Of a DNA stretch of 64,000 nt, positions 1-64,000 are shown in pieces; position 1 is the stretch's first letter, and the number at the start of each line of letters is the position of its first letter. Source of the stretch: an uncultured Prevotellaceae bacterium (lineage in GTDB: Bacteria > Bacteroidota > Bacteroidia > Bacteroidales > Muribaculaceae); the NCBI GenBank assembly GCA_900318335.1, contig ONKF01000004.1:25359-89358 (forward strand), given 5' to 3'. Under the pieces are notes generated by a model, which was not told where the DNA came from, searched no databases, and saw only the letters and a program-made list of their open reading frames with translations. A program made the position numbers and the translations under genes.

Positions 1-1170
1 CTCATCGACGTGGGCCCCGAGGCGGGACGCAACGGCGGGCGAATCACCTATCAAGGACCTGTGGACCAACTCAGTAGCGCCACCGAGAGCTATACGGCCA
101 AGTACCTTACTGGAGCACTTACCATACCCGTTCCCAAGCAGCGCCGCAAGTGGAACCAGTATATTGAGGTAAAGGGAGCAACCCAAAACAACCTGAAGAA
201 CATCAACGTCAAGTTCCCATTGGGCGTGATGACCGTTGTGACGGGCGTGAGCGGTTCAGGAAAATCAACCCTTGTGGGCAAGATCCTCTACCCTGCCCTG
301 GCCCGCCAGTATGACCAGACAGCCGACGCTCCAGGCAGCCACAACGGCATCGGCGGCGACCTGAGCCGCCTGCAGGCTGTGGAATTCATCGATCAGGGAC
401 CTATCGGCAAGAGCACGCGCAGCAACCCCGCCACCTATCTGAAAGCCTTTGACGAGATACGCCAACTGTTTGCCCAGCAACAGCTGTCCAAGCAGATGGG
501 CTATAACGCCAGCTTCTTCTCGTTCAACTCGCCGGGTGGCCGTTGCGAGGAGTGCAAGGGCGAGGGTACCATCACCATCGAGATGCAGTTCATGGCCGAC
601 ATCACCCTGACATGTGAAGCCTGTCACGGCAAGCGCTTCGGACGCAATGCGCTCGACGTGACCTACCGCGACCGCACCATCAGCGACATTCTTGACATGA
701 CGGTGAATCAGGCCATCGAGTTCTTCAACGAGAGCAATACCTTCAATGAGCACAAGATCGTGCGGCGCCTCAAGCCGTTGCAGGACGTGGGACTGGGATA
801 CATCAAGTTAGGCCAGTCATCTTCCACCCTATCGGGCGGTGAGAACCAGCGTGTGAAACTGGCCTATTATCTGAGCGGCGAGCGCCAGGGGAATACCCTG
901 TTCATCTTTGACGAGCCGACCACGGGCCTTCACTTCCATGACATCAACACGCTGATGAAATCATTTGACCAGCTCATCGGCAACGGCCACACGGTGGTCA
1001 TCATCGAGCATAACCTCGATGTGATCAAGTGTGCCGACCACATCATCGATTTGGGACCCGAGGGCGGCGAGCACGGCGGCAACATCGTCGTTACGGGCAC
1101 GCCCGAAGAAGTGGCCCAGTGCAAGGAAAGCCACACCGGACGCTTCCTTGCCGAGAAGTTGAAAACCTAA
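1..1170 (+). CDS. uvrA: UvrA-family ABC ATPase (C-terminal part, gene enters from the left)
   Basis: The frame is open from base 1, so the true start lies outside the window; the GTG at 10 is internal. Visible in order: Walker A GVSGSGKS (about residue 82), the conserved IDQGPIGKSTRSNPATY segment, a zinc module CEEC...CEAC, the ABC signature LSGGENQRVKLA, Walker B FIFDEPTTGLHF and the H-loop IIEHNLDVIK. This is the second nucleotide-binding half of UvrA, the damage-recognition subunit of nucleotide excision repair. Several positions differ from my memory of standard UvrA (DQGPIGKS instead of DQSPIGRT, signature GENQ instead of GEAQ, and a longer loop after AIEFF), so it may be a UvrA2-like paralogue rather than the housekeeping copy. 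An AlkD-like gene follows 27 bp downstream on the same strand. Confidence 0.85.
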   Translation, partial: LIDVGPEAGRNGGRITYQGPVDQLSSATESYTAKYLTGALTIPVPKQRRKWNQYIEVKGATQNNLKNINVKFPLGVMTVVTGVSGSGKSTLVGKILYPALARQYDQTADAPGSHNGIGGDLSRLQAVEFIDQGPIGKSTRSNPATYLKAFDEIRQLFAQQQLSKQMGYNASFFSFNSPGGRCEECKGEGTITIEMQFMADITLTCEACHGKRFGRNALDVTYRDRTISDILDMTVNQAIEFFNESNTFNEHKIVRRLKPLQDVGLGYIKLGQSSSTLSGGENQRVKLAYYLSGERQGNTLFIFDEPTTGLHFHDINTLMKSFDQLIGNGHTVVIIEHNLDVIKCADHIIDLGPEGGEHGGNIVVTGTPEEVAQCKESHTGRFLAEKLKT

Positions 1171-1197
1171 ACCCGACATAACAACCGCAAGATTAAA

Positions 1198-1785
1198 ATG
1201 ATGGATACATCTCAAAACGCCACCAACGATCCGATCCGCAACCTGCGCAAGGAGTTTTTCGCCTTCCGCAACGGCATCATAGCAGACAAGCTGAGAGCCG
1301 CCGGCGATCCCCATGCCATGATTATGGGATGCCTGCTTGCCGACATCGTCGCCATCACCAGCCGTGCCCGAGAGGCCATCGGCGACGACAACAAGCTGGC
1401 AGCTATTGCCCAGGAGTTGTGGAAAGACACCAATTCCCGTGAATGTCGCCTGGCCGCCCCACTGCTTTTTCCTCCCGAACTGATGTCTCAGGGACTCGCT
1501 CTGAACTGGTGCCAGAGCATCGAGACAATCGAGGTTGCCGACAACCTGTGCCACAAGTTATTGCGACACATTCCAGGAAGCAGTGAAATCATGAATCAGC
1601 TCATCGCCCAGACGGAGCCCATGGCCAAATACACCGGCTACCGCCTGATGCAGGGTTTGCTCGTCATGGGCAAGCTGCAACCCACACCCGCGATAATCTC
1701 CACCGTCGAGGCTGATGCCGCTTGTGCCCAATCGCCCCTGAGCAGACTGCTCGACGATGTGCTGGAATCGTTGAAAGAAGAATAA
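1198..1785 (+). CDS. Possible AlkD-like HEAT-repeat DNA-repair protein
   Basis: A 195-residue, mostly helical protein with no signal peptide or membrane segment. The central part (ELWKDTNSRECRLAAPLL, then a W...D helix pair and KYTGYRLMQGLL) resembles the helical HEAT-like repeats of AlkD alkyl-purine DNA glycosylases, where ELW..gi.EaR.LA is recurrent. The Asp in EVADNLC sits where AlkD has its catalytic Asp, but the neighbouring Trp of active AlkD is not obvious, so activity is uncertain. It lies 27 bp after a UvrA-family gene and is probably co-transcribed, which fits a DNA-repair role. ATG ATG at 1198/1201 gives two possible starts. The alternative is an uncharacterised HEAT-repeat protein. 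Confidence 0.5.
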   Translation: MMDTSQNATNDPIRNLRKEFFAFRNGIIADKLRAAGDPHAMIMGCLLADIVAITSRAREAIGDDNKLAAIAQELWKDTNSRECRLAAPLLFPPELMSQGLALNWCQSIETIEVADNLCHKLLRHIPGSSEIMNQLIAQTEPMAKYTGYRLMQGLLVMGKLQPTPAIISTVEADAACAQSPLSRLLDDVLESLKEE

Positions 1786-1801
1786 TTACAAGTGACGGAA
1801 C

Positions 1802-3016
1802 TTAGCGCTCCTCATGCTGGAAACTCGTGACAAGAGTCCAGGTGTAATGCATGTAGGCCAACAGATAGACCAGAGCCAGCAGGATATGGCCCTCGCCCCT
1901 GTCGCCAAACAAGTAGATTCCATAGTAATAGAGGCTGATCAAGGTCGTGACCACAGCATACTTGATGAAGCGACGGTCCATACAGCCGACCAGCAGGAGC
2001 AGGATGTCCAACAGATAGGCATATCTGTCGTGCATGCTGGGAAGGAACAGCAGCATCGACCACATGAACCACGCAGCCGCGGCAAAATAGCCCTCACGGG
2101 ACATGACATACCGCTTGTGGCCCAAGCAATACCACAGGCCCACTGCCATCATGGCAATCGTGAACAGGATGGCAAACCACCTCAATCCCCAGTAATGATT
2201 GCCCACAAGCATCCACACGCTGGGGAAACTCATGTACATCTCCTGGTAGTGTCCCACCTGGCCCGTGTAAATCATAATCGGTGCCAGCAGATCGCGGCCA
2301 AAAGCAAACGCGACAATTCCCGACAGCCACATCACTGCGACCGACAACAACACCCACAACAGGCTGAACCGGCGGCTCAACATGTAATACACCCCGACGA
2401 TAGGCAGAATGAACACCGCCTGCAGCTTGCAGCCGAACGCCAAACCCAGCAGCACGAACGCCCACGCGAAGGAGCCCCGGCGCAACAGATAAAGCGTCCC
2501 CAGGCAGCAACTGGCATACATCGCGTCACACTGTCCCCAATAAGAGGAATTGAGAATCACTGTGGGCAGGAGCCATACCGCTGCAGCGACCAGGCAAGAG
2601 CGGAAACGCACCTGTGAGGCCTGCTGCTCGCGGTCGCCCGCGGTGGCACCAGCCAAGCGGTCCATGCAAACATCCCGATAAATCAGCCCAGCGAACACCG
2701 CAAGAGCCACATCAAACACCATCGAGAGCAGCTTGTACTGCACTATTGCCTGCATCGGCAGATAGGTCATCAACGAGATGAGCGTCTGATAGAGCAGTCC
2801 ATAATCGCCCACCTGGGCCGATAGGGCAGGCAGACCTCCAGCCGCCCTGATCTTCTCAAACCAGGGTATCAGGCAGACGGTCATGTCCTCGGAAGCGTAA
2901 TAACGTCCAGCCCACCTGATGGCCAAGCCGATCAGCCCCACAAAGGCCAACAACAGCACGTTGCGGTGCCTGTCAATAAAGTCGATGAACTTATTCTCGA
3001 GTGATGTCGTTTTCAT
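1802..3016 (-). CDS. GT-C-type integral membrane glycosyltransferase (GT87/mannosyltransferase-like)
   Basis: 404 residues from ATG at 3016; an upstream in-frame ATG at 3091 is rejected because it would precede the promoter at 3061-3068. The protein has about ten hydrophobic segments. The first periplasmic loop has an acidic pair (YASEDMTVCLIPWFE), the usual position of the catalytic Asp/Glu of polyprenol-sugar-dependent GT-C enzymes, followed by GDYGLLYQTL. A late SMHDRYAY motif is also typical of bacterial GT87/DUF2029 proteins. Such enzymes move a sugar from a lipid carrier to a glycan or protein on the outer face of the inner membrane. Substrate is unknown. It converges with the 1198-1785 gene, with 16 bp between stops. 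Confidence 0.7.
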   Translation of the reverse strand: MKTTSLENKFIDFIDRHRNVLLLAFVGLIGLAIRWAGRYYASEDMTVCLIPWFEKIRAAGGLPALSAQVGDYGLLYQTLISLMTYLPMQAIVQYKLLSMVFDVALAVFAGLIYRDVCMDRLAGATAGDREQQASQVRFRSCLVAAAVWLLPTVILNSSYWGQCDAMYASCCLGTLYLLRRGSFAWAFVLLGLAFGCKLQAVFILPIVGVYYMLSRRFSLLWVLLSVAVMWLSGIVAFAFGRDLLAPIMIYTGQVGHYQEMYMSFPSVWMLVGNHYWGLRWFAILFTIAMMAVGLWYCLGHKRYVMSREGYFAAAAWFMWSMLLFLPSMHDRYAYLLDILLLLVGCMDRRFIKYAVVTTLISLYYYGIYLFGDRGEGHILLALVYLLAYMHYTWTLVTSFQHEER

Positions 3017-3060
3017 TGATGCGATAATTGATTGCAAGACACAGGAAATGACCCGATGCG

Positions 3061-3068
3061 CAAAAATA
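3061..3068 (-). promoter_or_regulatory. -7 box (TATTTTTG) for the GT-C glycosyltransferase
   Basis: On the minus strand this reads TATTTTTG, matching the Bacteroidetes TAnnTTTG element, and predicts a start of transcription near 3056, about 40 nt before the ATG at 3016. Confidence 0.5.
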
Positions 3069-3136
3069 GTACAAATATTCCTTGCAGCCAAGGCATGGCC
3101 GCTTTTTTATCATCCAATGGACGGGGCTAACGGCAT

Positions 3137-4270
3137 TCATTCATCCCACAAGAGATCGCGCATCACACTATCGCTGAGCATAATGCCATCACCCGTCAAG
3201 ACATACCGGTCCCCTGCCCTACGCAGGTGGCCGGCATCGATGTGAGGCTGCGCCTCGCGCATGAAATGGCGCAATGCCTCATCCCCGAAATCCTCACGCA
3301 GACGGGCCGCGTCAACGCCACTCGACGTCCTCAATCCCAACATCACGCGCTCATCATACCGTTCACCTGTGGTCAACTCCTCGACCTCACAAGCCGCCTC
3401 GCCCGACATCACCTTGTCCACATAGCCGCGCAGGTCACACGGATTGCTGCGGCGCACCCTGCCGTCATAGCTATGGGCAGCGGCACCAAGGCCCAGATAA
3501 GGGGTGTCGTTCCAATAGGACGAATTGTGACGGGAATAATACCCCGGCAGGGCAAAATTAGAAATCTCGTAATGGTCAAATCCCGCCTGCCGTAAGTGGT
3601 CAACAAGGATACGATACATCATGAGGCATTGCTCCTCGGGAACCTCGATAACCTCACCGCGTTCACGTTGATGCCACAGCTTAGTCCCTTCCTCATAGGT
3701 CAGCCCATAGGCCGAAATGTGCTGGGGCTTCAATGCGACAGCCTGTTCTACCGACCGGGTCCACGAGTCCACCGTCTGCCCAGGCAGCCCATAGATGAGG
3801 TCTATGCTGATGTTGTTTATGCCATTCTCCCTTAAACTGTTGATAGCGGCAGTGACCTGGGCCGCATTGTGACGACGGCCTATCAGCTCGAGGATGTGAT
3901 CCTCGAATGACTGAACGCCCATACTCACACGGTTCACGCCCAGGGCCTTGACCGTCGCGCACCACTCGGGGGTCACATCGTCGGGGTTGGCCTCGACGGT
4001 AAATTCCCCTACGTGGCCCAAATCGATCACTTCGTTCAAACCGTTGACCAGCCTTGCCAGCAATGACAGGGGCAGTTGTGACGGCGTGCCGCCACCCAGA
4101 TAGAGTGTTGTGACCGCCTCGTCGCGCAATTCATGGCATCGCAACCGCGCCTCGGCAATTACAGCCTCGACATAACGGGCGCCCCACTCGGCCAACCGCA
4201 AGGTCGAGAAAAAATCGCAGTAACTGCAACGGCTTGCGCAGAATGGTATGTGAATATAGATGCCAGCCAT
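3137..4270 (-). CDS. hemW: HemW, heme chaperone (coproporphyrinogen oxidase-like radical SAM protein)
   Basis: 377 residues from MAGIYIHIPFC. The radical-SAM cluster motif CASRCSYC (Cys 11, 15, 18) follows immediately, then GGGTPSQL for SAM binding, the EANPDD and NRVSMGVQSF segments, IDLIYGLPGQT and a C-terminal winged-helix region. HemW binds heme and inserts it into respiratory proteins; its CxxxCxYC motif lacks the extra Cys found in oxygen-independent coproporphyrinogen oxidase HemN, which is how I separate the two. An upstream in-frame ATG at 4318 is rejected since the promoter lies at 4293-4300. The gene stands alone, 120 bp ahead of the glycosyltransferase gene. Confidence 0.88.
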   Translation of the reverse strand: MAGIYIHIPFCASRCSYCDFFSTLRLAEWGARYVEAVIAEARLRCHELRDEAVTTLYLGGGTPSQLPLSLLARLVNGLNEVIDLGHVGEFTVEANPDDVTPEWCATVKALGVNRVSMGVQSFEDHILELIGRRHNAAQVTAAINSLRENGINNISIDLIYGLPGQTVDSWTRSVEQAVALKPQHISAYGLTYEEGTKLWHQRERGEVIEVPEEQCLMMYRILVDHLRQAGFDHYEISNFALPGYYSRHNSSYWNDTPYLGLGAAAHSYDGRVRRSNPCDLRGYVDKVMSGEAACEVEELTTGERYDERVMLGLRTSSGVDAARLREDFGDEALRHFMREAQPHIDAGHLRRAGDRYVLTGDGIMLSDSVMRDLLWDE

Positions 4271-4292
4271 GGTTAACAAGTGAAAAACAATG

Positions 4293-4300
4293 CAAAGATA
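4293..4300 (-). promoter_or_regulatory. -7 box (TATCTTTG) for hemW
   Basis: Minus-strand TATCTTTG, about 23 nt upstream of the hemW ATG at 4270. This position decides the shorter start. Confidence 0.55.
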
Positions 4301-4395
4301 ACTCATTTTTAGCACCAAAGCGGCATCTACAAGTGAATAAACCTGTCGTCAGAATGATTTTTTTGGTCCTGTTGATAAATTTCTTTTTAATAATG

Positions 4396-4426
4396 TTGTC
4401 ATTAACACCAAAAATTAGTAATTTTG
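4396..4426 (+). promoter_or_regulatory. Promoter of the EF-G2-like gene
   Basis: TTG at 4396-4398 and TAATTTTG at 4419-4426 are separated by 20 bp, the Bacteroidetes -33/-7 arrangement. The predicted leader is about 60 nt and A/T-rich. Confidence 0.65.
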
Positions 4427-4490
4427 CAGGCTGTTTAGCGAATCAAAACATCAATTTACTATATAACAACCATTTAACAACAAATCACTA

Positions 4491-6650
4491 ATGAAGGTTT
4501 ACAAAACAAACGAGATCAAGAACATCTCTCTCGTCGGTGGCAAGGGCGCTGGTAAGACCACTCTCACCGAGTCTATTCTCCTTGAGGGCGGCACCATCAG
4601 CCGCAGGGGTACCGTCGATGGCGGCAACACCGTGAGCGACAACACCCCCGTTGAGAAGGAGTACGGTTACTCTGTATCTTCTACCGTTTTCTACGCTGAG
4701 AAGAACGGCAAGAAGCTCAACTTCTTTGACTGCCCGGGTAGTGATGACTTTGTGGGCAACGCAGTCACCGCACTGAGCGTGACCGACACTGCAGCTCTGG
4801 TCGTTGACGGCCGTAATGGCGTTGACGTAGGTACCCAAAACAACTTCCGTACCGTTGAGCGCATTGGCAAGCCCCTGATGTTCGTCATCAACCGTCTTGA
4901 GGACGAGAAGTGCGACTTTGACAACGTATATAACCAGCTGCGTGAGACCTACGGCAACAAGGTCGTAGCTCTGCAGTTCCCCGTTAACGCCGGCCCCGGT
5001 TTCAACAGCGTGGTTGACGTTCTGTCCATGAAGCAGTACACCTGGCCCAAGGACGGTGGCAAGGCTACCGCCGGCGACATTGACGGCGCACACGCCGACA
5101 AGGCCGAGGAGTACCGCATGGCACTGCTCGAGATGGCAGCCGAGAACGACGAGGAGCTCATGATGAAGTTCCTTGACGAGATGACGCTGACCGACGAGGA
5201 GACCATCAAGGGTATCCGCCTGGGTATGGTTGACCGTAGCATCTTCCCCGTGGTCCTCGTGAGCGCTGAGAAGAACATCGGTACCGACCGCATGCTTGAG
5301 GTCATGAGCACCATCGTTCCTGACGTGACCGAGATGCCTGCTCCCAAGAACACCAACGGTGATGAGGTTCCTGCCGACGAGAATGGCCCCGTGAGCATCT
5401 ACTTCTTCAAGACCTCTGTAGAGAGCCACATCGGTGAGGTTTCCTACTTCAAGGTAATGAGCGGTATCCTCAAGGCTGGTGCCGACCTTACCAACATGAA
5501 CCGCGGCAGCAAGGAGCGTCTGGCTCAGATCAACGTCGTTTGTGGTCAGAACAAGACCGCTATCGATGAGATCCACGCTGGTGACATCGGTGCAGCCGTG
5601 AAGCTTAAGGACGTTCGCTGCGGCAACACCCTCAACGAGAAGGGCTGCGAGTACATCTTTGACTTCATCGAGTATCCCGCTCCCAAGTATCAGCGCGCCA
5701 TCAAGGCCGTTAACGAGAGCGAGACCGAGAAGCTGGGTGCCGTCCTCAACCGCATGCACGAGGAGGATCCCACGCTGCTTATCGAGCAGAGCAAGGAGTT
5801 GCGCCAGACCATCGTTTCAGGTCAGGGTGAGTTCCACCTGCGCACCCTCAAGTGGAATATCGAGAACAACGATAAGATCCAGATCGAGTACCAGGAGCCC
5901 CGCATCCCCTACCGCGAGACCATTACCAAGGCCGCTCGTGCCGACTATCGTCACAAGAAGCAGTCTGGTGGTTCAGGTCAGTTTGGTGAGGTACACCTCA
6001 TCGTCGAGCCTTACCGCGAGGGTATGCCCGAACCCGACACCTACAAGTTCGGCAACCAGGAGTACAAGATGAACATCAAGGACAAGCAGGAGATTCCCAT
6101 GGAATGGGGCGGTATGCTGGTAATCTACAACTGTATCGTTGGTGGTGCCATCGATGCACGCTTCATCCCCGCTATCGTTAAGGGTATCATGGACCGCATG
6201 GAGCAGGGTCCCTTGACCGGTAGCTACGCCCGCGACGTCCGCGTCTGCATCTACGATGGTAAGATGCACCCGGTAGACAGTAACGAAATCTCGTTCCGTC
6301 TGGCTGCACGTAACGCCTTCTCGACCGCATTCCGCGATGCTAATCCCAAGGTTCTGGAGCCCGTCTATGACGTTGAGATTCTGTTGCCCGCTGATTGCAT
6401 GGGTGGTGTACAGAGCGACCTGCAGGGCCGCCGCGGCATCATGATGGATATGTCGAGCGCCAATGGCATGGAGCGCGTTAAGGCACGCATCCCCCTGAAG
6501 GAGATGTCGAGCTACAGCACCGCCCTGAGCTCTATCTCGGGTGGCCGCGCTTCCTTCAACATGAAGTTCTCGAGCTATGAGCTCGTACCCGCCGACGTGC
6601 AGGCTCAGCTGCTCAAAGAGTACGAGGAGAGCAAGCAGGACGAGGATTAA
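4491..6650 (+). CDS. fusA2: EF-G2-like elongation factor paralogue with altered GTPase motifs
   Basis: 719 residues, the length of EF-G, with all EF-G domains. The GTPase hallmarks deviate. The P-loop GGKGAGKTT (16-24) is kept. Switch I reads EKEYGYS (55-61) where EF-G has EKERGIT, so the Mg-coordinating Thr is Ser. Switch II reads DCPGS (80-84) where EF-G has DTPGH, so the catalytic His is Ser84. G4 reads NRLE (134-137) instead of NKMD. Domain IV (QSGGSGQFGEV and onward) and the C-terminal region are intact, so ribosome binding and translocation should be possible. This pattern matches EF-G2 of Bacteroides thetaiotaomicron, reported to support translation without GTP hydrolysis and to be needed in the gut under carbon limitation. 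It is monocistronic, with its own promoter and a strong terminator. Confidence 0.85.
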   Translation: MKVYKTNEIKNISLVGGKGAGKTTLTESILLEGGTISRRGTVDGGNTVSDNTPVEKEYGYSVSSTVFYAEKNGKKLNFFDCPGSDDFVGNAVTALSVTDTAALVVDGRNGVDVGTQNNFRTVERIGKPLMFVINRLEDEKCDFDNVYNQLRETYGNKVVALQFPVNAGPGFNSVVDVLSMKQYTWPKDGGKATAGDIDGAHADKAEEYRMALLEMAAENDEELMMKFLDEMTLTDEETIKGIRLGMVDRSIFPVVLVSAEKNIGTDRMLEVMSTIVPDVTEMPAPKNTNGDEVPADENGPVSIYFFKTSVESHIGEVSYFKVMSGILKAGADLTNMNRGSKERLAQINVVCGQNKTAIDEIHAGDIGAAVKLKDVRCGNTLNEKGCEYIFDFIEYPAPKYQRAIKAVNESETEKLGAVLNRMHEEDPTLLIEQSKELRQTIVSGQGEFHLRTLKWNIENNDKIQIEYQEPRIPYRETITKAARADYRHKKQSGGSGQFGEVHLIVEPYREGMPEPDTYKFGNQEYKMNIKDKQEIPMEWGGMLVIYNCIVGGAIDARFIPAIVKGIMDRMEQGPLTGSYARDVRVCIYDGKMHPVDSNEISFRLAARNAFSTAFRDANPKVLEPVYDVEILLPADCMGGVQSDLQGRRGIMMDMSSANGMERVKARIPLKEMSSYSTALSSISGGRASFNMKFSSYELVPADVQAQLLKEYEESKQDED

Positions 6651-6680
6651 TCCCCACCTGTACTCCACATTATATATAAT

Positions 6681-6716
6681 GATGGGCGTCCCGCCGGGAT
6701 GCCCATCGTTTTGTTG
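6681..6716 (+). terminator. Intrinsic terminator after the EF-G2-like gene
   Basis: GATGGGCGTCCC at 6681-6692 pairs with GGATGCCCATC ending at 6707 (one G-U), followed by GTTTTGTTG. Confidence 0.8.
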
Positions 6717-6784
6717 TATAGTGACTCAAAAGTGGAGGTTTTAACATTTTGAGTTAATTTTTTCAGCAAAAAGTGAAAGAAAAT

Positions 6785-6815
6785 TTTGGTTTTTCACAAT
6801 AAAGTGTTAATTTTG
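6785..6815 (+). promoter_or_regulatory. Promoter of rprXY
   Basis: TTTG at 6785-6788 and TAATTTTG at 6808-6815 with a 19-bp spacer. The leader is about 43 nt and has GGAGGA about 10 nt before the ATG, an unusual purine-rich site for this phylum. Confidence 0.65.
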
Positions 6816-6862
6816 CCGTTGATTGTTAAAATCGACATTTAGAATTAGACGGAGGAACTCTC

Positions 6863-8362
6863 ATGAAGAGATCAACGATATGGATATTGACGGTTGTAAT
6901 GGCGATAGCCCTGCTGGGACTACTCGCCATGCAGATTGTCTATATGGAAAAGATGGTGGACATGCGCAACAGCCAGTTCAACGAGACTGTGAAGCGCAGC
7001 CTCTATAGCGTGTCCACGATGCTGGAGCAGAACGAGACCAAATACTTCCTTGATCAGGACCTGGCCGAGGCCGAGCAGATGTACTCGGGCATCAGCCAGA
7101 ACAGTTTCGGATTCAGTGACAGGCATGAGGCCACAATCGACACGACCTTGAATACCGAGGATCCCGCCAACCTGCGTCCTGCCAACCGCAGCACGTTGAA
7201 GGACCTGAACGACAGCTACCAGCGCAAGCAGGAAATCCTCAGGGGGCAATTCCTGTACCAGAAGAGTCTGCTCTATGAGGTCATCCTCACCATCTTGAAC
7301 CACTCGAGCGACAGGCCAATCCAGGAACGTGCCGACAGCGCCACAGTGTCCAGCTACCTGCGCTCGGAATTGGAATTCAACGGCCTGACCTTGCCCTTTG
7401 AATTTGCCATCATCAACAAGACGAGCGGCGTGGTTTATAAGACCAGCGGCTACTCGCCCATGAGCCAAGAGGACGTTTACAGCCTCATGCTCTTCCCTAA
7501 TGACCCGAAGAGCAAACAGAACACGCTCAACGTCACCTTCCCCAACAAGAGTGACTACATATTCTCGTCGGTGAAGTTCCTCGTTCCCTCGCTGGCATTC
7601 ACTTTCCTGCTGCTGGGCGTGTTCCTGTACACGATCTCGGTCGCCTTCAAGCAGAAGAAACTGAGCGAGATCAAGAATGACTTCATCAACAACATGACGC
7701 ACGAGTTCAAGACGCCTATTTCGTCCATCTCGATTGCGGCCCAGATGCTCAACGACGACAGTGTGCGCAAGAGTCCCGAAATGCTCAAGCACGTGTCGGG
7801 CGTCATCAACGATGAGACCAAGCGCCTGCGCTTCCAGGTCGAGAAAGTGCTGCAGCTGTCGCTGTTCGACCGCAAGAACGCCACCATGCGCCTCGAGGAG
7901 GAGGATGCCAACGCCAACATCTACAGCGTCATCAACACCTTCAAACTCAAAGTCGAGAAATACGGTGGCCACATCACAGCCAACCTGGATGCCGAGGATC
8001 CTATCATAAAGGTGGACAAGATGCACTTCACCAACGTCATCTTCAACCTGCTCGACAACGCCGTGAAGTATCGCCGCGAGGATGTGGCTCCCGAACTTGT
8101 GGTGACCACCGTCAACCCCGACGAGGAACACATCCAGATCACCGTGCAGGACAACGGCATCGGCATGAAGCGTGAGGACCTGAAGAAAATCTTTGAGAAA
8201 TTCTACCGTGTGTCCACAGGCAACAGGCATGATGTGAAAGGCTTTGGCCTGGGACTTGCATATGTCCACAAGATGATAGACCTCTTTGGCGGATCGATCA
8301 CCGCCGAGAGTGAATTCAACAAAGGATCGATATTTATTATCACATTACCACTATATAAATAA
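6863..8362 (+). CDS. rprX: RprX-like sensor histidine kinase
   Basis: 499 residues, inner-membrane sensor. TM1 at about 5-27, a periplasmic region of roughly 210 residues, TM2 at about 239-261, then the HisKA domain with phospho-acceptor His280 in NNMTHEFKTP. The ATPase domain follows, with the N-box NVIFNLLDNA (391-400), G1 DNGIGM (430) and G2 GFGLGL (460). The N-terminus MKRSTIWIL...MVDMRNSQFNETVKRSLY closely follows RprX of Bacteroides fragilis, first found through tetracycline-resistance regulation. It lies 8 bp upstream of its partner regulator gene. An out-of-frame ATG at 6823 is not used. Confidence 0.87.
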   Translation: MKRSTIWILTVVMAIALLGLLAMQIVYMEKMVDMRNSQFNETVKRSLYSVSTMLEQNETKYFLDQDLAEAEQMYSGISQNSFGFSDRHEATIDTTLNTEDPANLRPANRSTLKDLNDSYQRKQEILRGQFLYQKSLLYEVILTILNHSSDRPIQERADSATVSSYLRSELEFNGLTLPFEFAIINKTSGVVYKTSGYSPMSQEDVYSLMLFPNDPKSKQNTLNVTFPNKSDYIFSSVKFLVPSLAFTFLLLGVFLYTISVAFKQKKLSEIKNDFINNMTHEFKTPISSISIAAQMLNDDSVRKSPEMLKHVSGVINDETKRLRFQVEKVLQLSLFDRKNATMRLEEEDANANIYSVINTFKLKVEKYGGHITANLDAEDPIIKVDKMHFTNVIFNLLDNAVKYRREDVAPELVVTTVNPDEEHIQITVQDNGIGMKREDLKKIFEKFYRVSTGNRHDVKGFGLGLAYVHKMIDLFGGSITAESEFNKGSIFIITLPLYK

Positions 8363-8370
8363 GAACAATT

Positions 8371-9075
8371 ATGGAAGACAAACTGAGAATTCTGTTATGC
8401 GAAGATGACGAGAACCTGGGTACCCTCACCCGCGAGTACCTGGAGGACAAAGGCTATAAGGCCGAACTGTTTGCCGATGGAGAAGCCGGTTACAAGGCAT
8501 TCCTCAAGGGCAAATACGACATCTGCCTGCTTGACGTGATGATGCCCAAGAAGGACGGTTATCAGCTCGCACAGGAGATCCGCGCCGTCAACAGCGACGT
8601 GCCCATCATTTTCCTGACTGCCAAGGCCTTGAAGGAGGACATTCTCGAAGGCTTCAAAATCGGTGCTGACGATTACATCACCAAGCCCTTCTCGATGGAG
8701 GAGCTCGTGCTGCGCATCGAGGCTATCCTGCGCCGCGTTAAGGGTAAGAAGGGCAAGGAAGTGACCGTTTACAAGATCGGTAAGTTCACCTTCGACACTC
8801 AGCGTCAAGTTCTGTTCAATGACGAGCGCAGCGACAACCTGACCACCAAGGAGAGCGAACTGTTGAGCCTGTTGTGCGCCCACATGAACGAGATTCTCGA
8901 GCGCAACTACGCCCTCAAGACCATCTGGATTGACGACAACTACTTCAACGCACGCTCGATGGACGTTTACATCACCAAGCTGCGCAAGAAACTCAAGGAG
9001 GATCCCAGCATCGAGATCATCAACATCCACGGCAAGGGTTACAAGCTCATCGCTCCCGAGACCGAGGCCAAGTAA
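8371..9075 (+). CDS. rprY: RprY-like OmpR-family response regulator
   Basis: 234 residues. The receiver domain has the acidic pocket near residues 11-13, phospho-acceptor Asp55 (CLLDVMMPKKDG), T83 and K105 (TKPFSMEE). A C-terminal OmpR/PhoB winged helix follows, with NARSMDVYITKLRKKL and HGKGYKL. The sequence is very close to RprY of Bacteroides as I remember it. It is co-transcribed with rprX (8-bp gap) and ends at a strong terminator, so the two genes form a complete two-gene operon. Confidence 0.9.
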   Translation: MEDKLRILLCEDDENLGTLTREYLEDKGYKAELFADGEAGYKAFLKGKYDICLLDVMMPKKDGYQLAQEIRAVNSDVPIIFLTAKALKEDILEGFKIGADDYITKPFSMEELVLRIEAILRRVKGKKGKEVTVYKIGKFTFDTQRQVLFNDERSDNLTTKESELLSLLCAHMNEILERNYALKTIWIDDNYFNARSMDVYITKLRKKLKEDPSIEIINIHGKGYKLIAPETEAK

Positions 9076-9107
9076 TCTCCTCAATCAGGACAACTCCTAT
9101 CCTATCA

Positions 9108-9152
9108 CGACCTCGCCAAGCCCTCATCAACGGCTTGACGAGGTCGGTTGTT
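9108..9152 (+). terminator. Intrinsic terminator of rprXY
   Basis: A 15-bp stem (9108-9122 with 9132-9146, one mismatch), 9-nt loop and a GTTGTT tail. Confidence 0.75.
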
Positions 9153-9207
9153 CTCTCCAGCCGCACGTTAAATATGCGTAAATTTTAGGCCTCATCTGGC
9201 CCATCAC

Positions 9208-9238
9208 TTGCAACATTATCGATTCGTGAGTAACTTTG
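9208..9238 (+). promoter_or_regulatory. Promoter of plsC
   Basis: TTG at 9208-9210, 20-bp spacer, TAACTTTG at 9231-9238; leader about 27 nt. Confidence 0.65.
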
Positions 9239-9269
9239 CGAATCCAATAAAAACTGTGATTGATTGTAA

Positions 9270-9992
9270 ATGATTTACCTATACCGCATCTATCAATGGT
9301 GCATCGTGTCACCTATCATGTTGATTGCGAGCATTCTGACCGCTATCATCACCATTATCGGTTGCCTATTCAACCAGGATTACTGGGGCTATTTCCCCGC
9401 CAAGTGGTGGGCCCGAATGTGGTGCTGGCTGCATCTGGTGAGAGTGCGCGTGGTCGGGCGTGAACTCATCGACCACAATACGAGCTATGTGTTTGTCGCC
9501 AACCACCAGGGGGCATACGACATTTTCTCGATCTACGGTTTCCTGGGACACAATTTCAAGTGGATGATGCGCAAGGGCCTGACCAATATCCCCATCATCG
9601 GCACTGCATGCCGCATGGCTGGCCACATCATGGTCGATACCCACTCGGCCAAGGGCCTGCGTGACACGATGGCAGCGGCCATGAGGAAATTGCACGGCGG
9701 TATGTCGATTGTCGTGTTCCCAGAGGGTCGCCGCACCGACACCGGCAAGATGGGTCCCTTCAAGAACGGCGCCTTCAAGCTTGCGCTTGAGTTCGGCCTG
9801 CCCGTGGTGCCCATCACCATCGACGGCAGCTATAAAGTGATGCCGCGTAGCACCTTTAACGTCACTCCCGGCACCATCACCCTGACTTTCCACGAACCCA
9901 TCCAGCACGCAGGCGGCAACGACATCGTCCAGGTGAGCCACCAGTGCCGCACCATCATCCAGCAGGACCTCCCTGCCGATCAACGCGACTAA
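9270..9992 (+). CDS. plsC: PlsC-type 1-acyl-glycerol-3-phosphate acyltransferase
   Basis: 240 residues. An N-terminal hydrophobic anchor (about 10-32) is followed by the acyltransferase NHx4D motif NHQGAYD (78-84), the substrate-binding MRKGL...IPIIG segment and the FPEGRR motif (150-155), then VVPITIDGSYKVMP. The enzyme makes phosphatidic acid from lysophosphatidic acid at the inner membrane. It is a single gene with its own promoter and a shared terminator. Related PlsC-fold enzymes that acylate other lipids cannot be excluded. Confidence 0.88.
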   Translation: MIYLYRIYQWCIVSPIMLIASILTAIITIIGCLFNQDYWGYFPAKWWARMWCWLHLVRVRVVGRELIDHNTSYVFVANHQGAYDIFSIYGFLGHNFKWMMRKGLTNIPIIGTACRMAGHIMVDTHSAKGLRDTMAAAMRKLHGGMSIVVFPEGRRTDTGKMGPFKNGAFKLALEFGLPVVPITIDGSYKVMPRSTFNVTPGTITLTFHEPIQHAGGNDIVQVSHQCRTIIQQDLPADQRD

Positions 9993-10009
9993 CCGCATCC
10001 CAATAAACG

Positions 10010-10059
10010 AATTACGCGAATTAAGCTATTGATTACTAATCAGCTTAATTCGCGTAATT
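10010..10059. terminator. Bidirectional terminator, 18-bp perfect palindrome
   Basis: 18 bases at 10010-10027 are the exact reverse complement of 10042-10059, with a 14-nt loop. It lies between the convergent plsC and CpsB-like genes and has T-rich flanks on the plus strand (TTTGTAGTTTTC). Confidence 0.8.
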
Positions 10060-10093
10060 TGTAGTTTTCAGGAAAACCCGCGTCAGGGTGCCA

Positions 10094-10834
10094 CTATATC
10101 ATAAAGTCATTTTTGACCGTGGGCTCAAGTTCCTGACTGAGCCGTTTCCACTCCTTGGAATTAATGTAATCCATGATGATGTGGGCGTGCTTGGCGTTGT
10201 GCATGTCACTGCCCAGATAGTCGATCATGCCATTCTTGGCAAACCAGAGGGCACTGTCACGCGCTTCCTCGCCAAAGTATCCCGTAAACGACAAGATGTT
10301 CACCTGGAAGCGGGCACCGGCATTGTGCAACTGCTCATAACGCTTGCGGCGGCGGGAATAGTAGGTGTAACGCTCGGGATGGGCCAGGATGGTCCTGTAG
10401 CCCTTGACCTGCATGTCAAACAGCAGCTCATCCAGGTTCATCAGTTCTTGCTGAAAGGAGTTCTCGAGCAGGATGTGGTTGCCCGGCATGGGAATCAGAT
10501 GATCGGCGGCATATTCCTTGTCAAAGTATTCATCCATGCGGTACTCGGCGCTCAAGTGCAAGTCGATGTCAAGGCCGGCATCGGTCACAGCGTCCTTGAG
10601 CTTGAGGAAAGCGTCCATCAGGCTCTCGCGGGTGTTCTCAAATGTCACAGCTGTCACATGGGATGTAAGGATGACATGTTGAATGCCCATCTGCAACTCG
10701 GCCTGCAGCATCTCGAGAGACTGCTCGATAGACTGTGACCCATGATCCACTCCTGGCAGGATATGGCAGTGAACATCAGTATTATAGAAGAGCTTTACCT
10801 GCTCTTTTTTTCTCTTGAAGAGTTTACCAAACAT
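10094..10834 (-). CDS. CpsB/CapC-like PHP-domain phosphatase
   Basis: 246 residues, cytoplasmic. The PHP metal-binding motifs are present: TDVHCHILPGVDHGS at the N-terminus, TSHV, SAEYRMD, LAHPERY and GSDMHN near the C-terminus. These match the CpsB/YwqE family of manganese-dependent tyrosine-protein phosphatases, which dephosphorylate bacterial tyrosine kinases in capsule and exopolysaccharide export. The basic start MFGKLFKRKKEQ is unusual but in frame and follows a promoter. No capsule kinase gene is adjacent, so the partner is probably elsewhere. Confidence 0.8.
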   Translation of the reverse strand: MFGKLFKRKKEQVKLFYNTDVHCHILPGVDHGSQSIEQSLEMLQAELQMGIQHVILTSHVTAVTFENTRESLMDAFLKLKDAVTDAGLDIDLHLSAEYRMDEYFDKEYAADHLIPMPGNHILLENSFQQELMNLDELLFDMQVKGYRTILAHPERYTYYSRRRKRYEQLHNAGARFQVNILSFTGYFGEEARDSALWFAKNGMIDYLGSDMHNAKHAHIIMDYINSKEWKRLSQELEPTVKNDFMI

Positions 10835-10874
10835 ATACTTAAGTGCTCTTACAATTCATTAATTGAAACGACCT

Positions 10875-10903
10875 GCAAATATACCATTTTTTTTTGTAAC
10901 ACA
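10875..10903 (-). promoter_or_regulatory. Promoter of the CpsB-like phosphatase
   Basis: Minus strand TATATTTG at 10882-10875 with TTG at 10903-10901 (18-bp spacer). Confidence 0.5.
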
Positions 10904-11023
10904 ATACTCCAACCCTATTTTAGTTATTAACAATTCAGCGTTCTGTGACATTCACCCTACAAAAACCAGTTTAATAGCTAGTTAATAATACATAATCACA
11001 GGGAAAAAAAATTATCTGGACTA

Positions 11024-11053
11024 TTTGTGAGTAGAAAAATATCTATACCTTTG
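11024..11053 (+). promoter_or_regulatory. Promoter of trkAH with leader hairpin
   Basis: TTTG at 11024-11027 and TACCTTTG at 11046-11053 (18-bp spacer). Just downstream, CGAGGGT (11057-11063) pairs with ACCCTCG (11074-11080), placing a 7-bp hairpin at the very 5' end of the mRNA. Confidence 0.6.
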
Positions 11054-11114
11054 CCGCGAGGGTGTGTCAAACAACCCTCGTGCAATATGAATGACCCTAA
11101 CCAAAATTGAAGCT

Positions 11115-12461
11115 ATGAAAGTCATTATAGTAGGCGCAGGAGCCATTGGCGCTCACCTTGCAGACCTGTTCTCCAAGATCAAGCAGGACATCGTCATCAT
11201 TGATGACGATGAGACAAAACTGGAACGGATCCAGGCCGTCTGCGACCTCATGACCATCCACTCTTCATCCAATACCCCCATCAAGTCGCTCAAGGATGCC
11301 GGCGTCAAGCATGCCGACCTGTTTATCGCCGTAACCCGCGACGAGAACCTGAACCTGAGCCTGTGTGTGCTCGCCAAGTCGATGGGCGCCAGGCAAACGG
11401 TAGCCAAGGTCGAGAACGTCGAGTTCACCGACCCGTTGATTGTCGAGTCATTCAAGGCAGCCGGTATCTCGTCCATCATTTATCCCGACAACCTTGCGGC
11501 GACCGACATCATTCATGGCCTGCAGTTGACCTGGGCACGCCAGCAATGGGAGGTGCACAACGGGGCACTGACGTTGCTGGGCATCAAGGTGAGACAGGGG
11601 TGCGAGATTCTCAATCAGCCCTTCAAAGACATATTCAAACCCGACTCCCCCTATCACGTTGTCGCCATCAAGCGCGGCACCACGACCATTATCCCCTCGG
11701 GCGACGACATGCTCATCGACGGTGACTATGTGTATTTCATGACCACAAGGAAGTTTGTTCCCAGCATGAAGCAGATCATGGGCAAAAGCCATTATCCTGA
11801 CGTGAAAAATGTCATTATCGTGGGAGGTGGCAGGACAGCTGTCAGGGTGGCCAACATGCTGCCCGACGGAATGAATGCCAAGATATTTGAAAGCGATGCC
11901 CACCGCTGCGAAGAGCTCATCGACCTGGTGGACACCAGCCGGGTAATGGTCATCAATGCCGATGGGCGCTCGGTGGCCAACCTGCTTGAGGAGAACATCA
12001 AGGGGGCGCAAGCGTTTGTCGCATTAACCGGAAATGCCGAGGCCAATATCCTGGCCTGCCTAACAGCTAAGGAATTGGGAGTGCGCAAGACCATTGCCAT
12101 GATCGAGAACATGGACTATGTGGGCATTGCCGGCAACGTGGATATCGGCACCATCATCAACAAGCAGGCGTTGACAGCCAGCCACATCTACCAGTTGCTG
12201 CTCCATGGCGACGTGCGCAATATACGCAACCTGATGACCGTCAATGCCGATGTGGCCGAGTTCACAGCACGCCCCGGCTCCCGCATCACCCGCAAGAAAG
12301 TGCGAGACCTGGACTTTCCACGGGAGGCCGAGTTGGGCGGATTGGTGAGAGACGGCATTGGCATGCTTGTCAACGGCAACACCCTTATCCAATCGGGCGA
12401 CATCGTGGTAGTGTTCTGCCACGGTACCGACATCAGGAGAATCGAGAAATACTTCATTTGA
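11115..12461 (+). CDS. trkA: TrkA, potassium uptake regulatory/NAD-binding subunit
   Basis: 448 residues from MKVIIVGAGAIGAHLA; an in-frame ATG 24 bp earlier is less likely because the Rossmann strand begins at the second Met. It contains two tandem RCK_N/RCK_C units: a first GxGxxG (GAGAIG) with IDDDETKLERI, a RCK_C around residue 150-220, then a second Rossmann motif VGGGRTAVRVA and a final RCK_C (GGLVRDGIGMLVNGNTLIQSGD). TrkA binds NAD(H) on the cytoplasmic side and gates TrkH. The trkH gene begins 6 bp downstream. Confidence 0.9.
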   Translation: MKVIIVGAGAIGAHLADLFSKIKQDIVIIDDDETKLERIQAVCDLMTIHSSSNTPIKSLKDAGVKHADLFIAVTRDENLNLSLCVLAKSMGARQTVAKVENVEFTDPLIVESFKAAGISSIIYPDNLAATDIIHGLQLTWARQQWEVHNGALTLLGIKVRQGCEILNQPFKDIFKPDSPYHVVAIKRGTTTIIPSGDDMLIDGDYVYFMTTRKFVPSMKQIMGKSHYPDVKNVIIVGGGRTAVRVANMLPDGMNAKIFESDAHRCEELIDLVDTSRVMVINADGRSVANLLEENIKGAQAFVALTGNAEANILACLTAKELGVRKTIAMIENMDYVGIAGNVDIGTIINKQALTASHIYQLLLHGDVRNIRNLMTVNADVAEFTARPGSRITRKKVRDLDFPREAELGGLVRDGIGMLVNGNTLIQSGDIVVVFCHGTDIRRIEKYFI

Positions 12462-12467
12462 GAAGAG

Positions 12468-13925
12468 ATGTTCAACTGGCGACTGATATTCAAGATATTA
12501 GGTACCCTGTTATGGGTGGAGTCCTCATTCATGGCATTAGGACTCATCCTGGCCTTGTGCCACCAGGAGAGCGACATCATAGCGTTTGCCCTCACTATAG
12601 GTATCACATTTATGGCGGGTACTGCCCTGAAGCTGATAGGACGCAGCGCGACAAGCACATTAAGCCGTCGCGACGCCTATCTGCTGGTCACTATCGTGTG
12701 GATAGCTTTCACGTCATTCGGCATGTTGCCTTTTCTCATCGGGGGCTATATCCACAGCGTGACCGACGCTTTCTTTGAGACGATGTCGGGCCTGACGACC
12801 ACTGGCGCCACCATCCTCGACAAGGTTGAGGGCTTGCCACATGGCCTGCTCTTCTGGCGGTCGTTAACCCAATGGATAGGCGGATTGGGAATTGTATTCT
12901 TTACGATAGCGATCATTCCATCGTTTGTGGGCGGTTCAATCAACATTTTTTCAGCCGAGGCCACCGGGCCCGTCAAGAGCAAACTTCATCCCCGGCTCAG
13001 CACAAGCGCCAAAGCCCTGCTGGGTGTCTATCTGCTCCTGACGACAGGATGCGCCATCTGCTTCTTCTTATTCGGCATGGGGCCATTTGATGCCGTCAAC
13101 TATGCGATGACCATCACTGCCACGGGAGGCTTTGCCACCCATGACGCCAGCACGGGATACTTCAACAACCCTGCCATCGACTACACCGCGATTGTGTTCA
13201 TGTTCCTGTCGGGTGTGAGCTTTGCCCTGCTGTATACGGCAATGTTCAAGGGCAAGGTCAAGCGGCTGTTCAAGAATGCCGAATTCCGCTTCTATGCCGC
13301 ATTGACGGTTTCGGCGACGGTGTTCATCGTCTATTTTCTCCTACGGTACAACCACTACACCGTGAGCGACGCCATCCGTTATGCCCTGTTCCAAGTGGTG
13401 TCATTCATCACCACGACAGGCATGTTTAACGAGGATGCCGCCCAGTGGCACCACATCACATGGGTGATTCTGAGCCTGTGCATGTTCTTTGGCGGATGTT
13501 CAGGCAGTACAGCAGGAGGTTTCAAGTGCGCCCGTGGGGTCATCGCACTGAAGATTCTGCGCAACGAGATCCGGCACATGCTGCACCCCAAGGCATTACT
13601 GCCCGTCAAGGTCAATGATTCCACCGTGCACAGTTCAGGGCAGATCACGCTCATGGCATTCTTTATCGCTTACATCACGCTTTGCTTCACGGCCTACTTC
13701 ATCATGATTCTCGCTGGCGTGGATAGCACCAATTCCATCACTATCGCCCTGAGTTGCGGTAGCAATGTGGGTCCCACGCTGGGCCTTGAAATCGGGCCGA
13801 CGATGTCATGGAGCATTCTGCCCGCTGGGGTCAAGTGGATTCTGTCGGCACTGATGCTCATGGGGCGTCTGGAAATCTTCACGGTACTGGTCATTTTCAC
13901 CCCCTCGTTTTGGAAAAACCACTGA
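12468..13925 (+). CDS. trkH: TrkH, potassium-translocating subunit
   Basis: 485 residues with about 10-12 membrane helices. The pore-loop selectivity segments are visible: SGLTTTGATIL, TITATGGFATHD, SFITTTGMFN and SCGSNVGPTLG, with GGCSGSTAGGFK between them. This is the K+ channel-like subunit of the Trk system in the inner membrane. It is co-transcribed with trkA (6-bp gap). No terminator is obvious before the rpmE2 promoter. Confidence 0.92.
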   Translation: MFNWRLIFKILGTLLWVESSFMALGLILALCHQESDIIAFALTIGITFMAGTALKLIGRSATSTLSRRDAYLLVTIVWIAFTSFGMLPFLIGGYIHSVTDAFFETMSGLTTTGATILDKVEGLPHGLLFWRSLTQWIGGLGIVFFTIAIIPSFVGGSINIFSAEATGPVKSKLHPRLSTSAKALLGVYLLLTTGCAICFFLFGMGPFDAVNYAMTITATGGFATHDASTGYFNNPAIDYTAIVFMFLSGVSFALLYTAMFKGKVKRLFKNAEFRFYAALTVSATVFIVYFLLRYNHYTVSDAIRYALFQVVSFITTTGMFNEDAAQWHHITWVILSLCMFFGGCSGSTAGGFKCARGVIALKILRNEIRHMLHPKALLPVKVNDSTVHSSGQITLMAFFIAYITLCFTAYFIMILAGVDSTNSITIALSCGSNVGPTLGLEIGPTMSWSILPAGVKWILSALMLMGRLEIFTVLVIFTPSFWKNH

Positions 13926-13973
13926 TAATCAAAAAAAGAGCAGAAAAATTTTTCTCGTTCCAAAAAATCGTTG

Positions 13974-13981
13974 TACCTTTG
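13974..13981 (+). promoter_or_regulatory. -7 box (TACCTTTG) for rpmE2
   Basis: TACCTTTG, about 80 nt before the ATG. No clear -33 TTTG is seen, but a T-run lies near 13950. Confidence 0.55.
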
Positions 13982-14060
13982 CACGCCATTACAAAAATTG
14001 AGGCGTTTTACCACCGCCACAACATTGTAAGTTTAACGTTTTAAAGATATATCTAAAAAA

Positions 14061-14315
14061 ATGAAGAAAGATATCCATCCCAGCAACTATCGCGAGGTTG
14101 CTTTCAAGGACATGTCTAATGAGGAGGTTTTCATCACTCGTAGCACTGTTAACACCAAGGAGACCATCGACATCGACGGTAAGACCTATCCTCTGGTAAA
14201 GCTCGAGATCACCAACACTTCTCACCCCTTCTTCACCGGTAAGCAGAAGCTCGTCGACACCGCAGGTCGCGTGGACAAGTTCATGCAGCGCTACGGCAAC
14301 CGCAAGAAGAAATAA
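14061..14315 (+). CDS. rpmE2: Ribosomal protein L31 type B
   Basis: 84 residues, [19 protein letters not shown] with [21 protein letters not shown], the signature of L31. There is no Cys at all, so this is the zinc-independent (type B) form, which in other bacteria replaces the zinc-binding L31 when zinc is scarce. Whether it is the only L31 in this genome cannot be seen. It is monocistronic with a terminator directly behind. Confidence 0.93.
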
Positions 14316-14377
14316 GACAACGACAACATGGCATGACCGCCGTGAGCGCTCGCGGCAGTTACTACAAGACACAGCGA

Positions 14378-14412
14378 CGCGCCTTCAACATCGAAGGCGC
14401 GCCGCTTGTTTT
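14378..14412 (+). terminator. Intrinsic terminator of rpmE2
   Basis: CGCGCCTTC (14378-14386) pairs with GAAGGCGCG (14393-14401), loop AACATC, tail CTTGTTTT. Confidence 0.75.
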
Positions 14413-14517
14413 AAATTGATCATTTTCATATAGGAACCGATGAGACCAGCAATGTCTCCTTTCTCCCCCATTCGATAGCAAACTTAACCTGTTGCCATTG
14501 ACAACGCGGCAACCAAC

Positions 14518-15123
14518 TCATTGGGGAGCATCAATCACATCGTCATCAACTTGTTGAGGCTGAACATCTGCAGGCAAAGTAACATTTCGGCGGGCATGGC
14601 GCTCGGCAAGGTATTCCTGCAGGCTGGTGAAGTTAAACAGCAACAAGCAGATGCCCGTGAGCAGCACAACGGTTGCGACACTGGCACGCAGCGCAGGTAA
14701 TACAAGCGACAAAATGCCGCACAGGATAACCAGCAGGGGGCACAAGTGATACCATCCCTTGATTTTCAGACTCTTGCGCGACAGCAACAGGTAGATGACA
14801 TGGAAAAGTCCCAACACGAGCAACAGCATCCCGAGGAGCAGTTGCAAAATGCCGTCAAACAGATGCGCCTTGATGATCATTACCAATCCGAAGCACAGCC
14901 CACCCACAGCTGGAAGCACTCCCAGGTAGTCGGCACTGGTGCGGGCATCAGCATGACGGACGGCCACCGTAATCAGGTAAGCAAGTGAAGGCAGCAGGAA
15001 CATCGCGCCTAATACCCGTGCGCCCCAAATCAAAATATCAGGAACACCATGAAAGAGTATCAGGATGATGCCGGCAAGCAGTAAAATCACATTAGTCAGT
15101 AGGTTCACACTAACCTTTTTCAT
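14518..15123 (-). CDS. DUF308-like six-helix membrane protein
   Basis: 201 residues with about six hydrophobic helices arranged in pairs (LLAGIILILFHGVPDILIWG, MLLLVLGLFHVIYLLL, VATVVLLTGICLLLFNF) and a soluble acidic C-tail ending DDDVIDAPQ. The repeated short-helix pattern resembles DUF308/HdeD-like membrane proteins, whose role is poorly known (acid resistance in enterobacteria). It is divergent from the lipid-kinase gene. A weak inverted repeat (GTTGCC 14491-14496 with GGCAAC 14508-14513) lies just past its stop. Confidence 0.55.
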   Translation of the reverse strand: MKKVSVNLLTNVILLLAGIILILFHGVPDILIWGARVLGAMFLLPSLAYLITVAVRHADARTSADYLGVLPAVGGLCFGLVMIIKAHLFDGILQLLLGMLLLVLGLFHVIYLLLSRKSLKIKGWYHLCPLLVILCGILSLVLPALRASVATVVLLTGICLLLFNFTSLQEYLAERHARRNVTLPADVQPQQVDDDVIDAPQ

Positions 15124-15165
15124 TGATTTATATAAATAAATTGAAGATTGTTAATAAATTTTCCA

Positions 15166-15173
15166 CAAAAATA
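15166..15173 (-). promoter_or_regulatory. -7 box (TATTTTTG) for the DUF308-like gene
   Basis: Minus-strand TATTTTTG, about 43 nt upstream of the ATG at 15123. Confidence 0.5.
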
Positions 15174-15217
15174 TTCCAAAATCACCTATTATCAAAAAAA
15201 ATCACACAAAAATGTAT

Positions 15218-15225
15218 TATCTTTG
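15218..15225 (+). promoter_or_regulatory. -7 box (TATCTTTG) almost touching the lipid-kinase start codon
   Basis: The G of TATCTTTG is at 15225 and the ATG is at 15232, so transcription should begin within a few bases of the start codon and give a (near-)leaderless mRNA. Confidence 0.55.
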
Positions 15226-15231
15226 CAGTGA

Positions 15232-16137
15232 ATGGAAGACAGGCGAAAGCATATCATGGCTATCATCAATCCTGTGTCGGGCATCGGCAGCAAGGAGAAG
15301 ATACCGCGCCTCATCGATACCGTCGTGGACCACGACCGCTACGACGTGAGCACTATCATGACCGAATATCCTGGCCATGCCCGCGAACTGGCGGCTCAAG
15401 CCGTTACCGACGGCTTTGACATCGTGGTGGCCATCGGCGGCGACGGCACCGTCAACGAGGTGGGCAGTGCCCTGGTGGGCACCTCCACAGCGCTTGCCAT
15501 CGTGCCCAGCGGCTCAGGAAACGGGCTTGCCCGTCACTTGAGGATATCGATGAATGCGAGTCGTGCTCTGCAGTTGCTCAACGAAGGCGTGATAGGCCAG
15601 TTTGACTACTGCAGGGTAAATGACAAGCCTTTCTTCTGCACCTGCGGCATGGGCTTTGACGCCACAGTGAGCTATAAGTTTTCCAACGAGGGCACCCGCG
15701 GCTTCATCACCTACATCAAGACCGCACTGGCCGAGTACATCAAGTACAAGCCACAGCATTACAAGATCGACATCGACGGCCAGCAGATGGAGGAGCATGC
15801 CTTTGTCATCGCATGTTGCAACGCGGCGCAGTATGGCAACAATGCCTATATAGCCCCCCGCGCCACCATGCAGGACGGCCTGATTGACGTGACCGTGATG
15901 CACCCGTTCCATATCGCCGAGAGTCCACTGATCGGAGCCCGATTGTTCTTGCGACAATTAGGTCACGACCACCACGTGAGCATCTACCGTGGCAAGCATG
16001 TGATTATCAACCGTGACCATGACGAAATCATCCACGTGGACGGTGACCCGATGATGATGCCAGCCCGGGTGGTCATCGAGAACGTGAGCAAGGGCATTCG
16101 CATCCTGGTGCCACGCTCGCTGCCTGATGATGTGTGA
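15232..16137 (+). CDS. Diacylglycerol kinase-family lipid kinase (DgkB/YegS type)
   Basis: 301 residues. Family motifs: IINPVSGIGS at the N-terminus, the nucleotide-binding VAIGGDGTVNEVGSAL, VPSGSGNGLARHL, then GMGFDA and a C-terminal beta domain with VHVDGDPM. The enzyme phosphorylates a lipid (diacylglycerol, or possibly a sphingoid base or ceramide in Bacteroidales, which make sphingolipids) using ATP at the cytoplasmic membrane face. The start at 15232 keeps the first beta strand; the internal ATG at 15256 would give a conventional leader but cut that strand. Substrate is not decidable from sequence. Confidence 0.85.
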   Translation: MEDRRKHIMAIINPVSGIGSKEKIPRLIDTVVDHDRYDVSTIMTEYPGHARELAAQAVTDGFDIVVAIGGDGTVNEVGSALVGTSTALAIVPSGSGNGLARHLRISMNASRALQLLNEGVIGQFDYCRVNDKPFFCTCGMGFDATVSYKFSNEGTRGFITYIKTALAEYIKYKPQHYKIDIDGQQMEEHAFVIACCNAAQYGNNAYIAPRATMQDGLIDVTVMHPFHIAESPLIGARLFLRQLGHDHHVSIYRGKHVIINRDHDEIIHVDGDPMMMPARVVIENVSKGIRILVPRSLPDDV

Positions 16138-16223
16138 GACCTTAAACAATCAACCATTTCTCTAACCGAACTTTAGAACAATTAAATAAATCATTAACCA
16201 AAATATAAAGAAACAGTGTAACA

Positions 16224-18182
16224 ATGAGTTATCTAAAATTTGATAAAAACCTGATGATCAACCTTGAGCAATCCTTGCCCAAGGAGATGTTGCGCACCAA
16301 CCAGTCGGGGGCCTATCACTGCACCACCATTGTTGGCTGCAACACGCGCAAGCAGCATGGCCTGCTCGTGATTCCCGTCCCCGAGCTCGACGACAATAAC
16401 CACGTGCTGTTGTCTTCGCTCGACGAGACCGTTATCCAGCACGGCGCGCCATTCAACTTGGGCCTGCACCGCTACAAGGGTGACACCTTCAGCCCCAACG
16501 GTCACAAGTACATCCGTGAGTATGACTGTGAGCGTGTGCCCACCACGACCTATCGTGTGGGAGGCGTGATTCTCAAGAAGGAGAAAATCTTCATCACCCA
16601 CGAGAACCGCATCCTCATCCGCTACACGCTGGTGGACGCCCACTCGGCAACAACCCTGCAGTTCAGGCCATTCCTGGCTTTCCGCAACGCCAACGACCTG
16701 TGTGTCGAGAATGCTGTAGCCAGCCGTGATTATCAGGAAGTTTCCAACGGTATTGCCACGTGCATGTACAACGGTTATCCCTCACTGTACATGCAGTTGA
16801 ACCACAAGCCCCGCTTCGTGTTTGACCCACACTGGTACAAGAACATAGAGTATATCAAGGACCAGGAGCGCGGCATCCCCTATAGCGAGGACCTGTATGT
16901 GCCCGGCTACTTCGAGGTTGAAATCAAGAAGGGCGAACCTCTCATCTTCTCGGCCGGTGTCGAGGAAGTGAACACCAGAACCCTGACCAAGATGTATGAG
17001 GATGAAATCAAGCCCCGCACCCCCCGCACGAGTTTCTACAACTGCATGAAGAACAGCGCCAAGCAGTTCTATATCACCAACAAGGAGGGCCATTACCTGC
17101 TTGCCGGCTATCCCTGGTTCAAAATTCGTGCCCGCGACGAGTTCATCGCTCTGCCGGGATGCACGCTGTCGGTACACCACCGCCAGGACTTCGAACTCAT
17201 CATGGATACCGCCCAGCGCGCCCTCTATGACTGGATGCGCGATGGCACACTCGACAAGCACCTGGACGGACTTGAATTGCCCGATATCCCCCTGTGGGCC
17301 ATCTGGGCCGTGCAGCGTTATGCCCACGACCTGAATGCCGAGGCTGCACGCGAACGCTACGGCAAACTGGTCAAGGACCTCATCAATTTTATCGCCGATG
17401 GACGCCATCCTAACCTCAAGTTGGACACCAACGGCCTGGTCACCACCGACGGTACCAAGCGTCCTGTCTCATGGATGAACAGCACCCATGCCGACGGCAC
17501 TCCGCTCATCCCCAGGACGGGATATCTGGTGGAATTCAATGCACTGTGGTACAATGCACTGAGGTTTGCTGTTGAGGAACTGTTCGGTGAAATCGAGGAA
17601 GAGAAGGACTTTGTGGAACGCTGCAACAAAATAGCCGCCAAGTGCAAGCCTGCCTTTATCGAGACCTTCATGACCGACTACGGTTACCTGTATGACTACG
17701 TGAACGGCAGTTACACCGACCTGAGCGTGCGACCCAACATGATCATTGCCGCCGCTACCGATTACAGCCCCCTGGACCGCCGCCAGCGCAAACGTGTGCT
17801 CGACATTACCACCCGCGAGCTGCTGACGCCTAAGGGCCTGCGCACCCTGAGTCCCAACAGCTACGGTTACATACCCTGGTACCTGGGCACCCCCGAGGAG
17901 CGCCAGACGGCTTACTATGCCGGCAGTGCCCGTCCCTGGCTGATGGACTTCTACAGCAAGGCCTACATCCGCGTGTTCGGCTTGAACAGCATCTCGTTTA
18001 TCGAGAGGATGATGATCGGCTTTGAGGATGAGATGAAGGAGGGCTGCATCGGCTCGCTGAGCGAGTTGTATGACGGCAACCCGCCCTTTATCGGCCGCGG
18101 CGCTGTAAGCTTCGCCCCCAACGTGGGCGGCATCCTGCGCGTGCTCCGCACGTTCAAGAACCTTCACATCATTGACGAATAA
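16224..18182 (+). CDS. Glycogen debranching enzyme (GH133 amylo-alpha-1,6-glucosidase type)
   Basis: 652 residues, cytoplasmic. The N-terminal domain has TNQSGAYHCTTIVGCNTRKQHGLLV, typical of archaeal/bacterial-type debranching enzymes. The C-terminal (alpha/alpha)6 barrel includes the GYPWFKIRARDEFIALPG motif (normally GYPWF..WGRDTfIALPG), GLVTTDGTKRPVSWMNS and RPNMIIAA. One difference stands out: the usual WGRDT is IRARDEF here, still with the Asp. It removes alpha-1,6 branches from glycogen or alpha-glucans. It leads a three-gene glucan cluster with the GT4 and GH57 genes. Confidence 0.87.
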   Translation: MSYLKFDKNLMINLEQSLPKEMLRTNQSGAYHCTTIVGCNTRKQHGLLVIPVPELDDNNHVLLSSLDETVIQHGAPFNLGLHRYKGDTFSPNGHKYIREYDCERVPTTTYRVGGVILKKEKIFITHENRILIRYTLVDAHSATTLQFRPFLAFRNANDLCVENAVASRDYQEVSNGIATCMYNGYPSLYMQLNHKPRFVFDPHWYKNIEYIKDQERGIPYSEDLYVPGYFEVEIKKGEPLIFSAGVEEVNTRTLTKMYEDEIKPRTPRTSFYNCMKNSAKQFYITNKEGHYLLAGYPWFKIRARDEFIALPGCTLSVHHRQDFELIMDTAQRALYDWMRDGTLDKHLDGLELPDIPLWAIWAVQRYAHDLNAEAARERYGKLVKDLINFIADGRHPNLKLDTNGLVTTDGTKRPVSWMNSTHADGTPLIPRTGYLVEFNALWYNALRFAVEELFGEIEEEKDFVERCNKIAAKCKPAFIETFMTDYGYLYDYVNGSYTDLSVRPNMIIAAATDYSPLDRRQRKRVLDITTRELLTPKGLRTLSPNSYGYIPWYLGTPEERQTAYYAGSARPWLMDFYSKAYIRVFGLNSISFIERMMIGFEDEMKEGCIGSLSELYDGNPPFIGRGAVSFAPNVGGILRVLRTFKNLHIIDE

Positions 18183-18190
18183 CCTAAAAG

Positions 18191-18196
18191 AGGAGG
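18191..18196 (+). promoter_or_regulatory. Canonical AGGAGG Shine-Dalgarno before the GT4 gene
   Basis: AGGAGG ends 10 nt before the ATG at 18207. Such strong sites are uncommon in Bacteroidetes, so it may mark high expression or be chance in a purine-rich spacer. Confidence 0.45.
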
Positions 18197-18206
18197 AAAA
18201 AGAGAT

Positions 18207-19469
18207 ATGAAAGCATTAATGTTTGGCTGGGAATTTCCGCCTCACATCCTGGGAGGACTGGGAACAGCAAGTTACGGCTTGACCAAGGGCATGTGGCAAA
18301 ACGGTGACATGGACATCACCTTTGTCATCCCCAAGCCCTGGGGCGATGAACCCAAGGAGTTTGCCAACATCATCGGCGCCAACAGCACGCCGGTGGCATG
18401 GCGCGACGTGAACTGGGACTACGTGCAGAGCCGCATCGGCAGCGTGATGGATCCGCAGCTGTACTTCAACCTGCGAGACCACATCTACGGTGACTTCAAT
18501 TACATGAGTACCAACGACCTGGGATGCATCGAGTTCTCGGGCCGCTATCCCGAGAACCTGCTCGAGGAAATCAACAATTATAGTATTGTGGCAGGAGTCA
18601 TCGCCCGCACGATTGACTGTGACGTCATCCATAGCCACGACTGGCTCACCTACCCTGCCGGCATTCATGCCAAGCAGGTGACAGGCAAGCCTCTTGTCAT
18701 CCACGTGCACGCAACCGACTTTGACCGCTCGCGCGGTAACGTCAACCCCACCGTGTTCAGCATCGAGAAGGATGGCATGAACAATGCCGACCACATCATC
18801 ACCGTGAGCAACCTGACACGGCGCACGGTCATTGAGAAATACGGCATCAGCCCCGACAAGGTGACCACCGTTCACAACGCTGTGGAGCCGTTGAGCGAGG
18901 AACTGCTCAATCTTGAAGCGCCCCCGGGCAAGACGAGCAAGGTCATCACCTTCCTGGGACGCATCACCATGCAGAAGGGACCCGAATATTTTGTCGAAGC
19001 CGCCGCACAGGTGTTGCACAAGGTCAACAACGCGCAGTTTGTCATGGCTGGCAGCGGCGACATGATGGACAAGATGATACGACTCGCCGCCAAGCGCGAC
19101 ATTGCCGACCGCTTCCACTTCACCGGCTTCCTCAAGGGCAAGCAGGTGTATGAGATGCTGGCGGCCAGCGACGTGTACATCATGCCATCGGTGAGCGAGC
19201 CTTTCGGCATCTCGCCCCTTGAGGCGATGCAGATGGGCGTGCCGTCAATCATCAGCAAGCAGAGCGGTTGTGCCGAGATTCTGGACAACGTCATCAAGAT
19301 TGACTATTGGGACACCAATGCCATGGCCGATGCCATCTACAGCATCATCAAGTATCCGGCCATGTACAACGAGTTGCGTGAACAAGGCCTCGCCGAGGTG
19401 AACCAGATTACCTGGGACAAGGCGGGCGCCAAGGTCATCAAGATCTATCGCGACCTCATCAACCGCTAA
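18207..19469 (+). CDS. GT4-family glycosyltransferase, glycogen-synthase-like
   Basis: 420 residues with the GT-B fold. The N-terminal MFGWEFPPHILGGLGTASYGL carries the Gly-rich loop, followed by HSHDWLTYPAG, HVHATDFDRSRG, the TFLGRITMQKGPEYFVEA nucleotide-sugar domain and the SVSEPFGISPLEAMQMG E-x7-E motif. Its position between the debranching enzyme and the GH57 protein fits glycogen or alpha-glucan chain synthesis, as in the comparable Bacteroides cluster. The donor (UDP- or ADP-glucose) is not evident. Gaps to its neighbours are 24 and 48 bp, so it is probably one transcript. Confidence 0.82.
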   Translation: MKALMFGWEFPPHILGGLGTASYGLTKGMWQNGDMDITFVIPKPWGDEPKEFANIIGANSTPVAWRDVNWDYVQSRIGSVMDPQLYFNLRDHIYGDFNYMSTNDLGCIEFSGRYPENLLEEINNYSIVAGVIARTIDCDVIHSHDWLTYPAGIHAKQVTGKPLVIHVHATDFDRSRGNVNPTVFSIEKDGMNNADHIITVSNLTRRTVIEKYGISPDKVTTVHNAVEPLSEELLNLEAPPGKTSKVITFLGRITMQKGPEYFVEAAAQVLHKVNNAQFVMAGSGDMMDKMIRLAAKRDIADRFHFTGFLKGKQVYEMLAASDVYIMPSVSEPFGISPLEAMQMGVPSIISKQSGCAEILDNVIKIDYWDTNAMADAIYSIIKYPAMYNELREQGLAEVNQITWDKAGAKVIKIYRDLINR

Positions 19470-19517
19470 AGAGAAAAAACCAACTTTTTATACGAAATCA
19501 AATAAACGACAATAGAT

Positions 19518-20987
19518 ATGAAAGCGATTTGTTTTTATTTCCAGATTCATCAGCCGTTCCGTTTGAAGCACTACCGCTTCTTTGACATCGGTAACGACCA
19601 CTATTATTATGATGACTTTGCCGATGACGACATCATCTCGCGTATCGCCCAGCGGTCCTACCTGCCCGCCAACCAGATGCTGCTCGACATGATCAAGGAG
19701 AACGGCAAGAAGTTCAAGGTGGCTTTCTCCATCAGTGGCACCGCCTTGGAGCAGTTGGAACAGTATGTGCCCGAGTTCATCGACTCGATGAAGGAACTGG
19801 CCCAGACGGGTTGTGTCGAGTTCCTGAGCGAGACCTATGCCCACAGCCTGTCATCACTCTATGACCCCGATGAGTTTGTCGCCCAAGTCAAGGCCCACGA
19901 CGCGAAGATTTACCAACTCTTCGGCCAGAAGCCCAAGGTGTTCCGCAACACCGAGCTGATCTATGACGACGACATCGCATCGATGGTTTATGCCATGGGC
20001 TTCAAGGCCGCCATCACTGCCGATGCCAAGCACGTCCTGGGTTGGCGTTCGCCCAACTTCCTCTACAGCTCGGCTTCTGCTCCCAAGCTCAAGCTGCTGT
20101 TGAAGAACGGTAAACTGAGCGATGACATCTCGTTCCGCTTCAGCAATCCCGAGTGGGCATCCTATCCCCTCACCGCCGACAAGTACATCAACTGGATCAA
20201 CGAGTTGCCTCAAGAGGAACAGTTGGTCAACCTGTTCATGAACTATGACGCACTGGGCGAGCTGCAGCCCCGCGAGAGCGGCATCTTTGATTTCATCAAG
20301 GCCCTGCCCCGTTTTGCAGCCGAAAACGATATCCAGTTCTGGACCCCGAGCGAGGTCGTTTCCAAGTTCAAACCCGTAGCCGAACTGGCTGTTCCCTATC
20401 CCATGTCATGGACCGACGAAGCCCGCGACACCAGTGCATGGCTGGGTAACACCCTGCAGCAGGAAGCTGTCAAGAAGTTGTACAGCATCGGTGAGCGCGT
20501 GCGCCTGTGTACCGACCGCCGCATCAAGCAGGACTGGAACTACCTGCAGGCCAGTGACCACTTCTTCTACATGTCCACCAAGCATAACGACGACGGTTCA
20601 GTGCATAGCCACTACAGCCCCTATGACTCGCCCTACACCGCGTTCACCAACTACATGAACGTGCTGAGCGACTTCATGACACGTGTCGAGGAGCAGTATC
20701 CTACCAGCATCGACAACGAGGAGCTGAACTCGCTGCTGTTGACCATCCGCAACCAGGAGCAGGAGATTGAGAAACTGCACCGCGAGGTTGAGATGATGCG
20801 CAACAACATCGTCCAGGACACCACCGGAGACTTCCCCATCGACGAGGAACCCAAGCCCGCCGAGGAGAAGAAGCCCGAACCCGAGCCCAAGAAAGCACCG
20901 GCCAAAAAGCCTGCTGCCAAGAAGGCACCAGCCAAGAAGCCAGCGGCTAAAAAGGCTCCAGCAAAGAAGGCTACGGACAAGAAATAA
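19518..20987 (+). CDS. GH57 alpha-amylase-like protein with lysine-rich tail
   Basis: 489 residues. GH57 landmarks: HQP at 10-12, the nucleophile region FRNTELIYDD with Glu146, and the region FMNYDALGE, where active enzymes have FMDYETFGE; the presumed acid Asp is Asn242 (codon AAC). So one catalytic residue seems lost, as in the known class of GH57 amylase-like proteins. The C-terminus has a coiled-coil-like stretch (about 412-435) followed by an acidic/proline linker and a histone H1-like tail of PAAKKAPAKK repeats (about 450-489). It is last in the debranching/GT4/GH57 operon and ends at a strong terminator. Confidence 0.8.
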   Translation: MKAICFYFQIHQPFRLKHYRFFDIGNDHYYYDDFADDDIISRIAQRSYLPANQMLLDMIKENGKKFKVAFSISGTALEQLEQYVPEFIDSMKELAQTGCVEFLSETYAHSLSSLYDPDEFVAQVKAHDAKIYQLFGQKPKVFRNTELIYDDDIASMVYAMGFKAAITADAKHVLGWRSPNFLYSSASAPKLKLLLKNGKLSDDISFRFSNPEWASYPLTADKYINWINELPQEEQLVNLFMNYDALGELQPRESGIFDFIKALPRFAAENDIQFWTPSEVVSKFKPVAELAVPYPMSWTDEARDTSAWLGNTLQQEAVKKLYSIGERVRLCTDRRIKQDWNYLQASDHFFYMSTKHNDDGSVHSHYSPYDSPYTAFTNYMNVLSDFMTRVEEQYPTSIDNEELNSLLLTIRNQEQEIEKLHREVEMMRNNIVQDTTGDFPIDEEPKPAEEKKPEPEPKKAPAKKPAAKKAPAKKPAAKKAPAKKATDKK

Positions 20988-21000
20988 TCCTTAAAATAAT

Positions 21001-21040
21001 GAGGGTGAGCAAATACAAGTTTGTTCACCCTCAGTTTTTA
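21001..21040 (+). terminator. Intrinsic terminator of the glucan operon
   Basis: A 13-bp stem (21001-21013 with 21020-21032, one G-U) and 6-nt loop, then AGTTTTTA. Confidence 0.85.
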
Positions 21041-21136
21041 TACGACAGGGATGACTCGGAAATAAGCGAACCTTACGCTCCTTTCCCGCATTGGGTCACG
21101 CTGTGAAGGCATTAATGGCGATTGTTGTGTCCAAGC

Positions 21137-21410
21137 AGGTCGAAGGCCTGCACAAGGCCAGCGGCCTTGAATTGCTCAAACCCCAGGGTGCACAGGCCGG
21201 AGGTCTGTGTAGCCTGGGGACCGTCAAGACAATAATAATGGGCCTGAAAGGGGCCACTAACCGCGACATTTCCTTATCCTGGAGTGTGTGGCCCCCTTCG
21301 AGGCCCTTTCCCATTGGACGCTCTTTCCCCATGCCGCACAGACCTATCGGCCTGTACGCCATGGGGTTACCTCAATTCAAGGCCGCTGGCCTTGTCAAGG
21401 TCTTCGACCT
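21137..21410. repeat. ~270-bp imperfect palindrome in a gene-free region
   Basis: The 708 bp between 20988 and 21695 hold no convincing gene. Inside it, 21137-21219 is the reverse complement of 21327-21410 at about 82% identity, with a 23-nt exact core around CAAGGCCAGCGGCCTTG. The spacer continues the symmetry (GGGCCTGAAAGGGGCCAC at 21240-21257 opposite GTGGCCCCCTTCGAGGCCC at 21288-21306), so the whole element folds on itself about a centre near 21273. Each arm also folds alone (CAAGGCC-AGC-GGCCTTG; CCCCAGG...CCTGGGG). The right arm runs into TTTTTT at 21410-21415. It could be a REP/BIME-like mobile palindrome pair or a structured RNA. Open frames across it (21091-21498 plus, 21096-21362 minus) look like by-products of the repeat. 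Confidence 0.75.
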
Positions 21411-21535
21411 TTTTTGCCTGATGAAAAGAACACGGGACTCACCTTTTTGCAAAAATCATGACGTTAAATCGCTGAATATCAGACAAAATATATTTTAGCA
21501 AAATGCTAGTGCGGAAAACAGGAAAAGCAAGCCTA

Positions 21536-21567
21536 ACGCTTGGCTTGGACGATATAAGCCAAGGCGT
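21536..21567. other. Second, smaller hairpin in the same gene-free region
   Basis: ACGCTTGGCTT (21536-21546) faces AAGCCAAGGCGT (21556-21567) across a 9-nt loop. There is no T-tract, so it is probably not a terminator. It lies about 80 bp upstream of the nucleotidase promoter. Confidence 0.45.
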
Positions 21568-21624
21568 GTTTCATCCTCTGTCGTCGTGCTCGAGCCATAC
21601 GAAACAAAAAAAGTATTTTTTTGT

Positions 21625-21655
21625 TTTGTTCTGCGCTCGACTTTCACTAATTTTG
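21625..21655 (+). promoter_or_regulatory. Promoter of the 5'-nucleotidase gene
   Basis: TTTG at 21625-21628, 19-bp spacer, TAATTTTG at 21648-21655; leader about 36 nt. Confidence 0.65.
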
Positions 21656-21695
21656 TCGGTTAAAAGTAAACGAAAAATAAACAAGAGATAAGATT

Positions 21696-23213
21696 ATGGC
21701 AAAGATTCGCAACTTCCTGCTCGTGTGCATGTGCGCGCTCATGGTGGTTCCCGCCCTGCGTGCCGAGCACCTGATGATTATCGCTGTAAATGACACCCAT
21801 AGCCAGATTGACCCCGCCAGTGACGGCAAGGGTGGCGTGGCTCGACGCAGGGCCATCTATGACCAGCTGCGCGCCACCAACCCCAACACCGTGCTCATCC
21901 ATGCGGGTGATGCCGTGCAGGGCACACTGTTTTTCTCGCTCTACCGCGGCGAGGTGGAATATGCGCTGATGGACACGCTGGGATATGACGCGATCATCCT
22001 AGGCAACCATGAGTTTGACAACGGCATGGAAGAGCTTGCCGCTCATTACCGTAACGTCGATGCAGTGAAGATGAGTGCCAACTACGATTTTAGTGCCACT
22101 CCACTCGATGGCCTGTTCCAACCCTACTGGATCAAGGCTGTGGGCGACAAGCGTGTGGCTTTCTTCGGCATCAATGTCAACCCCACGGGCCTGATTGCCG
22201 ACATGAACTGCCAGAATCTGGGTTACCGCTCTGCTCCCGATGTTGCCGACGCTACCGCCCGTTACCTCAAGGAGGTACAGGGTGTGGACTATGCTATCAT
22301 GGTGTCGCACATCGGCTACAGCAGCTATGAGCCTACCGAACCCAACGACACGCTCATCATTGGCCACAGCCATTACATCGATATGGTCATCAGCTCCCAC
22401 TCCCACACTACCATCAAGCCCGGCAGCGGTGCCGACCGCATCGCCAACGCCGACGGCAAGCTGATACCCATCGGCCAGAACGGCAAGAGCGGCAAGCTGG
22501 TCGCCACCTACGACCTCGACCTCGAGACTGGCAACATCGTGTATAACCAGATTCCTGTCGATGCAGCTTGGGACGAGGCAGCCAGCCGCTACACCGCCAT
22601 GAACGAGTGGCTCGACCTCTACCGCCATGGCGTGGACAGCATCATGAACAACCCCGTCGCCACCAGTGCCCGCTTCATGAAGAACTCAAGCGACGCCATG
22701 CAGAACTGGGTGAGCGATGCCGCATTAGAAATCCTCAAGGATTTGTCGGGCATCAAGAACATCGACTGTGCCATCATGAACAAGGGCGGCATCCGCACCG
22801 ATATGCCCAAGGGCACCGTGACCGAAGGCGTTATCGGCTCGATGTTCCCATTTGACAACCGCTTTGTGGTACTGGAAATGCCGGGCAATGAACTCATCGA
22901 GAGCATTAAGCTCATGTGTGGCCGCGGCGGTGATGCTGTGAGCAAGGAACTGCGCGCCACCTATAACGACAAGGGCGAGATGACCAAGGCCACCATCAAG
23001 GGCAAAAAGATCGACCCCAAGAAGACTTATATCGTCGCCACTATCGACTATCTGGCCAACGGTGGTGACTACATGACGCCCATGACCAAGTGCAATCGCC
23101 TGTTTGTCGATACCCAGAAGTATGGCAACCACATCCTCGATTATGTGAAGAAACTCGAAGCTGCAGGCAAATTGATCAATGCCAAGGACGAGGTGAGAAT
23201 CAGCAAGAAATAA
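21696..23213 (+). CDS. Exported 5'-nucleotidase (UshA-like metallophosphoesterase)
   Basis: 505 residues with a signal peptide (hydrophobic to about residue 22, likely cut after ALRA). The N-terminal metallophosphoesterase domain has NDTHSQID, HAGDAVQGT, LGNHEFDNG, SHIGYSS and SSHSHT as metal ligands. The C-terminal 5'-nucleotidase domain has NKGGIRTDMPKGTVTEG and YLANGGDYM. It removes phosphate from nucleotides in the periplasm. Many Bacteroidales split these two domains into adjacent genes; here they are one protein. The NagZ-beta-lactamase fusion gene follows 31 bp later, so the two are probably co-transcribed. Confidence 0.88.
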   Translation: MAKIRNFLLVCMCALMVVPALRAEHLMIIAVNDTHSQIDPASDGKGGVARRRAIYDQLRATNPNTVLIHAGDAVQGTLFFSLYRGEVEYALMDTLGYDAIILGNHEFDNGMEELAAHYRNVDAVKMSANYDFSATPLDGLFQPYWIKAVGDKRVAFFGINVNPTGLIADMNCQNLGYRSAPDVADATARYLKEVQGVDYAIMVSHIGYSSYEPTEPNDTLIIGHSHYIDMVISSHSHTTIKPGSGADRIANADGKLIPIGQNGKSGKLVATYDLDLETGNIVYNQIPVDAAWDEAASRYTAMNEWLDLYRHGVDSIMNNPVATSARFMKNSSDAMQNWVSDAALEILKDLSGIKNIDCAIMNKGGIRTDMPKGTVTEGVIGSMFPFDNRFVVLEMPGNELIESIKLMCGRGGDAVSKELRATYNDKGEMTKATIKGKKIDPKKTYIVATIDYLANGGDYMTPMTKCNRLFVDTQKYGNHILDYVKKLEAAGKLINAKDEVRISKK

Positions 23214-23244
23214 GCTATAGGTTTTTAAGAGGACATCAAGAAAA

Positions 23245-26200
23245 ATGACCAAATTCAATCGTATTCTGCTTGTAATCGCGGCAATAGCGCTCACAATGGG
23301 CGCATGGGCGCGCGGCAACGCCAAGCTGCCTAACATGTTTAACGATGTGGACCAGGTGGCGATGAGCCACTGGGTGGACAGCGTGTACAACACCATGTCG
23401 CCCGAAGCACGCATCGGCCAACTCATTGTCGCCGCAGTTACCCCCCGCAGCAACGACGTCACGCGTGAACTGGTGCGCCGTCTTGTGTCCCAAAATCTGA
23501 TTGGCGGACTCATCTACGAGAACAGCACCATCGCCGAACAGGTCGAGGTAACCAACCTGGCCCAATCGCTGGCTGCAGTCCCGTTGATGATCACTATCGA
23601 CGGCGAGTGGGGACTGGGCATGAGACTCAAGGAAGTGCCCAACTTCCAGCGCAACCTCATCCTGGGCGCGGTGGACGACGACATGCTACTCTATGAGTAC
23701 GGACGTGAGGTCGCACGCCAGTGCCGCCGCATGGGCATCCAGGTGAACTTCGCTCCTGTTCTCGATGTGAACGATAACCCGTTAAATCCCGTCATCGGTG
23801 ACCGCTCCTTCGGCGAGAGCCCTGAGCTGGTGGCAAGGCATGCCATCGCCTTTGGCCGCGGTCTGGAGGATGGCGGCGTGATGGCTGTGGGCAAGCATTT
23901 CCCCGGTCACGGCTCATCAAGCGAGGATTCCCACAAGACCCTACCTGTCATCAACAAGTCATTGCAGGAAATCAACACGTGCGAACTGGTTCCTTTCCGC
24001 AAGTTCATCGATGCCGGACTGAGCGGTATCCTCACCGCCCATCTGCTCGTGCCCGCTATCGATGGCGGCAAGGCTCCTACGAGCCTGTCACACGGTTGTG
24101 TGGCTACCCTGCTGCGCGACGAGATGAATTTTGACGGTCTCATTTTTACCGACGCCCTCAACATGAAAGGCGCCACCCAGATGCTGAACGGCTCGCCCTG
24201 TGTCAACGCCCTGCTGGCTGGCAACGACGTGCTGCTCATGCCCGAGAACGTCGGTGACGAGATTGCTGCTATCAAGGCCGCCGTCGCCAATGGCAAAATC
24301 AGCCAAAGCATCATCGACGAGCGCTGCAAGAAAATACTGCGCTACAAGTACGCCATGGGGCTCACCAGCCGCCAACACGTGAACACGTCCAATCTGGTGA
24401 ATGACGTCAATTCCCCGTATTCCGAGGTACTCAAGCGCCAACTCACCGCCGGCAGCATCACCGTCATCAAGAATAACGATAACATCCTGCCCATCCACAA
24501 CCTGCAGAGCCGACACATCGCCGTGGCCACCATCGGTAACGAGAAGGGCACGACCTGTAAATTCACGCGCCGCTGTGCTGACTATGCCGAGGTCAAGCGC
24601 TTTGACCTCGCTCAGGCCGGATCGGCCCACGAACTCGCCGAGCAGCTGCATGACGGCCACTTCAACACCATCATTGTCGAGGTGGGCGAGGACAACGAAG
24701 CCAACCGTGCCGCCCTCGAGACTGTGGCCAAGAAGTGCAAGAACGTCATTGTAGTGATTACGTGCAAGCCCTATGACATCAAGAACTACGGCAATGCCAT
24801 CACCCACAAGCACGTCAAGGCCGTGGTACTGACTTACCAGAACTCCACACTTGCCGAGGACTATGCCGCTCAGACCATCTTTGGCGGCAACGCGGCCAAC
24901 GGCAACCTGCCCGTATCGCTCAGTTTCAAGGGCAAGAAGACCCGCTTTGACGCGGGCCATGGCATCCACTACCCGGCCAACCGCCTGGGCTATACCATTC
25001 CTGCCGAAGTGGGTATGGACAACAGCCTGACAGCCAAAATCGATTCGGTCTGCCGTCTGGGTGTCCAGCAGCACGCTTTTCCTGGCTGCCAAGTGATCGT
25101 GGCTCGCCATGGCAAGGTCGTATACAAGGGTTCGTTTGGTGCCATTGACTACGGCAGTTCCCACAAGGTGGATGATAACACCCTCTTTGGCCTCGCGTCG
25201 GTTTCCAAGGCCACCGGTACCATCAGCGGTGTGATGAAAGCATTTGACGACGGCAAGTTCCGCCTCGACGATAAAGCGAGCCAGTATATTCCCGGGCTGC
25301 GCGACGGCGACAAGGAGGATATCACCTTCCGCGACCTGCTCTACCACGAGACCGGTATGCCCGCCTCGCTCGACATGTGGAAGATGATGATGGATCCTAA
25401 CACCTACAGCGGAGTGCTCATTGCTGGTGCCGAGGATGCCACCCACCCCATCAAGGTCATGAACGGTGCCTGGGGACATAAGGACGCCAAGTTGCGCACC
25501 GACATCCTCTCGACCCACAAGACCGACAAGTTCAACATTGCCATCGCCGACGGCATCTGGGGCGGCAGGGTAACCTACGATTCCATCATGAACCGCATGT
25601 ACCACGCCAAACTGGGCAAGAAGAAATACCTGTACAGTTGCTGCAACTTCTCACTGCTGGCCGATGCCGTGCAGCGCATGACCCACTCGCCACTGAATTA
25701 CTATGTGAACAATTATATCTTCGCCCCCCTGGGTGCCTATCACACGATGTACCGCCCGTTGAGCAAGTTCCCGCGCGACGAGATCGCCTATACCGAGGTG
25801 GACACCTACCTGCGCCGCCAGCACATCCACGGCTATGTCCACGATGAGCTCGCTGCCTTCTCGGGCGGCGTGCAGGGAAATGCCGGACTGTTCAGCAACG
25901 CAAATGACCTGGCCAAGCTGTTGCAGATGTGGCTCAATGGCGGCACCTATGGCGGTGTGCGCCTGTTGAAGGCATCGACCGTCGAGACCTTCACGACCCA
26001 GAAGAGTCCCAACAGCCACCGCGGTCTGGGCTTCGACAAACCTGTCGTGGGTAACCCCGACGCCAGCAACACCTGTGCCGAAGCAACGCCCGAGACCTAT
26101 GGCCACACGGGCTTCACTGGCACTTGCTTCTGGGTTGACCCCAAGAATGATATGTTCTATATCTTCCTGAGCAACCGTGTGAGTCCCACGAGGAATAACC

Positions 26201-26268
26201 CGAACTTTGGCCGCATCAGTGCCCGTAGCCACATCCAGTCGCTCATCTATCGCTCACTGCGCGAGTGA
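23245..26268 (+). CDS. nagZ: Exported GH3 beta-N-acetylhexosaminidase fused to a beta-lactamase-fold serine hydrolase
   Basis: 1007 residues with a signal peptide (about 1-22, MGAWA). The GH3 domain has the NagZ signature KHFPGHGSSSEDSHKTLP (217-234, with the Asp228/His230 dyad) and nucleophile Asp303 in IFTDALNMKG. A C-terminal GH3-type alpha/beta domain follows to about 590. A class-C beta-lactamase-like domain then spans about 600-1007, with S652-V-S-K655 and YSCCNF as the second motif. NagZ removes GlcNAc from muropeptides; the second domain suggests a D-amino-acid amidase or esterase acting on the same peptidoglycan pieces. Export means it acts in the periplasm, unlike enterobacterial cytoplasmic NagZ. 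This fusion recurs in Bacteroidetes. Confidence 0.87.
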   Translation: MTKFNRILLVIAAIALTMGAWARGNAKLPNMFNDVDQVAMSHWVDSVYNTMSPEARIGQLIVAAVTPRSNDVTRELVRRLVSQNLIGGLIYENSTIAEQVEVTNLAQSLAAVPLMITIDGEWGLGMRLKEVPNFQRNLILGAVDDDMLLYEYGREVARQCRRMGIQVNFAPVLDVNDNPLNPVIGDRSFGESPELVARHAIAFGRGLEDGGVMAVGKHFPGHGSSSEDSHKTLPVINKSLQEINTCELVPFRKFIDAGLSGILTAHLLVPAIDGGKAPTSLSHGCVATLLRDEMNFDGLIFTDALNMKGATQMLNGSPCVNALLAGNDVLLMPENVGDEIAAIKAAVANGKISQSIIDERCKKILRYKYAMGLTSRQHVNTSNLVNDVNSPYSEVLKRQLTAGSITVIKNNDNILPIHNLQSRHIAVATIGNEKGTTCKFTRRCADYAEVKRFDLAQAGSAHELAEQLHDGHFNTIIVEVGEDNEANRAALETVAKKCKNVIVVITCKPYDIKNYGNAITHKHVKAVVLTYQNSTLAEDYAAQTIFGGNAANGNLPVSLSFKGKKTRFDAGHGIHYPANRLGYTIPAEVGMDNSLTAKIDSVCRLGVQQHAFPGCQVIVARHGKVVYKGSFGAIDYGSSHKVDDNTLFGLASVSKATGTISGVMKAFDDGKFRLDDKASQYIPGLRDGDKEDITFRDLLYHETGMPASLDMWKMMMDPNTYSGVLIAGAEDATHPIKVMNGAWGHKDAKLRTDILSTHKTDKFNIAIADGIWGGRVTYDSIMNRMYHAKLGKKKYLYSCCNFSLLADAVQRMTHSPLNYYVNNYIFAPLGAYHTMYRPLSKFPRDEIAYTEVDTYLRRQHIHGYVHDELAAFSGGVQGNAGLFSNANDLAKLLQMWLNGGTYGGVRLLKASTVETFTTQKSPNSHRGLGFDKPVVGNPDASNTCAEATPETYGHTGFTGTCFWVDPKNDMFYIFLSNRVSPTRNNPNFGRISARSHIQSLIYRSLRE

Positions 26269-26372
26269 TACAAATTATATAAGGAGAACGTGCACCCTCA
26301 GCAGTATTCTTGCCGGAGTAGCGTGAATTCCATCTCAAGCAATAGTAACCATAACCAATAGTCATATAGCGT

Positions 26373-27377
26373 ATGAAGAAATTATCAGTTTTATTCACCG
26401 CCTTGTTGCTGCTGGCTTCGTGCAGCAAGGGCTATAAGGTAACCGTTACGCTGCCCGACGACAGCAATAACGGCGAAACCGCTTTCCTGACCAACTATGA
26501 CACGGGCGACACCATCGCCACGGCCACAGTCGAGAACAACATGTGCACCTTTGAGGGCGATGCCGGTAACGGCTTCTTTGCACGCCTCTATGTGGGTGGC
26601 AGCCCCTATGGCTTTATCGTGGAACCTGGCGAGGTGAACCTTAACATTGCCGAGGGAAATGCAGTAAGCCCCCTCAACGACAAAATTGCCGCCTGGAGCA
26701 AAGAGATGCAGAAGATTGCCGACGACTCTACCCTCACCGAGGCCGAGAATGACGCCCGATATGCCGAAGAACTGTTGAAGCTCTATCAGAGTAACAAAGA
26801 TAACGCCATCGGTCCTTGGGCGTTCTGCAATTACATGATGTACAAAGACTTGAGCGAGGCCGAGATCGATAATCTGCTCAAGGAGGCACCCGCCGAGTAT
26901 GCCAAGCTGAAACGCGTGGACAAGGCCAAGAAGGCCGCACGCCAACTCACCGTCACCGCCGAGGGCCAGAAGTTCACCGACTTTGAGGTCATGGCCGAGG
27001 ACGGTGCCAAGCAGAAGCTGTCGGACCACGTCGGCAAGGGCAAAGTCACTGTCGTTGACTTTTGGGCCAGCTGGTGTCCTCCCTGCCGTGCCGAGATTCC
27101 CAAGTTGCAGGCATTAAAGGAAAAGTACGGCGACAAGTTTGACGTGCTGGGTGTAGCCGTATGGGACACTCCCGACGACACCCACAAAGCCATCGAGGAG
27201 CTTAACATCACCTGGCCTGTCATCGTCGGCAACCATAAGCTGACCGAGCCCACCGACCTCTACGGCATCAAGAGCATTCCCCATGTCATCATCTTCGGCC
27301 CCGACGGCACCATCCTGTCCCGTGGCCTGACCGGTGACGACCTGGCCAACAAACTTGCCGAGGTGCTGAAACTCTAA
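26373..27377 (+). CDS. TlpA-like thioredoxin-fold lipoprotein with DUF4369-type N-domain
   Basis: 334 residues. The signal ends in the lipobox LLASC (Cys17), so it is a lipoprotein facing the periplasm. Residues about 20-120 resemble the DUF4369 beta domain common in Bacteroidetes thiol proteins. A helical linker precedes the thioredoxin domain with WASWCPPC (active Cys235 and Cys238) and the cis-Pro SIPHVIIF. This is a thiol-disulfide oxidoreductase, probably a reductase for other exported proteins. It is 104 bp after the NagZ fusion and converges with fic. Confidence 0.85.
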   Translation: MKKLSVLFTALLLLASCSKGYKVTVTLPDDSNNGETAFLTNYDTGDTIATATVENNMCTFEGDAGNGFFARLYVGGSPYGFIVEPGEVNLNIAEGNAVSPLNDKIAAWSKEMQKIADDSTLTEAENDARYAEELLKLYQSNKDNAIGPWAFCNYMMYKDLSEAEIDNLLKEAPAEYAKLKRVDKAKKAARQLTVTAEGQKFTDFEVMAEDGAKQKLSDHVGKGKVTVVDFWASWCPPCRAEIPKLQALKEKYGDKFDVLGVAVWDTPDDTHKAIEELNITWPVIVGNHKLTEPTDLYGIKSIPHVIIFGPDGTILSRGLTGDDLANKLAEVLKL

Positions 27378-27430
27378 TCATCTATACCTGACGCAAGAGG
27401 CAGCTCGTTCACAAGGTAACAATTACAACA

Positions 27431-27472
27431 CAAGCGGTTGAGTTCATCTGAAGGCTCAACCGCTTGGTTTAT
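27431..27472. terminator. Bidirectional terminator between tlpA-like and fic genes
   Basis: CAAGCGGTTGAG (27431-27442) pairs perfectly with CTCAACCGCTTG (27455-27466), 12-nt loop, then GTTTATA. Confidence 0.75.
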
Positions 27473-27504
27473 AATTGTAATCCGTTTTTTATATAAACAA
27501 GGTT

Positions 27505-28803
27505 TTAAGAGCCTTTATTGCTTGCAACAATATATGAGCAGTATTTACTAAGCAGATTGGACAATGGTAAATCGCCTTTCTGATATCTGTCTGCATCAAG
27601 TTTCAGAACTCTTTCGCAAATTGGTTTCTTTCCTTTGAACATTGCTTTGAGATAGGGAATGCCATTCTCCTCAGTGATGCTTATATCGGTAAAGAATTGC
27701 GTGAGATCCTCTGCATCATAGACAATGGAGTAACTAGGACGCTTTGCTCCCGGAATGTCCTCTCTCAGGATGTTCTTGGACACGAGGTCCTGTATGTCAC
27801 GTATGGCCGTATCCTTCGAGCACTTTGCCAACGATGCCCATGTCTTTGACGTTATCTTTGCCTCATAGCCATCAAGAAAGAGGTTAAGCATTTGGGTCTG
27901 ACGCTCAGTCATCGGAACAGACGATGCCTTCTGCCAGAAGAAACTCTTGTTCAAAACCGTAGTTACAATAGCTTCAGCTTCATCAAGTGCATCAACCAGT
28001 TTCTGCATATACCACACTAACCACTCCGTAATGTCACCATCGCCATGCTGCATTCGTTCCAGAATGTCATAATAGTGATTTTTATCCTTGTTAATCTGTG
28101 ATGAGACATTGTAGAAACGGAATCCACTATTCTCTCCACGGGCCAGCAACATGTCTGAAAGAATGCGAGCCAACCGTCCATTGCCATCTTCGAAGGGATG
28201 AATGCTCACAAACCAGAAATGAGCGATAGCTGAACGAATGACGCTGCTCACAGGTTCCTCACCATCAAACCAGGTCAGAAACTTCTGCATTTCCTCTTCT
28301 ACACGCTCTGGAGACGGTGCAATATAGTGGATTCTCTCGCGGCCGAACATTCCGCTGACAATATGCTCCTCATTTGTCCGGTATTGACCGATTTCAATCT
28401 GAGTGCCTTCGCTATAGCCTGATGGAAAGAAAGCGGCTTGCCAAGCACATAGTTTCTCTTTACTGAGAGGCATGTCATAGTGTTGAACCGCTTCAAGCAT
28501 TACACCAACAACTGAATCGACATAATGCGAAGGGGCTGTATACTTCACGTTCTCAATCCCAAGTTTTCTGGCTATGGAAGAGCGAACCTGATCCACGTTC
28601 AGTCGTATGCCTTCTATCTCCGAAGAATACACAACATCATAAGTCAGATTCTCGGCCATAGCACGCAGTTTGCTGTCAAAGCCCAGCGAACTCAGCCTGC
28701 CATAGAGCAGCCCCTGCTTACGGAATACTTTTTCCAGAAGGAGTGCCACTTGAGAAGTGTTCCAACGGAAGTTTGTCCAATTGTCTCTTTCGTGAATATA
28801 CAT
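27505..28803 (-). CDS. Fic-domain protein (DUF4172-type N-terminus), probable AMP-transferase
   Basis: 432 residues from ATG at 28803; the open frame reaches 29001 but the promoter at 28859-28890 rules that out. The N-terminus (MYIHERDNWTNFRWN) is the DUF4172-like cap. An inhibitory-helix motif S60-SEI-E64-G65 ([ST]xxxE[GN]) places it among class II, self-inhibited Fic proteins. The Fic active site is HPFEDGNGR (202-210), fully intact. The C-terminal third looks like a winged helix (TERQTQMLNLFL...KDTAIRDIQDLV). Such proteins move AMP (or another group) from nucleotides to target hydroxyls. There is no separate antitoxin gene beside it. Palindromes over its promoter suggest autoregulation. 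Confidence 0.87.
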   Translation of the reverse strand: MYIHERDNWTNFRWNTSQVALLLEKVFRKQGLLYGRLSSLGFDSKLRAMAENLTYDVVYSSEIEGIRLNVDQVRSSIARKLGIENVKYTAPSHYVDSVVGVMLEAVQHYDMPLSKEKLCAWQAAFFPSGYSEGTQIEIGQYRTNEEHIVSGMFGRERIHYIAPSPERVEEEMQKFLTWFDGEEPVSSVIRSAIAHFWFVSIHPFEDGNGRLARILSDMLLARGENSGFRFYNVSSQINKDKNHYYDILERMQHGDGDITEWLVWYMQKLVDALDEAEAIVTTVLNKSFFWQKASSVPMTERQTQMLNLFLDGYEAKITSKTWASLAKCSKDTAIRDIQDLVSKNILREDIPGAKRPSYSIVYDAEDLTQFFTDISITEENGIPYLKAMFKGKKPICERVLKLDADRYQKGDLPLSNLLSKYCSYIVASNKGS

Positions 28804-28842
28804 AGCGCCTCGTACTTTATGCAATAAAAAATCACTTTTAAC

Positions 28843-28859
28843 GTCGCAAATTCTGCGAC
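28843..28859. promoter_or_regulatory. Inverted repeat at the fic transcription start (candidate operator)
   Basis: GTCGCA-AATTC-TGCGAC, a 6-bp perfect dyad touching the -7 box and covering the predicted start of transcription. The half-site TGCGAC recurs at 28917-28922 beside a CGCA...TGCG dyad (28908-28920). Confidence 0.4.
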
Positions 28860-28890
28860 AAAGATAGTGGGATATTGCCGAATCACCAAA
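28859..28890 (-). promoter_or_regulatory. Promoter of fic
   Basis: Minus strand TTTG at 28890-28887, 20-bp spacer, TATCTTTG at 28866-28859. Confidence 0.65.
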
Positions 28891-28966
28891 TAGATTCGCA
28901 AAAATAACGCAAAATATGCGACGTTTTATATTCAAAATCGTCGAAGTCCTTCTTTTAAACATTAGA

Positions 28967-28998
28967 AAAGGACCTGTCAGCTTGGACAGGTCCTTTTG
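28967..28998 (-). terminator. Intrinsic terminator of ppdK
   Basis: A perfect 13-bp stem (28967-28979 with 28986-28998), 6-nt loop; the minus-strand 3' arm ends in TTTT. Confidence 0.75.
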
Positions 28999-29021
28999 CA
29001 AATTATGTCTTCTGAGTTAAA

Positions 29022-31736
29022 TTACTCCTCGACGGCAGCCTGGGCGGCAGCAAGACGTGCGATGGGCACGCGATAGGGAGAGCAGGAAACGTAGTTCATA
29101 CCCAACCTCGCGCAGAACTTAACGCTGCTGGGCTCACCACCGTGCTCACCGCAAATACCCAGGTTGAGCTCGGGCTTGGTGGCACGACCCTTGCGGCAAG
29201 CCATCTCAACGAGCTGGCCAACGCCTTCCTGATCGAGAACCTCAAACGGGTCAACCTTCAAGATGCCCAAGTTCTTGTAGATGGCGAGGAACTTGCCAGC
29301 GTCATCACGAGAGTAACCGAAGGTCATCTGGGTCAAGTCGTTGGTACCGAACGAGAAGAAGTCAACCACCTGTGCAATCTGATCGGCAACGAGGGCGGCA
29401 CGCGGAATCTCAATCATGGTACCTACCTTGTAGGCAACGGTCTCACCGCGCTCGGCAAATACCTGCTGAGCAACGCGGTTGATGATGTCGGCCTGCATCT
29501 GAATCTCGGGCTTAACACCGATCAGGGGAACCATGATCTTGGGATGAACGTCAACGCCCTTAGCCTTCACGTTGAGAGCGGCCTCGATAATGGCGCGAGC
29601 CTGCATCTCGGTGATCTCGGGATAGGTGTTGCCCAGACGGCAGCCACGGTGACCCAGCATGGGGTTGAACTCCTCAAGACCGTCGCACACGAGCTTCACC
29701 TCGTCGAGGGTGCGACCCGTCTCTTCGGCGAGCTCACGCATGGTCTCGAGCTGATGGGGAACGAACTCGTGCAAGGGGGGATCGAGCAAGCGGATGGTCA
29801 CTTCATAGCCATCCATAGCCTCGAAGATACCCTCGAAGTCACCACGCTGCAGCGGGAGCAGCTTGGCCAGAGCGACACGACGTGAACTCTCATCGGGAGC
29901 GATGATCATCTCGCGCATAGCCTTGATGCGGTCACCCTCGAAGAACATGTGCTCGGTACGGCACAGGCCGATACCGTGGGCACCCAGCTTGCGGGCAACG
30001 CTGGCGTCGCGAGGCGAGTCGGCGTTGGTGTAAACGTCCATCTTGCTGTACTTCTCAGCCAGGTTCATCACGGCTGCGAAGTCACCGCTCAGGTCGGCGT
30101 CAACAGTAGCTACGAGGCCATCATAAACCTCACCGGTGCTACCGTTAATCGAAATCCAGTCACCCTCGTTGTAGGTCTTGCCACCCATCTCGACGGTGCG
30201 GGCCTTGTAATCAACCTTAATCTCTCCAGCACCCGATACACAGCACTTACCCATACCACGTGCAACAACAGCAGCGTGAGAGGTCATACCGCCACGGGCA
30301 GTGAGGATACCCTGAGCCACGCTCATACCACGCAGGTCCTCGGGAGAGGTCTCCAGGCGTACCATGATGACTTTCTTCTTGCGTGATGCCCATTCCTCGG
30401 CGTCGTCGGCAAAGAACACGATCTGGCCGGTTGCGGCACCGGGGCTGGCGGGCAGACCCTTAGCCATGACCTTAGCATTCTTTACAGCAGCCTTGTCAAA
30501 CACGGGGTGCAGCAGCTCGTCGAGCTTGCCGGGCTCCATGCGCTTGATGACGGTCTTCTCGTCGATAGCGCCCTCACGCAGCAGATCCATGGCGATCTTC
30601 ACCATAGCGGCGCCGGTGCGCTTACCGTTACGGGTCTGGAGCAACCAGAGCTTACCATCTTGGATGGTGAACTCCATATCCTGCATGTCGTGGTAGTGCT
30701 CCTCGAGCTTCTGCTGGATGTCAACGAGTTGCTTAGCGCACTCGGGCATCGACTCCTCAAGTGAGGGATACTTGGAAGCACGCTCTTCCTCGCTGATGCC
30801 CTGCAACTTGGCCCAACGACGGCTACCCTCGGTCATGATCTGTTGCGGGGTGCGAACACCAGCCACAACGTCTTCACCCTGAGCATTGATCAGATACTCA
30901 CCATTGAACAGGTTCTCACCAGTGCCGGCGTCACGCGAGAAGCACACGCCCGTAGCGCTGTTGTTGCCCATGTTACCATAGACCATGGCCTGTACATTGA
31001 CTGCAGTACCATACTCCTCGGGAATCTGGTTCATGCGGCGATACAGGATGGCGCGGTCGTTGTTCCAGCTGTCAAACACAGCATAGATGGCACCCCAGAG
31101 CTGGTCATAAGCATCGGTGGGGAAGTCCTTACCGGTGTTCTCCTTAACGGCGGCCTTGAAGCGCTTAACCAATTCCTTGAGGTCATCGACATCAAGCTCG
31201 GTGTCAAACTTCACGCCCTTCTTCTCCTTCAATTCCTCGATAATTGCCTCAAAGGGATCGATGTCGGTCTTGTTGGTAGGCTTCATGCCCAGCACCACGT
31301 CACCGTACATCTGCACAAAGCGGCGGTAGCTGTCCCAAGCGAAGCGGGGGTTACCCGACTTCTTGGCGAGGGTCTCGGCTACCTCGTCATTGATACCCAG
31401 GTTGAGGACGGTATCCATCATACCAGGCATCGAAACGGGAGCGCCCGAACGAACAGATACCAGCTGGGGATTGCTGGGATCATTGAACTTGTTACCGGTC
31501 AGTTTCTCGATGTGGGCTACAGATTTCATCACATCGTCCTTGATCATCTCAACGACAGCTTCGCGACCCTTCTGGTTATAGAGGGTGCAAATCTCGGTAG
31601 TAATAGTGAAACCCGGGGGAACAGGAACACCAATCAAGTTCATCTCGGCAAGGTTAGCGCCCTTGCCACCCAGTAAATCCTTCATGTCGGCACGACCTTC
31701 TGCCTGGCCGTTACCAAAAGTGTAAATCGCTTTCAT
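29022..31736 (-). CDS. ppdK: Pyruvate, phosphate dikinase
   Basis: 904 residues, the full family length. The N-terminal ATP-grasp domain begins MKAIYTFGNGQAEG and LLGGKGANLAEM. The swivelling phosphohistidine domain has GGMTSHAAVVARGMGKCC, with the catalytic His. The C-terminal PEP/pyruvate barrel has SFGTNDLTQMTFGYSRDD and CGEHGGEP...FCARLGMNYVSCSPYRVP. It interconverts pyruvate + ATP + Pi and PEP + AMP + PPi, allowing gluconeogenic PEP formation or PPi-linked glycolysis in anaerobes. It is monocistronic with its own promoter and terminator. Confidence 0.96.
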   Translation of the reverse strand: MKAIYTFGNGQAEGRADMKDLLGGKGANLAEMNLIGVPVPPGFTITTEICTLYNQKGREAVVEMIKDDVMKSVAHIEKLTGNKFNDPSNPQLVSVRSGAPVSMPGMMDTVLNLGINDEVAETLAKKSGNPRFAWDSYRRFVQMYGDVVLGMKPTNKTDIDPFEAIIEELKEKKGVKFDTELDVDDLKELVKRFKAAVKENTGKDFPTDAYDQLWGAIYAVFDSWNNDRAILYRRMNQIPEEYGTAVNVQAMVYGNMGNNSATGVCFSRDAGTGENLFNGEYLINAQGEDVVAGVRTPQQIMTEGSRRWAKLQGISEEERASKYPSLEESMPECAKQLVDIQQKLEEHYHDMQDMEFTIQDGKLWLLQTRNGKRTGAAMVKIAMDLLREGAIDEKTVIKRMEPGKLDELLHPVFDKAAVKNAKVMAKGLPASPGAATGQIVFFADDAEEWASRKKKVIMVRLETSPEDLRGMSVAQGILTARGGMTSHAAVVARGMGKCCVSGAGEIKVDYKARTVEMGGKTYNEGDWISINGSTGEVYDGLVATVDADLSGDFAAVMNLAEKYSKMDVYTNADSPRDASVARKLGAHGIGLCRTEHMFFEGDRIKAMREMIIAPDESSRRVALAKLLPLQRGDFEGIFEAMDGYEVTIRLLDPPLHEFVPHQLETMRELAEETGRTLDEVKLVCDGLEEFNPMLGHRGCRLGNTYPEITEMQARAIIEAALNVKAKGVDVHPKIMVPLIGVKPEIQMQADIINRVAQQVFAERGETVAYKVGTMIEIPRAALVADQIAQVVDFFSFGTNDLTQMTFGYSRDDAGKFLAIYKNLGILKVDPFEVLDQEGVGQLVEMACRKGRATKPELNLGICGEHGGEPSSVKFCARLGMNYVSCSPYRVPIARLAAAQAAVEE

Positions 31737-31793
31737 TTACTAAACTATAATTGAATATATTTGAAATATTTATGAATTTCCGGTTTTGCGGTG

Positions 31794-31801
31794 CAAAGAT
31801 A
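31794..31801 (-). promoter_or_regulatory. -7 box (TATCTTTG) of ppdK
   Basis: Minus-strand TATCTTTG, leader about 55 nt. A TTTG at 31827-31824 is 22 bp upstream, slightly long for the -33 box. Confidence 0.55.
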
Positions 31802-31844
31802 CTCATTTTACTGCAAACTTTAGCAAAAACGACCCTAAAAAACA

Positions 31845-31906
31845 CATTAATTTATATTAATGCTCGTGTTTTTTCTAACTTGTTGCATTTTGCAAGAAAA
31901 ACACCC
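31845..31906. promoter_or_regulatory. Palindromes upstream of the ppdK promoter
   Basis: The 445 bp between ppdK and the next gene hold no gene. Near ppdK they contain CATTAAT-TTAT-ATTAATG (31845-31862), TTGCA-TTT-TGCAA (31883-31895) and a flanking GTGTTTTT...AAAAACAC pair. Both small dyads sit 45-95 bp upstream of the ppdK -7 box, where an activator or repressor could bind. The stretch 31907-32134 shows only a short ACTCAGG direct repeat (near 32007-32022). Confidence 0.35.
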
Positions 31907-32134
31907 ATTATTCGTAACAATTATTTGACCGCGGCACCTTCAGAACGATGCCATGACCACATAATTCCACATTTCATAGGGGCCACCAGCACGTTACACA
32001 TTATTACTCAGGATTACTCAGGCACCGCTGATCAGGGCAAACCACCTTGCCCATTGAGCAAACCCTGACAGTGAACCAGGCAGTGTCAAAGTGGTTTTTT
32101 CTTGTGAAAAGCAGTGTGGAAATGAAAAAAGCAT

Positions 32135-32142
32135 TATCTTTG
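32135..32142 (+). promoter_or_regulatory. -7 box (TATCTTTG) for the 124-residue unknown
   Basis: TATCTTTG, about 40 nt before the ATG at 32182; it decides that start over the frame's earlier ATG at 32047. Confidence 0.55.
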
Positions 32143-32181
32143 CCGACTGTAAACGAACTACATTGCTACTTATATAATTAT

Positions 32182-32556
32182 ATGGACAATCATATTAAGA
32201 AGATACTTGACGATGACACCAACGGGCTGTTGACCTATGAGTACATCGCCAATAATATGGGCAGCATCGACACGGACATGCCCGCTCTGGTGGACAACAT
32301 GATATTGAAGGACCGCACCGGCCAGTTTGTCGTGAGCACGGCCCGCTACCTGAATGCCATTGACCGCGAGAAGTATGCTTCAAGCATCGACCTGCTGGTC
32401 AAGGCCGCTATCACCAAGGACCGCGACCACGTCTATCTGTCTTATCTCGCCGCCTCGCTGTGGGGTGACGATTTCAAGGAACACGCCGCCGAGCTGAGCG
32501 AAACCGACGACAACTTCCGCCGCATCTACAAGCGCCTCTATCCCGTGGGAATCTGA
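32182..32556 (+). CDS. Small soluble protein of unknown function
   Basis: 124 residues, MDNHIKKILDDDTNGLL at the N-terminus. It has no signal peptide, Cys pair or membrane segment, and appears mainly helical with a possible short winged-helix-like part (NGLLTYEYIANNMGSIDTDMPALVDNMI). I do not recognise the family. Codon use matches the neighbours and it has a good promoter, so I regard it as a real gene. A cyclophilin gene follows 90 bp later. The longer frame from 32047 is rejected since it starts before the promoter. Confidence 0.65.
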   Translation: MDNHIKKILDDDTNGLLTYEYIANNMGSIDTDMPALVDNMILKDRTGQFVVSTARYLNAIDREKYASSIDLLVKAAITKDRDHVYLSYLAASLWGDDFKEHAAELSETDDNFRRIYKRLYPVGI

Positions 32557-32646
32557 TATTCTGCCGCGTTTGACATTGAGTTTATCCAGAAAAAGATGTG
32601 ACGCAAGCTTATTTGCGCCCCTATATCCAACACAACCGATAGAACG

Positions 32647-33363
32647 ATGACAAAGCATTTATTTTTATCTATCATGATGGTGGCGTTGACCATGATGTCG
32701 TGCCCGGCTATCAACGCCGGGGGCTGTGCCAACGAACCCAACAAAGAAGAATCAACAGACAACAACAAGATGACTAAAGTGAAACTGGAGACCTCGATGG
32801 GCGACATCGTGGTCCAACTTTTCAACGAGACGCCGTTGCACCGCGACAACTTCATCAAGCTGGTGAACGAGGGTTTCTATGATGGTTTGCTCTTCCATCG
32901 CGTGATCAAAGACTTCATGATTCAGGGCGGTGACCCCAAATCCAAGAACGCAGGCCCTAACGACATGCTGGGCGACGGCGACCCCGGCTACACCATCCCC
33001 GCCGAGTTTGTCTGTCCCAAGTATTTCCACAAGCGCGGTGTCCTCGCAGCTGCACGTGAGGGCGACCAGACCAACCCCGAACGCCGCAGCAGCGGTAGCC
33101 AGTTCTACATCGTTACGGGAAGGCTCTTTGCCAGCGACCAGCTGAGAATGCTTGCACAGCGCATGGGCGTCAAGATGACCGACGAACAGATCGATGCCTA
33201 TACCAGCGTGGGCGGTGCGCCCCATCTGGATGGCCAGTATACCGTGTTTGGCGAAGTCATTGAGGGCATGGACGTTGTGGACAAAATCCAGGAAACCAAG
33301 GTGAATTATGCCGACCGACCCGTCAACGATATCAAGATCATCAAGGCTACGGTCCTGAAATAG
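32647..33363 (+). CDS. Exported cyclophilin-type peptidyl-prolyl isomerase
   Basis: 238 residues. An N-terminal hydrophobic stretch with a possible lipobox (TMMSC, Cys19) precedes a short low-complexity linker; the cyclophilin core begins near residue 42 (MTKVKLETSMGDIVVQLFNE). Active-site features are FHRVIKDFMIQGGD, GSQFYIVTG and the late HLDGQYTVFGEVIEGMDVVDKI. An insertion (LFASDQLRMLAQRMGVKMTDEQID) lies between the last two, as in many Bacteroidetes cyclophilins. It catalyses proline isomerisation during folding in the periplasm. A cytoplasmic form from the internal ATG (residue 42) is possible. Confidence 0.85.
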   Translation: MTKHLFLSIMMVALTMMSCPAINAGGCANEPNKEESTDNNKMTKVKLETSMGDIVVQLFNETPLHRDNFIKLVNEGFYDGLLFHRVIKDFMIQGGDPKSKNAGPNDMLGDGDPGYTIPAEFVCPKYFHKRGVLAAAREGDQTNPERRSSGSQFYIVTGRLFASDQLRMLAQRMGVKMTDEQIDAYTSVGGAPHLDGQYTVFGEVIEGMDVVDKIQETKVNYADRPVNDIKIIKATVLK

Positions 33364-33390
33364 GCAATAGCTTTTTGAGACAATAATATG

Positions 33391-33430
33391 GACTTGCAAG
33401 CTCAACGGGGCTTGTAAGTCTTCTTTTTTT
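33391..33430 (+). terminator. Intrinsic terminator of the cyclophilin gene
   Basis: GACTTGCAAG (33391-33400) with CTTGTAAGTC (33411-33420), then TTCTTTTTTT. Confidence 0.85.
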
Positions 33431-33471
33431 CAAAAAAAGAGGCCAAAAATTAAAAAAATCGGGGAAATGGC

Positions 33472-33501
33472 TTTGTGATTGCGAAAAAATACCTAAATTT
33501 G
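33472..33501 (+). promoter_or_regulatory. Promoter of the DUF349 gene
   Basis: TTTG at 33472-33475, 18-bp spacer, TAAATTTG at 33494-33501. The leader contains a CAAGCCCC...GGTGCTTG hairpin at about 33520-33539. Confidence 0.6.
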
Positions 33502-33556
33502 GAGTTTGAATATAAACATCAAGCCCCATGGGGTGCTTGAATAAAATTTAGAAAAT

Positions 33557-35455
33557 ATGATGGAACCGCGTGAACAATCTGAATCGATGAACAATCTCGA
33601 GAAAGATCAGAACCTGAGCACTGAGCCCCAGAACGAGGCTCAGGAAGTTGTGAATGAAGAAGTTAAAGTTGAGGAACCCGTAGCCGAGGAGACACCCGCC
33701 CCCGCCGAGGAAAAGCCCGTTGAGGAGGCGCCCGCTGAGGAGCCTAAGGGCAGCAAACTCGACCTTGCCGGCAAGAGCAAGAGCGAGCTCGTGGACATGA
33801 TGCGCCAGGTGGCAGCCCGTCCCATCGAGGAGGTGAAGGACGAGGTGCAAGCCATCAAGGCCGCCTTCTTTGCCCTGCGCCGCGAGGAGATGGCCCAGGA
33901 GAAAGAAGCCTTCCTTGCCAACGGCAACGAGGAAAGCGACTTCACCCCCAAGGAAGACGCCGACGAGAACAACCTCAAGGAACTGCTCAATGTGCTCAAG
34001 GAACGTCGCACCGAGTTTAACGCGGCCCAAGAAGCCAACCGAGAGGCCAACCTCGAGAAGAAGCGCCAGATCATTAAGCTCATCAACGAGATCGCCAACG
34101 ATCCCGACAACATCAACCGCCAGTTCAACCGCGTGAAGCAACTGCAGCAGGACTTCAAGGACGCCGGTGAGGTGCCCCCCAGTGCCGACACAGAGGTGTG
34201 GAAGGAGTTCCAGCGCGCCACCGAGCGTTTCTACGATGTGCTCAAGATGAACAAGGAGCTGCGCGACTACGACTTCAAGAAGAACCTGGAGCTGAAACAG
34301 CAGCTGTGTGAGGATGCCGAGGCCCTGGACGAGGAGCCCGACGTGGTAGCCGCCTTCAGGAAGTTGCAAGAGATGCACAACGAGTGGCGCGAGATAGGTC
34401 CCGTCGCCAAGGAGTTGCGCGAGGAGCTGTGGGCACGTTTCAAGGCCGCCTCAAGCGCCATCAACAAGAAATACCAGACCTTCTTTGAGGACCGCAAGAG
34501 CAAGGAGAAGGAGAATGCCGACGCCAAGACCGAGTTGTGTGAGAAGATTGAGGCCATCAAGACCGATGACCTCAAAACTTATGCCCAGTGGGACGAAGTG
34601 ACCAAGCAGATCATCGCCTTGCAAGAGGACTGGAAGAAGTTAGGTTACGCTTCCCGCAAAGCCAACGCAGCCCTGTTTGCCCGCTTCCGCAAGTCATGTG
34701 ACGACTTCTTCGGCAAGAAAGCCGAGTTCTTCAAGTCGATGAAGGAAGAGCTGAGCGCCAACCTGGCCAAGAAGATTGAACTGTGTGAACGTGCCGAGGC
34801 CCTGATGGATTCCACCGAGTGGAAGGAAGCCACCGACAAGTTCGTCGAGATGCAGAAGGAGTGGAAGACTATCGGTCCCGTAGTGAAGAAATACAGCGAC
34901 AACGTGTGGAAACGCTTCATTGCGGCATGTGACCACTTCTTTGAGCAGAAGAAGAAACAGAACGTCAACGTGCACGCCGTCGAGCACGACAACCTCAAGG
35001 CCAAGAAGGAAATCATCGCTACCCTCAAGGCCACAATCGAGGAGGCTGGCGAAGAGGCTGCACAGACCGTACGCGACCTGATGGAACGCTGGCAGTCGAT
35101 TGGTCATGTTCCCTTCAAGGAGAAGGATAAAATTTATGCCCAGTACCGCGAGTTGATCGACAAGGCATTCGAGACCCTCAACATGCGTGGCCCGCGCTTT
35201 GGCGGCGAGGGTGGCGCTCCCCGTGGCAACCGCCAGGGTGGCGGCGACCGTGGCCTGAGCGAGCGCGACCGCTTGGTGCGCACCTACGAGCAGCGCATGA
35301 GCGAGTTGAAGACCTTTGAGAACAACATGGGCTTCCTGACCGCCAACACCAAGAGCGGCAACACGCTGGTCCAGGAGATGGAGCGTCGCATTGCCCGCCT
35401 CAAGGAAGAGATTGCCGAGCTCGAGCAGAAAATCAAAGATCTGGACAACGCATAA
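33557..35455 (+). CDS. DUF349-repeat protein
   Basis: 632 residues, cytoplasmic, highly charged and helical. The first 65 residues are an acidic Pro/Glu-rich disordered segment (EEPVAEETPAPAEEKPVEE). After a SAP-like stretch (KSKSELVDMM), at least four DUF349 helical repeats follow, each with W..iGPV.k...lW.RF..A...F (for example EWREIGPVAKELREELWARF and EWKTIGPVVKKYSDNVWKRF). The C-terminus has a Gly/Arg-rich loop (GGEGGAPRGNRQGGGDRG) and a coiled coil to the end. The function of DUF349 is not established. A second ATG ten codons in (33587) could also serve as start. Confidence 0.82.
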   Translation: MMEPREQSESMNNLEKDQNLSTEPQNEAQEVVNEEVKVEEPVAEETPAPAEEKPVEEAPAEEPKGSKLDLAGKSKSELVDMMRQVAARPIEEVKDEVQAIKAAFFALRREEMAQEKEAFLANGNEESDFTPKEDADENNLKELLNVLKERRTEFNAAQEANREANLEKKRQIIKLINEIANDPDNINRQFNRVKQLQQDFKDAGEVPPSADTEVWKEFQRATERFYDVLKMNKELRDYDFKKNLELKQQLCEDAEALDEEPDVVAAFRKLQEMHNEWREIGPVAKELREELWARFKAASSAINKKYQTFFEDRKSKEKENADAKTELCEKIEAIKTDDLKTYAQWDEVTKQIIALQEDWKKLGYASRKANAALFARFRKSCDDFFGKKAEFFKSMKEELSANLAKKIELCERAEALMDSTEWKEATDKFVEMQKEWKTIGPVVKKYSDNVWKRFIAACDHFFEQKKKQNVNVHAVEHDNLKAKKEIIATLKATIEEAGEEAAQTVRDLMERWQSIGHVPFKEKDKIYAQYRELIDKAFETLNMRGPRFGGEGGAPRGNRQGGGDRGLSERDRLVRTYEQRMSELKTFENNMGFLTANTKSGNTLVQEMERRIARLKEEIAELEQKIKDLDNA

Positions 35456-35502
35456 TAGCGTATAGTGAGTGCATCCACTTCACATTGAACCATCACTCTA
35501 AT

Positions 35503-35538
35503 CCACGCAGGGGGAGCGCCATCGCTCCCACTGCATGG
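35503..35538. other. 16-bp imperfect hairpin before the sugar-phosphate transferase gene
   Basis: 35503-35518 pairs with 35523-35538 (two mismatches, loop CCAT). No T-tract follows, so it may be a leader structure or an atypical terminator of the DUF349 gene. It covers a possible upstream ATG at 35535, a reason to prefer the start at 35577. Confidence 0.45.
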
Positions 35539-35576
35539 ATGATGCAGTACCATTAACCCGCCATCAACACCACGAC

Positions 35577-36974
35577 ATGAAGAGCAAAGGCCGATATGGA
35601 CAATTCATCAGGCTGGTATTCAGTATCATCGATATGCTGATTGCCAACTTGGCCTTTTTCCTGTCCATGATCCTCTACAAAGACTCGATTCCAGGAGGCC
35701 AGGAACTGTATTCCCGCCCCATCTGGCTCGTGCTCAATGTGGCAATGATGGTATGTGTCTACTTCTACAGCAACATCCATGAGCGGCGCGCATTCTATGC
35801 CGAGCGCGTTGTTGGCGAGGCGTTGAAGCTGGTGCTCACCCATGCCGGTATCTTCATCACGCTCACGACGTTCCTTGGCGCTCACGGTGCGCAATGGCAA
35901 CGCTTGCTGCTGTTCTATGTGCTCTTTTTCGTCGTCTTGTCCACATGGTGGGTGCTTTCCCGCCAGGTGCTCAAGATCTACCGTAACCAGGGTTTTAACT
36001 TCAAGCGCGTCATCATCATCGGCGGCGGCACAGTGGGTGTGCGGCTCATCAACGAGATGCTTGCCGACCAGGGCTACGGTTACCACATCGTGGGTTTCTT
36101 TGACAACAACCCCAAGGCCCGCTCGGCCTCGGCTGCCTATCAGGGCACACTCGATGATGTGGAGCAATTTGTAAAAACCCATCAGGTGGACGAGATGTTC
36201 TGTGCCGTTCCCGACATCGAGGACAACCAGAACGTGTCGCGCATGATACGTATTGCCGACAATAATGCCGTCGATTTCTATTACGTACCCCAGTTTGGCA
36301 GGACGGTGACCCGCCAGTTCGAGCTCAGTTCAGTGGGCGATGTTCCCATCCTCGCCGTTCACCCCTACCCCTTAAAGAATCCCATCAACCGCTTGTTCAA
36401 GCGCGCCTTTGACCTGCTGGTATCAACGGTGGCACTGGTCTTGTCGCCGCTGGTCATCATTCCTGTGGCTATCGGTATCAAGCTGTCGTCACCAGGTCCC
36501 ATATTTTTTGTCCAGAAGCGTACCGGCTATCGCGGACAAGCCTTTAACTGCTACAAGTTCCGCACCATGCGCATCAATGCCGACAGCGACACGCTACAGG
36601 CCACCAAGGGCGACCCCCGTGTAACCAAGTTCGGCAATTTCCTGCGCCGTACGAGCATCGACGAGCTGCCCCAATTCTATAATGTGTGGCTCGGAGAGAT
36701 GAGCGTCGTGGGTCCCCGCCCCCACATGGTGGCTCAGACCGAGATGTATAGCGAACTCATCGACAAGTACATGCTGCGTCACACCATCAAGCCGGGCATT
36801 ACCGGCTGGGCACAGGTGCGCGGTTACCGCGGCCAGACCGAGGAACTGTGGCAGATGGAGAAGCGCGTCGAGTATGACGTGTGGTATGCCGAAAACTGGA
36901 CTTTCTTCCTTGACCTCAAGATCATCTTCCGCACGGTGTGGAATGCCATCAAGGGAGAGGATAATGCTTATTAG
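35577..36974 (+). CDS. Polyprenyl-phosphate sugar-phosphate transferase (WcaJ/WbaP type)
   Basis: 465 residues from MKSKGRYGQF. Four N-terminal membrane helices (to about 125) and a CoA-binding-like Rossmann domain (IIIGGGTVGVRLI) precede a re-entrant helix and the phosphoglycosyltransferase core. The core has KRAFDLLVS, SPGPIFFVQKRTGYRGQ, YKFRTM, TSIDELPQF (DE dyad), SVVGPRPHM and KPGITGWAQVRGYRGQTE. It transfers a sugar-1-phosphate (often glucose or galactose) to undecaprenyl phosphate, the first step of capsule or exopolysaccharide repeat assembly. No other polysaccharide genes adjoin it, so it may be a general initiating enzyme. Confidence 0.9.
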   Translation: MKSKGRYGQFIRLVFSIIDMLIANLAFFLSMILYKDSIPGGQELYSRPIWLVLNVAMMVCVYFYSNIHERRAFYAERVVGEALKLVLTHAGIFITLTTFLGAHGAQWQRLLLFYVLFFVVLSTWWVLSRQVLKIYRNQGFNFKRVIIIGGGTVGVRLINEMLADQGYGYHIVGFFDNNPKARSASAAYQGTLDDVEQFVKTHQVDEMFCAVPDIEDNQNVSRMIRIADNNAVDFYYVPQFGRTVTRQFELSSVGDVPILAVHPYPLKNPINRLFKRAFDLLVSTVALVLSPLVIIPVAIGIKLSSPGPIFFVQKRTGYRGQAFNCYKFRTMRINADSDTLQATKGDPRVTKFGNFLRRTSIDELPQFYNVWLGEMSVVGPRPHMVAQTEMYSELIDKYMLRHTIKPGITGWAQVRGYRGQTEELWQMEKRVEYDVWYAENWTFFLDLKIIFRTVWNAIKGEDNAY

Positions 36975-37018
36975 GCGTTAGATTTTAGGCTTTTAGGCTT
37001 TAGTTTTTTTCCAGCGAG

Positions 37019-38878
37019 ATGACACGCGAAGAAACAGCACTGATGTTGTTGAGGAGCTGCTATGGATATGACAGTTTCCGCGGGCAACAGTGGGACATCA
37101 TCAATCATACGCTTGATGGTGGCGACAGCATCGTGCTCATGCCTACAGGAGGTGGCAAGTCGCTGTGCTACCAGATTCCCGGCTTGATGAGTGAGGATGG
37201 ATTTGCTATCGTCATTTCCCCGCTGCTGGCGCTGATGAATGACCAGATTGACGCCCTCCAGCAAAACGGTGTGCCTGCTCTGGCCCTGAATAGCGAGAAA
37301 AGCGACAGCGAGAACCGCCAGACCGTAGAACTGCTCATGCTGGGCAAGGTCAAGCTGTTGTACATTTCCCCCGAGAAACTGCTCAGCGAGATTGACCGCT
37401 GGTCCACTTCAATCACCGATAGAATCTGCCTGTTCGCTGTCGATGAGGCACATTGCATCTCGCAATGGGGCCATGACTTCCGTCCCGAGTACACCCAGTT
37501 GGGCACGCTCAAGGAGCACTTCCCCCATGTCCCCATCATGGCGCTCACCGCCACAGCCGACCGCATCACGCGCGACGATATTGCCCGCCAGCTCCACATT
37601 CCCCAAGCACGCCTGTTCATCAGTTCATTTGACCGCCCCAACATCTCACTCAATGTGGTGCAAGGTTCCACGGGCAAACAGAAGTTCCGCCAAATCGTGC
37701 AGTTCATCAACCTGCACCGTAATGAGAGTGGAATCATCTACTGCCTGCGCCGCAAGGACACCGAGAGCATGGCCGCCAAACTCACCGCTGCAGGTATCCA
37801 GGCCAAGCCATTCCATGCGGGCATGAGTGTGAAAGAGAAACAGCAGATACAGCGTGACTTCATCAACGACGACGTGAAGGTGGTGTGTGCGACCATCGCC
37901 TTCGGCATGGGCATTGACAAGAGCAACGTGCGATACGTCATCCACAGCAACATGCCCCGCAACATCGAGGGTTATTATCAGGAAATCGGGCGTGCCGGAC
38001 GCGACGGGCTACCAGCCGAGGCGCTGATGTTCTACTCCTATGGCGACGTGATTACCCTGCAGCAGTTTGCCCAGCAATCGGGCCAGGTCCAGGTCAACAT
38101 GGACAAATTGCGCCGCATGCAGCAGTTTGCCGAGAGTGGTGTCTGCCGCCGTCGCATCCTGCTCAGCTACTTCAACGAGCGCTTTGACCACGACTGCCAC
38201 AACTGCGACGTGTGTGACAATCCGCCCGAGCGCTTCGACGGTACCACATTAGCCCAAATGGCATTGAGCGCCATCAAGCGCACCGATGAGCAGGCGGGCA
38301 TGTACACCGTGACCGATATCCTGCGCGGCTGGCGCAAGGCCGAAGTTGTCGAGAAGGGCTATGACCAGCTGAAGACCTTCGGCGTGGGTCGTGACCTCTC
38401 GGTCACCGAGTGGAACGCCTATCTGCTGCAAATGTTGCAGATGGGCCTGTTTGAAGTTGCCTATGACGAGAACAACCACCTGAAAATCACCGAATACGGT
38501 AACGAGGTGCTGTATGGCAGACGCCAGATTGAGCTGAACCGCTTTGAGCGCCGCGGCTTTAACGTCAAGAAACAGCCCGCACCCTCACCGCAACCAGTTA
38601 TCATCGAGGAAGAAAAGCCTGCCAAGCAGATGGACAAGGCGCTGTTTGAGCGGCTGCGTGACGTGCGCAAGGCACTGGCAACAGCAAGCCACATCGCCCC
38701 ATACATGGTATTCAGCGACAAGTCACTGGCTGCAATGGCGACCGAGAAGCCGACCAACCAGGCCGAATTCAGCATCATCTATGGTGTGGGAGAACTCAAG
38801 TGCAAGAAGTACTGGCGACCCTTTACTGCCGCCATCAATGACTACCTCAATACAGTTGACAAGAACTCCGACAACTGA
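37019..38878 (+). CDS. recQ: RecQ-family DNA helicase
   Basis: 619 residues. Helicase motifs: FRGQQWDII (motif 0), MPTGGGKSLCYQ (Walker A), VDEAHCISQWGHDFRPEY (DEAH and aromatic loop), and ATIAFGMGIDKSNVRYVIH with QEIGRAGRDG. The zinc-binding region has CRRRILLSYFNERFDHDCHNCDVC, followed by an RQC winged helix and a C-terminal HRDC domain (LFERLRDVRKALA...GVGELKCKKYW). It unwinds 3'-5' at replication and recombination intermediates. It converges with the NSS transporter gene with only 4 bp between stops and no obvious terminator. Confidence 0.93.
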   Translation: MTREETALMLLRSCYGYDSFRGQQWDIINHTLDGGDSIVLMPTGGGKSLCYQIPGLMSEDGFAIVISPLLALMNDQIDALQQNGVPALALNSEKSDSENRQTVELLMLGKVKLLYISPEKLLSEIDRWSTSITDRICLFAVDEAHCISQWGHDFRPEYTQLGTLKEHFPHVPIMALTATADRITRDDIARQLHIPQARLFISSFDRPNISLNVVQGSTGKQKFRQIVQFINLHRNESGIIYCLRRKDTESMAAKLTAAGIQAKPFHAGMSVKEKQQIQRDFINDDVKVVCATIAFGMGIDKSNVRYVIHSNMPRNIEGYYQEIGRAGRDGLPAEALMFYSYGDVITLQQFAQQSGQVQVNMDKLRRMQQFAESGVCRRRILLSYFNERFDHDCHNCDVCDNPPERFDGTTLAQMALSAIKRTDEQAGMYTVTDILRGWRKAEVVEKGYDQLKTFGVGRDLSVTEWNAYLLQMLQMGLFEVAYDENNHLKITEYGNEVLYGRRQIELNRFERRGFNVKKQPAPSPQPVIIEEEKPAKQMDKALFERLRDVRKALATASHIAPYMVFSDKSLAAMATEKPTNQAEFSIIYGVGELKCKKYWRPFTAAINDYLNTVDKNSDN

Positions 38879-38882
38879 AAAT

Positions 38883-40226
38883 TCAAATTAAACCCGTGAG
38901 GTAAAGGAAGATAAAGAAGATGGACACAGGGGCCACATAACGCAGGCAGAAGATGAGGAACGGCTCCATCCTACCCTTGAGGCGACCGCCGTTGGTCAAC
39001 TGCTCGTGAACGACCTTACGGTCGAGAATCCAACCCACATAGACAGCCGTGAACAATCCGCCCAACAGCATGAAGACGTTGCTGGCGGCATAATCCATGG
39101 CATCAAAGATACTCTTGCCGAATACCTTGACATCGTCCAGAACGTTGAACGACAATGCGGCGAGCACGGCAAGCACAAGGGTGAGCAAGGACGTCCACAG
39201 GATAGCGCGGGGACGCGACAACTTGTGTTCCTCGATCATGAAGGTAATGGGTATCTCGCTCAAGGAGATGGTAGAAGTCAACGAAGCAAAGAACACGAGC
39301 AGGAAGAACAGCAATGCCCAGAAGTAACCACCTGTCATCTGCTGGAAAATGCCCGGCAAAACCTCAAAAATGAGGCGCGGTCCCGCCGTAGGCTCGACGC
39401 CAAACGAGAATACGGCCGGGAAAATCATTACACCCGACAGGATGGCCACCAGCGTGTCGAGCACGGCAACGATTGTGGCATCCTTGGAGAGACAGGCGTC
39501 ATCCTTGAAGTAGGAACTATAGGTTACCAGGCAAGAGATACCTATCGAGAGCGACAGGAAAGCCTGGCCGAAGGCGTCGAGAACGCCTCGCATGGTCAAC
39601 TCCGAGAAGTCGGGATAGAACAGGAATTCCAGGCCTTTGGATGCGCCCGGTAATAGCAATGAGTTGATGCAGAAGATGACCAGAATCACAAACAGCATGG
39701 GCATCATGGTACTGGCTACGCGCTCGATACCCTTCTCGATGCCGCGACTCATGACCAGGAAGTTGAGCAACAGGAACAATATGGTCCAGCCCACACAACG
39801 CCACGGGTCGGCCACCAGACTGGAGAACATGTCGTTGTACTCCTGAGGCGTGTGCCCGTTCAAGCCGCCTATTGCCGCTTGATACAGGTACTCGATAATC
39901 CAGCCGCACACCACGCTGTAGAATCCGATGACGACAAAACTGCCCAGGATGCAGATGTAGGTGAACAAGTAATACTTCTTGCCTGGCGACAACCGCTTGA
40001 GCGCCGCCTTCATATTGCTGTGGGTAGAACGGCCGATAATGAACTCACTCAATATCACAGGAATACCCATCACAATAATGCAGAAGATATATACGATGAT
40101 GAAGGCACCACCACCATTCTGACCTGCCTCGAAGGGGAAACGCCAGATGTTTCCCAAACCCACTGCAGAGCCTACTGCCGCTGCAATGGCACCCAATCGC
40201 GTTGCAAATCCGACTCGTTTTGCCAT
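38883..40226 (-). CDS. Sodium-dependent transporter of the NSS (LeuT/SNF) family
   Basis: 447 residues and about 11 helices. TM1 carries the family signature AAAVGSAVGLGNIWRFPFEAGQNGGGAF, shown here as two overlapping motifs GSAVGLGNIWRFP and GQNGGGAF. TM6 has AFGQAFLSLSIGISCLVTYSSY and TM8 has FFASLTSTISLSEIP. Such symporters use Na+ to import amino acids or related amines across the inner membrane; the substrate cannot be read from sequence. It has its own promoter, separate from the small TM protein gene upstream. Confidence 0.9.
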   Translation of the reverse strand: MAKRVGFATRLGAIAAAVGSAVGLGNIWRFPFEAGQNGGGAFIIVYIFCIIVMGIPVILSEFIIGRSTHSNMKAALKRLSPGKKYYLFTYICILGSFVVIGFYSVVCGWIIEYLYQAAIGGLNGHTPQEYNDMFSSLVADPWRCVGWTILFLLLNFLVMSRGIEKGIERVASTMMPMLFVILVIFCINSLLLPGASKGLEFLFYPDFSELTMRGVLDAFGQAFLSLSIGISCLVTYSSYFKDDACLSKDATIVAVLDTLVAILSGVMIFPAVFSFGVEPTAGPRLIFEVLPGIFQQMTGGYFWALLFFLLVFFASLTSTISLSEIPITFMIEEHKLSRPRAILWTSLLTLVLAVLAALSFNVLDDVKVFGKSIFDAMDYAASNVFMLLGGLFTAVYVGWILDRKVVHEQLTNGGRLKGRMEPFLIFCLRYVAPVSIFFIFLYLTGLI

Positions 40227-40252
40227 AAACTGATGCTTTTTAGATTATCCCA

Positions 40253-40284
40253 CAAAAGTAGCATTATTCCATGAATGCCACAAA
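40253..40284 (-). promoter_or_regulatory. Promoter of the NSS transporter gene
   Basis: Minus strand TTTG at 40284-40281, 20-bp spacer, TACTTTTG at 40260-40253; leader about 22 nt. Confidence 0.6.
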
Positions 40285-40357
40285 AGGAACACGTATTTTT
40301 TCGGTATAAATTTACCAATACTGAATCCGCTGCGCTGTGCACCTGCCACAAGAGCGG

Positions 40358-40696
40358 TCAGAATTGCGGCAACGGGTCCACCCCGCGCGGCGGCTTGGCT
40401 GGATGATTCTTAGGTTTGGATTTGTGCCGTTTATGTTTCTTTTCCGGCTTACCTTTCTTTTGACCATCCCCATGATGCCTGGTCCTTGGCTGATGTTCCA
40501 TAGTGGTTACATTAGCCGAGTCCACCTGGGACTCGAACTTGATCATTTCGGTTGCCTGTACTGCATCAGGGGCAGCGGGTCTGGAGTGCCTCATTGCATA
40601 GGCCAAGACGAGCAGTGCCACGATGACGACCAGCACGACAATGGTGCCGCGCCGCTCACGCTTGGTCATTGTAAAAAAATCTTTTCCGCTCGTCAT
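40358..40696 (-). CDS. Small single-pass membrane protein, Lys/His-rich tail
   Basis: 112 residues. After a basic MTKRERRG start there is one membrane helix (TIVVLVVIVALLVLAYAM), then a polar region ending in a Lys/His/Pro-rich tail (KKGKPEKKHKRHKSKPKNHP). The start could be 40696 or the Met at 40669, nine codons later. I know of similar short TM proteins in Bacteroidales but not their function. It precedes the NSS gene, which has a separate promoter, so the two may be expressed apart. Confidence 0.6.
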   Translation of the reverse strand: MTSGKDFFTMTKRERRGTIVVLVVIVALLVLAYAMRHSRPAAPDAVQATEMIKFESQVDSANVTTMEHQPRTRHHGDGQKKGKPEKKHKRHKSKPKNHPAKPPRGVDPLPQF

Positions 40697-40716
40697 ACCC
40701 AGCCCGTTTTACAACA

Positions 40717-40724
40717 CAAAAATA
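40717..40724 (-). promoter_or_regulatory. -7 box (TATTTTTG) for the small TM protein
   Basis: Minus-strand TATTTTTG, predicted start of transcription about 15 nt before the ATG at 40696. Confidence 0.45.
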
Positions 40725-40821
40725 CAGTAAAGTCATCAATTCGGGCTACGTTTTATGGCAATTTTTTGAAAGAAAAAATGTTTTTTTACACAAAACGAGG
40801 CTCTATGCCATAAAAAAACAC

Positions 40822-40829
40822 TACCTTTG
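40822..40829 (+). promoter_or_regulatory. -7 box (TACCTTTG) of the VanZ-like gene
   Basis: TACCTTTG, about 30 nt leader; no clean -33 TTTG. Confidence 0.5.
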
Positions 40830-40864
40830 TCAGTTCAAAAAATGAAAATGACCAAGTACAATAA

Positions 40865-41323
40865 ATGAAATCATTCATACTATCGATACCTAATGGCTTA
40901 GCATCGACAATCATGGTGCTGATTGTCTTATTTTTTACATTTGTCAACAACCCACTGGGCATCAACTCATTAAGAATATTCCCATATGCTGAGCAAGTGG
41001 GGCACTTCATCCTATACTTTATCGTAGCACTCGTGTTTATCCTCGATTATGCCAAGACCCGTCTGCCTCATCACAGCAAGATCAATCAGGAGATGGCATT
41101 GGCTGCTGTGGCATCAGTTTTAGCACTGGTCATGGAAATCGGACTGATGATTTTCACCAACGGCTACGAGTATGACATCAACAACTGGTATGCAGCCATT
41201 GCTGGTGCTGTGTTGGCATTCCTTTTCTACCACTTCTGGTTGCTGCACCCCTTCCGTTACTACCTGTATCACTCGATACAGCACCACTGGCGTTATCAGC
41301 ATCGCCGCAAGAAAAAGAAATAA
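40865..41323 (+). CDS. VanZ-like membrane protein
   Basis: 152 residues with four membrane helices. The motif EQVGHFILYFIVALVF followed by AAVASVLALVMEIGLMIF...YDINNWYAAIAGAVLAF follows the VanZ-like pattern (KxxHf..y, then E.xQ../D..N...G). The usual Gln after the Glu is not there. The C-terminus is basic (HHWRYQHRRKKKK). Function is unknown; VanZ itself gives low-level teicoplanin resistance. It is followed by the palindrome and promoter of the methyltransferase gene. Confidence 0.7.
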   Translation: MKSFILSIPNGLASTIMVLIVLFFTFVNNPLGINSLRIFPYAEQVGHFILYFIVALVFILDYAKTRLPHHSKINQEMALAAVASVLALVMEIGLMIFTNGYEYDINNWYAAIAGAVLAFLFYHFWLLHPFRYYLYHSIQHHWRYQHRRKKKK

Positions 41324-41348
41324 GTTTCAAGACATTATAATAAACATT

Positions 41349-41393
41349 TTTAGGCAATTATTTTGGACAGTTCCAAAAAGTTGCCTAAATTTG
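41349..41393 (+). promoter_or_regulatory. Promoter overlain by a two-part palindrome (candidate autoregulatory operator)
   Basis: TTTG at 41362-41365 and TAAATTTG at 41386-41393 (20-bp spacer). TTTAGGCAA (41349-41357) is the exact reverse complement of TTGCCTAAA (41381-41389), and inside it TTTTGGA (41361-41367) of TCCAAAA (41372-41378). The dyad covers both promoter boxes. Downstream lies an HTH-methyltransferase gene. As RNA it could also be a weak terminator for the VanZ-like gene, but it lacks a U-tract. Confidence 0.65.
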
Positions 41394-41421
41394 TCATATT
41401 CTAACAAATCCAACCACTGCT

Positions 41422-42606
41422 ATGTTATTCTCGGACAAAATCAAGCAACTGCGCATCGAGAGCGGCAAGCGCCAGAAGGACCTCGCCATGGCCATCGGGG
41501 TTGACGTGCCCGCCTACAGCCGCTATGAGCACGGTGAGCGACGCCCCAAGCGCGAACAGGTGCTTAAGTTGGCACGCATCTTCAAAACCGACCCCAACGA
41601 ACTTGTCGCCATGTGGCTGGCTGATGAAGCCTACTCCCACATTGCTCATGACAAGATGGCCCAGCGTGCCTCTGTGCTGCTTCATGGCGTGCTCAACAGC
41701 GATGCGCCCCAAGTCGTTGATGAGCCGTCCCCTGTTGAGCAACCAGTAGTTGCCGAGCCACAGGACAACACTCCACGCGACATGGTAAAGAAGGTGGGGC
41801 GCTCGATTATGCCCCATTACGAGCAGGGTGAGGCCGGCATCGTGATGCGACGCATCGAGGACGAGAGCATCGACTGCATTGTCACCACCCCGCCCTACTG
41901 GCGTCGCCGCAGCCAGGGCACCGAGAGCATCAAGGCAAGGACAATGGATGAATTTATCGACGGAGTCGTACAGACGATGGCTCAAGCATGGCGCGTGCTC
42001 AAGCCACACGGTTCACTGTGGATCAACATGGGAGATGACACGACCGACGGATTTGTACAAGGAATTCCCTGGCGCATCGCGCTCGCCATGATCGACCAGC
42101 AGGGCTGGCGCTTGGTCAACGAGGTGGTGTGGAACAAGATCACCACTTCACCCCAGGGCAGCCAGGACCACCTGCGCAAAGTGCATGAGTTCATGTTCCA
42201 TCTGGTCAAGACCGATGACTTCTACTATAATGATGAGGAACTGAGGCGCACATTTGCCCTGATAGTCCGCAACGACGGCAAGGGACGCAAGAAATCTGAT
42301 AAACTCAAGGAGCACTACCTGCAGCCCGAGGGCATTCATGGCCTGGTGCCTGGCGACGTGTGGACCATCGGCGTCCAGCGGTCGGGCATTGCCCACTACT
42401 GCGTCGCTCCCGACACCCTCTACCGTCTGCCCATCGTAGCGACCTGCCCCCGTGACGGCATTGTGCTCGACCCCTATTGCGGAACAGGTACGGCATGCAA
42501 GATCGCCTACGAGATGAACCTGCGCAGCATTGGCATCGATGTCAACAGCGACTATATCAAGCAGGCGCGGGCCAGCATCGAGCAGAAACCTCTCAGTTTA
42601 TTCTAA
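41422..42606 (+). CDS. HTH (XRE)-DNA methyltransferase fusion
   Basis: 394 residues. Residues 1-70 form an XRE/Cro helix-turn-helix (IKQLRIESGKRQKDLAMAIGVDVPAYSRYEHGERRPK). After a Pro/Glu/Val-rich linker (95-115), a beta-class amino-methyltransferase follows: catalytic motif IV TTPPYW (155-160) comes first and the SAM-binding motif I DPYCGTGTA near 350, with a specificity region between (WNKITTSPQGSQDHLRKVHE). TPPY suggests N6-adenine or N4-cytosine methylation. No restriction endonuclease, specificity subunit or second methyltransferase is adjacent, so it looks like an orphan enzyme. The palindrome over its promoter suggests that its HTH controls its own synthesis. Confidence 0.85.
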   Translation: MLFSDKIKQLRIESGKRQKDLAMAIGVDVPAYSRYEHGERRPKREQVLKLARIFKTDPNELVAMWLADEAYSHIAHDKMAQRASVLLHGVLNSDAPQVVDEPSPVEQPVVAEPQDNTPRDMVKKVGRSIMPHYEQGEAGIVMRRIEDESIDCIVTTPPYWRRRSQGTESIKARTMDEFIDGVVQTMAQAWRVLKPHGSLWINMGDDTTDGFVQGIPWRIALAMIDQQGWRLVNEVVWNKITTSPQGSQDHLRKVHEFMFHLVKTDDFYYNDEELRRTFALIVRNDGKGRKKSDKLKEHYLQPEGIHGLVPGDVWTIGVQRSGIAHYCVAPDTLYRLPIVATCPRDGIVLDPYCGTGTACKIAYEMNLRSIGIDVNSDYIKQARASIEQKPLSLF

Positions 42607-42650
42607 GTAATCCAGAATAGCCAGATGTTCCCGCATATCTATATTTTTTG

Positions 42651-42658
42651 TAATTTTG
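42651..42658 (+). promoter_or_regulatory. -7 box (TAATTTTG) of the ABC-F gene
   Basis: TAATTTTG, leader about 18 nt to the ATG at 42681. Confidence 0.5.
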
Positions 42659-42680
42659 CGGGCAAAATTACAATGCTACA

Positions 42681-44621
42681 ATGATTTCAATCCAGGGACT
42701 TAAGGTGGAGTTCGGCAGTCAGGTACTGTTCGAGAACATCAGCTATGTGGTCAACAAGCGTGACAAAATCGCGCTTGTGGGCAAGAATGGCGCCGGCAAA
42801 ACCACCATGCTTAGAATCATCACTGGCGAGCAGCAGCCCACCAGCGGTACTGTCGCGCGCCAGGCCGACATCACCATCGGATACCTGCCACAGCAGATGC
42901 AACTCAAGGATGAACTCACCGTCAAACAGGAGGCAGGACGCGCCTTTGAGCACCTGCAGCAGATGGATGCCGCCATCGACCACATGAACCAGCAGCTGGC
43001 CGAGCGCACCGACTATGACAGCGAAGATTATCAGGACCTCATTGAGCGTGTGGCCCAGAAGACCGAGCTGCGAGCCCTGATGCAAAGCGACAACATCGAG
43101 GCTGAGATTGAAAAGACCCTGACTGGCCTGGGATTTGAACGCAGCGACTTTGACCGCCCCACGAGCGAGTTCAGCGGCGGCTGGCGCATGCGCATCGAGT
43201 TGGCCAAACTGCTGCTGCGCCGACCCGACGTGCTGTTGCTCGATGAGCCGACCAACCATCTTGACATCGAGTCCATCCAGTGGCTGGAAAACTTTCTGAA
43301 AAACCGCAACGGAGCTCTATTGCTCGTATCCCATGACCGTGCCTTTATCGATAATGTCACCAACAGGACCATCGAGATCTCACTCGGCAAAATATATGAC
43401 TACAAGGTGAGCTACAGCCAGTTTGTGGAGTTGCGAAAGGAGCGTGTGGAACAACAGATGCGCGCCTACGAGAATCAACAGAAACTCATCCACGACACCG
43501 AGGACTTTATCGAGAGATTCCGCTACAAGGCAACCAAGGCCGTGCAGGTGCAGAGCCGCATCAAGATGCTCGACAAGCTGGAGCGCATCGAGGTCGATGA
43601 GGTGGACCGTTCACGCATGAGACTGAAATTCCCGCCTGCACCGCGCAGCGGTGACTACCCTGTCATAGCCGAGGACCTTCGCAAGGATTATGGCAACCTG
43701 AATGTGTTCCATGACGTGACATTCACCATCAAGCGAGGCGAGAAAGTAGCGTTTGTCGGCAAGAACGGCGCTGGAAAATCCACCTTGGTCAAGTGCATCA
43801 TGGGGGAAATCCCCTTTGACGGCAAGCTGCAGATCGGGCACAACATCAAGATAGGTTATTTCGCCCAGAACCAGGCGCAACTGCTTGACGAGAACCTGAC
43901 CGTTCACGACACCATCGACTATGTGGCCGTGGGTGACATACGCACCCGCATCAATGATATTCTGGGAGCATTCATGTTTGGCGGCAAGAATGCCGACAAG
44001 AAGGTCAAGGTCTTGAGTGGCGGTGAGAAAAGCCGCTTGGCCATGATACGTCTGTTACTGCAGCCCGTCAATCTGCTCATCCTCGATGAGCCCACCAACC
44101 ACCTGGACATGCCCAGCAAGGACGTGTTGAAAGAGGCCATCCAGGCCTTTGAGGGAACAGTTATCGTCGTTTCCCATGACCGCGACTTCCTGAACGGTAT
44201 CGTGAACAAGGTTTATGAGTTCGGCGACCATCGCGTGCGTGAGCATCTGGGCGGCATCTATGATTTCTTGCGTAAGAAACAGCTCGATTCCCTGCAGCAA
44301 TTGGAAATCAAGAACACACCTTCTACTCCAACCACCGTGGACGCCGATCCCGAACCCGTCGCCAGTCAAGGCAAAATGGACTACCAGCGACAGAAGGAAC
44401 GCGAGCGCCGCATCCGCCAAGCCGAGAAAAAGGTCAAAACCTGTGAAGCCAAAATCGCCGAACTGGAGCAACAACTCGCTGAAATCGAGGACAAATTGTC
44501 CACCGCAACCAGCGAGAACGTGGACATCTACTACAAGCATTCCCAAATCAGCCGTGAACTCGACGACGTCATGGCCCAATGGGAAAAGGCAGGAGAAGAA
44601 CTGGATGAAGCCAAGAGTTGA
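42681..44621 (+). CDS. ABC-F family ATPase (Uup/EttA-like)
   Basis: 646 residues, soluble, with two ABC domains and no membrane part. Domain 1: GKNGAGKTT, FSGGWRMRIELAKLL, LLLDEPTNHLD. Domain 2: GKNGAGKST, LSGGEKSRLAMIRLL, LILDEPTNHLD. The P-site tRNA-interaction linker lies between (about 240-320, with FIERFRYKATKAVQVQSRIKML). A C-terminal coiled coil (about 570-640) resembles that of Uup. ABC-F proteins act on the ribosome to relieve stalls, and some protect it from antibiotics. With no resistance-gene context this looks like a housekeeping member. A GNAT gene follows 3 bp downstream. Confidence 0.9.
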   Translation: MISIQGLKVEFGSQVLFENISYVVNKRDKIALVGKNGAGKTTMLRIITGEQQPTSGTVARQADITIGYLPQQMQLKDELTVKQEAGRAFEHLQQMDAAIDHMNQQLAERTDYDSEDYQDLIERVAQKTELRALMQSDNIEAEIEKTLTGLGFERSDFDRPTSEFSGGWRMRIELAKLLLRRPDVLLLDEPTNHLDIESIQWLENFLKNRNGALLLVSHDRAFIDNVTNRTIEISLGKIYDYKVSYSQFVELRKERVEQQMRAYENQQKLIHDTEDFIERFRYKATKAVQVQSRIKMLDKLERIEVDEVDRSRMRLKFPPAPRSGDYPVIAEDLRKDYGNLNVFHDVTFTIKRGEKVAFVGKNGAGKSTLVKCIMGEIPFDGKLQIGHNIKIGYFAQNQAQLLDENLTVHDTIDYVAVGDIRTRINDILGAFMFGGKNADKKVKVLSGGEKSRLAMIRLLLQPVNLLILDEPTNHLDMPSKDVLKEAIQAFEGTVIVVSHDRDFLNGIVNKVYEFGDHRVREHLGGIYDFLRKKQLDSLQQLEIKNTPSTPTTVDADPEPVASQGKMDYQRQKERERRIRQAEKKVKTCEAKIAELEQQLAEIEDKLSTATSENVDIYYKHSQISRELDDVMAQWEKAGEELDEAKS

Positions 44622-44624
44622 CAG

Positions 44625-45170
44625 ATGTTGAATACAATCGCGATAAACAGCGGTAATGCGCTGGATGACAGACGGCTGAAAGAACTCTACGAGACGGCTT
44701 TCCCCATCGAGGAGCAGATACCCTATAACGATCTTATCTATCTGCTTGACAAGATGGATATTGACTATACGGCCTATTATGAGGACGGGATGCTCGTGGG
44801 TATGATGATAGTATTGCGGTTGCCCCGCTATAATTGGGGATGGTACTTTGCCGTTCGTGAGGAGATGCGAGGAAAAGGCTATGGCCATAAGATTTTCTCG
44901 GGCATACTCGAGAAATACCGGGACGGGCATCCGTTCATCGTCGATATTGAGTCTCCACTGCAGCCCGATGCACCCAATCCTGAACAGCGCGAACGCCGGC
45001 ATGCTTTTTACGTAGGCCTCGGGCTGAAAGACACACCAACGAGCCGCACCTACGAGGGTATCACCTATACCATCATGACCAGCAGCGACAAGCCGTTCAC
45101 CCAACGCGACTATGACGACATCATCAATGCCTTGCGCTCGGTCTGGAGCAACATGCCCACCGAGCAATAA
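44625..45170 (+). CDS. GNAT-family acetyltransferase
   Basis: 181 residues. The acetyl-CoA-binding motif is VREEMRGKGYGHKIFSGIL (R-G-K-G-Y-G), preceded by the usual beta strands (TAYYEDGMLVGMMIVL) and followed by FIVDIESP and RRHAFYVGLGL. Substrate is unknown. It begins 3 bp after the ABC-F stop, so the two genes are probably translationally coupled. Transcription ends at the hairpin at 45187-45220. Confidence 0.8.
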   Translation: MLNTIAINSGNALDDRRLKELYETAFPIEEQIPYNDLIYLLDKMDIDYTAYYEDGMLVGMMIVLRLPRYNWGWYFAVREEMRGKGYGHKIFSGILEKYRDGHPFIVDIESPLQPDAPNPEQRERRHAFYVGLGLKDTPTSRTYEGITYTIMTSSDKPFTQRDYDDIINALRSVWSNMPTEQ

Positions 45171-45186
45171 GACTATTTAACCTTTC

Positions 45187-45220
45187 ACGTTTGCCCTATT
45201 CGGAGCAAACGTTTATTTTT
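45187..45220 (+). terminator. Hairpin plus T-run overlapping the next promoter
   Basis: ACGTTTGC (45187-45194) pairs with GCAAACGT (45205-45212), then TTATTTTT. It would terminate the ABC-F/GNAT transcript, while its left arm contains the -33 TTTG and its tail the -7 box of the next promoter. Confidence 0.55.
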
Positions 45221-45221
45221 G
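45190..45221 (+). promoter_or_regulatory. Promoter of the 45226 gene
   Basis: TTTG at 45190-45193, 20-bp spacer, TATTTTTG at 45214-45221. The ATG follows 4 bp later, so the mRNA should be leaderless or nearly so. Confidence 0.55.
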
Positions 45222-45225
45222 CCGC

Positions 45226-46185
45226 ATGAAGTGGATGTTAACCATATTAGTGGCACTGGCCGCCCTTGTTGGGGTGGCACAGGAGAATCAGACGATTAAA
45301 CTGCAGTTTGACCAGTCCAAGGTCAACCCGCAGTTCACAATGCCTGAATTGCCTACCGCAATCACCCCCGCTACTAACATCAAACCGACATTCAACGCCA
45401 CTCTGCCCACCGCAGCCGAGCTCAATCTGGACCGCTTCTCCCGGCTGTCAGACTCCCTGGCCATCTACCAACAGGACTGGCGCGGCAACAGCCTCTCGAC
45501 CTTGCCACGTTTCCGCTACGACACCAACCCCTATAGCCGCGACTGGTCGTCGGGCGGTGTCATTACGCGTGTGGGCAACGGATACCTGACTGGAGCGGGT
45601 TCCCACACGACCTATCCCGGCATGGGCAACACATCCAGCGCCAGCATAGCGTTTACCATGCCGATGGGCGACCGCTTCCAGTTCACAGCAGGCGCGACAG
45701 GCAGCAAGTATCATTTTGACCGCAACGCATGGAATGACTTTGGCTTATTTGGGAACGCCTCATTCCGCTTGAATGACCGCCTGTCGCTCAACGCCTTCGG
45801 GCAGTATTACGGCAATCAGAGATTCCATTCAGTTGCAGCGATGCCTTTCATTGGCAGCACCTCCTACGGCGGCACCCTGGGCTGGAAAGCCAGCGATAAT
45901 TTCTCACTCGACATGGGTGCCCGCCGCATCTATGACCCATACACTGGCCAGTGGCGCACCTTGCCCGTTGTGCAACCCACATTGAACCTGTTTGGCGCTC
46001 CCATCTCGTTTGACGCGGGACCACTAATCTATCAAGTGCTTGAATACATTTTCGGTAACGGGAAGAACAACCGCAGCTGGGGAGACCCTAAATACCGCCC
46101 CGTCACGGTCCCCGACGCCGTAATGAAGCAGCCAGGCTTCAACCCCAACAGCCCCGTGCCCATCCCCGACGCCTTCCGCCGTTGA
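45226..46185 (+). CDS. Exported beta-rich protein, possible outer-membrane barrel
   Basis: 319 residues with a signal peptide (MKWMLTILVALAALVGVAQ, likely cut near VAQ). The mature part starts with a Pro/Thr-rich segment, then shows alternating aromatic and polar strands (GDRFQFTAGATGSKYHFDRN, FGNASFRLNDRLSLNAFGQYYG, SYGGTLGWKASDNFSLDMGARR), suggestive of a small beta barrel in the outer membrane. The last 60 residues are Pro/Asn-rich. I do not recognise a named family. An alternative start is the Met at 45235. It lies between the GNAT gene and a Crp/Fnr regulator, each with its own promoter. Confidence 0.6.
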   Translation: MKWMLTILVALAALVGVAQENQTIKLQFDQSKVNPQFTMPELPTAITPATNIKPTFNATLPTAAELNLDRFSRLSDSLAIYQQDWRGNSLSTLPRFRYDTNPYSRDWSSGGVITRVGNGYLTGAGSHTTYPGMGNTSSASIAFTMPMGDRFQFTAGATGSKYHFDRNAWNDFGLFGNASFRLNDRLSLNAFGQYYGNQRFHSVAAMPFIGSTSYGGTLGWKASDNFSLDMGARRIYDPYTGQWRTLPVVQPTLNLFGAPISFDAGPLIYQVLEYIFGNGKNNRSWGDPKYRPVTVPDAVMKQPGFNPNSPVPIPDAFRR

Positions 46186-46230
46186 AAAGGCATTGAAAAC
46201 GCGATTTCACGGCATTCTGCCCGCTCAAAA

Positions 46231-46262
46231 TTTGGGCAGGTGGGAAAGTTGTTGTAATTTTG
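46231..46262 (+). promoter_or_regulatory. Promoter of the Crp/Fnr gene
   Basis: TTTG at 46231-46234, 20-bp spacer, TAATTTTG at 46255-46262; leader about 15 nt. Confidence 0.65.
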
Positions 46263-46281
46263 CACGTTAAACCAGCATTGA

Positions 46282-46983
46282 ATGGCAATTAAGAGCACTA
46301 TTGAGGACATCATTAAGGAGGACCTGGCGGATATCTGGTCCATCCTGAACAGCGAGGAGAAACATCTCATCGCCGAGAATTTTGTCATCCATACCTATCG
46401 TAAAGGACAGATTATCTATGCCGAGAAAGACGAGCCGCAATTCCTGTGGTGCCTGATTAAGGGTAAGGTGAAACGCTTCAAGAACGGTGTGGGCGGCAAG
46501 CAACAGATCCTGCGCCTGTACCGGCCCATTCAATACTTTGGTTACCGCGCTTGGTTTGCCCAGGAGCCCTATGTGGCCAGCACCATGGCCATTGAGCCTT
46601 CCCAGGTGGGATGCCTGCCCATGACCGTGGTCAAGCGACTCATCGACGGGAACATGAAGTTGGCATGGTTTTTCATCCACGAGTTGTCCAAGCACCTGGG
46701 CGGCAGTGAATCCAAGGTGGTGACACTGACCCAGAAACACATCCGCGGCCGCCTGGCCGAGGCCCTGTGCATGCTGGTGGACAACTACGGCTACGAGGAC
46801 GACGGCAAGACGCTGAAAATCTATATGGCCCGTGAGGACCTGGCCAACTTGTCGAACATGACCACCGCCAATGCCATCCGCACCCTATCGGCCTTTGCCC
46901 AGGAACGTATCATCACTGTTGACGGCCGTCGCATCCGCATCGTCGACGAACCCACATTGCGCAACATCAGCCGCTTTGGATAA
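46282..46983 (+). CDS. Crp/Fnr-family transcription regulator
   Basis: 233 residues. The N-terminal cyclic-nucleotide-binding-like jelly roll (about 20-135) has YRKGQIIYAEKDEPQFLWCLIKGKVKRF. A dimer helix and a C-terminal winged helix follow, with MAREDLANLSNMTTANAIRTLSAFAQERII as the recognition helix region. It lacks the Cys cluster of FNR. The ligand is unknown. It heads an apparent operon with a DUF4924 gene (8-bp gap), rmlD and prfC. Confidence 0.85.
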   Translation: MAIKSTIEDIIKEDLADIWSILNSEEKHLIAENFVIHTYRKGQIIYAEKDEPQFLWCLIKGKVKRFKNGVGGKQQILRLYRPIQYFGYRAWFAQEPYVASTMAIEPSQVGCLPMTVVKRLIDGNMKLAWFFIHELSKHLGGSESKVVTLTQKHIRGRLAEALCMLVDNYGYEDDGKTLKIYMAREDLANLSNMTTANAIRTLSAFAQERIITVDGRRIRIVDEPTLRNISRFG

Positions 46984-46991
46984 CCGCTATT

Positions 46992-47552
46992 ATGATTATC
47001 GCTCAACAGAAACGCAAAGAAAACATCGCCGAGTATCTCCTCTACCTGTGGCAGGTCGAGGACTTGCTGCGCGCGTGTAAACTGGATATCGACACGGTCG
47101 AGAAAACCATCATCGCCCGCTACAACGTGGATGACAAGACTCGCCACGACATCAAGGAGTGGTATGAATCGCTCATCAAGATGATGGAACTGGAGAATGT
47201 GCGTGAGCGCGGCCATCTGCGCATCTGCCACAACGTGCTCATCCGCTTGAACGACCTGCACCAGCAACTGCTGGCCGACCAGAGCCGTTTTCCCGATTAC
47301 CATGCCGACTACTACCGTACACTGCCCCACATCGTGCAACTGCGCTCCACGTTACCCGAGGCCGACCGTCCCAGTGAACTGGAAACGTGCTTCAACGCCC
47401 TGTATGGCGTAATGCTGCTGCACCTGCAGGGAAAAGAAATCTCCCAGGACACCGCCGCAGCGATTTCCCAGATTTCACATTTCATCGGCATGCTTGCCGC
47501 CTATTTCAAGCGCGACGAGGAAAAACCACTGTTTGGCGAGCAGATGGAATAA
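46992..47552 (+). CDS. DUF4924 family protein
   Basis: 186 residues, helical and soluble. The N-terminus MIIAQQKRKENIAEYLLYLWQVEDLLRAC is the hallmark of the Bacteroidetes-specific DUF4924 family as I remember it. It has no catalytic motif that I can name. It is 8 bp after the Crp/Fnr gene and 18 bp before rmlD. Function is unknown. Confidence 0.75.
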   Translation: MIIAQQKRKENIAEYLLYLWQVEDLLRACKLDIDTVEKTIIARYNVDDKTRHDIKEWYESLIKMMELENVRERGHLRICHNVLIRLNDLHQQLLADQSRFPDYHADYYRTLPHIVQLRSTLPEADRPSELETCFNALYGVMLLHLQGKEISQDTAAAISQISHFIGMLAAYFKRDEEKPLFGEQME

Positions 47553-47570
47553 AAAGAGATTAGAACTATA

Positions 47571-48470
47571 ATGGAAGTAATCAATATACTCATTACAGGC
47601 GCCAATGGCCAGTTGGGTCACGAGATGCGCAATGTGCTGGCCGATGACCAGCGCTTTAATGCCATCTTTACCGATGTGGCAGGAGATGACATCGACATGC
47701 TCGACATCACCGACGAGGCCGCAGTCGAGCAGATGGTGGCCGATAACGCTATCACCATGATCGTCAACTGCGTGGCCTATACCGCCGTGGATGCGGCCGA
47801 GGACGATGAGCCACAGGCCGCGCGCCTCAATGCCGAGGCAGTGGGTGTCCTGGCACGTGTAGCCAAGCGCCATGGTGCCCGCATGGTCCATGTCTCGACC
47901 GACTACGTGTTTGATGGCAACAGTTGCATACCTTACACCGAGGAAATGCCCACGTGCCCCCAATCAGCCTATGGCCGCACCAAACTTGACGGTGAGAACC
48001 TGCTGATCGACACGCTGGGTTATGATGCCGTCATCCTGCGAACCGCATGGCTCTACTCGCCCTATGGCAAGAACTTTGTCAAGACGATGCTCACCTTAGG
48101 GCGGAGCAAACCCGCACTGAAGGTGGTGTTTGACCAGGTTGGATCCCCCACTTGTGCCCGCGACCTGGCCCGCGCTATTGTTACCGTCATCACCGCCGAT
48201 GAGTGGCACCCTGGTATCTACCACTTCAGCAACGAGGGTGTTATCTCGTGGTATGATTTCACCATCGCCATCCACCGTCTTGCAGGCATCACAACCTGTG
48301 ACGTGCAGCCTTGCCACAGCGACGAGTTCCCTGCCAAGGCCCACCGTCCCGCCTACAGCGTGCTCGACAAGACAAGATTCAAATCCACCTTCGGCGTCAG
48401 TGTCCCCTACTGGCTGGACAGCCTGCAGGAGACCCTTAAACAACTTTCATCTTTCAACAGCAAACTTTAA
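47571..48470 (+). CDS. rfbD: RmlD/RfbD, dTDP-4-dehydrorhamnose reductase
   Basis: 299 residues. The NAD(P)-binding GANGQLG lies at the N-terminus, followed by [39 protein letters not shown], the YGRTKLDGE (Y-x3-K) catalytic pair and [17 protein letters not shown]. It reduces dTDP-4-dehydro-L-rhamnose to dTDP-L-rhamnose for surface polysaccharides. The rmlA, B and C genes are not here. It is embedded between DUF4924 and prfC, an arrangement that I recall from other Bacteroidales. Confidence 0.88.
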
Positions 48471-48486
48471 CAATAAACTACCATAT

Positions 48487-50064
48487 ATGTCTCTGACAAC
48501 CGAAATCACCCGCCGCCGCACATTCGCCATCATCTCTCACCCCGATGCCGGCAAAACCACGCTGACCGAGAAGCTGCTGCTCTTTGGTGGCGCAATCCAT
48601 GTGGCAGGCGCCGTGAAGTCCAATAAGATCAAGAAAACCGCCACCAGCGACTGGATGGAGATTGAGAAACAACGTGGAATCTCGGTCGCCACCTCGGTTA
48701 TGGGATTCAACTATGGCGATTACAAGATAAACATCCTGGATACTCCTGGTCACCAAGACTTTGCCGAGGATACCTACCGCACCCTCACCGCCGTCGACAG
48801 CGTTATCATCGTGGTCGATGTCGCCAAGGGTGTCGAGACCCAGACAAGGAAGCTGATGGAGGTGTGCCGCATGCGCAACACCCCCGTTATCATCTTTGTC
48901 AACAAGCTCGACCGCGAGGGCCGCGACCCGTTTGACATCCTTGACGAGTTGGAGCAGGAACTCAAGATTGACGTTCGCCCGTTGAGCTGGCCCATCAATA
49001 TTGGAGCCCACTTCAAGGGTGTGTACAACATCTATGAGCACAACATCAGCCTGTTCAAGCCCGACAAGCAGCACGTGACCGACCGCGTTGACATCAATGA
49101 CATCAACGACCCCGCTATTGATGCTGCCGTGGGCAAAGCCGATGCCGAGAAGTTGCGTGCCGACATCGAACTCATCGATGGCGTCTATCCCGACTTTAAC
49201 ACCCTCGATTACTTGGATGCCAAGGTGGCTCCAGTATTCTTTGGCTCGGCACTGAACACATTTGGTGTCAAGGAGTTGTTGGATTGCTTTGTGCGCATTG
49301 CCCCGTCGCCCCGCCCCGTGAGTGCCATCGAGCGCACCGTGGAGCCTGGCGAGGACAAGTTCACGGGCTTTGTGTTCAAGATACACGCCAACATGGACCC
49401 CAATCACCGAAGCTGCATCGCCTTTGTCAAGGTGTGCTCTGGCGTTTTCCATCGCAACGGGAACTACAAGCACGTGCGCAGCGGCAAGAGCTACCGCTTC
49501 AGCGCTCCGACCGCCTTCATGGCCCAGAAGAAAGAGATTATTGATGAGGTCTATCCTGGCGACATCGTGGGTCTGCCCGACAACGGCATTTTCAAGATTG
49601 GCGACACGTTGACCGAGGGCGAAGAACTCCACTTCCGCGGTCTGCCCAGCTTCTCGCCCGAGATGTTCAAGTACATCGAGAATTCCGACCCGATGAAGAC
49701 CAAGCAACTCAACAAGGGTCTGGAACAGTTGATGGACGAGGGTGTAGCCCAGATGTTCATCAACCAGTTCAATAACCGCAAGATTATCGGCACGGTGGGC
49801 CAGCTGCAATTCGAGGTCATCCAGTACCGACTGCTGCACGAGTATGGCGCCCAGTGCCGCTGGGAGCCCATACACCTGTACAAAGCCTGCTGGATTGAGA
49901 GCGACGACGAGGAAGCCCTTGACGCCTTCAAGAAGCGTAAGCACCAGTTCATGGCACTTGACCTCGAGGGCCGTGACGTGTTCCTTGCGGACTCTAACTA
50001 CGTCTTGCAGATGGCACAGCAGGACTTCCCGAAAATCACTTTCCACTTCACCAGTGAATTCTAA
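48487..50064 (+). CDS. prfC: Peptide chain release factor 3
   Basis: 525 residues from [31 protein letters not shown]; the frame is open upstream to 48130 but that part overlaps rmlD. GTPase motifs: SHPDAGKTT, switch [24 protein letters not shown]. The RF3-specific insert [13 protein letters not shown] and the C-terminal domain with [17 protein letters not shown] are present. It recycles RF1/RF2 from the ribosome after termination. It is 16 bp after rmlD and likely in the same transcript. Confidence 0.93.
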
Positions 50065-50090
50065 TACTATTTATAGCAACAATAAACTTG

Positions 50091-50127
50091 AAACTAAGGA
50101 CTATAAACTAAGGACCAAGGACTAAAA
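50091..50127. repeat. A-rich short direct repeats before the AmgK-RapZ gene
   Basis: AAACTAAGGA occurs at 50091 and 50105, followed by AAGGACTA; similar ACTAA(A/G) runs recur at 52418-52458, 58057-58089 and, on the opposite strand, 56201-56235. Confidence 0.5.
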
Positions 50128-50138
50128 AAACGATAGCA

Positions 50139-51602
50139 ATGGAAAGATTGAAAAAATTATATGAGCAATTTGTAGGTAGCCAGCCCACCGAAGTTGTCTT
50201 AATGGACAAGGCCGGTTCCAACCGCCAGTATTACCGCCTGCACGGTGAGCGCTCTATCGTGGGCGTCATCGGCGAGTCACGCGAGGAGAACGACGCGTTC
50301 ATCTACATGGCACGCCACTTCCGCGAGCAGGGGCTGTCGGTGCCCGAAGTTTTCGGTGTGAGCGAGGACCACATGGCCTATATCCAAGAGGACTTGGGCA
50401 AAAAGCCCGAGAACATCCTGTGGAACAAAATACGCCGCAGTTCCATCACCCATGCCTTTACCAGCGGTGAGAAGGAGTTGCTGTGCCGCACCATGCGCGA
50501 TCTGGTAGACATCCAGTTCAAGGGCGCGCAGGGATTTGATTACGACAACTGCTACCCTGCCAAGTGCTTTGACGAGCGCTCCATCAAGTGGGACCTGAAC
50601 TACTTCAAGTACTGCTTCCTTAAGGCCACGGGAGTGGTGTTTAACGAGGCAAAGCTGGAAAATGACTTTGAGCGCTTGACCCAGGACCTGCTGGCTGTGC
50701 CCAGCGAGACGTTCATGTACCGTGACTTCCAGTCGCGCAACGTGATGCTCGTGGGTGACGCCGACCACCCTGCCGACTGCAAACTGGCGTTTATCGATTT
50801 CCAGGGCGGTCGCCGCGGCCCGTTCTACTATGATGTCGCTTCATTTGTTTGGCAAGCCCGTGCCAAGTACCCCGAGGAGTTAAAGAAAGAACTCGTCGAG
50901 GCCTATTTGGGCAAACTCAAGGAGTATCTGCCCGACATAGATGAGAAGGAGTTCTACAGCAACCTGCGCCTGTTTGTGCTCTTCCGCACCCTGCAAGTGC
51001 TTGGAGCCTATGGTTTCCGCGGTTACTTCGAGAAGAAACCCGACTTCATGAAGAACAGCATTGTCCCCGCCATCGCCAACCTGCGCAAACTGGTCATCAA
51101 CAAACCGTTCACCCGCTATCCTTACTTGAGCCTTGTCATCGACGAGCTCGTTAATCTCAAGGACTTTGTCAGCGAGGACAAGGGACTGACCGTCAGGGTG
51201 ATGAGTTTCGCTTACAAGAAGGGCATACCTCACGACCCGTCAGGTAACGGCGGCGGCTTTGTGTTTGACTGCCGCGCCCTGAACAACCCTGGCAAGTATG
51301 ACAAGTACAAAGCCTTCACCGGACTGGATGCCAATGTCATCGAGTTCCTCCAGAAGGAGAGCACCATCGACAAGTGGCTGGAGCACGTGTATGCCCTGGT
51401 TGACGAGTCGGTAGCCCGCTACGTGAAGCGCAATTTCACCGACCTGATGGTTTGCTTCGGGTGTACTGGCGGCCAGCACCGCTCGGTATATGCCGCTGAG
51501 CACCTTGCCCAACACATTCACGAGAAATTCAACGTGCGCGTGGAACTCTCTCACCGTGAGCAGCCTGACCACGAGCGCACCCTTAATCCTATTGACCGAT
51601 AA
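50139..51602 (+). CDS. AmgK-like amino-sugar kinase fused to a RapZ C-terminal domain
   Basis: 487 residues. Residues about 1-330 are an aminoglycoside-phosphotransferase-fold kinase resembling AmgK: AGSNRQYYRL (Gly loop), IQEDLG, the catalytic MYRDFQSRNVML (Asp196) and the metal-binding AFIDFQGGRRGPFYYDVASF. AmgK makes MurNAc-1-P (or GlcNAc-1-P) in peptidoglycan recycling. Residues about 345-487 are a RapZ C-terminal domain: VMSFAYKKGIPHD, FDCRALNNPG, TGLDANVIEFL and CFGCTGGQHRSVYAAEHLA. In E. coli RapZ this domain binds glucosamine-6-phosphate and guides RNase E to an sRNA; the N-terminal RapZ ATPase is absent here. The stop overlaps the next ATG by one base (TAATG), coupling it to a MurU-like gene. 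Confidence 0.85.
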   Translation: MERLKKLYEQFVGSQPTEVVLMDKAGSNRQYYRLHGERSIVGVIGESREENDAFIYMARHFREQGLSVPEVFGVSEDHMAYIQEDLGKKPENILWNKIRRSSITHAFTSGEKELLCRTMRDLVDIQFKGAQGFDYDNCYPAKCFDERSIKWDLNYFKYCFLKATGVVFNEAKLENDFERLTQDLLAVPSETFMYRDFQSRNVMLVGDADHPADCKLAFIDFQGGRRGPFYYDVASFVWQARAKYPEELKKELVEAYLGKLKEYLPDIDEKEFYSNLRLFVLFRTLQVLGAYGFRGYFEKKPDFMKNSIVPAIANLRKLVINKPFTRYPYLSLVIDELVNLKDFVSEDKGLTVRVMSFAYKKGIPHDPSGNGGGFVFDCRALNNPGKYDKYKAFTGLDANVIEFLQKESTIDKWLEHVYALVDESVARYVKRNFTDLMVCFGCTGGQHRSVYAAEHLAQHIHEKFNVRVELSHREQPDHERTLNPIDR

Positions 51603-52366
51603 TGAAAGCACTGATTTTTGCCGCGGGATTGGGAACACGCCTGCGCCCGCTGACCGACGACCGTCCCAAGGCAATGGTCGAGATAGCAGGCAAGCCCATG
51701 CTGCAACACGTCATCGAGCGTGTGGCGGCAGCGGGATTTGACGACATCACCATCAATATCCACCACTATGGGCAGATGATCATCGACTTCCTGGAGCAGA
51801 ACAACAACTTCGGGGTGAATATTCACATCAGCGATGAGCGCGGACTGCTGCTCGACACGGGTGGCGGTATCCTTAAGGCCCGCCAGTGGCTGGATGGCGA
51901 TGAGCCTTTCCTCGTACACAACACCGATATCATCTCCACACTCGACCTGAAGGCCTTCTACAACTATCATGTGGAGCACGATGCCTTGGCGACAATCCTC
52001 GTCAAGGAGCGCCGGACACAGCGCTACCTGCTGCTCGACGAGAATGACCGGATGTGTGGATGGACCAACAAGGCAACGGGTGAACTGAAGCCCGACCCTG
52101 AGAAATTACGGGACCTGGAGTTGAAGGAAATGGCATTCGGCGGGTTGCATATCATCTCACCGCGCATCTTCCCTCACCTGGAAAGTTACCGCCGCAAGGA
52201 AGGCGAGAAGTTCTCAATCATACCTTTCTACGTGAGCGCCTGCAAGCACCACTTGATCCACGGCTATCACCCTGACAACGACTACCTGTGGCTCGACATC
52301 GGCAAACCCGAGACCCTCGCCCAGGCTCAGGAGATATTACAATCTAACAACTCAGCCTCACGCTAA
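51602..52366 (+). CDS. murU: MurU-like sugar-1-phosphate nucleotidyltransferase
   Basis: 254 residues. The nucleotidyltransferase signature AAGLGTRLRPLTDDRPKAMVEIAGKPM (here as GLGTRLRPLT and RPKAMVEI) is at the N-terminus, with LLDTGGGILKA, HNTDIISTLD and FGGLHIISPRIF further on. Direct coupling to an AmgK-like kinase makes MurU, MurNAc-1-P uridylyltransferase, the best reading: the pair would turn salvaged MurNAc into UDP-MurNAc, bypassing the fosfomycin-sensitive step. A mannose-1-P or glucose-1-P transferase role cannot be excluded by sequence alone. Confidence 0.75.
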   Translation: MKALIFAAGLGTRLRPLTDDRPKAMVEIAGKPMLQHVIERVAAAGFDDITINIHHYGQMIIDFLEQNNNFGVNIHISDERGLLLDTGGGILKARQWLDGDEPFLVHNTDIISTLDLKAFYNYHVEHDALATILVKERRTQRYLLLDENDRMCGWTNKATGELKPDPEKLRDLELKEMAFGGLHIISPRIFPHLESYRRKEGEKFSIIPFYVSACKHHLIHGYHPDNDYLWLDIGKPETLAQAQEILQSNNSASR

Positions 52367-52417
52367 GTCGCAAAAGCGATAAATTTTCGCATTAAACTTT
52401 TGGGCTAATTATCAATC

Positions 52418-52458
52418 AAAACTAAAAACTAAAAACTAAGGACTAAAAACTAACAACT
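52418..52458. repeat. A-rich ACTAAAA direct repeats before the FMN-binding gene
   Basis: Five near-tandem copies of an ACTAAAAA/ACTAAGG unit, ending 4 bp before the ATG at 52463. Confidence 0.5.
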
Positions 52459-52462
52459 ATAT

Positions 52463-52915
52463 ATGAAAAAGACTATCATCATTGCAGCCATCATGCTGCT
52501 TGTGGCTGGCACGGCATCGCTTGATGCACGTACCAAGAAGAAAACTACCAGCAAGAAGGCCAGCACTACTCAGGTTATCTATACTGGCGACATCGCCAAC
52601 AAGGTCATCGGCTACAACGGCACCACCCCCTTGAACATCAAGGTCAAGAATGGTGTTATTGAGGACATTGAGGTACTCCCCAACCAGGAGTCACCCAGTT
52701 ACCTCAAGCGCGCCAAGGACAAGGTGCTGCCGCAATACATCGGCAAGACCGTCGCCGAGGCCAAGAGCCTCAAGCCCGACATCGCCACCGGTGCCACCTA
52801 CACCAGCCAAGCCCTCATCAAGAATATCCAGATGGGCCTTGACCAGGCAAAGTCATCATCCGCCACCAATAAGAAAGCGGCCACCAAAAAGAAAACCACT
52901 AAAAAACGCCGCTAA
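52463..52915 (+). CDS. Small exported FMN-binding-domain protein
   Basis: 150 residues. A signal peptide (about 1-22, ending ASLDA) is followed by a Lys/Thr-rich linker, then an FMN_bind-type domain: YTGDIANKVIGYNGTTPLNIKVKNGVIEDIEVL and the flavinylation motif DIATGATYTS (Thr112). In NqrC/RnfG-type domains the Thr of S/T-GAT receives covalent FMN from the exported transferase ApbE. The C-terminal 25 residues are Lys-rich and probably disordered. It would serve as a small extracytoplasmic electron carrier. No ApbE or reductase gene is adjacent. Confidence 0.75.
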   Translation: MKKTIIIAAIMLLVAGTASLDARTKKKTTSKKASTTQVIYTGDIANKVIGYNGTTPLNIKVKNGVIEDIEVLPNQESPSYLKRAKDKVLPQYIGKTVAEAKSLKPDIATGATYTSQALIKNIQMGLDQAKSSSATNKKAATKKKTTKKRR

Positions 52916-53003
52916 GCCTCGCTCGGTTCATCAATATGTTCGGGGCATTAAGAGATTTGTCAATGATGGCCAAGGGAAGCAATACACATCAACCTGAAGT
53001 GCT

Positions 53004-53528
53004 ATGAAGAGTTATATCGAGATTAAAGTGCCTATCAGGTTTGAGGATTCCTGGTTCAGGCAGTTGAGGGACTTACTTGACGGTGTCGATATCCGCTGGC
53101 AACGAGGATATTACCACATCACGATGGCGTTTCTGGACTTCGCACCCGACAAGGTGAACATGATACCGGGATTGAACGGGATACTTGACGACGCTGTGGC
53201 TCCTGTCATCACATTTGACATGCTCGACGCTTTCGCATCGGGTTATCACAGGCAGGTCATTCACCTCACGACCACCGAGGCTCCCGAGGAATTCTTGGAC
53301 ATGGTGAAACAAATCAGGCAGTATTTCCTGGCTAAAGGCTGCGAGATTCAGTCCGATTTCAAGTTGCATGTCACCCTGGGCAGGGTTCAGGACCCCAGGA
53401 TGAACGTACGCAAACTCAAGGATATCATCAGCGAGGTGGATCTGCCCACATTCACGATGGAATTGACCGATGTAGAGTATCGCGTCTTCCGTGGCAAGAC
53501 CCTTGGCCTGTGGAAACTCTCCAACTGA
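53004..53528 (+). CDS. 2H phosphoesterase (LigT/2'-5' RNA ligase-like)
   Basis: 174 residues, cytoplasmic. The two HxT motifs of the 2H superfamily are present: HITMAFL (His38) and HVTLGRV (His122), about 84 residues apart as expected. The family includes RNA 2',3'-cyclic phosphodiesterases and tRNA ligase-type enzymes. The exact substrate is unknown. It ends at a perfect 20-bp bidirectional terminator. Confidence 0.8.
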   Translation: MKSYIEIKVPIRFEDSWFRQLRDLLDGVDIRWQRGYYHITMAFLDFAPDKVNMIPGLNGILDDAVAPVITFDMLDAFASGYHRQVIHLTTTEAPEEFLDMVKQIRQYFLAKGCEIQSDFKLHVTLGRVQDPRMNVRKLKDIISEVDLPTFTMELTDVEYRVFRGKTLGLWKLSN

Positions 53529-53541
53529 ATGCCATAACCAT

Positions 53542-53588
53542 TAAACAAGAATCCGCTGGACTTGTTCAGTCCAGCGGATTCTTGTTTA
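53542..53588. terminator. Bidirectional terminator, 20-bp perfect palindrome
   Basis: 53542-53561 is the exact reverse complement of 53569-53588 with a 7-nt loop TTGTTCA. It lies between the convergent 2H phosphoesterase and 53604 genes and ends in TTGTTTA on the plus strand. Confidence 0.85.
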
Positions 53589-53603
53589 ACTTCATATGGG
53601 TAA

Positions 53604-54053
53604 TCACTCGGGATTGGTCGTTATCTCGTAGATAACCTTGGCATTCTCGGCTATGGTCTCAATGGGCGAGTCCGCCGGGATGACCGTTTCGGTCGAGGCC
53701 ATGTCAGGATTGGTATACTGATCGATGATGTTACCCTGCTCGTCATAGACCGACACCTGCACAATATTGAAGTTGTTCCAGTCGTCGGTGAACTTGTAAA
53801 GGGTCAATTTGTAGGCCACCGTCTTGTCATAACCGCGCTCCTGTGTATAAAGGGCACGTGACTCGGGCAAGTCGAACATATTGCGCACCCACACCAGATA
53901 ACTGGCTCCGCCATCTGAGGTCGTGATATCGGGGTTGATCGAGATTGTCTCACCACCATAGGACAGGGCAGTGAACCAATCGGTGGCATGAGCCGCAGGG
54001 GCAGCAACCATCAGCGCGACAAGCGCTATAAGCGTCATAAAAAATTTCTTCAT
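53604..54053 (-). CDS. Small secreted protein of unknown function
   Basis: 149 residues with a clear signal peptide (MKKFFMTLIALVALMVAAPAAHA). The mature part is beta-rich: WFTALSYGGETISINPDI, a VWVRNMFD strand, YKLTLYKF and VQVSVYDEQGNIIDQY. This pattern faintly recalls the surface-adhesin-E-like small secreted domain, where a Trp-containing first strand and a Y-D-x-x-G-N hairpin recur; I am not sure. It is convergent with the 2H gene and divergent from the candidate small RNA. Confidence 0.65.
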   Translation of the reverse strand: MKKFFMTLIALVALMVAAPAAHATDWFTALSYGGETISINPDITTSDGGASYLVWVRNMFDLPESRALYTQERGYDKTVAYKLTLYKFTDDWNNFNIVQVSVYDEQGNIIDQYTNPDMASTETVIPADSPIETIAENAKVIYEITTNPE

Positions 54054-54086
54054 CTTTTCTTAATCTTCTGTAACTGTTAGATGCGG

Positions 54087-54118
54087 CAAAGGTATAAAAA
54101 AACATTGTACAAGCACAA
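54087..54118 (-). promoter_or_regulatory. Promoter of the 53604 gene
   Basis: Minus strand TTG at 54118-54116, 21-bp spacer, TACCTTTG at 54094-54087. Confidence 0.6.
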
Positions 54119-54219
54119 GAAAAGGGCAACTTATTGATAAAAAACCGATGTTAAAGATATCCAAAACCCGTTGTTTTTAGCCTCATTTCACACTTGTTAC
54201 TGAAAAAACGGTCAAATTA

Positions 54220-54312
54220 TTTGCACACATCAATCTTTTACAATAATTTTGCAGCAATATGATACTTTTTTCCTAGCAAGGCAGCTTCGTCGTGAGACGA
54301 GGCGCTTTTTTT
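54220..54312 (+). ncRNA. Candidate short RNA: promoter followed at once by a terminator
   Basis: The 390-bp space between 54053 and 54444 holds no real gene. TTTG at 54220-54223, a 20-bp spacer and TAATTTTG at 54244-54251 form a full promoter. Transcription from about 54256 would reach an 8-bp hairpin (GCTTCGTC 54284-54291, loop GTGA, GACGAGGC 54296-54303) and TTTTTTT at 54306-54312, giving an RNA of about 55 nt. The only frame inside is a five-codon ATG ATA CTT TTT TCC TAG at 54259. It may be a free sRNA or an attenuated leader for the phosphoglucomutase gene, which also has a separate promoter. Confidence 0.5.
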
Positions 54313-54364
54313 ACACTCGGTTGTCCTATAGGTCATCATTTTTTCCCACAAAGTGGGATTTTAT

Positions 54365-54395
54365 TTTGAAGATTCCAGATTTTAGTGTAACTTTG
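54365..54395 (+). promoter_or_regulatory. Promoter of the phosphoglucomutase gene
   Basis: TTTG at 54365-54368, 19-bp spacer, TAACTTTG at 54388-54395; leader about 45 nt. A small CCCAC-AAA-GTGGG hairpin (54345-54357) lies just upstream. Confidence 0.65.
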
Positions 54396-54443
54396 GCAGA
54401 TTAAACCAACAACAACATCAACCTATATAAACCGAATCAAGTT

Positions 54444-56201
54444 ATGTTTGACGAGAAATTATTACAGGAAGTGACAGCCAAGGCCCAAACGTGGCTCAGT
54501 GACAGTTATGACGAGAAAACCCGTGCCGAAGTTCAGGCTATGCTTGACAACGAGGACAAGACCGATCTCGTGGAATCCTTCTATAAGATTCTGGAGTTTG
54601 GTACCGGTGGCCTGCGTGGCATTATGGGTGCCGGCTGCAACCGCATGAACATCTACACGGTGGGCAGCGCAACCCAGGGCTTTGCCAACTATCTGAAAGA
54701 GGCTTTCAAGGATCTGCCTCAGATTTCGGTAGTGGTAGGTCACGACGTGCGTAACAACAGCCGTCTGTTTGCCGAGACGGTAGCCAACATTTTCAGCGCC
54801 AATGGCATTAAGGTCTATCTGTTTGAGGGCCCGCGTCCCACTCCCGAGGTGAGCTATGCCATCCGTCGCCTGGGATGCCAGAGCGGTGTGAACATCACAG
54901 CCTCGCACAACCCCAAGATTTACAACGGCTACAAGGCCTATTGGGATGACGGTGCACAGGTAGTGGCTCCCCACGATGTGAATATCATCAACAACGTCAA
55001 CGCCATCGAGGACGTGCGCGACATCAAGTTTGAGGGCAACCCCGACCTGATTCAGATTATCGGTGAGGACATCGACGGTCCCTACATCGAGGATATCCAC
55101 ACTCTGTCGCTCAGCCCCGACGTGGACAAGAAATACCACGACCTGAAGATTGTCTATACGCCCATCCACGGTGTTGGCCGGTACATCATTCCGCGTTCTA
55201 TCGAGCGTTGGGGATTTGACAACATCATCCACATTCCCGAGCAGGACGTGATGAGCGGTGAATTCCCCACCGTTGATTCACCCAACCCCGAGATGCCCAG
55301 TGCCATGCAGATGGCTATTGCCAAAGCCGAAGAGGTCCAGGCCGACTTGGCCCTCGCCAGCGACCCCGACGCCGACCGCATCAGCCTGGTCATCAAGAAC
55401 ACCAAGGGCAATTATGAACTGGTGAACGGTAACCAGATCCAGATTCTGTTCCACTACTACCTGATTGAGCGCAGCCGTGAACTGGGTCTGCTCAAGGGCG
55501 ACGAGTACATCGTCAAGACCATCGTGACCAGCGAGACCATCGCCCGCATCGCCAAGAAGCAGAACATCAAGATGTTTGACTGCTACACTGGCTTCAAGTG
55601 GATTGCCACTGTGATGCGCGAGATGGAGGCAGCAGGCAAGGGACGCTACCTGGGTGGTGGCGAGGAGAGCTACGGCTTCCTGCCCGAGACCTTCGCCCGC
55701 GACAAGGATGCCGTATCGTCCATCCCCTTGATGTGCGAGATCGCTGCATGGGCCAAGGACAAGGGCATGACGCTCAACGACCTGTTCATCAATTGCTATA
55801 TCAACTACGGCTACAGTAAGGAGCGCGGCATCAGCGTCGTGCGTCCCGGCAAGAGTGGTGCCGACGAGATTGCCCAGATGATGGTCAACTTCCGCGAGAA
55901 CCCGCAGAAGGAAATCGACGGCTCGCCCGTAACCATCGTGAAGGACTTCCAGAAGCTCGAGCAGCGCAACATGCTCACCGGCGAGGTCACCAAGCTTGAC
56001 ATGCCCACGACCAGCAACGTGCTGCAGTACTTCACCGAGGACGGTACCAAGGTATCCATCCGTCCCTCGGGTACCGAGCCCAAAATCAAGTTCTACATGG
56101 AGGTTCATGACAAGCTCGACAAGCCCGAGAACTATAACGACAAGAACGACTGGGCCGACGCCAAGATGGACCGCATCTGCAAGTCGCTGGGCATCGCGTG
56201 A
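54444..56201 (+). CDS. Phosphoglucomutase/phosphomannomutase (alpha-D-phosphohexomutase)
   Basis: 585 residues, the long form. Four active-site loops are intact: phosphoserine TASHNP (Ser154), metal-binding DPDADR, sugar-binding GGGEESYG and phosphate-binding RPSGTEPK. It interconverts glucose-1-P and glucose-6-P (or mannose or other hexose/pentose phosphates), linking sugar catabolism with glycogen and surface glycan synthesis. The N-terminal extension (first 45 residues) is usual for this subgroup. It is followed, after an A/T repeat stretch, by two MFS genes with separate spacing. Confidence 0.92.
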   Translation: MFDEKLLQEVTAKAQTWLSDSYDEKTRAEVQAMLDNEDKTDLVESFYKILEFGTGGLRGIMGAGCNRMNIYTVGSATQGFANYLKEAFKDLPQISVVVGHDVRNNSRLFAETVANIFSANGIKVYLFEGPRPTPEVSYAIRRLGCQSGVNITASHNPKIYNGYKAYWDDGAQVVAPHDVNIINNVNAIEDVRDIKFEGNPDLIQIIGEDIDGPYIEDIHTLSLSPDVDKKYHDLKIVYTPIHGVGRYIIPRSIERWGFDNIIHIPEQDVMSGEFPTVDSPNPEMPSAMQMAIAKAEEVQADLALASDPDADRISLVIKNTKGNYELVNGNQIQILFHYYLIERSRELGLLKGDEYIVKTIVTSETIARIAKKQNIKMFDCYTGFKWIATVMREMEAAGKGRYLGGGEESYGFLPETFARDKDAVSSIPLMCEIAAWAKDKGMTLNDLFINCYINYGYSKERGISVVRPGKSGADEIAQMMVNFRENPQKEIDGSPVTIVKDFQKLEQRNMLTGEVTKLDMPTTSNVLQYFTEDGTKVSIRPSGTEPKIKFYMEVHDKLDKPENYNDKNDWADAKMDRICKSLGIA

Positions 56202-56235
56202 GTTAGTTAGAAGTTAGAAGTTAGGAGTTAGAAGT
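56201..56235. repeat. GTTAGAAGTTAGAAG-type direct repeats
   Basis: Four AGTTAG(A/G)-type units in the phosphoglucomutase/MFS spacer, the complement-strand form of the ACTAA repeats seen at 50091 and 52418. Confidence 0.45.
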
Positions 56236-56333
56236 TTATAGACGATAGTAATAATTGTTACAACTAATAACTTAAAACTCAATAAAGAAAACCATTAATA
56301 TCAACCAAATAACAATTTAAAAAACAACATTTT

Positions 56334-57959
56334 ATGTCAGAAAAGATTCAGACTTTAAGAGACTCTGCTGCAATGCGCTGGACAGCGCTGCTGTTGCTCG
56401 CATTGGGCATGTTCTGCAGCTACATTTTCATGGACATCCTGTCGCCCATCAAGGACTTGATGGAGTCAACCCGCGGCTGGAGTTCATCGGCATTCGGTAC
56501 CGAGGAAGGCGCTGAGGTATTCCTCAACGTGTTTGTATTCTTCCTGATTTTTGCTGGTATCATCCTCGACAAGATGGGCGTGCGCTTCACTGCACTGCTG
56601 TCGGGAGTTGTGATGCTCATCGGTGCCTGCATCAAGTGGTATGCTGTGACCGATGCCTTTATCGGCACCGGACTGGAGCAGTGGTTCACCAACAACTTGA
56701 ACTACATCCCTGGATTTGAAGAACTCGGTGTTGCACCGTTCACCGCCGAAATGCCCGCAAGCGCCAAGGTGGCTGCTCTGGGCTTCATGATTTTCGGTTG
56801 CGGTGTTGAGATGGCCGGCATTACCGTTAGCCGTGGTATCGTGAAGTGGTTCAAGGGCCGCGAGATGGCATTGGCAATGGGTAGTGAGATGGCTCTGGCC
56901 CGCCTGGGTGTTGCCACCTGTATGATTTTCTCGCCCTTCTTTGCCAAGTTGGGTGGTGAGGTCAGCGTATCTCGTTCAGTAGCCTTCGGTGTTGTGCTGA
57001 TGTGCATCGCACTGATTATGTTCATCGTTTACTTCTTCATGGACAGCAAGCTCGACAAGCAGACGGGTGAGGCCGAGGAGAAGGACGATCCGTTCAAGGT
57101 AAGTGATATTGGCAAGATTTTGACCAACAAGGGTTTCTGGATTGTATCGATGCTGTGCGTGCTCTATTACAGCGCTATCTTCCCCTTCCAGAAGTATGCC
57201 GTTAACATGCTGCAGTGCAACCTCACGTTCACCGAGGTTGATCCCAACTCGTTCTGGGCCAGTGAGAGTCTGACCATCTATCAGTATATCATCATGCTCG
57301 TAGTAGCTGCCACCGCCTTCATGAGCAACTTCATGAAGAACAAGGGTGCCAAGTATGGTCTGCTCATCGTCTCGATTGCAGCACTCATCTGCTACTGCTA
57401 CATGGGTTACATGCGCCAGAGCGCCGAGAGCGTCTTCGCCGTATTCCCCTTGCTGGCTGTGGGTATCACCCCCATCTTGGGTAACTACGTTGACCACAAG
57501 GGTAAAGCCGCTTCGATGCTCGTCCTGGGTTCATTGCTGCTGATTGCTTGCCACTTGACCTTCGCCTTTATCCTGCCCATGTTCAAGGGTAGCACCGCTG
57601 CTGGTTTCATCGTGGCCTATCTGACCATCCTCGTGCTGGGTTCGTCGTTCTCACTGGTTCCCGCCGCCCTGTGGCCCAGTGTGCCCAAGCTGGTGGATGC
57701 CAAGATTATCGGTAGCGCCTATGCGCTGATTTTCTGGATTCAGAACATCGGTCTGTGGCTCTTCCCGATGGCTATCGGCAAGCTTCTTGACAAGACTAAC
57801 CCCGGTATTACCGATCCCACCCAGTACAACTACACCTGGCCGCTCGTGATGCTGGCTTGCCTGGGTATCGCAGCCCTGCTGTTCGGTCTCTACCTCAAGG
57901 TGGTTGACAAGAAGAAACACCTCGGCCTCGAGGAGCCCAACATCAAGCCTGAGGCTTAA
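56334..57959 (+). CDS. MFS transporter, paralogue A
   Basis: 541 residues and about 12 helices. MFS signatures: GIILDKMGVRFTALLSG (loop 2-3 Asp/Arg motif), GREMALAMGSEMALARLG and, in the second half, FSLVPAALWPSVPKLV. A loop of about 45 residues between TM3 and TM4 (TGLEQWFTNNLNYIPGFEEL) is longer than in its neighbour. The substrate is unknown; the long distance (132 bp) from phosphoglucomutase gives no firm link. It shares clear sequence similarity with the MFS gene at 58095, which shows a tandem duplication. Confidence 0.85.
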   Translation: MSEKIQTLRDSAAMRWTALLLLALGMFCSYIFMDILSPIKDLMESTRGWSSSAFGTEEGAEVFLNVFVFFLIFAGIILDKMGVRFTALLSGVVMLIGACIKWYAVTDAFIGTGLEQWFTNNLNYIPGFEELGVAPFTAEMPASAKVAALGFMIFGCGVEMAGITVSRGIVKWFKGREMALAMGSEMALARLGVATCMIFSPFFAKLGGEVSVSRSVAFGVVLMCIALIMFIVYFFMDSKLDKQTGEAEEKDDPFKVSDIGKILTNKGFWIVSMLCVLYYSAIFPFQKYAVNMLQCNLTFTEVDPNSFWASESLTIYQYIIMLVVAATAFMSNFMKNKGAKYGLLIVSIAALICYCYMGYMRQSAESVFAVFPLLAVGITPILGNYVDHKGKAASMLVLGSLLLIACHLTFAFILPMFKGSTAAGFIVAYLTILVLGSSFSLVPAALWPSVPKLVDAKIIGSAYALIFWIQNIGLWLFPMAIGKLLDKTNPGITDPTQYNYTWPLVMLACLGIAALLFGLYLKVVDKKKHLGLEEPNIKPEA

Positions 57960-57995
57960 TAACGCTGTTAGCTATTAGCTGAACATACAACGATT

Positions 57996-58037
57996 GGGGC
58001 ACTTGTTGCCATGCGCTGCAAGTGCCCCATTATTTTA
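57996..58037 (+). terminator. Intrinsic terminator between the MFS paralogues
   Basis: GGGGCACTTG (57996-58005) pairs with CAAGTGCCCC (58019-58028), then ATTATTTTA. Confidence 0.75.
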
Positions 58038-58056
58038 GCCATAAGTAATCCTACTT

Positions 58057-58089
58057 TAAACTAAAAACTTACAACTTAAAACTAAAAGT
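58057..58089. repeat. A-rich AAACTAAAA direct repeats before MFS paralogue B
   Basis: Units AAACTAAAAACTT, ACAACTT and AAAACTAAAAG precede the ATG at 58095. Confidence 0.45.
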
Positions 58090-58094
58090 ATCAC

Positions 58095-59462
58095 ATGAGA
58101 GACGAGATAAGAAACACGATTGCGACCAAGGCGTGGGCACGGTGGACCGTGCTGGCGATTGTGTCGTTCACGATGATGGCGGGCTATGTGGTCGCCAAGG
58201 AGATGTCCCCATTGCAGTTCATGCTCGAGAAATCCGCCCAGGACGGCGGTGTGGGCTGGACCAGTGGCGAGTTCGGCATTTTTGCCGGGTCGCGCGGATT
58301 CTTCAACGTGTTCCTGTTGATGCTGTTCGTGGGCGGTATCATCCTCGACAAGATGGGTGTGCGCTTCACGGGTATCCTCTCGTGTGTGTTGATGCTGGTC
58401 GGAGCTGGAGCGGTCTATGGCGTTATCACCTACACCTCGCCCGACCCGCTGTGGAATGTGCCCCTCTTGGGCACCGTTAAGCGTCAAGTGGCGCTTGCCG
58501 CATTAGGATTTGCCTTTTTCGGCATCGGGTATGAAATGTGCGGCATCACCGTGTCTAAGGTTGTCGTGCGCTGGTTCTCGGGCAAGGAAATGGCGCTGGC
58601 CATGGGTCTGCAAGTGGCTATGGCCCGCCTGGGCACTGCACTGGCACTCAACTTCAGCCTGCCCATCGCCCTGAACTGGGGGCTGCCACGTCCGCTGCTC
58701 ATCGGCGTTTTCTGTGTGGGCGTGGGCTTGATTGCCTATCTCTACTACTGCACAATGGACCGCCGCCTGGATAAGGAATCGGGCAAGCAAGAGGTCCAGG
58801 AAGGCGATGATGAGAAGTTCCACTTCGCCGACATGAAAATCACCATCAAGAATCCAGGCTTCTGGCTCATCACGCTATTGTGCCTGTTCTACTATTCAGC
58901 GCTCTACCCCTTCCTCGATTTTGCCACCAAGCTCATGATTTCCAAATATGGCGTCGAGGCCGAGCTGGCGGGCGCCATCCCCTCTATCCTCCCCTACACC
59001 AGCATCGTGCTCACACCGTTGTTCGGTGCTTGGTTTGACAACAAGGGCCGCGGTGCCACCATGATGGTCATCGGCAGTGTGCTGCTGACCATCACCCTGT
59101 TTGTGTTCGCCATGCCGCTCAACTCCAGTTGGATTGCCGTGACGCTCATGTGCGTGCTTGGCATCGCTTTCTCGCTGCTGCCCGCCGCCCTGTGGCCCGC
59201 AGTGCCCAAGATTGTGCCGATGAAGCAGCTCGGCACCTCCTACTCCATCATCTACTACATCCAGAACATCGGCCTCATGCTCATTCCCGTGCTCATCGGC
59301 AAGGTGCTGGAACGCAACACTATCGGCGACCAGGTGGATTACACCCACTCGCTCATCATCTTCGGTGTGATTGGCGTGGGTGCCATCATTACTTCAACGT
59401 TGCTCTTGTGGATGGACCGCCGTCGCCACTACGGCCTTGAAAGCCCGAACATCAACTCATAA
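58095..59462 (+). CDS. MFS transporter, paralogue B
   Basis: 455 residues and 12 helices. It repeats the key motifs of the upstream gene: GIILDKMGVRFTGILS, GKEMALAMGLQVAMARLG and FSLLPAALWPAVPKIV, and ends with a matching tail (HYGLESPNINS against HLGLEEPNIKPEA). It lacks the long TM3-TM4 loop of paralogue A. Substrate unknown. A terminator stands between the two genes, so they may be controlled separately. Confidence 0.85.
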   Translation: MRDEIRNTIATKAWARWTVLAIVSFTMMAGYVVAKEMSPLQFMLEKSAQDGGVGWTSGEFGIFAGSRGFFNVFLLMLFVGGIILDKMGVRFTGILSCVLMLVGAGAVYGVITYTSPDPLWNVPLLGTVKRQVALAALGFAFFGIGYEMCGITVSKVVVRWFSGKEMALAMGLQVAMARLGTALALNFSLPIALNWGLPRPLLIGVFCVGVGLIAYLYYCTMDRRLDKESGKQEVQEGDDEKFHFADMKITIKNPGFWLITLLCLFYYSALYPFLDFATKLMISKYGVEAELAGAIPSILPYTSIVLTPLFGAWFDNKGRGATMMVIGSVLLTITLFVFAMPLNSSWIAVTLMCVLGIAFSLLPAALWPAVPKIVPMKQLGTSYSIIYYIQNIGLMLIPVLIGKVLERNTIGDQVDYTHSLIIFGVIGVGAIITSTLLLWMDRRRHYGLESPNINS

Positions 59463-59482
59463 CGCACCAATACACAATTTTT

Positions 59483-59568
59483 CAAACAACTTGAACAACA
59501 AAGAACAACAGAAACAACATTAAATAAATAAAGTTGTTAGAGTTGTAGTTTGTTGTTCAAGTTGTTTG
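59483..59568. terminator. Bidirectional terminator, 20-bp perfect palindrome of CAA-type sequence
   Basis: 59483-59502 is the exact reverse complement of 59549-59568; the inner AACAAC and GTTGTT runs extend the pairing imperfectly. It lies between convergent MFS B and SDR genes. Confidence 0.65.
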
Positions 59569-59590
59569 ATAGAATCAGTTGTTTGAGGAG

Positions 59591-60358
59591 TTATTGGCGG
59601 TGGATGACGTTGCCGCTGGCCTGATGGGTGGCCAGCACGAGCAACTCGGCAACCTGGACGTGGGCGGGAGCATTCACGGCAAATGCCACACACTCGGCGA
59701 TGTCCTCGCCCGTGAGGGGCTGGATGCCCTTATAAACGTTGTCGGCACGCTCCTTGTCGCCATGGAAGCGGATGACCGAGAAGTTGGTCTCTACCAGACC
59801 GGGCTTGATGTTGGTCACACGCACGCTGGTATGCGCCACATCGATGCGCAGGCCATCGCTCAAGGCCTTCACTGCCGCCTTGGTAGCGCAATACACATTA
59901 CCGTTAGCATAAGCCGCATCACCAGCCACACTGCCGATGTTCACCACATGGCCACGGTCACGTTTCACCATTCCGGGCACGATAAGGCGGGTCATCGTCA
60001 ACAGGCCCTTGACGTTGGCGTCTATCATCGTATCCCAATCCTCAAAGTTACCCTCGTATTCGGGTTCTAAGCCTAAAGCGCCACCGGCATTGTTGACGAG
60101 GACGTCGATTTCCTGCCACTCGGGCGGCAGGCTGTTGATGGCTGCTGTGGCCGCCTCGCGGTCACGCACATCAAACTCGAGGGTGATCACCCCGACGCCC
60201 AAGGCCGACAATTCACGTGCCAGCGCATCCAGGCGCTCAGCCCTACGGCCCGTAATAATCATGTTGTAGCCACAAACAGCCAATTTGCGCGCGCAAGCCT
60301 CACCGATGCCACTCGTCGCGCCAGTCACTAAAGCAATTCTCTTCATTTTATTATTCAT
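59591..60358 (-). CDS. Short-chain dehydrogenase/reductase (YdfG-like)
   Basis: 255 residues. SDR motifs: TGATSGIGEACARKL (TGxxxGxG), GRRAERL (an Arg pair suggesting NADP), NNAGGALGLEP, GSVAGDAAY and Y-x3-K in YCATKAAVKAL. The family match is closest to YdfG-type 3-hydroxy acid/serine dehydrogenases, which also read NNAG.A.G.EP. Two starts are possible, 60358 or the Met four codons later (60346, MKRIALVTG). It has its own promoter. Confidence 0.87.
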   Translation of the reverse strand: MNNKMKRIALVTGATSGIGEACARKLAVCGYNMIITGRRAERLDALARELSALGVGVITLEFDVRDREAATAAINSLPPEWQEIDVLVNNAGGALGLEPEYEGNFEDWDTMIDANVKGLLTMTRLIVPGMVKRDRGHVVNIGSVAGDAAYANGNVYCATKAAVKALSDGLRIDVAHTSVRVTNIKPGLVETNFSVIRFHGDKERADNVYKGIQPLTGEDIAECVAFAVNAPAHVQVAELLVLATHQASGNVIHRQ

Positions 60359-60393
60359 TATTTATGTGTGATTTAGCCTCTGTCTGATGATGA

Positions 60394-60401
60394 CAAAGGT
60401 A
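60394..60401 (-). promoter_or_regulatory. -7 box (TACCTTTG) of the SDR gene
   Basis: Minus-strand TACCTTTG, leader about 30 nt to 60358. Confidence 0.5.
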
Positions 60402-60448
60402 CAACATTCTTTCCACACGGGCAACAGCGAGTGGGCTGACGGCAGGAA

Positions 60449-61744
60449 TTACTTGGCCTCTTTATCGATAATGATGCTGGATAGTATCAGTCTATTGTCC
60501 AGACGCGGCTCCAGGGGTGACGTGGACGGCTGGTTAGCCATCGTGGGAATCATGGTTTTGACAACCGGATTGACGGAGCGGTACTCGGGCATGCACCTGC
60601 CGATAGGAGCACCGACATAGGATGGGTCACAGATGAGATAGTAGTCATCGCCATAGTAATAGCCATTGCCGCGGGTGGCGCACTCGGTGAAGCGCACTCC
60701 TGTACAGTCGTGACCCGGATAATGCACAAACTGCACATCAAGCCCCAGCAACGATTTCACCAAGAAGGCATACAGGATCGAGCGGTCGTCACAGTCATTC
60801 TTGTCATAGTAGAAATTCTCCTCGACAAAATTGACTTTCTCGCGACCATATTGTTCAAAATCATCCTCGTAGCCGAAAACATACTGGACAAAATGCAACA
60901 GCGCCCCAGCAGCGTCACACTGGCTCATTCCCTCAAGCTGGGGAATCAACTGCTCCTCGATGGCGGCATGGAATTGAGGCAACACGACCGAAACGGCATA
61001 GCACTGGAGGTCCATGAGCGGATAATCACGCAACATCCTCATCACACGGGGGTTGACCTCACACACTACCCTAATCTGGCCATCGTTGAAATCGCATAAT
61101 GACTCCTCGCTCGAGGGCACGTTCAGTGCCTTGTCCTTGAACAGCAGGCTGAAGGATTGCCCCTTACCGAGGTTGTTCCTGGACGGGTCGCAGGGATAGA
61201 CAACCGATTTCTCGTTAGGGTTGAATTCAAGGTCATCATAGAAGATATAATAGTCCTTGCCTCCTATCTTGATGAAGAACCGCTCATACACTTCCTGCTC
61301 AAACGGTACCAGGAGCAACAACTGCTGCTCGGTGCGGGCCAGACGCACGTCATATCCCATGCCCACAAGCAGGAAATGCTCCAGCATCACCCTGTCGGCT
61401 GGCGTTCCATCGGGCAACAAGCCGTCGGCATAATTCCTGACCAGTTCCAGGACAAACCAGTCATTCAAGCCAAGCTCCTCGGCTCGCGAGCGCAAGGATG
61501 CCAATACCTGAGTGATGTCCCGTCGCTGATAATCCTTCCATGCCTGAAAGACATCGGCGTCTCGCACCGACTTCACCTTGACCGGCTGAATTGCTGCCGC
61601 GCTCAACGGTTGACCATAAAACGAGAAAACCAGTTCATCTGCCGCAGCGCGTGACTTGTTCTCGACAATAGGGCTCGCTTCGTGCCCTGCCATCGGCATC
61701 ACCGACACCAGGAACAACAGTATAGAGCACGCTATTTGCCTCAT
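60449..61744 (-). CDS. Exported transglutaminase-like protein
   Basis: 431 residues from MRQIACSILLFLVSVMP, a signal peptide; an in-frame Met 8 codons earlier is less suitable. The mature N-terminal 250 residues are of no family I recognise. The C-terminal part has a Cys-His-Asp pattern: YYDKNDCDDRSILYAFLV (Cys in the helix start), VHYPGHDCTGV (His) and YLICDPSYVGAPIG (Asp), the layout of the transglutaminase/cysteine-protease-like fold seen in many Bacteroidetes exported proteins. It may act on proteins or cell-wall peptides in the periplasm. The Asp/Cys context NDCDDRS is well conserved in this subgroup as I remember it. Confidence 0.7.
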   Translation of the reverse strand: MRQIACSILLFLVSVMPMAGHEASPIVENKSRAAADELVFSFYGQPLSAAAIQPVKVKSVRDADVFQAWKDYQRRDITQVLASLRSRAEELGLNDWFVLELVRNYADGLLPDGTPADRVMLEHFLLVGMGYDVRLARTEQQLLLLVPFEQEVYERFFIKIGGKDYYIFYDDLEFNPNEKSVVYPCDPSRNNLGKGQSFSLLFKDKALNVPSSEESLCDFNDGQIRVVCEVNPRVMRMLRDYPLMDLQCYAVSVVLPQFHAAIEEQLIPQLEGMSQCDAAGALLHFVQYVFGYEDDFEQYGREKVNFVEENFYYDKNDCDDRSILYAFLVKSLLGLDVQFVHYPGHDCTGVRFTECATRGNGYYYGDDYYLICDPSYVGAPIGRCMPEYRSVNPVVKTMIPTMANQPSTSPLEPRLDNRLILSSIIIDKEAK

Positions 61745-61794
61745 ATTGTTACAATATATCGCCATCATGATTTAACAATTTATATGTAACGTCG

Positions 61795-61825
61795 CAAATA
61801 TAATCACAATTCCGCATAAAAACAA
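61795..61825 (-). promoter_or_regulatory. Promoter of the transglutaminase-like gene
   Basis: Minus strand TTG at 61825-61823, 20-bp spacer, TATATTTG at 61802-61795. Confidence 0.6.
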
Positions 61826-61936
61826 GCATTTCATCAATAATATTGAACTTTTCTTCAATTTACAGCCACCTCGTCGCGACACACCCACCCAACGGAGCCC
61901 ATCGCTTCACTCTAATGCAGAAAATCAGCTTCTTGT

Positions 61937-61967
61937 TTTGTTAGGCGCCCAATTTTCACTACCTTTG
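61937..61967 (+). promoter_or_regulatory. Promoter of typA
   Basis: TTTG at 61937-61940, 19-bp spacer, TACCTTTG at 61960-61967; leader about 18 nt. Confidence 0.65.
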
Positions 61968-61989
61968 CACCCAAATTCAATAAGGCAAT

Positions 61990-63807
61990 ATGCAAAACAT
62001 CCGCAACGTGGCCATCATCGCACACGTCGATCATGGCAAGACAACTCTGGTAGACAAGATGTTAGCGGCAGGCAACCTGTTCCGCGACAACCAAAATATG
62101 GGTACCCAGATCCTGGACAGCAACGACCTCGAACGCGAGCGTGGCATCACCATCCTGTCCAAGAACGTATCCATTTCCTACAATGGCTACAAAATCAACA
62201 TCATCGACACCCCGGGGCACAGTGACTTTGGCGGCGAGGTAGAGCGTGTGCTCAATATGGCCGACGGCTGCCTGCTGCTCGTGGATGCCTTTGAAGGACC
62301 GATGCCCCAGACCAGGTTTGTGTTGCAGAAGGCTTTGCAACTTGGCCTCAAGCCCATCGTCGTCATCAACAAGGTCGATAAGCCCAACTGCCGCCCCGAC
62401 GAGGTGCAGGAGATGGTCTTTGACCTGATGTGCAACCTGGATGCCAACGAGGACCAGCTCGACTTCCCCACTATCTTCGGCTCGGCCAAGGAAGGCTGGA
62501 TGAGCGAGGATTGGCAACAGCCCACCGACAATATCACAGCCGTGCTTGATGCCATCATCAAGTACATCCCCGAGCCCGAGATGCTCGAGGGTGACGTACA
62601 GATGCTTATCACATCGCTTGACTACAGCAGCTACGTGGGACGTATCGCCGTGGGCCGCGTGCACCGTGGCACTCTCAAGGACGGCATGGAGGTCGCCCTG
62701 TGCAAGAAGGACGGCGAGGTCGTGAAACAGAAAATCAAGGAGCTGCGCACCTTTGAGGGCATGGGACAGAAGCATGTCGAGAGCGTGAGCAGCGGTGACA
62801 TCTGTGCCATCATCGGCCTTGAGGGTTTTGAGATTGGCGACACGGTCACCCTCCCCACCAATCCCGAAGCGCTCCCCCGCATCGCTATCGACGAACCCAC
62901 AATGTCGATGCGATTCTGCATCAACGATTCACCTTTCTTCGGCAGGGACGGCAAATATGTGACCTCGCGCCATATCTGGGACCGTCTGCAGCGTGAGCTG
63001 GACAAGAACTTGGCCCTGCGCGTCGAGCGCACCGAGAATGAAGACGCATGGAACGTCTTCGGCCGTGGCGTGCTGCACCTGTCGGTGCTCATCGAGGAGA
63101 TGCGCCGTGAGGGTTATGAGCTCCAGGTGGGCCAGCCCCAAGTCATCATCAAGACCATCGATGGTGTGAAGTGTGAGCCCATCGAGGAACTGAGCATTAA
63201 CGTACCCGAGGAATACTCCAGCAAGATGATCGATATGGTGACCCGCCGCAAGGGTGAGATGACCATGATGGAGACCCAGAATGACCGCATCCACTTGCAG
63301 TTCAAGATTCCCTCACGCGGTATCATCGGACTGCGCACCAACGTGCTTACAGCCAGCGCCGGTGAGGCCATCATGTCCCACCGTTTCCTGGACTACGAGC
63401 CCTGGAAAGGCGAGATTTCACGCCGCACCAACGGTTCACTCGTAGCCATGGAAGGCGGCACGGCCTATGCCTACGCCATCGACAAGCTCCAGGACCGTGG
63501 CCGTTTCTTCATCTTCCCGCAGGAGGAAGTCTATGGCGGTCAGGTTGTGGGTGAGCACACCAAGGAGAAAGACCTTGTTATCAACGTCACCAAGTCCAAG
63601 AAACTCACCAACATGCGCGCCAGCGGTGCGGATGACAAGGTGAAGATTGTTCCGCCCATCGTCTTCAGCCTCGAGGAGGCCCTCGAGTACATCAAGGCCG
63701 ACGAGTATGTGGAAATCACGCCTAACCACATCCGCATGCGCAAAATCATCCTCGATGAGCTTGAGCGCAAGCGCATCGCCAAGCAGAACGGCCAGGACGA
63801 GGATTAA
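61990..63807 (+). CDS. typA: TypA/BipA ribosome-associated GTPase
   Basis: 605 residues. The GTPase motifs are canonical: AHVDHGKTT, ERGITI, DTPGHSDF and NKVDKPNCRP. The TypA-specific C-terminal domain follows with GRGVLHLSVLIEEMRREGYE, SRGIIGLRT and RASGADDKVKIVPP. It binds the 70S ribosome and helps 50S assembly and stress adaptation. It stands alone, ahead of rpsO, which has a promoter of its own. Confidence 0.95.
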   Translation: MQNIRNVAIIAHVDHGKTTLVDKMLAAGNLFRDNQNMGTQILDSNDLERERGITILSKNVSISYNGYKINIIDTPGHSDFGGEVERVLNMADGCLLLVDAFEGPMPQTRFVLQKALQLGLKPIVVINKVDKPNCRPDEVQEMVFDLMCNLDANEDQLDFPTIFGSAKEGWMSEDWQQPTDNITAVLDAIIKYIPEPEMLEGDVQMLITSLDYSSYVGRIAVGRVHRGTLKDGMEVALCKKDGEVVKQKIKELRTFEGMGQKHVESVSSGDICAIIGLEGFEIGDTVTLPTNPEALPRIAIDEPTMSMRFCINDSPFFGRDGKYVTSRHIWDRLQRELDKNLALRVERTENEDAWNVFGRGVLHLSVLIEEMRREGYELQVGQPQVIIKTIDGVKCEPIEELSINVPEEYSSKMIDMVTRRKGEMTMMETQNDRIHLQFKIPSRGIIGLRTNVLTASAGEAIMSHRFLDYEPWKGEISRRTNGSLVAMEGGTAYAYAIDKLQDRGRFFIFPQEEVYGGQVVGEHTKEKDLVINVTKSKKLTNMRASGADDKVKIVPPIVFSLEEALEYIKADEYVEITPNHIRMRKIILDELERKRIAKQNGQDED

Positions 63808-63874
63808 TCGCCAAATTTTGAATTCAGGTGCAAAAAAATCAGATATTTCTTATCGCCAATTCAAAAAATGGTTG

Positions 63875-63882
63875 TATCTTTG
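63875..63882 (+). promoter_or_regulatory. -7 box (TATCTTTG) of rpsO
   Basis: TATCTTTG, about 38 nt before the ATG at 63921. No clear typA terminator precedes it. Confidence 0.5.
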
Positions 63883-63920
63883 CACCGCTTTTACGAAATA
63901 ATTTTTAAAAACTTATTGTA

Positions 63921-64000
63921 ATGTACTTAGATTCAGAGAAAAAGAAAGAGATCTTTGGCACTTACGGCAAAAGCAATACTGACACTGGTTCTCCCGAGGC
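63921..64000 (+). CDS. rpsO: Ribosomal protein S15 (5' part, runs off the window)
   Basis: The first 26 codons read MYLDSEKKKEIFGTYGKSNT and then DTGSPE, the N-terminus of S15 in Bacteroidales, which binds the central domain of 16S rRNA. The rest of the gene lies beyond 64000. Confidence 0.9.
   Translation, partial: MYLDSEKKKEIFGTYGKSNTDTGSPE

Follow-up and report, generated by a model that had tools for sequence, protein, structure and literature searches.

The two-gene operon described here, which lies in a window of 64,000 nucleotides from an uncultured Prevotellaceae bacterium, joins an AmgK-like kinase to the C-terminal domain of RapZ (RapZ-C) and places a MurU-like gene directly behind this fusion. 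We consider RapZ-C to be most likely the MurNAc-6-phosphate phosphatase of a UDP-MurNAc salvage route, i.e., a non-homologous stand-in for the MupP phosphatase, with both its activity and its substrate deduced rather than observed. What the sequences show is the architecture of the gene pair, a conserved loop in RapZ-C, the co-occurrence of this domain with enzymes of MurNAc-6-phosphate metabolism, and copies of the kinase without RapZ-C in genomes where no such enzyme was found.

The original prediction had described a complete RapZ-C, without the RapZ ATPase, attached to an AmgK-like kinase, and a MurU-like gene that follows this fusion with a one-base overlap; the gene pair proved to be built in exactly this way (Table 1). 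A single open reading frame contains the motifs MYRDFQSRN, IDFQGG, TGLDANVIEFL, and CFGCTGGQHRSVY, and the first base of the downstream frame (position 51602) is the last base of the fusion frame. Pfam searches of the fusion recovered the kinase and the C-terminal domain of RapZ but neither the RapZ ATPase domain nor a HAD domain, so that the fusion is not itself MupP, while the second gene matched NTP_transferase (1.1e-27).

Table 1. Features of the kinase-RapZ-C fusion and its downstream gene (positions in the window; residues numbered in the fusion protein).
Feature	Position	Strand	Evidence
AmgK-like kinase-RapZ-C fusion, 487 aa (coordinates include the stop codon)	50139..51602	+	Pfam, NCBIfam; AlphaFold2 mean pLDDT 90.4
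APH-type kinase domain, residues 27-257	50217..50909	+	Pfam APH 8.7e-12; folds like phosphotransferases, e.g., 8agy, 3csv
Catalytic loop MYRDFQSRN, residues 193-201	50715..50741	+	R195, D196, F197, R200, N201 invariant in 23 fused proteins
Metal-binding IDFQGG, residues 219-224	50793..50810	+	I219, D220, Q222, G223, G224 invariant in 23 fused proteins
RapZ C-terminal domain, residues 350-474	51186..51560	+	Pfam PF22740 2.2e-34; model matches 5o5s
GNGGG insert, residues 369-373	51243..51257	+	G371-G373 invariant in 51 sequences
G385 at E. coli pocket position H190	51291..51293	+	Gly in 117/118 loci (including the best 80 of at least 587)
Phosphatase-type loop C442-T-G-G-Q-H-R448-S449	51462..51485	+	CTGGxHRS in 118/118 aligned loci (including the best 80 of at least 587)
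H472 (E. coli H276)	51552..51554	+	His in 117/118 loci (including the best 80 of at least 587) and 8/8 classic RapZ
MurU-like nucleotidyltransferase, 254 aa	51602..52366	+	NF045761 5e-41, 141 bits; one-base overlap with fusion stop

The best NCBIfam models were those of RapZ (C-terminal part only), AmgK (5.8e-11), and MurU, all of them below their curated cut-offs. The fusion reached 109 bits on the RapZ model NF003828 (cut-off 244) and 42 and 37 bits on the AmgK models NF045759 (cut-off 550) and NF045698 (cut-off 500); the two best models of the second gene were the MurU models NF045761 (cut-off 250) and NF045697, the latter with 125 bits (cut-off 370). Judged by these cut-offs, the kinase is classed as an AmgK-like relative and not as an equivalog. 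The AmgK protein of S. meliloti also stays below both AmgK cut-offs (118 and 208 bits), and MurU of the same organism scores 137 bits on NF045761 and 233 on NF045697. The fusion kinase combines features expected of AmgK (APH fold, catalytic Asp, metal Asp, and an adjoining murU). Of the two parts that define RapZ, an N-terminal P-loop ATPase and the C-terminal domain, it holds just the second. Judging from homology and context, which also suggest the substrates of both enzymes, UDP-MurNAc is very probably the product of the kinase acting together with MurU.

Such an arrangement is ordinary for Bacteroidales. All 41 genomes searched, the organism's own included, yielded a homologue, with the match stopping before RapZ-C in one of them (G026) and running into contig ends in two others (G002 and G033), and at least 587 stretches of public genomes encode a relative, so that its occurrence is not a matter of chance. 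Among the best 80 of these stretches, which were kept for analysis, the nearest loci are 89-94% identical and come from Porphyromonadaceae, Prevotellaceae, Muribaculaceae, and Bacteroidales; MurU lies downstream on the same strand within 1.3 kb in 76 of the 80 by tblastn. In a wider set of 40 loci, the same method placed MurU downstream in 28, while 11 lack it and one locus lies at a contig end. RapZ-C is present in 99 of 119 genomes sampled from the order, where presence of the kinase is read from frame lengths and 5 of the 99 frames are short, and in 24 of 198 genomes sampled across the phylum, which include no genome of the same order besides the organism's own. In 20 of these 24 genomes, the frame that carries the domain spans 478-524 aa and so has the size of the fusion, and in the other 4 it spans 134-149 aa. 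At three loci (L037, L039, and L040), RapZ-C is a separate gene behind the kinase gene, as could befit an enzyme.

Structure prediction of both halves, a check proposed in the original prediction, agreed with a phosphotransferase-like kinase and a domain resembling the C-terminal domain of E. coli RapZ. In the AlphaFold2 model of the whole fusion, for which the best structural matches are phosphotransferases, the kinase lobe reaches to about residue 340, beyond the end of the Pfam domain at residue 257. RapZ-C modelled alone (pLDDT 92.8) superimposes on the E. coli domain 5o5s with a TM score of 0.87 (by target length), at 2.1 Å and 35% identity, and its matches below an E value of 0.001 are RapZ chains only. 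Any likeness of RapZ-C to tyrosine phosphatases is thus limited to the loop, since no tyrosine phosphatase appears among the best 50 of 310 fold matches. In the model of the whole fusion, C442 is the last residue of strand 435-442, and R448 is the first of a helix. The underlying alignment comprised the window protein and 49 of the best 80 loci, with L111 (unread base) and L140 (stop codon) left out.

C-x5-R-[ST] loops are the signature of cysteine phosphatases. RapZ-C has this pattern of PTP-type phosphatases between a strand and a helix, in the form CTGGxHRS at every one of the 118 loci, which are the best 80 of at least 587 plus 38 from the wider set of 40, in which L058 and L072 could not be aligned at the loop. 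As 80 of these 118 loci had been found by patterns other than the loop, the conservation count is not circular there, while loop invariance within a further set of 51 sequences is circular, as that set was chosen with the loop as pattern; D366, D377, R379, and N383 are invariant in it. We additionally compared 8 classic RapZ proteins, 14 Bacteroidota sequences, and 3 stand-alone RapZ-C proteins from plasmids. The pocket residues C247, T248, G249, H252, and R253 of E. coli RapZ are all kept, and H190 alone, which is essential in the E. coli pocket, is changed, with glycine in place of the His (6/8) or Tyr (2/8) of classic RapZ. The sugar-phosphate pocket on which the original prediction had staked its case is therefore intact in its phosphate loop and altered at H190, where a glycine might, as we read the sequence, help to accommodate the lactyl group that MurNAc carries. 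The GNGGG insert precedes the FVFD strand and is a gap in the 8 classic and the 3 plasmid-borne proteins.

The likeness of RapZ to phosphatases at this loop is already in print and is not new here: Khan and Görke noted that the RapZ pocket resembles a (tyrosine-)phosphatase loop and that RapZ might hydrolyze GlcN6P (PMC7199280). The loop of E. coli RapZ was found to bind sulphate or malonate, and neither the C247A nor the C247S variant was active; a catalytic role of the thiol was suspected, and the density after addition of GlcN6P looked “chemically transformed” (PMC9841335). C247 of E. coli is also required for the control of GlmZ, and its conservation is therefore no proof of catalysis.

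Replacement of MupP by RapZ-C had been proposed before any of the pathway searches. MurNAc-6-phosphate, the product of AnmK, is split by the etherase MurQ or else loses its phosphate (PMC5371407), so that a genome with AnmK needs an outlet in the form of MurQ or a phosphatase. With MurQ scored as present below 1e-30, the phylum sample contains 7 genomes with AnmK but without MurQ, and all 7 carry RapZ-C, compared with 9 of the 128 genomes that have both enzymes (Fisher p 8e-8, ignoring shared descent). AnmK alone shows no association with RapZ-C in this sample (16/24 RapZ-C genomes vs 119/174 others), and the link is therefore to AnmK with MurQ missing. The order sample gave RapZ-C in 65 of 66 genomes with AnmK but no MurQ, in 8/11 with both, in 9/17 with MurQ alone, and in 17/25 with neither (first group vs the rest, Fisher p 3e-7, ignoring shared descent).

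In the order sample, most of the genomes that have RapZ-C but neither AnmK nor MurQ may gain MurNAc-6-phosphate by another enzyme, as 16 of these 17 carry a full-length homologue of MurK (36-58% identity; one with an internal stop). This search was added after the exceptions were known and covered 34 genomes, and MurK homologues may include GlcNAc kinases. The search found no MurK homologue in any of the 5 kinase-only genomes of the order, in G049, or in 4 tested genomes of family f33. Altogether, AnmK, MurK, or MurQ is present in 98 of the 99 RapZ-C genomes of the order (93/94 when the 5 short-frame genomes are left out) vs none of the 5 kinase-only genomes (p 6.5e-8, ignoring shared descent). 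A few genomes sit less easily with a phosphatase: G312 has AnmK without MurQ, RapZ-C, or the kinase, and six genomes of the phylum sample (G059, G071, G156, G164, G180, and G228) as well as G040 carry RapZ-C with neither AnmK nor MurQ nor a convincing MurK. Weak MurK matches occur in five phylum genomes and were given no weight. The organism's own genome encodes MurQ and MurK but no AnmK, and its MurQ adjoins the kinase, NamZ, and an AmpG-type transporter, a cluster that resembles MurT-MurK-MurQ of Tannerella forsythia. This kinase matches two MurNAc kinases, T. forsythia MurK (8ow9, 8e-94) and K1058 (8ow7, 2e-62). MurNAc-6-phosphate thus has another outlet in this genome, which speaks against the phosphatase.

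Kinases without RapZ-C lie in genomes where none of these enzymes was found. RapZ-C is missing from 20 genomes of the order sample; 5 of them have the kinase alone, with no match for AnmK, MurQ, or MurK, and 4 have AnmK but no kinase at E ≤ 1e-10. Outside the order, G049 likewise has the kinase alone and none of the three enzymes. Of these 6 genomes, G334, G243, and G049 have MurU directly behind the bare kinase, and it was not seen in the short stretches around the kinase in G026, G311, and G313. In the phylum sample, 67 of 198 genomes match the kinase model; the 25 strong matches are the 24 RapZ-C genomes and G049, and the 42 weak ones all fall in family f33, which lacks AnmK, MurQ, and RapZ-C. 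For a kinase tree, the copies L003-L012 from the same genus and five short rows with RapZ-C only were set aside. Parsimony needs 4 changes to account for the kinase-only state on this tree, and its well-supported branches force at least 2. Independent kinase-only events are therefore few, and the tree gives no direction of gain or loss. The genomic distribution as a whole points to MurNAc-6-phosphate as the ligand or, more likely, the substrate of RapZ-C.

We therefore favor a model in which the operon would turn recycled or scavenged muramic acid into UDP-MurNAc. MurNAc-6-phosphate would be made by AnmK from anhydroMurNAc or by MurK from MurNAc, RapZ-C would remove the 6-phosphate with C442 as the cysteine nucleophile of its C-x5-R-S loop, the fused kinase would phosphorylate C1 of the freed MurNAc, and MurU would finally add UMP. 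The fusion would then be a two-step enzyme, 6-phosphatase and 1-kinase, in place of the separate MupP and AmgK of Pseudomonas.

The main rival, to which we give a real but clearly smaller chance, is that RapZ-C is a sensor that binds MurNAc-6-phosphate or GlcN6P but does not turn it over and thereby turns the kinase on or off, with a separate phosphatase making MurNAc. The C-terminal domain of E. coli RapZ does bind GlcN6P (PMC7073468), fusion to an enzyme suits allostery, and MurNAc-6-phosphate as a mere ligand predicts the same co-occurrence. Regulation of the kinase by the GlcN6P pool, as the original prediction had it, nevertheless found no support in that form, given that H190 is replaced and that the distribution tracks enzymes of MurNAc-6-phosphate, and the occurrence of RapZ-C as a separate gene also argues against a sensor. 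MupP belongs to the HAD proteins and shares 29% identity with E. coli Gph (PMC5371407), and we sought the phosphatase that a sensor requires exclusively through a Gph-type HAD model (E ≤ 1e-10; 14/14 controls positive). Candidates that a sensor could rely on turned up in 41 of the 65 order genomes with AnmK and RapZ-C but without MurQ, in 7/7 such genomes of the phylum sample, and in 4/5 kinase-only genomes; yet the remaining 24 of the 65 have none, and a MupP within reach of this model is thus no constant companion of RapZ-C.

A phosphatase acting on another sugar phosphate such as GlcN6P or GlcNAc-6-phosphate, which would either supply the kinase with GlcNAc or restrict the amino-sugar pool, is unlikely in our view. 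It would draw on the proposed hydrolysis of GlcN6P, which E. coli RapZ binds (PMC7199280), on AmgK models whose names give both MurNAc and GlcNAc, and on the six phylum genomes that keep RapZ-C without a clear MurNAc-6-phosphate enzyme. GlcN6P is generally made during wall building, whereas kinase-only copies track the lack of MurNAc-6-phosphate enzymes, and the pocket is unlike that of E. coli. Binding of RNA as in enterobacteria, which would tie the enzyme to post-transcriptional control and had been raised in the original prediction, is disfavored and quite improbable: RapZ-C is homologous to a domain that binds GlmZ (PMC9841335), and the E. coli RNA contacts K170 (as K/R in 13/14 Bacteroidota sequences) and R184 (14/14) are mostly kept, though R238 is replaced by an aromatic residue in 14/14, K270 and the basic tail K281-K283 are lost, and the RNA-binding part is described as limited to Enterobacteriaceae (PMC7073468). 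Least probable of all, RapZ-C might merely dimerize or steady the kinase. The E. coli domain dimerizes via strand 179-182 (PMC5737377), and D377, which matches D182, is among the invariant residues, but kinases without the domain and separate RapZ-C genes both exist, and a scaffold has no need for an invariant anion loop.

The MurNAc-6-phosphate phosphatase that we favor would fit into known biology at several points. Like the MupP-AmgK-MurU recycling route of Pseudomonas (PMC5371407), the operon has an AmgK-like kinase beside MurU, and the 66 of 119 order genomes with AnmK but without MurQ have the same need for a MurNAc-6-phosphate phosphatase; unlike the separate HAD phosphatase MupP, the candidate here is a kinase-fused RapZ-C. 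It shares the fold and phosphate loop of the E. coli RapZ domain but differs in lacking the ATPase, H190, and the basic tail, in the GNGGG insert, and in its fusion to a kinase. AmgK is also fused to another domain beside MurU in the alphaproteobacterial TsaE-AmgK protein of S. meliloti (L177), where the partner is TsaE and not RapZ-C. More tentatively, as a possibility somewhat short of an even chance, RapZ-C may at its root be a cysteine-dependent amino-sugar-6-phosphate phosphatase that in Bacteroidota became a MurNAc-6-phosphate phosphatase fused to the kinase needing its product, so that GlcN6P sensing and RNA binding in E. coli would be derived.

AmgK and MurU have been named for T. forsythia (PMC7670621), and PMC13046382 credits a route from MurNAc-6-phosphate to UDP-MurNAc in this organism to Hottmann et al. 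2021, who may hold an earlier proposal for its phosphatase; RapZ is unmentioned in PMC7670621, PMC5790795, and PMC10465942. A search with most subscription journals outside its scope returned no literature that combines RapZ with “MurNAc-6-phosphate” in that spelling, and within the same scope no title or abstract, including those on RapZ in Bacteroidetes, speaks of a kinase-RapZ-C fusion. While the architecture itself is common, the likely role of RapZ-C within the fusion would be new. If true, our interpretation would name the enzyme for a wall-recycling step in a bacterial group dominant in the gut, correct the misleading label “RNase adapter RapZ” that databases give to these fusion proteins, and offer a simple enzyme test of how the RapZ C-terminal domain acts on sugar phosphates.

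In one of the compared genomes, G220, the gene for the RapZ C-terminal domain (RapZ-C) and an AmgK-like kinase lie on separate contigs (loci L038 and L165, respectively), and a search at these two loci found no MurU adjoining either of them. RapZ-C also occurs as stand-alone genes of 127-180 aa on actinobacterial plasmids, from Planobispora and Streptomyces (L174, L175, and L176), all of which retain the loop C-x-G-G-x-H-R followed by Ser or Ala and are annotated as "RNase adapter RapZ". AmgK itself has another fusion partner on an S. meliloti plasmid (L177:1832-4084), where TsaE and AmgK form a single protein that is followed by MurU and annotated as TsaE only.

Genes following MurU in the window and the MurNAc catabolic cluster elsewhere in the same genome
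Feature	Coordinates	Location
FMN-binding-domain gene	window 52463-52915	after MurU
LigT-like 2',3'-cyclic phosphodiesterase gene	window 53004-53528	after MurU
MurNAc catabolic cluster (MurQ, MurK-like kinase, NamZ, AmpG-type transporter)	L162:7520-13111	own genome, outside window

The kinase-RapZ-C fusion is present in records of Bacteroides finegoldii, Parabacteroides distasonis, and Phocaeicola massiliensis (H41-H43). Two of these three records are annotated, and both name it "RNase adapter RapZ", so that its kinase is hidden there.
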